DNA of 21,219 nucleotides from a virus, in IMG/VR virus record IMGVR_UViG_3300007520_000094, positions 1-21,219 of that record. One strand, given 5' to 3'. Of the stretch, positions 1 through 21,219 are shown piece by piece. The notes below the pieces were generated by a model that worked only from the letters and a program-made list of their open reading frames with translations, was not told where the DNA came from and made no database searches. Within the stretch, counting starts at the first letter, position 1. Each line of letters begins with the position of its first letter. The translations under genes were made by a program, and so were the position numbers.

Positions 1-120
1 GCTCAAATTTAAGGACAGACCCTATGTGAGGAAGTCAAAAGTTGTGACCCAATTGTAAAAATAATTAGCGTAACTAGTTGTATTACATAATGTTGTCCAA
101 TTCGATTTTCAAGTTGGGTT
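1..120 (+). other. Probable end of an inserted or rearranged element
   Basis: The first 58 bases read as the last 18 codons of a reading frame (ending KSKVVTQL, stop at 56-58). About 60 bases of AT-rich non-coding DNA follow, and then the DUF3164 frame starts abruptly. ACCCAATTG near 48-56 and the complement of CAAGTTGGGT near 110-119 form a loose inverted pair. This layout (ORF tail, short spacer, interrupted gene) is what the end of an insertion sequence would look like. The ORF tail is too short to assign to a transposase family, so this is an inference. Confidence 0.4.
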
Positions 121-582
121 AAACAGCAGGGATTTGACCAGCTTCTAGCCCACTACGAGCTTATGAAGGAATTTGGTGAAGTGAAGTCCAATCACAAGGG
201 TAATTTCCAACTCAAGTCAACTGATGCGGAATATAAGGTAGAGTTCTCAAATCAGATGATCAAAGAATTCGATGAACGTGCAGAATTGGCTGCTGATCAC
301 CTAAATGAGTTTCTGTTGACTTTCGTGAAAAAGTCAGGAAACGCAGCTTATAAATATATGAAGGGAGTGACCGAAAAGAAGAATGATAAGTTCGATATCA
401 ACCTAGTCGGTCGGTTATTCAAGATGGAAGATGAATTTGATCACCCTTCATTTAAGAAAGCAGTCGAGCTATTCAAGGCTTCTTATGTGGAAGTGGACAG
501 TGCTCAGTACATACGCTTTTTCAAGCGTAACGAGCAGACTGGAGCTTATGAAAACATCAACCTAAACTTCGCATCGGTATGA
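121..582 (+). pseudogene. DUF3164 family protein, 5'-truncated
   Basis: The visible protein matches the C-terminal two thirds of DUF3164, a family found next to the transposition genes of Mu-like phages. Recognisable parts are the HKGNFQL segment, the FDERAELAADHLNEF helix and the YIRFFKRNE ending. Family-like residues (GFDQLLAHYELMKEFGEVK) continue upstream of the first ATG at 163 as far as about 121. The frame then meets a stop at 88-90 with no start codon between. The N-terminal 50-70 residues usual for the family are missing. Either the gene was cut by an insertion or rearrangement, or a shortened protein starts at 163. Its molecular role is not established. The next gene overlaps its stop as ATGA. 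Confidence 0.7.
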
Positions 583-767
583 AAGCTAAGATCCTAGTCC
601 TACTCGTATTCTTTGCCTTGACTTCTTGCGCAGGCAGCAGAGGGTATAACGAGCAAAAACAGCAGCGCCAAAACACAGTTAAAAAAACAAACAAGCGTAA
701 TCAAAAAGCCCTAAAGAAATGGGGCTTGGCGCAAGTAAAATGGGAGGAGGTACAGCATGCCAGGTAA
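579..767 (+). CDS. Small putative lipoprotein
   Basis: This 62-residue protein has a basic start, a hydrophobic stretch (ILVLLVFFALTSC) and a lipobox ending at Cys17. The rest is strongly basic and Gln/Lys-rich. It is therefore likely exported and lipid-anchored, though no family is recognised. The start overlaps the DUF3164 stop (ATGA), and the 3' end overlaps the next start by 11 bases, so it is translationally coupled within the early operon. Small lipoproteins in early phage regions sometimes act in superinfection exclusion, but nothing in the sequence shows that here. Confidence 0.6.
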   Translation: MKAKILVLLVFFALTSCAGSRGYNEQKQQRQNTVKKTNKRNQKALKKWGLAQVKWEEVQHAR

Positions 768-1020
768 TAAAATTCAAACAACCGTGGAGATGAAGACGCT
801 TTATGAAATGATTAGGATTTGCAAGGAAATGACAGTTGACAATCAATACAAACTGGAAAGGGCAAAAAGCCCTGCTAATAAAAGAGCTGCAAAAACCAAT
901 ATTTCATTTTGGGGGTCAGTTAGCTACTACCTCGAACTAGTCGAATCCATGACAGAAGATGAAGTACTCCAGATGGAGGAGAGAGTCAAAGAAAAGAAAG
1001 GAGCTGAAAATGGGAGTTAA
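757..1020 (+). CDS. Hypothetical phage protein, helical
   Basis: This 87-residue, mostly alpha-helical protein is rich in Lys and Glu, with a central SFWGSVSYYLELV segment and a highly charged tail. I recognise no domain. It starts at an ATG preceded by GGGAGGAGG, one of the few good Shine-Dalgarno-like sequences in the block, and overlaps both neighbours by about 11 bases. It lies in the early operon between the small lipoprotein and another small unknown protein. Confidence 0.6.
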   Translation: MPGNKIQTTVEMKTLYEMIRICKEMTVDNQYKLERAKSPANKRAAKTNISFWGSVSYYLELVESMTEDEVLQMEERVKEKKGAENGS

Positions 1021-1183
1021 AAAATCAGTAGGCTGGAAGGAGATCGATGAAGTAGTAGGCGAAATCGAAGTAAAGGGACAGGATACCGATTTCCCAGAGC
1101 GAACCTACGAGGAAGGCGTGAAAGCTGGAATCCAATGGGTCACCGGACTGGCAGATTCTCACCCGCTTGACAAAGAACAGTAA
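1010..1183 (+). CDS. Hypothetical small phage protein
   Basis: This is a 57-residue acidic protein beginning MGVKKSVGWKEID. I chose the ATG at 1010 because AGGAG lies just upstream and it overlaps the previous gene by 11 bases. An in-frame start at 959 would overlap the neighbour deeply. No domain is recognised. It is followed closely by a perfect hairpin at 1201-1225, which may mark the end of the first cluster of early genes. Confidence 0.5.
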   Translation: MGVKKSVGWKEIDEVVGEIEVKGQDTDFPERTYEEGVKAGIQWVTGLADSHPLDKEQ

Positions 1184-1200
1184 AGTTGATTTTTCACCCA

Positions 1201-1225
1201 AGCCCTGACCGCTACGGTCAGGGCT
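1201..1225. repeat. Perfect 11-bp hairpin
   Basis: AGCCCTGACCG and its exact complement CGGTCAGGGCT are separated by CTA. No T-run follows (CCCTA), so it is a poor intrinsic terminator on the + strand. It resembles the short palindromic elements elsewhere in the window and lies between two clusters of small genes. Confidence 0.7.
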
Positions 1226-1242
1226 CCCTAACCACCAAAATC

Positions 1243-1389
1243 ATGCATGAAGTACTAATCAGTTTCTTCACCAAAATCATTCTTATGCTTAGAAAAAAGA
1301 ATCCCAATCGAACTATCTGTACTTGGCCTTGCTGCAAATGCGATCAGTTCTGTGGTTCTCAAACTATCAAAAATGAACATCCAGACTGA
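1243..1389 (+). CDS. Possible small Cys-rich protein
   Basis: This is a 48-residue frame starting at ATG 1243 (or 1282, MLRKKNPNR). The notable feature is CTWPCCKCDQFC, five cysteines within twelve residues, which could bind a metal. The frame remains open upstream to 1186, but that would include the hairpin at 1201-1225. It overlaps the following winged-helix gene by 17 bases. The length is short enough to be chance, and no homologue is recognised. Confidence 0.3.
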   Translation: MHEVLISFFTKIILMLRKKNPNRTICTWPCCKCDQFCGSQTIKNEHPD

Positions 1390-1633
1390 TTTTGAACGGG
1401 TAATTTCAATCGTAACCTACTTGGCAGAAAAACCCAGGAATATACTGGAGATGTGCGACACGTTTTGCACTACTCAAAGGACGATGATGCGGAACTTGGA
1501 CAATTTGGAAAAATCAGGATTCTCTTTTAGAAGGAAAAATTGGAGAAAAGGAAGAAGAAAAACTCATCAAATCATCGGAGCTAGTGACGCTCTTAAACAA
1601 CAAATCAAAACACTCAATGAAACAATACACTGA
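1373..1633 (+). CDS. Putative winged-helix DNA-binding protein
   Basis: This is an 86-residue protein. Residues about 5-45 (FERVISIVTYLAEKP then CDTFCTTQRTMMRNLDNL) look like the helix-turn-helix of the HTH_11/WYL-type N-terminal domain. A basic wing follows (RRKNWRKGRRKTH). There is no effector domain, so it is a stand-alone DNA binder and plausibly a phage regulator. ATG 1373 is preferred over the in-frame GTG at 1352 because the helix begins at once. It overlaps the exonuclease start by 17 bases. The target sequence is unknown. Confidence 0.5.
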   Translation: MNIQTDFERVISIVTYLAEKPRNILEMCDTFCTTQRTMMRNLDNLEKSGFSFRRKNWRKGRRKTHQIIGASDALKQQIKTLNETIH

Positions 1634-2183
1634 CCTCATGCTCGACATCGAAACCCTCGGAAAGGGAGTCGGATGCGTGATACTGTCTATAGCTGCCGTT
1701 CCATTCTTCAAGTCTGAACAATTGCTAGGAGAGCAATTATTTCACATGAACATCGATATCCAGAGCTGCCAGGACAAAGGACTAGCAATCAATGCCGACA
1801 CACTCATCTGGTGGATGGATATGCCTGCGCTCTTCAAGCGAATTCAGCAAGACACCTACACATTAGAAGGAGCACTTCTCAGCCTCACCCGATTCATTAA
1901 AACCGAATGCGCTGAAGATGTCAGAATATGGGGACGTGGACCAAGCTTCGATCAGGCCATCCTTCGTGACGCATACGATAGGCACAAGCAGGATCTTCCC
2001 TGGCGATATTCACGCGAGCGATGCGTTCGTACCTACCTATGTGGGTATGAAGACTTGCTGAAAAAGCACCTGGCCTTCACAGGTGAACTGCATCACCCGG
2101 TGCACGATGCCAGGCATCAGATCCGCAGCATGCACAAAGTCCAAAGTCTCACCCTAAACTCCAAAGAAGATGAGCTGGATTGA
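1617..2183 (+). CDS. DEDDh 3'-5' exonuclease (exoribonuclease-like)
   Basis: This 188-residue protein has the DnaQ/RNase H-like exonuclease fold, closest in pattern to the phage exonucleases of the ExoVIII/Rv2179c-like group. The acidic residues are visible in order: Asp10 and Glu12 in LDIETLG, Asp112 in GRGPSFDQ, and His159 with Asp164 in HHPVHDARHQ. This matches the DEDDh arrangement that binds two metal ions. NADTLIWWM is typical of the subgroup. It likely trims single-stranded DNA or RNA in the cytoplasm. ATG 1617 is preferred over the upstream in-frame GTG at 1584 because MKQYTDLMLDIET aligns with usual family starts. It overlaps the gene on each side. Confidence 0.85.
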   Translation: MKQYTDLMLDIETLGKGVGCVILSIAAVPFFKSEQLLGEQLFHMNIDIQSCQDKGLAINADTLIWWMDMPALFKRIQQDTYTLEGALLSLTRFIKTECAEDVRIWGRGPSFDQAILRDAYDRHKQDLPWRYSRERCVRTYLCGYEDLLKKHLAFTGELHHPVHDARHQIRSMHKVQSLTLNSKEDELD

Positions 2184-2556
2184 CTGCCTGTGCATATTCC
2201 CATTCTGGCTGCTCACGCTGCTTCTGGCACACCGGGTAGGCTGGCTGAAAGGGAAAAGCATCCCTAAGAAAATGATCGGGAAAAACATCCGAAAAGTCCT
2301 CCTACTTGCCTTCCTTCCCCTGGCTATGGGATGCGGATCAATCGCACCTGCAACCATGAGCTACCTCGGTGATGTGGTCCTAATCCGGGGCTGTGAAGTC
2401 TGTGTGTCCTACACCAATGTAAACGAAAATGACAACAGCAAATCTTTGGGCTGTTTTGCGCACTACGAAGGACACCGCTATCAGGTAGGGGACAAATATC
2501 CCCAGGCAGCAAAGCATTCAACGGGATTTCCTACGGAATGTGGGAAATCAAAGTAG
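2170..2556 (+). CDS. Membrane or lipoprotein, unknown function
   Basis: This 128-residue frame has a first hydrophobic segment (residues about 7-22). A second hydrophobic segment (LLLAFLPLAMGC) ends in a lipobox-like Cys at about 55. Starting at ATG 2170, it overlaps the exonuclease by 14 bases. The alternative ATG at 2272 (MIGKNIRKVLLLAF) would give a clean 94-residue lipoprotein, and I think this may be the real mature gene. The C-terminal part has four cysteines (CEVCVS, GCFAHYEG, TECGK). No family is recognised. Confidence 0.5.
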   Translation: MSWIDCLCIFPFWLLTLLLAHRVGWLKGKSIPKKMIGKNIRKVLLLAFLPLAMGCGSIAPATMSYLGDVVLIRGCEVCVSYTNVNENDNSKSLGCFAHYEGHRYQVGDKYPQAAKHSTGFPTECGKSK

Positions 2557-2589
2557 TATTCAGTATTCAGTATTCAGTAGGCAGTACTG
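2555..2589. repeat. Heptamer tandem repeat
   Basis: There are three exact copies of AGTATTC, then AGTAGGC and AGTACTG. They start at the stop codon of the preceding gene and fill the gap before the DUF4406 gene. Tandem heptamers of this kind occur in intergenic DNA of many Bacteroidota. Confidence 0.8.
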
Positions 2590-2611
2590 GTTAACTAAAA
2601 ACCAAAAACAA

Positions 2612-3004
2612 ATGAGCACAACCCCAATAAACAAAAACATGAAATCGGTACGGCAGTTCTTTGAATTGGACGTACCTCTAATCTACATCGCCGGAAAAGT
2701 GTCCGGCCTGCACTACGAAGATGTAGTGGCCAAATTTGCGAAGCGGCAAGTGGAACTTGAAGCGAAAGGCTTTGAAGTGTTTAACCCCTGCGAGCTGGTA
2801 GATGAATCCTGCAACTGGCAGGAAGCAATGAAGATATGTTTGGCACACTTGCCTTTTGCAGACTTCATCGATATGCTTCCTGATTGGCAGTCCAGCAAAG
2901 GCGCCACCTTCGAGCGGGAATGTGCGCTCAAGATGGGAATAGAGATATTCAAAGAACAGCCCTCTGATAATCCGGTGGTTGACATGCTAAAAACGGACTT
3001 CTGA
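2612..3004 (+). CDS. DUF4406 (deoxyribosyltransferase-like) protein
   Basis: This 130-residue protein belongs by pattern to DUF4406, part of the nucleoside 2-deoxyribosyltransferase-like Rossmann group. The evidence is IYIAGKVSG near the start, then a GFEVFNPCEL strand and turn. ADFIDMLPDWQSSKGATFE follows, corresponding to the usual W-x-S-x-GA-x-x-E signature with a candidate catalytic Glu. Such proteins may process nucleosides or nucleotides, but activity of DUF4406 members is largely untested. Starts at 2612 and 2639 are both possible. Its stop overlaps the ASCH gene start (TGATG). Confidence 0.75.
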   Translation: MSTTPINKNMKSVRQFFELDVPLIYIAGKVSGLHYEDVVAKFAKRQVELEAKGFEVFNPCELVDESCNWQEAMKICLAHLPFADFIDMLPDWQSSKGATFERECALKMGIEIFKEQPSDNPVVDMLKTDF

Positions 3005-3420
3005 TGCTGCTGGGATTCAAGAAACAATTTGCACCGAAGATTCTGGATGGCTCGAAGAAATTCACTATCCGTAATCCTCGTAAGGTGGAGCCAAAGCTAG
3101 GAGAGCAGCTACACATGTACACAGGCCTCAGAAACAAGTCCTGTGAAAAGATCACCTCGGAGCACACTCTTAAAAGCATTCAGCTATTGGATTTAATAAT
3201 ACTAAAAAGACCTGATGGAAGCGGCTGGATGGATGTCCATGTCGATGGAAAAGAAATTGAGCAAATCGATTTCAATAGATTAATAAGCGCTGATGGATTT
3301 GATTCAATTCCTGATTTTGTCAGCTATTGGCTATCTGGAATCAAAGCTGACAAAGATGGGATATTCTACATGGAAGCGGAAGGGTTAATTATGTACCACT
3401 GGACAGGTCTAAAATGGTAA
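3004..3420 (+). CDS. ASCH-domain-like protein
   Basis: The first 45 residues (LLGFKKQFAPKILDGSKKFTIR, then GEQLHMYTGLR) match the start of ASCH-like phage proteins. These adopt a beta-barrel related to the PUA fold and are proposed to bind RNA or modified nucleotides. The basic K-x-x-TIR segment is the typical pocket element. The C-terminal half (residues 55-138) is less typical and more AT-rich than the first part. It overlaps the next gene by 7 bases. Confidence 0.65.
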   Translation: MLLGFKKQFAPKILDGSKKFTIRNPRKVEPKLGEQLHMYTGLRNKSCEKITSEHTLKSIQLLDLIILKRPDGSGWMDVHVDGKEIEQIDFNRLISADGFDSIPDFVSYWLSGIKADKDGIFYMEAEGLIMYHWTGLKW

Positions 3421-3677
3421 TCCTAACCATCCTTTTCCTACTGATCCTGATCGGAGCGGTAGGAATCAGCCTCAAGTTCGGCATGCGGATAGGTCGGGAG
3501 ATGGCAGAGACGAGATTCATCGAGCATACCAACCGCCATCCGTTGGACTATGGGTTTGAAATCACCGACACCCTCTATCCAGCCCGAAAGCCCCTCATGA
3601 TCGAAATCCCTGAAGCTGATGAAATCAGACTAGACTCAAAGTATCGCATCCTAAAGGAAAACTTCAATTTCTCATGA
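3414..3677 (+). CDS. Small single-pass membrane protein
   Basis: This 87-residue protein has one N-terminal membrane segment (residues about 2-22, VILTILFLLILIGAVGISL) followed by a charged cytoplasmic or periplasmic tail. No domain is recognised. It overlaps the ASCH gene by 7 bases and the nucleotidyltransferase start by 4 (ATGA), so it is part of the same operon. Confidence 0.6.
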   Translation: MVILTILFLLILIGAVGISLKFGMRIGREMAETRFIEHTNRHPLDYGFEITDTLYPARKPLMIEIPEADEIRLDSKYRILKENFNFS

Positions 3678-4279
3678 AACTCAAACAAGCACAAAAAATC
3701 GCAGCGGAGCTGGTGCAGCAGCTAGCTCCTCACTGCGAGCGGATCCAGATCGCAGGATCTATCCGACGGGAAAAGCCTGAAGTAAAGGACATCGAGATCG
3801 TAGCCATTCCCAAGCCTTATGAAGTCGGACTTTTCGAATCCGGCATAGCTACCGTGGTTAATAGATGGGTAAAAGTGAAAGGTGAATTACCTTGTAAGTA
3901 CACGCAGCGGGTGATTCCTATTGACTTGGGCTTCGACTTCGCTCAGCCTGACAGCCGTGTCAGCATGAGCGGTACAGGTGTCACCCTGAGCGGTACAGGT
4001 GTCACCCTGAGCGAAGTCGAAGGGATCAAACTAGACCTCTTCTTTGCCACGCCTGCCAACTGGGGCTTGATCCTCGCTATCCGAACCGGATCAGCTGAGT
4101 ACTCGCATAAGGTTTTGGCTGCTGGCTGGGTGCGCAAAGGGTATCACTCTGTGGATGGAATGCTATTCCACGAAAAAAGCAAGTGGGAGCGCAAAGTCAA
4201 GGACGAATGGGAGCTATTCCAACTGCTGGGCATCGCTATGCCAGAACCTAAAGATAGGGAGGTAAATGAAAAATCTTAA
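3674..4279 (+). CDS. PolX-like nucleotidyltransferase with inserted repeat
   Basis: The N-terminal part carries a polymerase-beta-type nucleotidyltransferase motif: Gly28-Ser29 followed by Asp39-x-Glu41 in GSIRREKPEVKDIE. The third acid would be Asp121 in KLDLFF. A conserved tail follows (NWGLILAIRTGSAEYSHK, then GYHSVDGML). This is the small stand-alone polymerase-like protein common in phages. It could add nucleotides to a primer or other acceptor, with the substrate unknown. Residues about 86-117 are encoded by a palindromic repeat (3931-4022) and separate the second strand from the third acidic residue. The reading frame is intact through it. The stop overlaps the next start by 14 bases. 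Confidence 0.75.
   Translation: MKLKQAQKIAAELVQQLAPHCERIQIAGSIRREKPEVKDIEIVAIPKPYEVGLFESGIATVVNRWVKVKGELPCKYTQRVIPIDLGFDFAQPDSRVSMSGTGVTLSGTGVTLSEVEGIKLDLFFATPANWGLILAIRTGSAEYSHKVLAAGWVRKGYHSVDGMLFHEKSKWERKVKDEWELFQLLGIAMPEPKDREVNEKS
3931..4022. repeat. Palindromic element inside a coding sequence
   Basis: CTTCGACTTCGCTCAG (3931-3946) and its exact complement (4007-4022) enclose two copies of a 21-base unit, 3965-3985 and 3986-4006, that differ at one base. The unit encodes SGTGVTL-like heptapeptides. The arms match a repeat motif that is widespread between genes of Bacteroidota (CTGAGCGAAGTCGAAG). Here it lies in frame inside the nucleotidyltransferase gene. Confidence 0.9.
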
Positions 4280-4565
4280 GCAGGTACAGATACCATTTAA
4301 AAAACCATTAGCGCCTTCTTTCAAAACACAATATTATACCATTGAAGTTGATTTTAGATCTGTTGGTATAATAAGAGGTGAGGAGATTGAAGTGGGGATG
4401 TTGATAAATAAAGGCGCAAACTCGCGAATCAAGGAAGTGCTAGAGATAGAATTGGTTAAAGGTAGAGTGGTGATCACAGAACAAAGAAAGTTCCGGTCTT
4501 TCTCTGACCTTGATGAGGAATGGATTTGTTGGGAAATAATAAAGAAAGGAGAATTAAAACTATGA
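4266..4565 (+). CDS. Hypothetical phage protein
   Basis: This 99-residue protein is predicted to be mostly beta strands with a charged C-terminus, and is more AT-rich than the genes on either side. The start overlaps the nucleotidyltransferase by 14 bases, and its stop overlaps the GemA-like gene as ATGA. No family is recognised. Its composition suggests separate acquisition, but the overlaps keep it in the operon. Confidence 0.55.
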   Translation: MKNLKQVQIPFKKPLAPSFKTQYYTIEVDFRSVGIIRGEEIEVGMLINKGANSRIKEVLEIELVKGRVVITEQRKFRSFSDLDEEWICWEIIKKGELKL

Positions 4566-4990
4566 CACGCAACTATCCCCAATTCTTCGCCATCTGCCGG
4601 GCGTATGACCTGGAAAAAGATGGACTAGCACATGACGTCTCTAATGGCCGGACACAAAGCCTAAGAGCCTTGACTGACAAAGAATGGAATCAGCTCATGG
4701 ACTATCTGAAATCTATCCAAGCCGAGCAAAAGAACTGGCAGCCAAAGCCCGGTGACATCCAGCGCAAAAAGATGATCAGCATCGCAAGGCAGATGAATTG
4801 GTTCCCGCTTACTGCACCTGAAGATGGTGCGCAGGGAATCAAGATGATCATGGCCAGACTGGACAACTGGTGTCTTCAGCAGAAATACAAAAAGCCACTC
4901 ATGGAGCACACGGTGCAGGAGCTGAACATCCTGGTAAGCATATTCGAAGAGAAAGTATTTAAGAGCTATTTGGTCGGATTGAATAAGTAG
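4562..4990 (+). CDS. GemA/Mu gp16-like regulatory protein (DUF1018-like)
   Basis: This 142-residue protein resembles the Mu gp16/GemA group. Two helical parts are visible: residues 1-55 (YPQFFAICRAYDLEKDGLAH, then SLRALTDKEWNQLMDYL) and 65-140 (KKMISIARQMNW, then LDNWCLQQ). The first resembles the repeated four-helix pattern of the family, in which SL-x-x-LT-x-x-E is typical. In Mu, GemA affects host gene expression and DNA relaxation. That role is only inferred here. An upstream in-frame start at 4520 exists, but ATG 4562 fits the ATGA overlap. Confidence 0.6.
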   Translation: MTRNYPQFFAICRAYDLEKDGLAHDVSNGRTQSLRALTDKEWNQLMDYLKSIQAEQKNWQPKPGDIQRKKMISIARQMNWFPLTAPEDGAQGIKMIMARLDNWCLQQKYKKPLMEHTVQELNILVSIFEEKVFKSYLVGLNK

Positions 4991-5008
4991 CTAGACTCAA
5001 GTATCAAG

Positions 5009-5233
5009 ATGAGAAACACACAGCTAACTATATTCCAAGGAATTAATCAAAATGAAGCTCCCGAGGGATTTTATCCCATACCAAAAGATCATGCTACGAC
5101 ATCCAATATCTGCTACAGCTGTGATGCAAAGCCATTATGCCAAACAAATGTAAACGACTGGTGTAAAAATAATCCATGTATGTCATATAGAAGAATTGAT
5201 GAAATGCCAGTGCTATTCAAAAATAAACCATGA
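5009..5233 (+). CDS. Small Cys-rich protein, possible zinc binder
   Basis: This 74-residue protein has cysteines arranged as CYSCDAKPLC, then C and C about ten and fifteen residues later. A zinc-ribbon-like or treble-clef-like site is possible. No known domain is recognised. Its stop overlaps the next start as ATGA. It begins 18 bases after the GemA-like gene, so it is likely in the same transcript. Confidence 0.55.
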   Translation: MRNTQLTIFQGINQNEAPEGFYPIPKDHATTSNICYSCDAKPLCQTNVNDWCKNNPCMSYRRIDEMPVLFKNKP

Positions 5234-5817
5234 AAACGACCTATAAACTAACCTCCGAAGGAAGAAAAGGAGCCGCTACCGCAACTTATGAGAATGGGCT
5301 TTTAATCGGCTTTGAAATAGACTTTAATCCTCCTTTAAACAATCCTAAAACCGCTTGGATTTTTGGCGCATTGCCAACCAATGCTGAGAGAATTGAGGAT
5401 TTCAATTCCTTAAAGGGATTTGGGCTAGAGGTGACCAAAGAAGCTCCGGCAAATGAAAAGCTAGCCCTATTCTGCCGTGTCTATGAGAAGCATAAGAGCA
5501 TCAAATACAAGGTCACGGCCTCCGATGCTGGCAAGATCAAGCAGATCAACCCAACTGAAGAGCAGCTTCATGCATACTTCAGGTCAGAGAACTTTCTATT
5601 CAAAGGAAAGCAGTCCATCGCCAACCTGGTGAAGTACTGGAATGAGTTCCGGGCAGATCTGGCTGGACAGGGAAGTAGTAAGTTCCCGAATGAATGGGAT
5701 TCGAAGATCCTGCAAAAGCTCAGCCCCCAGGATACGATTAACTACTACACGCATCTTCGGAGCCTGGGGCTGAAGGCCATCAAGACTGAGGCGGGGCAGG
5801 TAGTTGGATTTAGATAG
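5230..5817 (+). CDS. Hypothetical phage protein (195 aa)
   Basis: The protein has two visible parts. Residues 1-105 are rich in beta strands (TYENGLLIGFEIDFNPP and following). Residues 110-195 are helical, with FLFKGKQSIANLVKYWNEF and DTINYYTHLRSLGLK. The FLFKGKQSIANLVKYWNE region looks like a recurring phage segment, but I cannot name a family. It is the last gene of the dense early block. A gap of about 140 bases follows, containing an inverted repeat. Confidence 0.6.
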   Translation: MKTTYKLTSEGRKGAATATYENGLLIGFEIDFNPPLNNPKTAWIFGALPTNAERIEDFNSLKGFGLEVTKEAPANEKLALFCRVYEKHKSIKYKVTASDAGKIKQINPTEEQLHAYFRSENFLFKGKQSIANLVKYWNEFRADLAGQGSSKFPNEWDSKILQKLSPQDTINYYTHLRSLGLKAIKTEAGQVVGFR

Positions 5818-5837
5818 ACAGTTAGTGACGGATAGCA

Positions 5838-5870
5838 AGCTTTTCCAAAGTTCCTAACGTGGGAAAAGCT
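5838..5870. promoter_or_regulatory. Intergenic inverted repeat
   Basis: AGCTTTTCC and its exact complement GGAAAAGCT (9 bp) are separated by 15 bases in the 138-base gap before the next gene. There is no T-run after it, so it may be an operator or RNA structure rather than a terminator. A smaller 6-bp pair (CAGTCA/TGACTG) lies at 5917-5938. I see no clear promoter. Confidence 0.4.
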
Positions 5871-5955
5871 AAGAAAGATATCTTGCGATCAGACCATTCG
5901 GATCTACAATCGGAATCAGTCACCGAATTAGCTGACTGAAAAACAAGGTAATTTT

Positions 5956-6216
5956 ATGTTCACACAATCCACTACAGGAAACACCTCACAACTTAACGCA
6001 TCAAAAGAGCTTACTTTTGACTACCAGGCTCTCCAAATCTTTCTGACTGACCACATCGACCCGCAAGAGATGGCTATCTACCTGGAAGAAATCGAAACCC
6101 AGTACATCAGCTACCTACTCCGCTATCCAGAGATGCCTGGCGAGACAGCAGAGCACCAGATCCATTACTTGCGCACATTTCGCAAAGCATTGAATCTAGT
6201 GAAAATGATCAAGTAA
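5956..6216 (+). CDS. Hypothetical phage protein
   Basis: This 86-residue acidic protein is mostly helical after residue 20, ending in a basic helix (FRKALNLVKMIK). No domain is recognised. It is separated by non-coding DNA on both sides (138 bases before, 99 after), so it may have its own promoter. It is followed by a hairpin at 6221-6246. Confidence 0.55.
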   Translation: MFTQSTTGNTSQLNASKELTFDYQALQIFLTDHIDPQEMAIYLEEIETQYISYLLRYPEMPGETAEHQIHYLRTFRKALNLVKMIK

Positions 6217-6220
6217 CACC

Positions 6221-6246
6221 TCGGGAGAGGTAACTGCCTCTCCCGA
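6221..6246. terminator. Perfect 10-bp hairpin after a gene
   Basis: TCGGGAGAGG and its exact complement flank a six-base loop, 4 bases after the stop of the 86-residue gene. The bases after it are A-rich rather than T-rich, so it is a weak candidate for intrinsic termination and could instead stabilise the 3' end. Confidence 0.4.
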
Positions 6247-6249
6247 AAA

Positions 6250-6267
6250 ATACCCTGTACAGGGTAT
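6250..6267. promoter_or_regulatory. 18-bp perfect palindrome, candidate operator
   Basis: ATACCCTGTACAGGGTAT reads the same on both strands without a spacer. It lies between the hairpin at 6221-6246 and the DUF4468-like gene starting at 6316. The perfect symmetry and the place upstream of a gene suggest a dimeric protein site. No regulator is assigned. Confidence 0.45.
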
Positions 6268-6315
6268 ATACAAGTGAAAATCAATGAGTATGTTTAACCT
6301 CCAATTCCCGCAATA

Positions 6316-6846
6316 ATGAAAAATCTACTTCTATCTCTATTAATCCTATTACTTCCAGACTTGGCAATGGCACAATTCAGTATGACTCCTAATGGAATGT
6401 TGACTCAGGAAGGTGAAACATACGTTGTTATTATAGCACAAGAGGATCAAGATAACCTCTATAAAAAGTCACTCACTTATCTGAATGGAATATTCAATGC
6501 TCCCAATCATGCTATTTCGGGCGTCGAAAACAAATCCATTACGGTGAATGGATTTTCTGAGAATGCAATAGAAAGTAAGTTGAAGCGCAACTTTGCTATC
6601 AAGTATGATTTGAGGTATTCAATCACATTCGAATTCAAGGATCAAAAGGTTAAATGTGAAATCAACTCCTGGACAGCTGGCCCGATAGTCCCAAAGGGTA
6701 ATTTAAAATCCTTTGGAACTCATTATGGTGTGTATAATGAGAATCTAGATATTCAAGATCAGCGTGCCAAAGAGTCTATAGAAGAGTATTTTAATTGGTT
6801 TTTATCGGAGTTTGAGTTAAGTGTATTGAAGAGTGATGACTGGTAA
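6316..6846 (+). CDS. Secreted DUF4468-like protein
   Basis: This 176-residue protein starts with a clear signal peptide (MKNLLLSLLILLLPDLAMA, cleavage likely before Gln20). The mature part has the pattern of DUF4468, a domain common in Bacteroidota exported proteins. It has an opening beta segment, a helix with LYKKSLTYLNGIF, central strands (YSITFEFKDQKVKCEI) and a C-terminal helix. The function of this domain is unknown. The gene is clearly more AT-rich than the phage core genes and lies in its own unit between a palindrome and a terminator, which suits an accessory cargo gene. Confidence 0.65.
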   Translation: MKNLLLSLLILLLPDLAMAQFSMTPNGMLTQEGETYVVIIAQEDQDNLYKKSLTYLNGIFNAPNHAISGVENKSITVNGFSENAIESKLKRNFAIKYDLRYSITFEFKDQKVKCEINSWTAGPIVPKGNLKSFGTHYGVYNENLDIQDQRAKESIEEYFNWFLSEFELSVLKSDDW

Positions 6847-6875
6847 AATCTTACAACTTACTTAGAACTTATTTG

Positions 6876-6904
6876 TACCCTGCCATGATGGCAGGGTATT
6901 TTTG
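6876..6904 (+). terminator. Intrinsic terminator
   Basis: TACCCTGCCA and its exact complement TGGCAGGGTA pair around a TGA loop (6876-6898), followed at once by TTTTTG. It ends the DUF4468-like transcript 29 bases after its stop codon. Confidence 0.85.
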
Positions 6905-6908
6905 TTGT

Positions 6909-7130
6909 ATGGCCTACGTTCGTGACAATTACATCAAGAAAGCCCAGTTCATCCGAGAGGTTTACCTCAGCGTGAAGGAGGAGGATATACCAGATACGAG
7001 AATCGTAAGGCATGTATTCCCGAAGTTCAACATCTTTTTGAACTATCGCCAGTGGATGAATATTAAGAGTATGAAGATCAACCGGAGCGAGGAAGAGGTT
7101 GATCCGAGCCAGCTGGTTCTTTTCAATTAA
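6909..7130 (+). CDS. Small conserved-looking phage protein
   Basis: This 73-residue protein begins MAYVRDNYIKKAQFIREVY. The in-frame ATG at 6873 would place the terminator stem inside the coding sequence, so I chose ATG 6909, which begins only 4 bases past the terminator T-run. The VFPKFNIFLNYRQWMNIKSMK core, with many aromatic and basic residues, looks like a compact helical protein that may bind nucleic acid. No family is assigned. Confidence 0.5.
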   Translation: MAYVRDNYIKKAQFIREVYLSVKEEDIPDTRIVRHVFPKFNIFLNYRQWMNIKSMKINRSEEEVDPSQLVLFN

Positions 7131-7132
7131 TA

Positions 7133-7204
7133 GACCTGCCAGGTTTTAGAAACCTGGCAGGTCTTGAGCAATAGGTTTTGAAAACCTGCCAGGTCTTGAG
7201 CAAT
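7133..7204. repeat. Tandem 32-bp palindromic repeat
   Basis: GACCTGCCAGGTTT (7133-7146) pairs exactly with 7150-7163. A 32-base unit (7141-7172) is then repeated at 7173-7204 with few differences, and a partial third copy starts after it. The same element family, with GACCTGACAGG arms, lies inside the portal gene at 10263-10295. There are no spacers of different sequence, so it is not a CRISPR array. Confidence 0.9.
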
Positions 7205-7230
7205 AGGTTAGTGGTTTAGTATATGGAAAA

Positions 7231-7259
7231 CCCCGGGGTGATAGCTTCGGGGATTTTTT
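7231..7259 (+). terminator. Probable intrinsic terminator
   Basis: CCCCG (7231-7235) pairs with CGGGG (7248-7252), followed by ATTTTTT. It separates the repeat region and upstream gene from the DUF551-like gene. Confidence 0.6.
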
Positions 7260-7284
7260 ACGAGAAAATGTTTAAATTGAAACT

Positions 7285-7935
7285 ATGAAACTGCCACAGG
7301 AAAAAGTAGAAGACATCTTAAATATTCTAAGAGAGCATCTTCAAGATGCGGTTGCCACAGGAAAAGAAGTGACTATTAACGAAACTTCTTATGAGGAGAA
7401 ACTACCCTCTATTGAAGGAGTTCCTTTTTCTGGAAAGGAATGGATTGGCAATGAAATCTCATTTTTAATAGGTCGAAGAGGATTTATACCACCTCCTAAC
7501 TTAGATCATCCGCCAATCAAGGTTGGTAGATACGATGAAAATGGTGACATAATACCCTCTAGTAAATTTGACTTAAGGGATTTACCTAATATTTATACCT
7601 TTCAATTAGATGGAGGAGAAAACTTGAAGCTATTTCAGGAATGGTTCAATAATCAACCCCCAAATACTTATCCTGAAGGTTGGGATGGAATAATTCCATA
7701 TGAAGCTATTGTAGATTTTCTAAAACAACATGATCCAGAAGGCTGGATAAGCGTAGAAGAGAGATTGCCGGAATTTGACGTTAATGTTTTGGTTTTGGGA
7801 AAAGATGGCAGCAAATCAATTAGGCATTTACCAAAGCCAATAGAAGGTGAAAACTACGCAGGAAACGATGGCAGAACCTGGTATCCTCAAGGATGGTCAG
7901 TAGGTTGGACTTCTCATTGGAGACCGATCCAATAG
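7285..7935 (+). CDS. DUF551-like phage protein
   Basis: This is a 216-residue protein. The last 65 residues fit the DUF551 pattern of phage proteins: WISVEERLPEFDVNVLVLG near the start of the domain and WTSHWRPI at the very end. The N-terminal 150 residues contain a helical opening (EKVEDILNILREHLQDAV) and a middle part I do not recognise. DUF551 has no assigned activity. The gene is AT-rich compared with neighbours and is bounded by two terminators, like a stand-alone accessory gene. Confidence 0.6.
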   Translation: MKLPQEKVEDILNILREHLQDAVATGKEVTINETSYEEKLPSIEGVPFSGKEWIGNEISFLIGRRGFIPPPNLDHPPIKVGRYDENGDIIPSSKFDLRDLPNIYTFQLDGGENLKLFQEWFNNQPPNTYPEGWDGIIPYEAIVDFLKQHDPEGWISVEERLPEFDVNVLVLGKDGSKSIRHLPKPIEGENYAGNDGRTWYPQGWSVGWTSHWRPIQ

Positions 7936-7941
7936 ATATAA

Positions 7942-7974
7942 AAAAAGACCCGACTCACAGAGCCGGGTCTTTTT
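7942..7974. terminator. Bidirectional terminator
   Basis: AAAAAGACCCG (7942-7952) pairs with CGGGTCTTTTT (7964-7974). With A-runs and T-runs on both sides it can stop transcription from the DUF551-like gene (+) and from the leftward head-gene block (-), whose last gene ends at 7997. Confidence 0.9.
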
Positions 7975-7996
7975 AGTTGTTTAATCACCAAAAATA

Positions 7997-8236
7997 TCAT
8001 CTCGCACTGTCATCCACGAATACCAGGTCAAAGGGCATATCCACGATCTTGATCCGGTCAGGACGTTCATACTCCATTTGGTTGATGCGCTTCATCGGTC
8101 CACAGGTGCATAGCCTTAGCCCTTGAAATTTCCTGTACACTTCCTTTACTGTGCCATAGTAGGCCAATGCCATTTCCCGATATTCGGGAGGGCTTTTTTT
8201 ATCACCACTTACGGTGATGTTTTGGATTATCACCAT
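7997..8236 (-). CDS. Truncated duplicate of the adjacent tail gene
   Basis: This 79-residue product aligns with the last 80 or so residues of the gene just upstream (8247-8684). Shared segments are YYG-x-VK-x-VY, QMEY-RPDRIKI-DMPF and the identical ending DDSAR. The N-terminal half is missing. It thus looks like a tandem partial duplication, possibly still translated from ATG 8236 (an in-frame TTG lies at 8242). A short palindrome (8175-8189) lies where the copies diverge most. Whether it has any function is unknown. It is the last gene before the convergent terminator. Confidence 0.55.
   Translation of the reverse strand: MVIIQNITVSGDKKSPPEYREMALAYYGTVKEVYRKFQGLRLCTCGPMKRINQMEYERPDRIKIVDMPFDLVFVDDSAR
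8175..8189. repeat. Short palindrome in coding DNA
   Basis: TCCCGA and TCGGGA flank TAT inside the duplicate tail gene. It resembles the CTCCCGATAGC palindrome at 17790-17809 and encodes PEYRE there on the minus strand. Confidence 0.6.
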
Positions 8237-8246
8237 TTTCAAATTT

Positions 8247-8684
8247 TTAGCGGGCGCTATCGTCTAAGAAATTGGTTTCAAAGGGCATGTCCAAGATCTT
8301 GATCCGATCAGGACGGGCATATTCCATTTGGCTTTTTCTCTTCAGTGGCGTGGTGCCGATGCGCTGTCCCTGAAGGGCGATATAAACCGATTTGACTATA
8401 CCGTAGTATCGCAATGCTCGAGTCCGATAGTTGGGAGCGGTTTTGACGCTCGTTTCTCCCATGTAGTCAAATGCCAGCTTGACATTGATGATCACCTTGG
8501 GTTTCTGCACTCTATTGCCCAGGTCATTGGTATCAGGCAAATCAATACTGATGAGGGCACAGGGAAAAGCCACAGCTGGACGCTGATCACTATCGAGCTG
8601 TCCAAAATCCATATCTATCCACTTGATGCCAGGCACGCCGTTGATGAGGTCGGCTACTTCTAGGAATATTTGATCGATGTCCAT
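8247..8684 (-). CDS. Tail-terminator-like / minor tail protein
   Basis: This 145-residue protein follows the gpG-like gene with a 2-base gap. In Mu-like phages a protein of this size at this place helps close the tail or join head and tail. The beginning (IDQIFLEVADLINGVPGIKWIDMDFGQL) and the AVAFPCALISIDLP strand are compatible with the tail terminator fold. The match to a known family is weak, so the name comes mostly from position. A shortened copy follows it. Confidence 0.5.
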   Translation of the reverse strand: MDIDQIFLEVADLINGVPGIKWIDMDFGQLDSDQRPAVAFPCALISIDLPDTNDLGNRVQKPKVIINVKLAFDYMGETSVKTAPNYRTRALRYYGIVKSVYIALQGQRIGTTPLKRKSQMEYARPDRIKILDMPFETNFLDDSAR

Positions 8685-8686
8685 AA

Positions 8687-9229
8687 TTATTTGATTTGAA
8701 ATTTTACTTTGATACGCTCCATGATGATCACATTCAGTTCTTTGGCATAGCCCATGTATTGCCGCTGTGGCATGTTGACGGTGTAGGCTTTGAAGGTTAA
8801 TCCTTTGCCTGCCGTGGTGCCTTTTTTGTACAATCCCATGCCTCCAAAGGCCTTAGATTTTGCGCCTTTCGTATAGCGGTTTCGGATGAAGAGCTCCGAC
8901 CGTGCAGCCCGATTGATCGTCCCGCCTTCATTGTGGATTCGCGCATAGGGAGTTCTGCTATTTCCCCCATTGAAGGTCACCCGGTCAGGCTTGATCGTCC
9001 CGGATATCGAGTTGAGCAGCTTGGAAGATTTCACCATGAGCGAACCGCCCTTTGGCTTATACTTCTTGCTGTGCGGTGCCCAGGCTACGCCGTCAAATGC
9101 TTTTCGGGTGAAGCTTCCTTTGAAGTACTCCACGCCAGATTGACGGATGATGGCAGGGACATCCTTGTCCACGAAGCCATTGAGCTTTCGAAAGAATTGG
9201 TCTATCTGTGCCTGTGCCTTATTTGCCAT
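8687..9229 (-). CDS. Phage virion morphogenesis protein (gpG-like)
   Basis: This 180-residue protein matches the phage virion morphogenesis family (Mu gpG, P2 gpS), thought to act in tail completion. Seen in order: an N-terminal helix (IDQFFRKLNGFV), FKGSFTRKAFDGVAW, a basic stretch with KKYKPKGGSLMVKSSKLLNSI, YARIHNEGGTI, and the late PQRQYMGYAKEL motif. These are the signatures of the family. The start overlaps the end of the portal gene by 11 bases, so translation is coupled. Confidence 0.85.
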   Translation of the reverse strand: MANKAQAQIDQFFRKLNGFVDKDVPAIIRQSGVEYFKGSFTRKAFDGVAWAPHSKKYKPKGGSLMVKSSKLLNSISGTIKPDRVTFNGGNSRTPYARIHNEGGTINRAARSELFIRNRYTKGAKSKAFGGMGLYKKGTTAGKGLTFKAYTVNMPQRQYMGYAKELNVIIMERIKVKFQIK

Positions 9230-11753
9230 CGCTGAGAAGCATTCCTTTGCGTTTGGATTCCACCGCTTTGATTTTCCTCCAGAGCAGAATATTCAGCTCT
9301 GAATCTTCCTGCTGAGCGATCACCTGAAAGATCTCCTCTTTGTAGTAGCTGAAATAAGTCAGCTGATATCCGGCTTTCTTATCCTGCATCCATACTTCAG
9401 TAGGATTGCTGAGCGTGTCCTTCAGTGCTTCTAGCAGCTCCTCACCTTTGGTACTTCCCGTTGGGAAATTCAGAGCTCTATCCTTGTGATCGGTCAGAAT
9501 TGGTTTTCCCTTCAGCACTGGCAGTCCAGCTATGAAGTCACCAATTGCCTGCTTTCCTATTGGGATTTCTTTTGTAGCTGCTGTCAATAGGCTATCAGAT
9601 AATTGTAGTCCATAGTCGGTAGCGGTCAGCTCATTCAGGAGTTTCTTAGTTTCCGTCAGATTCTTCCCGGCTATGTACTGCTGATTGGCAGTGAAGACTT
9701 CGCCTGTCACGGATCTATTCACGCCAAAGCCCTGGCTTGCTGCTTTCGCAAATTGATCTGAAGCAAAGTAGGTGTCAGCTCTAGCTTCCATCGCTGCAAA
9801 GTCCACGTCAGCGACTTCACTTGCCATCCTCGCAACTACATAGCATCTACAGTTCCAGCCATTAGGCGGAAATAGTTTCGCCCAAGCTGGGTGATTGGCA
9901 GGCAAGATCAACCCTTCTAATTTGGCATGCTCCTCACGGACTGCATTGTCTCCGACGGTCTTATATTCCCAGTAAGGAAACGTCTCCACATCCTCCATGA
10001 GATTATGAAAGTTGGTAGCAGCTTCACCTACGAGTGTTGCCGTATCGAACTCAGTCTTAAGCCAGGCATCATTCCACACGTCACCGATTCGCTTTGCATT
10101 CATCTTGAATATGTCGTAGCTCTTCGCGTTGCGGAAAGCTTCATTCAAGGCTTGCACTTCAGCCAGTGTTTTCCCCGCGGAAAAGCGATGCAAATTCAAC
10201 TCGAAGCTCGTCAGGAGATGCGGGTCATCCATGCCGTAGGTGAAGTCAAAAACTAGGTTACCAGACCTGACAGGTTTTGAAAACCTGTCAGGTCTCTGCA
10301 TTCCAAGCGTAATATTTTTCCCGTCAAGCCCTGCATTCAGTCCTTTGATCAGCGTTCGGCTGGTGTCCCAAAACAAATCCGCATCAAATCCCGCTTTGCC
10401 TTTTGCGGCTCCTATTCGCTCAATCAGTGCCTCACTTTTTACCCCCTCCGACTCCCCCTGAAGGGTGAGAGAATCGTGCATGTGGTGAGCTCCGCAACAT
10501 GCCCCGTCCTGCGGGGCTCTCAGAAAAAAATCACCTCCCCCATCTCCCCCTCCGGCTCCCCCTGGAGGGGGAGGGACTGCCTTGGCAAGAGCTAAGGCTA
10601 GTGTCGTAGTCAGATCAGTCTGCACTTTGGCAGCTGTCACTTCCACGCCAAACTTCTCCTTGATCCATTCCGGATCAAAGTCAAAGTATCCAAGAAGTCC
10701 ATGGACAAACTTCCAAAGCTGTGCTACATCTTCCGCTTCATCAAATTCGAAGCTTAAGCCTTCAGGTAAGACCCCATGCTTTACCAGCGCTGGGATGATG
10801 GTCTCATTCCAGGCCTCCTCCAGCATAGCCATGTCAGACTGCACTAACAGCCAAAGCATTTCCATAGATACTTCGTCCTTAGCCCGTGCTCCATTCTGCG
10901 TATCCTGACCAATCATACCGCCACTTAGCAGGTTGCATATCTTCGCACCGCAATGCTTCAAAAGGCTGTTATACACGTCACCGTTCGTGCTTGCGCCTTT
11001 GGCAAAGTCAAATTCTTCCGTCTCATCAATAATAAACCAAGCAGCCGAACCCATGTCCCGCATCATCGTCTCTGCTCTTTTCAGCATGGTAGCATCTTGG
11101 GTGTTGGTCTTCAGCACACGTGGTGGAATCCCGTAGATCTCGCAGAGCTCCGACCAGCAGGATTCAGCAAATCGGGTGAACAATGCCGGAGCTACCAGCT
11201 TATTCATGAGCCCCAGAGTCTTGGAGTTGAACTCCAGTATCCAAGTGCCGAATTCGGCAAGCTCTCTATACTTGATCGATTTGGAGGTGTCTCCATATTC
11301 TGGATAGAACAATCCTGTCTGTGGTACCACGTTATAGCGTGGAATCTTTTCCGCTGTCAGCTTGGATTCAGTTCCGTTTTTCTGAAACGAAAGCTCTACC
11401 AGGTTGTAGCCGAAAAGAATCGAATCCAAGGCTGAATTCGTCAGACTCCTATACAGCGGATTTTTCTTCAGGATCTTGGTAGCTTCCTCATCGATGTCAC
11501 CGTTTGCTTTCTTCAGGGAAAAAGAGGAACTGAAGACTTGATTCTTTCTATTATTCCACTGGCTGGAAAGCAAGGTGTCCAACTCACATTCATCAAAGAC
11601 CAACTGAATTGCCCAGTTTTGGGGCTGCTCGCCCATACGTGCCATGTTCAGACCGGTGTTCCAGGACTTCATGTCCATACGGGTTCGGCTGATTGTTTTT
11701 GGTACCCAAGGCAGGTAGCTTTTCCCGACTTTGGCGTTTTGGTTTTCTGACAT
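9219..11753 (-). CDS. Portal-MuF fusion with C-terminal PBECR-like domain
   Basis: The 844-residue product joins three parts. Residues about 1-392 resemble the DUF935 (Mu gp29) portal: WAIQLVFDECELDTLLSSQW, LLVQSDMAMLEEAWNETII. Residues about 440-650 contain a MuF (gp30) head morphogenesis domain ending in the NGWNCRCYVVARM motif near 630. Residues about 730-835 (NPTEVWMQDKKAGYQLTYF and following) resemble the PBECR group of barnase/EndoU/colicin-like RNases. In Mu, portal and F are separate genes. Two repeat insertions lie in frame: a Gly/Pro-rich linker (393-437) at the portal-MuF junction and RPDRFSKPVRS (486-497). The portal ring feeds DNA into the capsid, and MuF proteins are packaged in virions. 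The toxin reading is an inference from the C-terminal pattern. Confidence 0.85.
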   Translation of the reverse strand: MSENQNAKVGKSYLPWVPKTISRTRMDMKSWNTGLNMARMGEQPQNWAIQLVFDECELDTLLSSQWNNRKNQVFSSSFSLKKANGDIDEEATKILKKNPLYRSLTNSALDSILFGYNLVELSFQKNGTESKLTAEKIPRYNVVPQTGLFYPEYGDTSKSIKYRELAEFGTWILEFNSKTLGLMNKLVAPALFTRFAESCWSELCEIYGIPPRVLKTNTQDATMLKRAETMMRDMGSAAWFIIDETEEFDFAKGASTNGDVYNSLLKHCGAKICNLLSGGMIGQDTQNGARAKDEVSMEMLWLLVQSDMAMLEEAWNETIIPALVKHGVLPEGLSFEFDEAEDVAQLWKFVHGLLGYFDFDPEWIKEKFGVEVTAAKVQTDLTTTLALALAKAVPPPPGGAGGGDGGGDFFLRAPQDGACCGAHHMHDSLTLQGESEGVKSEALIERIGAAKGKAGFDADLFWDTSRTLIKGLNAGLDGKNITLGMQRPDRFSKPVRSGNLVFDFTYGMDDPHLLTSFELNLHRFSAGKTLAEVQALNEAFRNAKSYDIFKMNAKRIGDVWNDAWLKTEFDTATLVGEAATNFHNLMEDVETFPYWEYKTVGDNAVREEHAKLEGLILPANHPAWAKLFPPNGWNCRCYVVARMASEVADVDFAAMEARADTYFASDQFAKAASQGFGVNRSVTGEVFTANQQYIAGKNLTETKKLLNELTATDYGLQLSDSLLTAATKEIPIGKQAIGDFIAGLPVLKGKPILTDHKDRALNFPTGSTKGEELLEALKDTLSNPTEVWMQDKKAGYQLTYFSYYKEEIFQVIAQQEDSELNILLWRKIKAVESKRKGMLLSDGK
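10263..10295. repeat. 33-bp palindrome translated inside the portal gene
   Basis: AGACCTGACAGGTTTT (10263-10278) pairs exactly with 10280-10295 around a single base. The total length, 33, is a multiple of three and encodes RPDRFSKPVRS on the minus strand. It belongs to the same family as the tandem repeat at 7133-7204. Confidence 0.95.
10442..10576. repeat. GC-rich repeat cluster inside the portal gene
   Basis: About 135 bases contain CTCCCCCT/AGGGGGAG arms (10556-10573), a GCCCCG/CGGGGC hairpin (10501-10517) and several CCCCCT-rich stretches of the type often found between Bacteroidota genes. It is translated as a Gly/Pro/Cys/His linker of about 45 residues between portal and MuF domains. 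Boundaries are approximate. Confidence 0.75.
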
Positions 11754-11755
11754 GA

Positions 11756-12175
11756 TTAGTATCCGTAATGGTTGAACTTAGGATTAGAGCCTGTTCGGAA
11801 CGGTTTGTCTGATACTTCCGCTTCCAGGAGTGGCCATCCTGCTTGGATGTTTGCCCGGATGTCCTTCAGCTCGTGAAGTGCCGCGGTGTATCTTCGCTCA
11901 GCTAGATCGAGATCCACCGTCACATTGGCCACTGCGATGAAGTGCCACTTGGCGATATCCTTCACGTAGGTGATCAGGTTCGAATACTTCTTCTTCTCCT
12001 CTGCATCCGTAGTATCGAAGATGGTAGCCGTGTTATACCTGGACAGGTATTGCGAAGCCTGGAGAATCGCCGAGTCGAGTGCTTCCTGCACATTGGAATC
12101 ATCGTCCCGGCTGATCACATCCATGCCCTCGGGATAGATGTGGGTGGAAAGGTCTAAGATTGATATTAATGGCAT
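11756..12175 (-). CDS. gp36-like head-tail connector protein (DUF1320-like)
   Basis: This 139-residue helical protein is positioned just before the portal gene (2-base gap). Features are a short N-terminal ISILDLSTHIY segment, a helix with VQEALDSAILQASQYLSRY, then YSNLITYVKDIAKWHFIAVANV and a C-terminal RYTAALHELKDI helix. This is the pattern of Mu gp36/DUF1320 and similar connector proteins that attach below the portal. Order among the head genes supports the assignment, though the sequence match is moderate. Confidence 0.65.
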   Translation of the reverse strand: MPLISILDLSTHIYPEGMDVISRDDDSNVQEALDSAILQASQYLSRYNTATIFDTTDAEEKKKYSNLITYVKDIAKWHFIAVANVTVDLDLAERRYTAALHELKDIRANIQAGWPLLEAEVSDKPFRTGSNPKFNHYGY

Positions 12176-12185
12176 TTTTAATTAG

Positions 12186-12365
12186 TTAGAATAGTGATTC
12201 GACGTAGATCCAGCATTTGCCGGTCTTTTCGTTGGTGAGTTTCAGGCCTTCTTTTTCGGCATATTCCACCGCATTGGCGGGGGCTGTCTCGATGTCTACC
12301 AACATTCCGCCTCTGGACCGGAGGTGGTACATGATTTTGTTAAGGCTAGTTTGTTTGGTATTCAT
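12186..12365 (-). CDS. Small hypothetical protein (59 aa)
   Basis: An intact 59-codon frame runs MNTKQTSLNKIMYHLRSRGG and continues to the stop at 12186. The composition (VDIETAPANAVEYAEKEGLK, then KCWIYVESLF) looks like real coding DNA with a helix and an ending strand. It fills the gap between the large terminase and the connector gene on the same strand, with 10 bases before the next start. No family is recognised. The short length makes it easy to miss. Confidence 0.6.
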   Translation of the reverse strand: MNTKQTSLNKIMYHLRSRGGMLVDIETAPANAVEYAEKEGLKLTNEKTGKCWIYVESLF

Positions 12366-12382
12366 AAGACTGATTTATTTAG

Positions 12383-12432
12383 AACCCTCGACGGGTTTTA
12401 AACCCTTGGAGGGTTGTCAACCCTTGGAGGGT
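12383..12432. repeat. Palindromic and direct repeats between genes
   Basis: AACCCTTGGAGGGT occurs at 12401-12414 and again at 12419-12432. An imperfect inverted arm (AACCCTCGACGGGTTT, two mismatches) lies at 12383-12398. It is placed just after the large terminase stop on the minus strand and before the 59-residue gene. It is another Bacteroidota-type intergenic palindrome and could form a hairpin in the head-gene transcript. Confidence 0.85.
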
Positions 12433-12436
12433 AAGA

Positions 12437-14005
12437 TTAATAATGGTTATCCGATCGGGAGCCTATCACGTAGGTGGATTCCCGGTGAGCTGTGCGCCTG
12501 TTCACATTCGTGAATGCGCCATGCACGGCATCGGGGCCGTCATCATGTGCCTGTGAGCCTTTCTCAAATGCCAGGAATTGATTGATCAGTTCGAGTTGAT
12601 CTACTGTCTGGTAGTCATCGTTGAAGAAGACCATGTGCTTTTCGAAGAATCCAAGTAAGGACTCGATCCGGTCGAACTTGTCACCCTTGGTACTTTTATC
12701 AGGCCTGACGGGGATGTAGAATCCCCGCTGATCACCCTCCATGTCGAAGTCATTGGTGAACTCATCCATTGCAAAGAGCCCTTCGATCAGGTAGCGAATG
12801 TTTTGCTTTCCCAGATCGAGCAATTCATACATATCATAGAGCCATCTGGCGACATCCGAGCGGCTCTTTTGCCGGAGATACACCAGGAGGATATGAAATT
12901 CCCTGCCCTTTTTCCCTACCAAAACCATCGCCTTGAAGTCACCATTTGCCTTGTAGGATAAATCGCCGTAAAAGCAGAGCGCCTCGTAGTCGCGCATAAA
13001 GTACGGAGACTTATAAAGCATGTCCTTTGACTTAAAGACCTTCCCTTCCTCAATGTGGACGTGCATGTATTCACGCATAAAGGAGCGGTACGGCATATGT
13101 TCATACTTGTCTCTCCAGTGTGCTGCACTTCCCTGCTCTGGCCACTCGGGTTCAAAATCCGTCGTGTCCTTTACGGCACATACCCGGAATACTTCAAAGT
13201 AGGTTCTTGACTTCCTGCCAGACATTTGCTGCTTGGCCAGTTGCTCCAAGAAATAGACCCGCAAACGGTTGGTGATGGAATTCCGGTGGAAGTTATTGTT
13301 GGCGAAAATGAATCGGTTGGTTGCATCTTCATCAGCCGCAAAACAGCCCCACACGTCCTCAGTCATGAAGTCCAACGCCTCACGCATCAGGCGGTCATTG
13401 TTCACATGCTTTTTGCTATCGACGTCATCGACTACGATGTAATCGGGACGGTCGGCATCTTCTCTAGATCCTCGCGGATCCTGCCCAAAACCTATAGCAG
13501 CGAATCGAACGCCATCCGTGGTAAGGAAAGAGCCTGAAGCCCAATCTCCATACTGTGCTTTCTCACCGTAATCATTCTTCAAACGGTTGTTATGGGTGAG
13601 CTGAGATTGGACACCTCCAAGAAGCCTGTTTGCTTTCTCCTCAGTCTGACCGATAAGGAGCATGTACCTCAGGTCATTTTTTGCCAGGTAGAGAAATAGC
13701 GGGATACCCATATCTATATGCACAGATTTGCCAGCACCTCGGAACATCTCAGCCAGTAGGCGAATGCTTTTGTTGTCCACGATCAGCCCGGCAAGTCTCT
13801 TATGAAACCATGCGGACTTCTTTTTGGCAAAGTTGGGAAAGTAGTATTCGAACCACTTGATGTAATCCTTTTCCAGCGTCTGAATCCTACGCACTTTCCT
13901 CTCTGGTAGCTCGTGGATATCCACGGTCGTAGCCTTGGAGATACGGGCGCAATGCTTGTCGTAGTCCGAGAGCAATCGGAGATATTTCCTATTCTCGATG
14001 CTCAT
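12437..14005 (-). CDS. Terminase large subunit
   Basis: This 522-residue DNA packaging motor has the expected ATPase and nuclease parts. A Walker A-like motif lies at residues 84-94 (LAEMFRGAGKS), Walker B at 189-194 (YIVVDD), and a coupling motif at about 233-238 (IFANNN). The RNase H-like nuclease has Asp348 in FYGDLSY, Glu408 in YLIEGLF and the late HDDGPDAVHG motif near 487-496. The protein pumps DNA into the prohead through the portal and cuts it. The start overlaps the small-subunit stop as TAATG. Length is typical for Mu-like terminases. No insertions are seen in it. Confidence 0.95.
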   Translation of the reverse strand: MSIENRKYLRLLSDYDKHCARISKATTVDIHELPERKVRRIQTLEKDYIKWFEYYFPNFAKKKSAWFHKRLAGLIVDNKSIRLLAEMFRGAGKSVHIDMGIPLFLYLAKNDLRYMLLIGQTEEKANRLLGGVQSQLTHNNRLKNDYGEKAQYGDWASGSFLTTDGVRFAAIGFGQDPRGSREDADRPDYIVVDDVDSKKHVNNDRLMREALDFMTEDVWGCFAADEDATNRFIFANNNFHRNSITNRLRVYFLEQLAKQQMSGRKSRTYFEVFRVCAVKDTTDFEPEWPEQGSAAHWRDKYEHMPYRSFMREYMHVHIEEGKVFKSKDMLYKSPYFMRDYEALCFYGDLSYKANGDFKAMVLVGKKGREFHILLVYLRQKSRSDVARWLYDMYELLDLGKQNIRYLIEGLFAMDEFTNDFDMEGDQRGFYIPVRPDKSTKGDKFDRIESLLGFFEKHMVFFNDDYQTVDQLELINQFLAFEKGSQAHDDGPDAVHGAFTNVNRRTAHRESTYVIGSRSDNHY

Positions 14006-14433
14006 TAGGATTCCAGGTTAATGCGGTGGATGAGGAACTGCTTGTGATGATGGGTGCACTTGATCGCAAAGGCGGGGTCATCTTCGGATATGAAGTTGTC
14101 CAGGTCTTTCAGAATCTTGGCCACTACGGCCGGATCAGCTTTCTTCTCTACTTTTTCAAGTGCAGACATGAGCTTGGATATCCCGTCGGCGGGAAGCTTG
14201 GCAGGGTTGCCCTGAGCCACAGATAGCAGCTCCTGCTGTAGGAGTTGTTTGATCTTCACGGGTGACGCGTGATAGTCCAGGCGTTTGGATTCCCAGTCGT
14301 CTTTTTGGCTCCAGTCCCCAATAGTCTTCTCAGTCACACTGAATAGCTCGGCGATTTCTTTCTTGGTAGCGGCGAAATTCTCCACATACCAATCCATAGC
14401 CTGTTGTCTGATTTTGTCCTTTTTCCCTGCCAT
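14005..14433 (-). CDS. Putative terminase small subunit, HTH
   Basis: This is a 142-residue protein. Residues about 15-50 form a helix-turn-helix (AATKKEIAELFSVTEKTIGDW) as in the DNA-recognising part of small terminase subunits, and the rest is helical (ISKLMSALEKVEKKADPAVV). The position directly before the large subunit with a 1-base overlap supports the role: it would bind phage DNA and recruit the motor. It is the first gene of the leftward block, so its upstream region (14434-14571) should hold the promoter for packaging and head genes. Confidence 0.7.
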   Translation of the reverse strand: MAGKKDKIRQQAMDWYVENFAATKKEIAELFSVTEKTIGDWSQKDDWESKRLDYHASPVKIKQLLQQELLSVAQGNPAKLPADGISKLMSALEKVEKKADPAVVAKILKDLDNFISEDDPAFAIKCTHHHKQFLIHRINLES

Positions 14434-14435
14434 TA

Positions 14436-14501
14436 GCTCTTATTTCTGCCAAAACTGGTGGAAAATGGTTCGCGTGTGAAATAAGAGCGCAAGCGTTGCG
14501 C
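14436..14501. promoter_or_regulatory. Divergent control region with nested inverted repeats
   Basis: GCTCTTATTTC (14436-14446) and its exact complement (14478-14488) are 31 bases apart. A second pair, GCGCAA/TTGCGC (14487-14501), overlaps its right arm by 2 bases. The sites lie in the 138-base gap between the leftward terminase block and the rightward capsid block, so a regulator or activator of late genes could act on both. TAATCTTG at 14531-14538 is near the Bacteroidota -7 consensus, but I see no matching -33 element. Confidence 0.5.
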
Positions 14502-14571
14502 AACTATTTCTATCTCAATCGGATAGCTCCTAATCTTGGGTCTACAAAGGCAAAAAGCTCAACAAAACTGC

Positions 14572-15552
14572 ATGGCAACTTGGACACTCAACGATGAAAC
14601 GAAAGTAAACAGCTACGGCTTCCGGCTGCTGAACAGCGGGCTGGATCTGGACAGGTTCCAGGCCAATCCCATGATGCTAGCCATGCATAGGGATTGGGAT
14701 CTGAACGCTGTCATCGGACGGTGGAAGAATATCCGCATCGAAGGAAACCTGCTGCTTGCAGAGGACGAATTCGACATGGAGGATGAAGAGGCAAAGAAAA
14801 TTGCAGGGAAAGTAACCCGTGGATTTCTGAAGGGTTGTAGTCTTGGATTCCTGTTCCTTGAAGAATTCTTCGTCAAGGCACTGGATGGAGTATTTGAACT
14901 CACCAAATCCGAACCCTATGAAGGAAGCGTGGTGGTAATTCCTGCCAATGGGAATGCCGTGAGGCTCTATTCCGCACCCGGAGTGCTGATGACTGAAGAT
15001 GAAGTGAAGCTTCAGCTCTCTGCGATGTCTGCCAATGTCAAAGTCCGACTTACAAAACCAAAATCAAATTACAACATGGAAAAATTCACGCTAACGGCGG
15101 GCGCACTATCTGTGCTGATGCTGAGTGGTCTGATCAATCAGAATGATGAATCGGCAGTCAATGCCAGCATCGCACAGTTGGGAGCTGACTTGAAAAAGGC
15201 TCAGGAATCTGAGACCGCGCTCAAATTATCCCTTCAGACGATGAAGGATGCACAGCTCACAGCTGCGAAGTCCAATGCCACTGCGATAGTAGAGGCTGCG
15301 ATCACGGCAGGTAAGCTGACTGCTGACAAAAAGGAGTCATTCATCACACTAGGAGTCTCTGATCCGGGTATGCTGGCCACAGTGCTGGAAGCTATGCCAG
15401 GCAAAGTGTCTCTAGCTGCTCAAGCTGGTGGAAGTCCGGGAGCTGCTGCGGGAGAGCCTAAGAATGTGGATGAGTTTTCTGCCTTGCCATTGGCGAAGCA
15501 GTTGGCTTTCAAAGAGAACAATCCTGAGGGATACAAGGCGCTATTCGCGTAG
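14572..15552 (+). CDS. Prohead protease with scaffold-like tail
   Basis: This is a 326-residue protein from ATG 14572 (MATWTLNDETKVNSYGFRLL). An in-frame TTG 36 bases upstream is less likely. The first 150 residues match the prohead serine protease group: His39 in MLAMHRDWD, IGRWKNI, and Ser90 in GFLKGCSLGF. The remaining part is rich in Ala, Lys and Gln with long helices (SIAQLGADLKKAQESE and onward), as expected of a scaffold fused to the protease, like the I/Z arrangement of Mu. It matures the prohead. It is followed by a GC-rich repeat and then the capsid gene. Confidence 0.8.
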   Translation: MATWTLNDETKVNSYGFRLLNSGLDLDRFQANPMMLAMHRDWDLNAVIGRWKNIRIEGNLLLAEDEFDMEDEEAKKIAGKVTRGFLKGCSLGFLFLEEFFVKALDGVFELTKSEPYEGSVVVIPANGNAVRLYSAPGVLMTEDEVKLQLSAMSANVKVRLTKPKSNYNMEKFTLTAGALSVLMLSGLINQNDESAVNASIAQLGADLKKAQESETALKLSLQTMKDAQLTAAKSNATAIVEAAITAGKLTADKKESFITLGVSDPGMLATVLEAMPGKVSLAAQAGGSPGAAAGEPKNVDEFSALPLAKQLAFKENNPEGYKALFA

Positions 15553-15555
15553 TCA

Positions 15556-15578
15556 CCCCCTGCCCCCCTGAAGGGGGA
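15556..15578. repeat. GC-rich palindromic repeat
   Basis: CCCCCT (15564-15569) and AGGGGG (15572-15577) flank GA directly after the protease stop. It resembles the CCCCT/AGGGG elements inside the portal gene and inside the gene at 17654. Here it is intergenic and may form a hairpin between protease and capsid genes. Confidence 0.8.
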
Positions 15579-15601
15579 TTGTTAAGCCCCAGCTTAATTA
15601 T

Positions 15602-15623
15602 CAATTAAACAGCAATTAAACAG
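15602..15623. repeat. 11-bp direct repeat before the capsid start
   Basis: CAATTAAACAG occurs twice in tandem, followed by CAATAATATG where the capsid gene starts. Such AT-rich unstructured leaders favour translation in Bacteroidota, which would suit the most abundant phage protein. Confidence 0.7.
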
Positions 15624-15630
15624 CAATAAT

Positions 15631-16557
15631 ATGCCAGCAAATTTTCCAGAGGTTTGGAAAGCCCGAGTGGAAACCAACCTCAGATCAACCGACGAAGCCC
15701 CTTGGCTTGACGGTGTTGAAGAACTCGACACAACAGTAATCGAGATGGGTTCCGGATCAGCCGGGGAGACTAATGTGATTCATATCCCAACCTCAGATTT
15801 TGAGCCGGATGTATTGATAAACAATAGCGCGTATCCAATCGCGCTACAAGCCTACACGGATACGGAAGTTACGATCAGCCTGGATAAATACCAGACTAAG
15901 GTGACCACCTTGTCAGATGATCAGATCATCGGAGCTTCTTATCCGCGCATCGACAATGCGACACGCTCGCACTCCTCTGCGATCCTGAAGAGCAAATATG
16001 GGAAAGCGATTCATGCGATAGCGCCATCGGGCAATACCGCGAATACGCCTGTGATTCTGACTACCGGAGGCGTAGAAGGTGGTGCTGCTACAGGCAGAAA
16101 AGTATTGACCTATGCTGATTTGGTAGCGATGAAGAAGAAGTTCGATGTCCTTCAAATGCCAATGATGGGAAGACGAATCGTGCTCTCTACGGATCACTGG
16201 AATGATCTCTTGCTAGACCGTGAGCGATTTGGGGATAATTTCTCAAACTATCGTACTGGGGCTGTTGCTCCAATGGTAGCAGGGTTTGAGATTCATCAGT
16301 ATGTGGCGAATCCATATTTCACAGGCTTGGTAAAGAAAGCGTATGGAGCGGCTCCAATAGCAGGCGATTATCAGGCATCTGTAGCCTTCTATGTGCCTAA
16401 CATCGCTAAGAAGACCGGTATGACAAAGCAATATTTTGCGGAGTCTGCGAAAGATCCGGAAAGCCAGACCAATAAGCTGAACTATCGTCACTATTTCATT
16501 GCGGTGCCCAAGCGCGCGAAGTATATCGGTGCGATCGGATCAGGCGCAGTAGTATAA
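15631..16557 (+). CDS. Major capsid protein
   Basis: This 308-residue protein lies immediately after the protease/scaffold and matches the major capsid pattern common in Bacteroidota phages. Matching segments are an opening FPEVWKARVETNL, VIEMGSGSAGETNVIHIP, the KYQTKVTTLSDDQI segment that becomes the long helix region, and a late KLNYRHYFIAVPKRAKYIGA. It builds the icosahedral shell with an HK97-type fold, which is established for such families and only inferred here. The start at 15631 follows an AT-rich leader with a direct repeat. No inserted repeats are found in it. Confidence 0.85.
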   Translation: MPANFPEVWKARVETNLRSTDEAPWLDGVEELDTTVIEMGSGSAGETNVIHIPTSDFEPDVLINNSAYPIALQAYTDTEVTISLDKYQTKVTTLSDDQIIGASYPRIDNATRSHSSAILKSKYGKAIHAIAPSGNTANTPVILTTGGVEGGAATGRKVLTYADLVAMKKKFDVLQMPMMGRRIVLSTDHWNDLLLDRERFGDNFSNYRTGAVAPMVAGFEIHQYVANPYFTGLVKKAYGAAPIAGDYQASVAFYVPNIAKKTGMTKQYFAESAKDPESQTNKLNYRHYFIAVPKRAKYIGAIGSGAVV

Positions 16558-16570
16558 TCGGGGGGACTAG

Positions 16571-17116
16571 ATGAGTTTCCTAGTTAGAATATGGATAGAA
16601 CTTGGAGCACATTGGGGCTACCTGCTGAGATCATTCGGCTTTGAGGATTGGGGCTCTCTTAAGGAGAGCCTCATTCCAACGCTGAAATATCCCGGTTCTG
16701 GTTATATATCAGTCATGATTTCTGTAGTGTCGGTTCCGGTTATTCGGATTTTCGGCTTGGACGGGCTTGCTTTTGCATCCCTGTTGTTAGTCTTCTTTGC
16801 TGAGTTGATCTCAGGGATCTGGGCGAGCAGAGTGAGAGGCGAAAAGATAGAAAGTAAAAAGCTCAGTCGGTTCACATTCAAGTGTGCCTACTACCTGCTG
16901 ATCATTGCGATCACTTACCTGATGAGCGAGAGCTTTAAGGTGCGCCAGAAAGAACTCGCAGTGGTCATATTTGACTTTATGCATTTGTTTTTCGTGGTGC
17001 AGATCGTACTGGAGAATGTGGTGAGTGTGACTGAGAATTACAGCATGATCACAGGAAAGCCAAAGGCACATTGGATTACGATTTTGGTAGACAAAGTAAA
17101 CGGATTCTTCAAGTGA
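16571..17116 (+). CDS. Putative holin
   Basis: This 181-residue membrane protein has about three or four hydrophobic segments: roughly residues 45-65, 65-80, 98-120 and 135-150. The middle carries LLLVFFAELISGIWASRVRGEKIESKKLSR, shortened here to its first part LLLVFFAELISGIWASRV, which fits the holin_4/toxin-secretion type found in Bacteroidota prophages. It would open the inner membrane at lysis. Its last four bases overlap the endolysin start (GTGA), giving the usual holin-endolysin pair. Confidence 0.75.
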   Translation: MSFLVRIWIELGAHWGYLLRSFGFEDWGSLKESLIPTLKYPGSGYISVMISVVSVPVIRIFGLDGLAFASLLLVFFAELISGIWASRVRGEKIESKKLSRFTFKCAYYLLIIAITYLMSESFKVRQKELAVVIFDFMHLFFVVQIVLENVVSVTENYSMITGKPKAHWITILVDKVNGFFK

Positions 17117-17592
17117 GAAAGATCGATACCATATTCATTCACTGCTCAGCGGGGCACTCGGATCTCGAAGGCGTAAAACGCTGGTGGCACGGTGCCAAGC
17201 CGAACGGCATGGGCTGGAAGACTGGAGGCTACCACAAGTGGGTGGACTATGACGGGCTGATCACGGATGTATATCCGCTCAGCCAGATCACCAACGGAGT
17301 GGGTGGTCATAACTCGAACTCGGTACACATCAGCTACCGCGGAGGAGTGGAAAAGAAAAACGTGAACGCGTCAGCTGACACGAGAACGGAAATGCAGAAA
17401 GTAGGAATACTGGAAGCTATCCGGGAGGTACTGGAGGAGCTGAGGCAATACCAGGATGACGCCATCAAAATCATGGGTCATCGGGATATCAGTCCTGACA
17501 AGAACCTGAATGGAAAAGTGGATCCAAATGAACGAATTAAGGATTGCCCGAGCTTCGACGCAATCCCAGAGTATCAAGGAATGATAAAGTAA
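17113..17592 (+). CDS. N-acetylmuramoyl-L-alanine amidase (endolysin)
   Basis: This is a 159-residue Amidase_2/T7 lysozyme-like enzyme. The zinc ligands are His10 in IFIHCSAG, His123 in IMGHRDISPDKN and Cys145 in IKDCPSFD. Tyr40 in KTGGYHKW is a candidate catalytic-site tyrosine. It cleaves the bond between muramic acid and the peptide, weakening the wall. GTG 17113 is chosen because it overlaps the holin stop as GTGA and starts right at the conserved RKIDTIFIH strand. There is no signal peptide, so it depends on the holin for access to the wall. Confidence 0.9.
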   Translation: MRKIDTIFIHCSAGHSDLEGVKRWWHGAKPNGMGWKTGGYHKWVDYDGLITDVYPLSQITNGVGGHNSNSVHISYRGGVEKKNVNASADTRTEMQKVGILEAIREVLEELRQYQDDAIKIMGHRDISPDKNLNGKVDPNERIKDCPSFDAIPEYQGMIK

Positions 17593-17595
17593 AAG

Positions 17596-17623
17596 TAGGA
17601 TGTCCGGTGTAGGATGTTCGGTG
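17596..17623. repeat. 14-bp tandem direct repeat
   Basis: TAGGATGTCCGGTG and TAGGATGTTCGGTG follow each other with one difference, a few bases after the amidase stop. It fills the gap before the next gene. Confidence 0.8.
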
Positions 17624-17653
17624 TAAATCGAATTAAAATTAAATCCCAGAAAA

Positions 17654-18103
17654 ATGGAAAAGTACATCTTAGGGCTATTAATGTCCTTGTTAATCACCAC
17701 GGGCTACGTAGGCTCAACACCCCTAGCCCCCCTTGATGGGGGAGTGGATGCGGTCGAGTGTTTTGATACAGATTGCTTCGCTGCGCTCGCTCCCGATAGC
17801 TATCGGGAGACGGAGACAATGAAGGTGCCGGTCTATTCAGTGCCATTGCCTGAGGAAAATAAGATTGTCCTGGTGAAAGATCCGAAGGGGTTTGTAGAGC
17901 GGGCATTAAAGCACAAAATGGAATACCTGGCTATCAAGCCATCCGATAAAGGGGAATTCTGGGAACTGATGCCGGTCTTTGCTGACGAAGCCAGTTCGCT
18001 GAGTTTCAACCTCAATAAATCTGACGAATCCGAAAATGCAGACTCTGGAGATGAGGAGCCACTTCGGATAGTCGCTGTCAAAGACTTTATCCGCTATAAC
18101 TAA
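17654..18103 (+). CDS. Unknown protein, signal-like start with two inserted repeats
   Basis: This 149-residue protein starts with a hydrophobic segment (ILGLLMSLLITTGYVG). Residues about 21-31 and 41-53 are encoded by palindromic repeats (17716-17745 and about 17775-17812). The part after residue 56 (MKVPVYSVPLPEENKIVLVK and on) looks like the original protein, and an internal in-frame ATG is at 17819. No family is recognised. It is placed between endolysin and the spanin-like gene and could be a small lysis-related or host-exclusion protein, but nothing shows this. Its stop overlaps the next start as TAATG. Confidence 0.55.
   Translation: MEKYILGLLMSLLITTGYVGSTPLAPLDGGVDAVECFDTDCFAALAPDSYRETETMKVPVYSVPLPEENKIVLVKDPKGFVERALKHKMEYLAIKPSDKGEFWELMPVFADEASSLSFNLNKSDESENADSGDEEPLRIVAVKDFIRYN
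17716..17812. repeat. Two palindromic elements inside a gene
   Basis: A CCCCCC-TTGAT-GGGGG hairpin is centred near 17733. A perfect 20-base palindrome lies at 17790-17809 (CTCCCGATAGC then its complement). Both are translated in frame within the gene at 17654. The first belongs to the CCCCT/AGGGG family also found at 10556-10573 and 15564-15577. Confidence 0.85.
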
Positions 18104-18591
18104 TGCGAATCACTGGGGCGGGGATCGCGGTTATCCTTCTGATATCATTCTCCTGCAAGTCTTCAAAGCAAACTACGAGTGAGCTGAAGGAAGAAACTAA
18201 GAGAACTGAACAAACGGCCATCACGGCTCATTTGTCTGGGCGAACGGACATTGAGCATATCGGTGACAGTTTGATCGGAAGGATGCCGCTCCCCTACACA
18301 GTGCCAAGATCAGTGCGATTTCAGGTCGAATCCGGTGGAATCAATCTGGATATCACCTTGCAGGATTCTACCCTGACTTACCAGGCTGTTGCAAAGCCAG
18401 TCGCGCGATCCACGTTGATACAGGCTGATTCAACCTACACTGAACGAAAGCTCGAAGAGACCTATGCGCTCACCGTTCAGAAGGAATCGACACAAAAGAA
18501 GATCGGTTTCTCCTGGTGGATATGGCCAGCACTGATGCTCGTCATCGCTCTGGTAGTACTAATCAAAATCAAACGAATTAAATTATTCTAA
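18103..18591 (+). CDS. Spanin-like lipoprotein with C-terminal membrane helix
   Basis: This is a 162-residue protein. Residues 1-18 form a signal with a relaxed lipobox (LISFSC), Cys18 being the lipid site. Residues about 134-155 (SWWIWPALMLVIALVVLI) form a membrane segment followed by a basic end (KIKRIKLF). The middle is Ser/Thr/Glu-rich with coiled and strand-like parts. A lipoprotein at one end and a membrane helix at the other is the layout of a unimolecular spanin that links outer and inner membranes. The place after holin and amidase fits. Homology is not shown, so the role is inferred from layout. Confidence 0.6.
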   Translation: MRITGAGIAVILLISFSCKSSKQTTSELKEETKRTEQTAITAHLSGRTDIEHIGDSLIGRMPLPYTVPRSVRFQVESGGINLDITLQDSTLTYQAVAKPVARSTLIQADSTYTERKLEETYALTVQKESTQKKIGFSWWIWPALMLVIALVVLIKIKRIKLF

Positions 18592-18592
18592 C

Positions 18593-19114
18593 ATGTCACT
18601 ATCGAAATCAGAGTTGCTGGACAAAGCCAAGGAGGTATTTGGGATATATCCAAGTGCGAAGGAGTTTCACTTCAGTGCTGATGGACAGGCGTTCACGGAG
18701 CAATCCCACGCCGTCAATCACGCAAAGTCACTCGAGGTAAAAGACACGGTGCTCATCACCAAGTCTATGGCGGCAGCCGGAACTATTGACGTACCAAACG
18801 ATCCAGCCCCTGCGGTTGTGGATCCAAACGGTGCAAAGAATGAGTTCCAAAAGCTGGGCGTGAAGTCTGAAAAGGGCTTAAGTGAAGGCGGGGCTGATCC
18901 TGTCAAGGAATCTGAAGCACTTGAAATGCAGAGCCTATTGGCGAAGCATGAAGAACTATCAGGTAAGAAAGCAGCTGGGAATATCAAGCTGGAGACGCTG
19001 AAGGCAAAAGTACAGGAGTTGGAAGCTGAAGCAGCAAAAGAAGAAGTGTCGAAAGCGGCTACCAAAGCGGCTCAGGACATTCAGAAGGATGTAAACGAAA
19101 CCGACCAGAAATAA
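18593..19114 (+). CDS. Hypothetical protein, Ala/Lys/Glu-rich
   Basis: This 173-residue protein has a short ordered N-terminal part (ELLDKAKEVFGIYPSAKEF, then AVNHAKSLEVKD). A Pro/Asp/Gly linker is followed by a long coiled-coil-like C-terminal half with alternating Ala, Lys and Glu. No family is recognised. It lies just before the tail tube gene, with its TAA overlapping the next ATG, so it may take part in virion or tail assembly. Confidence 0.6.
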   Translation: MSLSKSELLDKAKEVFGIYPSAKEFHFSADGQAFTEQSHAVNHAKSLEVKDTVLITKSMAAAGTIDVPNDPAPAVVDPNGAKNEFQKLGVKSEKGLSEGGADPVKESEALEMQSLLAKHEELSGKKAAGNIKLETLKAKVQELEAEAAKEEVSKAATKAAQDIQKDVNETDQK

Positions 19115-19620
19115 TGGGAACACTAACCTACGGGGCAAAGAAAATCGAAATGGGTGACTGGGATCCAGTCCTAAAGAGTACATCGAACTGGGTGGAACTC
19201 CCTGTCTATAACGAAACCTTTGTGCTCACTGAGGCTGAGCCTTCAGTGAATGAGCACAAGCAGCAAGGGAAGTCTAATCCTAGACTACGAAGAGTAACGC
19301 CTGCATCTATGGCGATAAGTTATCAGCTGATGGACACAGATCCACAGGCATTGATGAAAGCTTTTGGAGGTACCATCGCTGTAGTGAATACTGCGGATGT
19401 GTGGAGCGCCCCAAAGAATCGAGGTGAAGTGATCAAGTCGCTAAAAATCACGGCTGAAGATGATTCTATCATTACAGTTCCAGCATTCTCGCATTATGCC
19501 CGACTGAATCTAACCATCACAGATGCCAACATCAACTTGATTGATGTTTCTGGTGTGGTATCAGATACGGGTGCAGATGCTACACCTGACTTCACCTGGT
19601 CAGAGAAGCAAACGCCATAA
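19114..19620 (+). CDS. Tail tube protein (putative)
   Basis: This 168-residue protein consists mainly of beta strands (GTLTYGAKKIEMGDWDPV, KSLKITAEDDSIITVPAF) and ends with a Ser/Asp/Glu-rich part. This is the size and pattern of tail tube proteins of long-tailed phages. Position supports the call: it is directly before the chaperone and tape measure genes, the usual order. A direct family signature is not certain. Confidence 0.65.
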   Translation: MGTLTYGAKKIEMGDWDPVLKSTSNWVELPVYNETFVLTEAEPSVNEHKQQGKSNPRLRRVTPASMAISYQLMDTDPQALMKAFGGTIAVVNTADVWSAPKNRGEVIKSLKITAEDDSIITVPAFSHYARLNLTITDANINLIDVSGVVSDTGADATPDFTWSEKQTP

Positions 19621-19624
19621 AGCG

Positions 19625-20101
19625 ATGCAAACTGAGCTGCACGCGGCTTACAGTATACTAGAGAGGGGCGTCAGGTCGAAGGTCAGAGCCCCTCTTTTTT
19701 TACGGCTGTTCCGCATCAAAACTATCTCGCTCACTATCAGGATGCTCTATGCGGGCACGCTAATACGAGCCTCTCGGCGATACCTGGCAACAGGGATCAA
19801 AGATGAACAGCTGAAGGAAATGACGCTGGAAGAATCCCTCGAAGTGCAAGCGAAACATGGCAATGCAATCGCCCGATGTGTGGCCACTGCGGTGATCAAC
19901 AGCCGATACCTGGACTGGATACTTGGAAGATGGCTAGGGGGCTATCTATTGGATAATCTCCCTTGGCGTGAGATACGAGCTCTACTCGAATATACCCTGG
20001 TGTATGGAGGGATCTCGGATTTTATGCCTACTACCAGATTGGTGCGAGCGGTAAAAATAACCGATCCTCAAAATCAGGGTCAAAAGAAAAAAGGGAGTTA
20101 A
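19625..20101 (+). CDS. Tail assembly chaperone, frame 0 product
   Basis: This is a 158-residue helical protein ending QGQKKKGS. It lies between tail tube and tape measure genes, where long-tailed phages carry the G/GT chaperones. The region LTIRMLYAGTLIRASR, then EVQAKHGNAIARCVATAVINS, is typical of such helical chaperones. The start is uncertain: ATG 19625 is the nearest after the previous stop, and ATG 19742 is another choice. A terminator-like hairpin (19662-19701) overlaps the 5' part. The A-rich end near 20087-20095 is the likely site of frameshifting into the next frame. Confidence 0.6.
   Translation: MQTELHAAYSILERGVRSKVRAPLFLRLFRIKTISLTIRMLYAGTLIRASRRYLATGIKDEQLKEMTLEESLEVQAKHGNAIARCVATAVINSRYLDWILGRWLGGYLLDNLPWREIRALLEYTLVYGGISDFMPTTRLVRAVKITDPQNQGQKKKGS
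19662..19701 (+). terminator. Terminator-like hairpin in the chaperone 5' end
   Basis: AGAGGGGC (19662-19669) pairs exactly with GCCCCTCT (19688-19695) across an 18-base loop, followed by a run of seven T (19695-19701). It looks like an intrinsic terminator located shortly after the tail tube stop, yet it lies inside the chaperone frame if that starts at 19625. It could reduce expression of chaperone and tape measure relative to tube protein. Confidence 0.6.
20087..20095 (+). other. Candidate frameshift site (A6G3)
   Basis: AAAAAAGGG is the last A-run before the frame-0 stop at 20099-20101. Frame-0 codons are AAA AAA GGG. Moving back one base opens the downstream frame. The perfect X-XXY-YYZ register (A AAA AAG) is not met, so either a single-tRNA slip or polymerase slippage on the A-run may apply. 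Confidence 0.45.
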
Positions 20102-20322
20102 AGGCCTCTGGCCTTCATAGCCCGGCTGGAATCATCTTCCATATCTGTGAAAAAACAGGCTGGAGCTGGAAATACGTCCTCTGGGGCATTCCCTGGAATC
20201 TCATCCTCTGGGGCATGGCAGATGCACCGGCAATGGAAAGAGAAGATCCCGAAAAGCCTAAAGAAGGAGACCCTGCTGAGGGAAGAAAAAAGTATCAATC
20301 GAGAAAAATAAAAGATGGATAA
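20092..20322 (+). CDS. Tail chaperone frameshift extension (-1 frame)
   Basis: This -1 frame is open from 19972 to the stop at 20320-20322. It encodes IFHICEKTGWSWKYVLWGIP and then WNLILWGMADAP and a charged end (EREDPEKPKEGDPAEGRKK). It has no ATG before the conserved-looking Trp-rich segment; the first is at 20215. It overlaps the tape measure start by 8 bases. In long-tailed phages such a start-less frame between chaperone and tape measure is made as a fusion by frameshift, like lambda G/GT. Translation through 20092 gives a joined protein of about 232 residues. The Trp-rich motif is a pattern I associate with this chaperone extension. Confidence 0.65.
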   Translation, partial: RELKASGLHSPAGIIFHICEKTGWSWKYVLWGIPWNLILWGMADAPAMEREDPEKPKEGDPAEGRKKYQSRKIKDG

Positions 20323-21219
20323 GCTAGGCCCTGTAGAAATCGATTTCATTTTCAACAATGCGGAATTCAAAGCTGCTTCCGAGCAGTTGAAGTCCGAGAT
20401 TCAAGGCATAGTCACCGTGGCTAAGGATTCGGCTGTGGAAGCTTCAGCCGCTACGACTGCTGTGCTGTCGGATTCGGCTAAGGAAATCGCAGAATATCAG
20501 CGTCAAATCGCTGAATCAGGAAAAATGAGCGGTCCACTGGTGGAGTCGAAAGGAATTGAAGAGGCCAAACGTCAGCTTGAACTTTTAGTGGCTGAGAAAG
20601 TCAGACTTCAGGAATTCTACGACACGGGAAAAATGGGCGCTGAATCATACCAGTTAGCTGTGGACAAGTTGGCAGCTTCGGAGCGTCAGCTTACGGCCGC
20701 TGTGGCAGGTACCGCTCCCAATCAGCAAGGTGCAGAGGTTAAGATCCTCGATGAGAAACAGCGTGCTCTGGAAGCGGTGTCAGACGAATATCGTGGAGTA
20801 CTCGCTGCGGGAATGGCAGCCTATAATGAACTAACTCCTGCTACCCGTACGCTCATCGTGCAGTTGAATGATATGGATGGGGAAATGCGCCAGGTGAATC
20901 TGGCGCAGAATGACCTGAACAAACGATTCGACGCCGGCACGGTCGACGCCACTCAATATACCCAAGCCCTCGCTGCACTGAGTGTACGTGAAGCAGAACT
21001 ACGAAAGAACATTCAGGGATCTACGAATGAGCTCAAAGGACAGAGCATGGCTATCGGAGCGCAAAAACCGCAATGGAATGGCCTAGGGAATTCGATCAAC
21101 CAAGTTACCAGGGAACTTCCTGCCTTCACCTATTCCGCTCAGACTGGCTTCATGGCTATCTCGAATAACATCCCAATTCTAGTAGATGAAATCAATCGAC
21201 TCAAAGTAACCAATGCAGC
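20315..21219 (+). CDS. Tail tape measure protein, partial
   Basis: About 301 codons are open to the window end, starting MDKLGPVEIDFIFNNAEFKA. The visible part is helical with repeated Ala/Gln/Glu-rich stretches (KEIAEYQRQIAESGK; AEVKILDEKQRALEAVSDEY), as in the coiled N-terminal part of tape measure proteins. Near the end, MAISNNIPILVDEINRLK starts a region typical of the hydrophobic segment of Bacteroidota tape measures. It sets tail length and moves into the cell envelope at DNA entry. The start overlaps the frameshift extension by 8 bases. Confidence 0.85.
   Translation, partial: MDKLGPVEIDFIFNNAEFKAASEQLKSEIQGIVTVAKDSAVEASAATTAVLSDSAKEIAEYQRQIAESGKMSGPLVESKGIEEAKRQLELLVAEKVRLQEFYDTGKMGAESYQLAVDKLAASERQLTAAVAGTAPNQQGAEVKILDEKQRALEAVSDEYRGVLAAGMAAYNELTPATRTLIVQLNDMDGEMRQVNLAQNDLNKRFDAGTVDATQYTQALAALSVREAELRKNIQGSTNELKGQSMAIGAQKPQWNGLGNSINQVTRELPAFTYSAQTGFMAISNNIPILVDEINRLKVTNA

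Follow-up and report, generated by a model that had tools for sequence, protein, structure and literature searches.

A portal–MuF–PBECR2 fusion protein of a Mu-like phage with an apparently inactive nuclease domain, and a predicted pseudoknotted RNA gene that accompanies the intact domain in its relatives

The fusion gene and its neighbours

The DNA analysed here, called the window, is a viral contig of 21,219 nucleotides from a Mu-like phage of Bacteroidota, with its nearest relatives in Cyclobacteriaceae. A single reading frame on the minus strand encodes a protein of 844 residues, in which Pfam detects a portal domain, a MuF domain and a PBECR-type domain. The preliminary description of this DNA had proposed this combination, and it is confirmed. 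The portal (gp29) and F (gp30) of Mu are encoded by separate genes, as was also stated there. The features used in this analysis are as follows.

9219..11753, minus strand: portal–MuF–PBECR2 fusion protein, 844 aa, ATG start (ORF list and Pfam)
10644..11600, minus strand: Portal_Mu domain, residues 52–370 (Pfam, E 2e-64)
9837..10124, minus strand: Phage_Mu_F domain, residues 544–639 (Pfam, E 2.8e-12)
9234..9551, minus strand: PBECR2 domain (PF18810), residues 735–840, predicted BECR fold with the active site lost (Pfam, E 1.2e-6; alignment; AlphaFold)
9477..9491, minus strand: D755–R759 (DHKDR), the window's form of the conserved DYxxR motif, with H756 at the Tyr position (alignment)
9282..9284, minus strand: codon of L824, aligned with the catalytic Thr/Ser of strand 4 (alignment, AlphaFold)
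9219..9229, no strand assigned: 11-base overlap between the end of the fusion gene and the tail completion gene, where the RNA-gene slot of intact relatives is missing (gene coordinates)
8687..9229, minus strand: tail completion gene (Phage_tail_S, gpG-like), up to which the slot is measured (Pfam)
11756..12175, minus strand: head–tail adaptor gene (profile search)
12437..14005, minus strand: terminase large subunit (profile search, E 1.9e-60)

The fusion gene is surrounded by the genes of a Mu-like phage (small and large terminase subunits, adaptor, tail completion, protease and capsid), and this gene order is common to Porphyromonas gingivalis phages. Two other IMG/VR contigs, L002 and L003, are 100% identical to the fusion gene over the part that they contain. 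Thus, an assembly error is unlikely for the window's copy. According to the profile search, the C-terminus belongs to PBECR2 (PF18810), scoring 29.1 bits where the curated cut-off is 27.1 bits, in agreement with the PBECR-like domain proposed earlier.

In the published descriptions consulted, MuF polymorphic toxins of temperate phages consist of a MuF head domain and a C-terminal toxin domain, with an immunity gene adjacent (PMC5576092, PMC11699363). The window protein has the MuF domain and a C-terminal toxin-type domain by Pfam. No immunity gene adjoins it, as had been noticed before: the stop codon of the fusion lies inside the tail completion gene, with an overlap of 11 bases.

Architecture in relatives

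Relatives were collected by scanning with four aligned fused proteins, which contributed the best 80 of 578 confirmed viral loci and four genome loci to the first sample. Portal, MuF and PBECR2 are fused in 57 of the 96 first-sample loci, and a chance three-domain frame in the window is therefore ruled out. Separate portal and MuF genes without PBECR2 are found in 31/96, a separate portal with a MuF–PBECR2 protein in 4/96, and MuF–PBECR2 pieces in 2/96. One locus has a MuF–PBECR2 protein alongside a portal–MuF protein, and in one a portal–MuF protein is cut by the contig end. Because the loci were chosen by similarity to fused proteins, these counts are not natural frequencies. Among the matches listed, the window comes closest to prophage loci in Belliella calami (57%) and Cecembia rubra (53%). 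The fusion architecture is already known; it was published by Iyer et al. (2017; PMC5512222).

Active site and predicted fold of the PBECR2 domain

The active site of PBECR2 is described by Iyer et al. (2017; PMC5512222), in its PBECR passages, as a His and a Thr/Ser. In our alignment of 54 distinct C-termini, which counts the window and its copy L003 both, the two residues are kept together in 40. The His is missing in the other 14; eight of these also lack the Thr/Ser and six retain it. The Thr/Ser is never missing alone (0/54). The window has neither residue. The stretch reading F..HTT in relatives, which contains the catalytic His, is deleted, and Leu824 occupies the Thr/Ser position of strand 4. 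H756, the only His nearby, is aligned with the Tyr of DYxxR and not with the catalytic His. Belliella and Cecembia retain both catalytic residues. Judged from these losses, the nuclease domain of the window looks inactive. The earlier suggestion of an active toxin-like domain attached to the portal is thus unsupported for the window's copy.

The scaffold of the domain is strongly conserved: among the 54 C-termini, E786 is kept in 54, P784, R835 and G837 in 53, and R759 and W788 in 52. The window keeps D755, R759, P784, E786, W788, R835 and G837. Therefore, its domain appears to be a maintained fold and not a broken gene.

AlphaFold models were obtained for the last 147 residues of the window protein (mean pLDDT 79) and for the intact Cecembia homologue (mean pLDDT 90). 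The window model shows a helix 74–85 followed by strands 89–95, 98–107, 110–119, 122–131 and 141–144. In the Cecembia model, the His (residue 59) follows the helix 53–58, and strand 121–128 contains the Thr (residue 125). The structural neighbours of the window model are a Salmonella toxin–antitoxin chain (Z 7.0), BrnT (6.2), colicin E5 (5.5) and RelE (5.2). The colicin match is chain 3ao9, which we take to be colicin E5; the structure listing calls it a sequence-specific ribonuclease. Two unrelated human RMI1 chains, aligned to other residues, are also among the top five matches. The neighbours of the Cecembia homologue are BrnT, RelE and CdiA toxins, with Z up to 5.9. Foldseek gave no match at E 0.001 or below. 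The C-terminus of the window is thus predicted to have a BrnT/RelE/colicin E5-like fold, with modest Z values. The resemblance to RNase folds suggested earlier is borne out to this extent. The likeness to the BECR-fold RNases (BrnT, RelE, colicin E5, CdiA toxins) lies in the predicted fold, at Z of 7 or less.

The slot behind the stop codon

The distance from the stop codon of the fusion to the tail completion gene is called the slot. In the following, loci that keep the active site are called intact and those that have lost it degenerate. The slot is 143–283 nt in the 39 intact loci, three of which exceed 1 kb where other genes intervene, and 17–93 nt in the 17 degenerate loci, so that the two ranges do not overlap. 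With a cut-off of 100 nt, chosen after the first sample had been seen, and with near-identical loci counted separately, the slot is present in 39/39 intact and 0/17 degenerate loci.

In the intact loci the gap includes a conserved stretch; the opposite strand carries a TAnnTTTG motif, and a hairpin adjoins the portal stop in many of these loci. We take TAnnTTTG to be the Bacteroidota −7 element. On the opposite strand it is found in 38/40 intact and 1/13 degenerate loci. On the same strand it is found in 2/43 intact loci, and random windows contain it in 237 of 2580 cases (9%). A terminator scan, positive in 22/40 intact versus 5/13 degenerate loci, was uninformative.

A small immunity protein encoded in the PBECR2 slot was considered and rejected. 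Just 5/36 intact loci have, on the opposite strand, an ORF of 45 aa or more that starts with ATG, compared with 14/22 split loci without PBECR2, and such an ORF is shared only by L011 and L088, which are near-copies. The same-strand ORFs of 41–52 aa annotated in Porphyromonas phages were also discarded as a partner, as they are not general.

Structure of the RNA

In the intact relatives, the slot contains a predicted gene for a pseudoknotted RNA of about 95 nt, which is encoded on the strand opposite to the fusion gene and has a promoter motif of its own. According to a MAFFT alignment of 12 sequences, the RNA folds into three stems, and the loop of the second stem forms a pseudoknot with the 3' tail. 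In this alignment, 97% of the pseudoknot cells are paired, four of the six pairs have changed on both sides, and the covariation is 0.383, with shuffles at 0.171 (0/500). Since the drawing was based on these 12 sequences, it was then tested on others. A covariance model was built without the pseudoknot.

With this model, 35 loci give one match each at E 0.0021 or better, and every match lies in the slot on the minus strand. Matches are present in 34/40 intact and 0/17 degenerate loci; six intact loci with a slot are unmatched, and neither the window nor any degenerate locus gives a match. The 30 aligned matches show a covariation of 0.519, whereas their shuffles give 0.185 (0/500) and slid versions at most 0.123. 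Alignments made by the model are biased towards its three stems, and not towards the pseudoknot. In the 18 sequences outside the drawing, the pseudoknot is paired in 85/101 cells, and the best of 2000 shuffles reaches 77%. In 20 sequences of a second sample, described below, the covariation is 0.609 against 0.195 in shuffles (0/500), and the pseudoknot is paired in 96/114 cells, with the best of 2000 shuffles at 79%. These compensatory changes maintain a specific fold.

The folding strand is assigned mainly from the promoter motif. An excess of G–U pairs, which bears on the strand, is significant on model-fitted alignments only (21 versus 11, p 0.11, on the unfitted alignment).

For ten loci, the sole Rfam 15 match at gathering thresholds was an unrelated group II intron in L035; the window had none, and a search of four loci up to E 10 gave no relevant match. 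ARAGORN detected no tRNA or tmRNA in 11 loci. No description of the RNA was found in the openly licensed literature on PBECR, MuF toxins and RNA antitoxins. The element is apparently new and previously unnamed.

Joint loss of the active site and the RNA

A tree was built from the portal and MuF columns of 60 rows. Counted on well-supported branches, the active site has changed state seven times or more; the best tree has 10 such changes. Belliella and Cecembia, both intact, group with the window. In all seven independent contrasts the RNA slot changes together with the active site (p 0.0156 by a sign test). When model matches are used in place of the slot length, five contrasts agree and two show no difference. 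The loss of the Thr/Ser is seen only where the His has already gone. Thus, we infer that the His and the RNA were lost first, and the Thr/Ser later.

Two further scans gave a second sample of 40 new distinct PBECR2 C-termini, 39 of them with a measurable slot. The slot and the active site are concordant in 37/39 (35/39 by the first mechanical rule). L145 and L161 are discordant under this first rule, and their plain sequences show the His. A second mechanical rule mislabels the window because of H756 and leaves three second-sample rows with a measured slot unanchored; inspected by eye, these three are concordant. Two exceptions stand. L190 keeps His and Thr, has no slot and carries an insertion in the domain, and L164 has Tyr for His with slot and promoter motif kept. 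The covariance model matched 20 of the 40 second-sample loci, all with the His and none without it.

Sister phages and orphan copies

In sister phages with split MuF genes, including some whose MuF C-termini look peptidase-like, the slot is often filled by a small convergent protein gene. The proteins are of 77 aa in L025, L037 and L042, of 92 aa in L029 and L052, and of 72–77 aa in L039, L054 and L060; weak zincin-like matches were obtained for L025 and L037. At several loci, LPD3 and CdiA_C-like C-termini are followed by short RNAs that contain no sizeable ORF. Ten loci, two of which are the contigs of L023 and L053, were obtained by scanning for LPD3 relatives; in all ten, the stop is followed by the motif and a hairpin RNA. 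The LPD3-linked RNAs have a stem closing a 7-nt loop with U-G at positions 2–3 in 9/11 cases, whereas 2000 shuffles give 1.7 on average and never more than 6. Read as anticodons, the loop triplets are mostly GUA or GCA, presumably those of tRNA-Tyr and tRNA-Cys. The LPD3-linked RNAs thus look like mimics of the tRNA anticodon arm. Such mimicry was also considered for the PBECR2 RNA and discarded (2/30, no more than in shuffles).

The same RNA family occurs without a PBECR2 gene on two chromosomes (L105/L118 and L106/L117) and in one phage with an SPP1-type portal (L126/L128). The copy in the phage adjoins the terminase genes, and PBECR2 was undetected there. A general housekeeping RNA was rejected, with matches in 3/395 genomes of the phylum; ten candidates were scored per genome, so this figure does not prove rarity. 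In two families the matches were 3/39 and 2/40. Of these, L124 and L125 (E 0.001–0.003) look like chance matches, and the pattern-search match L127 is also due to chance. The neighbours of L124 and L125 read as ATP synthase gamma and aspartate carbamoyltransferase genes. The orphan copies fit orphan immunity, yet they weaken a strict one-to-one pairing.

Discussion

We consider it reasonably probable that, in the intact relatives, an RNase domain is paired with a convergent RNA as its probable inhibitor, and that the window has lost both the nuclease function and the RNA and kept the domain as a structural part. Probably, the intact PBECR2 domain is synthesised late in infection, within the portal protein, and is carried in the virion as a functional endoribonuclease. 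The RNA of about 95 nt, made in the producing cell, would most likely bind and block the nuclease until the virion leaves. The nuclease would act, if at all, on reaching the next cell or a competitor. In the phage of the window, the nuclease appears to have decayed, with the His segment deleted and Leu in place of the Thr; the phage no longer has the RNA gene, and the decayed domain may be kept as a structural part of the head or portal.

Joint loss of the catalytic residues and the RNA is expected under either sign of the interaction. The RNA might be a positive partner or a substrate of the nuclease (a cofactor, a processing target or a guide). We regard this as unlikely, because the corresponding slot of sister phages is occupied by small convergent protein genes, a layout near that of MuF toxins and their immunity, and because the LPD3-linked RNAs resemble anticodon-arm mimics. 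An RNA unrelated to the nuclease, such as a packaging or portal RNA like phi29 pRNA or an antisense regulator of the late operon, would explain the position beside the portal genes and the copy beside terminase genes in a phage where PBECR2 was undetected. Its probability is low: where the same portal has lost the catalytic residues the slot is lost as well, in every independent contrast, and the specific fold is held by compensatory changes.

The linkage could also be physical and not functional, if a single recombination replaced the whole 3' end, the C-terminus together with the intergenic region. The two features are adjacent, and the first-sample degenerate loci lack both the His and the slot. 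However, the losses are repeated on the tree, the degenerate domains differ among themselves and still align to the family, and retention of the Thr/Ser in six of the 14 C-termini without the His resembles decay. Replacement of the 3' end thus seems improbable, to about the same degree as an unrelated RNA. It is very improbable that the domain of the window is still an active nuclease through other residues (e.g. H756, R759 and E786). The fold and most conserved scaffold residues are retained, but both published active-site positions and the RNA slot are lost, as in the other degenerate lineages. Inhibition by the RNA in the intact relatives, with decay in the window, remains our preferred reading.

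The window looks like an inactivated member of a published architecture. It shares its domain combination and family group with the PBECR–MuF–portal proteins of Iyer et al. (2017; PMC5512222), and its copy differs in lacking both active-site residues. The PBECR passages of that paper mention neither an RNA partner nor decay. In the MuF polymorphic toxins, as described for the systems of Jamet et al. (2017; PMC5576092) and for Bxa (Alexei et al., 2024; PMC11699363), immunity is provided by a small protein, whereas the PBECR2 slot contains a structured RNA on the opposite strand.

The available accounts of type III toxin–antitoxin systems (ToxIN, CptIN) describe an endoribonuclease with a noncoding RNA, pseudoknotted in ToxIN, and this is the likeness to the PBECR2 loci. 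In these accounts, the type III RNA antitoxin consists of tandem repeats. It sits upstream of the toxin gene. The PBECR2 loci differ: the RNA is a single copy, downstream and convergent on the opposite strand, and the BECR-type domain is inside a structural protein of the virion. As far as sequences can tell, an immunity role for this new RNA element, tied to the catalytic residues of the PBECR2 family, is plausible.

To a wider proposal we give an even chance, namely that RNA immunity genes serve some phage-borne polymorphic toxins of the MuF class. Nuclease C-termini (PBECR2, LPD3 and perhaps CdiA_C-like) would be paired with convergent structured RNAs, some of them anticodon-arm mimics, and peptidase-like C-termini with proteins in the same slot. 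The orphan RNAs on chromosomes would then be immunity against such phages.

An RNA that appears and disappears with the catalytic residues may be read as an evolutionary signal of self-protection, and it names a testable pair. It bears on the question of whether effectors in phage heads are toxins from which their own host needs protection. If the proposal is true, RNA immunity would join protein immunity in polymorphic toxin systems, and the folds of the RNAs may reveal the targets of the nucleases.

Exceptions to the nuclease-RNA rule and stand-alone RNA copies

Two of the loci used for comparison depart from the nuclease-RNA rule, by which the PBECR2 catalytic residues and the slot are kept or lost together. 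The PBECR2 active site is kept and the slot is absent in L190, and the active-site His is replaced by Tyr and the slot is kept in L164. Members of the pseudoknot RNA family also occur as stand-alone copies.

L106/L117, 7644-7741: stand-alone member, bacterial chromosome
L105/L118, 791-886: stand-alone member, bacterial chromosome
L126, 1501-1590: stand-alone member, phage, adjoining the terminase genes

The phage of L126 has an SPP1-type portal, and no PBECR2 was detected in this phage.

Other features of the window and its relatives

A short ORF lies beside a tail gene of the window.

Window 7997-8242: ORF of 81 aa

The ORF and this tail gene (8247-8684) have similar ends (RPDRIKIVDMPF/RPDRIKILDMPF), and the ORF is read as a partial duplicate. 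The portal-MuF linker of the window contains in-frame palindromic and G-rich repeat-like stretches at 10263-10295 and about 10532-10576; a similar G-rich stretch is found in the split MuF ORF of locus L005. The related prophage L035 carries a group II intron at 12829-12976 (Rfam RF02012).

Convergent genes and RNAs behind other MuF genes

Convergent elements were found behind MuF genes of further loci.

L025, L037, L042; L029, L052; L039, L054, L060: convergent genes coding for small proteins of 72-92 aa, located behind MuF genes
L023, L036, L053, L070, L245-L253: convergent hairpin RNAs, 65-85 nt, behind the MuF-LPD3 stop codon

The MuF genes preceding the small protein genes encode zincin-like or other C-termini, and the small proteins are candidate immunity proteins. 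The apical 7-nt loop of the hairpin RNAs resembles a tRNA anticodon loop, with GUA or GCA in most of them, and these RNAs are candidate decoys for the LPD3 nucleases.

Follow-up and report, generated by a model that had tools for sequence, protein, structure and literature searches.

A probable programmed -1 frameshift at G GAT TTT in a phage tail assembly chaperone gene with relatives in phages of Bacteroidota

The window, which is the whole stretch of DNA that we analyzed, is a virus fragment from IMG/VR with 21,219 bases. The host probably belongs to the Cyclobacteriaceae, because the terminase is 82–93% identical to those in prophages of Belliella and Cecembia (and in two other virus contigs). 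Near the end of the window lies a short gene with an overlapping second reading frame, flanked by a probable major tail protein and a tape measure gene, which is the position of G/GT in phage lambda. The features are as follows, with RNA and slip-site features as predicted from the sequence:

19114 to 19620, + strand: upstream neighbor, probable major tail protein (PHROG 6767, E = 1.3e-17, unknown function)
19625 to 20101, + strand: zero-frame gene for a G-like putative tail assembly chaperone, 158 aa (ATG at 19625, TAA at 20099–20101)
20017 to 20023, + strand: slip site G GAT TTT (zero-frame codons GAT and TTT), in the zero-frame register and inside the overlap
20023 to 20322, + strand: T-like -1 extension, 99 aa past the slip, with a linker and a small helical Trp-rich domain
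20034 to 20078, + strand: hairpin 1, stimulator-like (CCAGATT at 20034–20040 with AATCAGG at 20072–20078 and one A.A mismatch; inner stem CGGT/ACCG)
about 20093 to 20123, + strand: RNA element 2 (outer stem GGG at 20093–20095 with CCC at 20121–20123), which encloses the zero-frame stop
20315 to 21219, continuing past the end of the window, + strand: downstream neighbor, start of the tape measure gene (by position; PHROG 14476)

The counterpart of the upstream gene is annotated as "major tail" in Porphyromonas phage 011a (L004; loci in our set have L numbers) and as a tail protein in BKO1-TP4 (L003). The downstream gene matches PHROG 14476, a virion structural protein, with E = 1.8e-21, and a tape measure is annotated at the corresponding place in L002–L006 and L008. 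Related phages of Elizabethkingia, Bacteroides, Porphyromonas, and Riemerella have the same gene layout; their records either show the -1 part as a short gene of its own or leave it unannotated. Elsewhere in the window, on the minus strand, a single frame of 844 aa (9219–11753) combines a Mu-type portal, a Mu gpF-like domain, and a PBECR2 nuclease-like domain. Also on the minus strand, two neighboring frames (7997–8242 and 8247–8684) share the C-terminal motif MEYxRPDRIKIxDMPFxxxFxDDSAR and are a probable partial tandem duplication.

A preliminary description of this DNA had proposed a probable programmed -1 frameshift in the tail assembly chaperone, by comparison with lambda G/GT, and our analysis supports this for the gene flanked by the major tail protein and tape measure genes. 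The coordinates that it gave for the two frames are also correct: frame 0 ends with TAA at 20099–20101, and the open stretch of the -1 frame spans 19972 to 20322 (116 codons plus the stop) and encodes ...TGWSWKYVLWGIPWNLILWGMADAP.... As it had noted, no ATG precedes the Trp-rich segment; in fact the -1 frame lacks ATG, GTG, and TTG from 19972 to about 20214, and its first ATG, at 20215, is within the Trp-rich segment. The zero-frame product matches PHROG 14983 (E = 1.7e-16) and the -1 product matches PHROG 11996 (E = 8.2e-17), both of unknown function. Searches of Rfam, Pfam, and PDB sequences gave nothing useful.

A search of virus contigs with the window's protein alone was unsuccessful, as the relatives are too distant. 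From scans of virus contigs and bacterial genomes, we obtained 191 homologous loci with both parts present, and the second part is in the -1 frame relative to the first in 188 of them. The three exceptions are L103 and L126, which on inspection carry the same site, and L048, in which the two parts are fused in a single ORF. In L103, the slip site (G GCT TTT) is intact, but the zero-frame gene looks broken at a point upstream of it, possibly because of a sequencing error or because the prophage has decayed.

Patterns of substitution in 27 independent pairs of loci establish that both frames are coding. Past the zero-frame stop, pN/pS is 0.11 in the -1 frame, as compared to 2.2 and 2.4 for the remaining frames, so by this measure purifying selection on the -1 frame is strong there. 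Within the overlap, synonymous variation in frame 0 falls from 0.48 to 0.12. We also considered read-through of the zero-frame stop and rejected it, because there is no coding selection in frame 0 past the stop.

The predicted structures of the two parts differ in quality. The AlphaFold model of the zero-frame protein is confident (pLDDT 85), except for the tail past about residue 142, which has low confidence; the slip residue, F133, lies within the last helix. The best match for this model in BFVD is a "Pre-tape measure frameshift protein G" from Xylella phage Sano (V5Q9H5; probability 1.00, E = 2.6e-3), yet the TM-score is just 0.42–0.44 and the two proteins are 17% identical. A fold search against PDB found no significant match to a solved chaperone (3klu, or YqbN, had E = 7). 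The model of the -1 part has a low-confidence linker and a small three-helix core, with a pLDDT of 64 for the T domain, and is weak outside the core.

To locate the shift, we aligned the zero-frame proteins alone, so the choice of site was independent of any slip motif. One phenylalanine is invariant in 149 of 150 proteins. The wobble base just before its codon is T in 149/149 cases, as compared to 27% at comparable wobble positions, and the codon that holds this T encodes ten different residues. (On inspection, the remaining locus, L182, has C CCT TTT.) In every homolog that we examined, the codon after NNT in the zero frame is TTY, and conservation of the -1 peptide (FYxYYQI) begins exactly at this N NNT TTY. 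Although some of the loci were fetched with a pattern that included FYxYYQI, which favors the motif, the set for which all patterns lay downstream gives the same result.

Two other observations bear on the position of the shift. First, the mean entropies of zero-frame codon positions 1, 2, and 3 are 1.50, 1.28, and 1.80 from -21 to -4, but 0.33, 1.04, and 0.38 from +8 to +19; that is, the freedom to vary at third positions passes from the zero phase to the -1 phase once the slip codon is reached, as judged from the alignment. Second, eight loci have a -1 stop codon no more than 6 nt upstream of the slip codon, so the shift is bounded on its upstream side. Together with the onset of peptide conservation, these comparisons show where the shift lies.

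Position -4 is constrained as well. Its base is identical to the base at -3 in 79 of 101 non-redundant loci, versus 29 expected. Before GAT, the base at -4 is G in 40/42 cases, although the codon with this wobble base encodes nine different residues. Shared descent is left in these counts. Because position -4 is thus under selection too, the P-site tRNA probably takes part in the slip. In loci with G TCT TTT, the base at -4 is G in 10/10 cases, though re-pairing in the P site is not obvious for this class.

The commonest heptamer is GGATTTT, which is found in 39 of the 101 loci. It departs from the canonical X XXY YYZ pattern, as the window has GGA at the first three positions; a perfect XXX is found in 30/101 relatives. 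The site does fit the Z_ZZN tetramer pattern, with T TTT in the window and T TTY in 149/149 homologs. Z_ZZN frameshifts are known from elements of the IS1 and IS3 families, and U_UU.U and U_UU.C are among the more shift-prone tetramers in E. coli if a stimulator is present downstream (PMC4066793). Our site resembles the Z_ZZN sites of IS1 and IS3 in this respect, but differs in that selection acts on position -4 as well, with probable involvement of the P-site tRNA.

In a few relatives, the two parts are naturally encoded in one reading frame and no slip site is needed (L048/L210 and L211). In L211, residues 34–167 correspond to frame 0 of a relative, L212, whereas residues 168–261 correspond to the -1 frame of L212. 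This split places the junction at most a few residues from where the slip is predicted, without the zero-frame tail that a shift near the gene's end would have added; the junctions in L048/L210 are similarly close. L048 also has a separate G-like gene upstream.

Hairpin 1 begins 10 nt past the slip codon TTT, which is a longer spacer than the 5–8 nt that is usually quoted (PMC4066793). Windows between +10 and +60 fold more stably than shuffled sequences (mean z = -1.52), and the arms of the hairpin pair better with their own partners than with the partners from other loci (swap test, p = 2e-14). Covariation is also strong, with 59 double-change cells versus 19 in shuffles (0/500 shuffles reached this), and it collapses if the pairs are slid by one base. 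Shared ancestry is not taken out by the shuffles; it is retained in the slid controls. Sequence comparisons thereby show that this structure is conserved across the homologs. In the window, the hairpin is weaker than in some relatives: the closed stem has an energy of -8.2 kcal/mol, as compared to -15 to -16 in L022 and L011, and it is not the minimum-energy fold of a longer stretch. A pseudoknot or other contact between the loop and neighboring segments was rejected by swap tests (p = 0.12–0.95). A Shine-Dalgarno-like GGAGGG upstream of the site in the window was also rejected, as it is absent from the close relatives L022, L010, and L030.

We propose, with a probability of roughly 0.93, that the tail assembly chaperone pair is produced by a -1 slip of the ribosome at G GAT TTT (20017–20023), with hairpin 1 pausing the ribosome. 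Most ribosomes would continue in frame 0 to the TAA at 20099 and yield the 158-aa G-like protein. While paused by the hairpin 10 nt downstream of the slip codon, a minority of ribosomes would move back by one base: tRNA-Phe would re-pair from TTT to the TTT one base back, aided by re-pairing of the preceding tRNA (Asp) at the first position at least. The slipped ribosomes would go on in the -1 frame and add the linker and the Trp-rich helical T domain. The predicted fusion product has 133 + 99 = 232 aa; the predicted junction runs from ...GGISDF to YAYYQI..., and the predicted tryptic peptide across it is ALLEYTLVYGGISDFYAYYQIGASGK. We infer the slippage on the ribosome, its frequency, and the stimulation by hairpin 1 from these conserved features. 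By analogy with lambda, the products would act as chaperones, with the T domain recruiting the major tail protein and the G part binding the tape measure.

A second conserved structure, element 2, lies around the zero-frame stop. Its inner hairpin (AAGGCC at 20101–20106 with GGCCTT at 20110–20115) covaries, its internal loop (AGTTA/CATAG) is invariant, and its outer stem covaries in two groups of homologs (in one test, 57 double-change cells versus 20), which together establish that this RNA structure is conserved too. Within the element, a serine codon is AGC in 89/89 loci, as compared to 26% of serine codons elsewhere in the gene, and a histidine codon is CAT in 75/75. The element is found in most loci whose stop is 75–87 nt past the site and is nearly absent if the stop is 90 nt or more away. 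A search with Rfam covariance models found no match at E values up to 5, either for element 2 or to a known frameshift element. We also considered if element 2 might be a general RNA motif, but rejected this: 54 of 120 loci that match its pattern are away from the chaperone gene, but these lack the same fold.

The strong covariation of the outer stem, the invariant loop and codons, and the presence of element 2 in most loci with a nearby stop raise the question of whether element 2, and not hairpin 1, is the main regulator. It would then set the ratio of the products or bind a protein, and frameshifting would otherwise occur as we propose. We consider this unlikely. Element 2 begins about 65 nt or more past the slip codon, which is too far for a usual stimulator; it is missing from nearly all of the loci with more distant stops; we saw no covariation or contact between it and the loop of hairpin 1; and it could have another purpose. 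A related and tentative idea, which we view as possible but doubtful, is that element 2 represents a new class of regulatory RNA that acts with the slip site to set the chaperone ratio, for instance via queuing of ribosomes, a bound protein, or control of termination.

Slippage at G GAT TTT also accounts better for the data than a slip near the end of the gene. The preliminary description had placed the slip at AAAAAAGGG (20087–20095) and suggested an odd register and an unusual mechanism. AAA AAA GGG is indeed in the zero-frame register, as it had stated, and is within the overlap just before the stop; also, with a G after six As, tRNA-Lys could go back one base, for example by single P-site slippage on AAA. 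But the relatives have AAG GGG, AAG ACG, GTA GAG, or GAT GGG at this place, with no conserved slippery motif, and conservation of the -1 peptide is already present at G GAT TTT, 70 nt upstream. The natural fusions join upstream of the A run. The A/G run is instead the 5' side of the covarying stem of element 2. A slip at this run is very improbable, and an odd register is not supported, as G GAT TTT lies in register.

It is similarly improbable that the -1 frame is a separate gene with its own start codon, as several GenBank records have it. L003–L006 and L008 are annotated with a short CDS that has an internal start, and 26 of the 101 loci do contain a -1 frame start codon past the site. However, the -1 peptide and the codon phase are conserved from the slip site onward, before any of the annotated starts is reached. 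We also looked in the homologs for a separate and well-placed start, which the preliminary description had named as refuting its proposal, and in 44/101 non-redundant loci, along with the window, the stretch from the upstream -1 stop to the T domain holds no ATG, GTG, or TTG. Finally, a run of Ts could in principle cause slippage by RNA polymerase instead of by the ribosome, but there is almost no chance of this, as the window and most homologs have four Ts only, far below the runs at which polymerase slips, and slippage on the ribosome agrees with the codon-level signal at base -4 and with the presence of a hairpin downstream.

The proposed ribosomal frameshifting at G GAT TTT is of a known kind. 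As with the G/GT tail assembly chaperone of lambda (Xu, Hendrix and Duda, cited in PMC5009743 and PMC3711429), the gene sits between those for the major tail protein and tape measure, the shift is in the -1 direction, and there would be a zero-frame product plus a version with a C-terminal extension. This case differs from lambda in that the gene has no detectable Pfam family, the slip motif is X XNT TTT, the overlap from the slip to the zero-frame stop is about 25 codons, and there are two conserved RNA structures. The identical heptamer, in the same register, is found in pea enation mosaic virus, other umbraviruses, and dianthoviruses, where again only the A-site tRNA can re-pair fully and there is RNA structure downstream (PMC4737148, PMC5009743). 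In pea enation mosaic virus, GGAUUUU is a tested shift site, and frameshifting is reduced to 36–40% if P-site re-pairing is blocked (PMC4737148). These are eukaryotic RNA viruses, though, and their sites have a 5-nt spacer, a stop right after the site, a long-distance RNA contact, and an unrelated gene. Judging by the motif's name (two, one, four), GGATTTT also appears to fit the "twoonefour" class of PRFect, which is a computed class that came from inspection of annotated SEA-PHAGES frameshifts (PMC10885494). We did not find the cassette as a whole (the slip motif, the length of the overlap, and the two RNA elements) described in the literature that we searched, which consisted mainly of open-access journal papers.

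If this interpretation is correct, it would give a function to two PHROG families of unknown function (14983 and 11996) and set right an annotation error that recurs among phages of Bacteroides, Porphyromonas, Riemerella, and Elizabethkingia. The conserved RNA that surrounds the zero-frame stop also raises a direct and testable question. In addition, the interpretation would locate a well-marked natural frameshift cassette for the Bacteroidota, with both RNA structures conserved across phages of this phylum.
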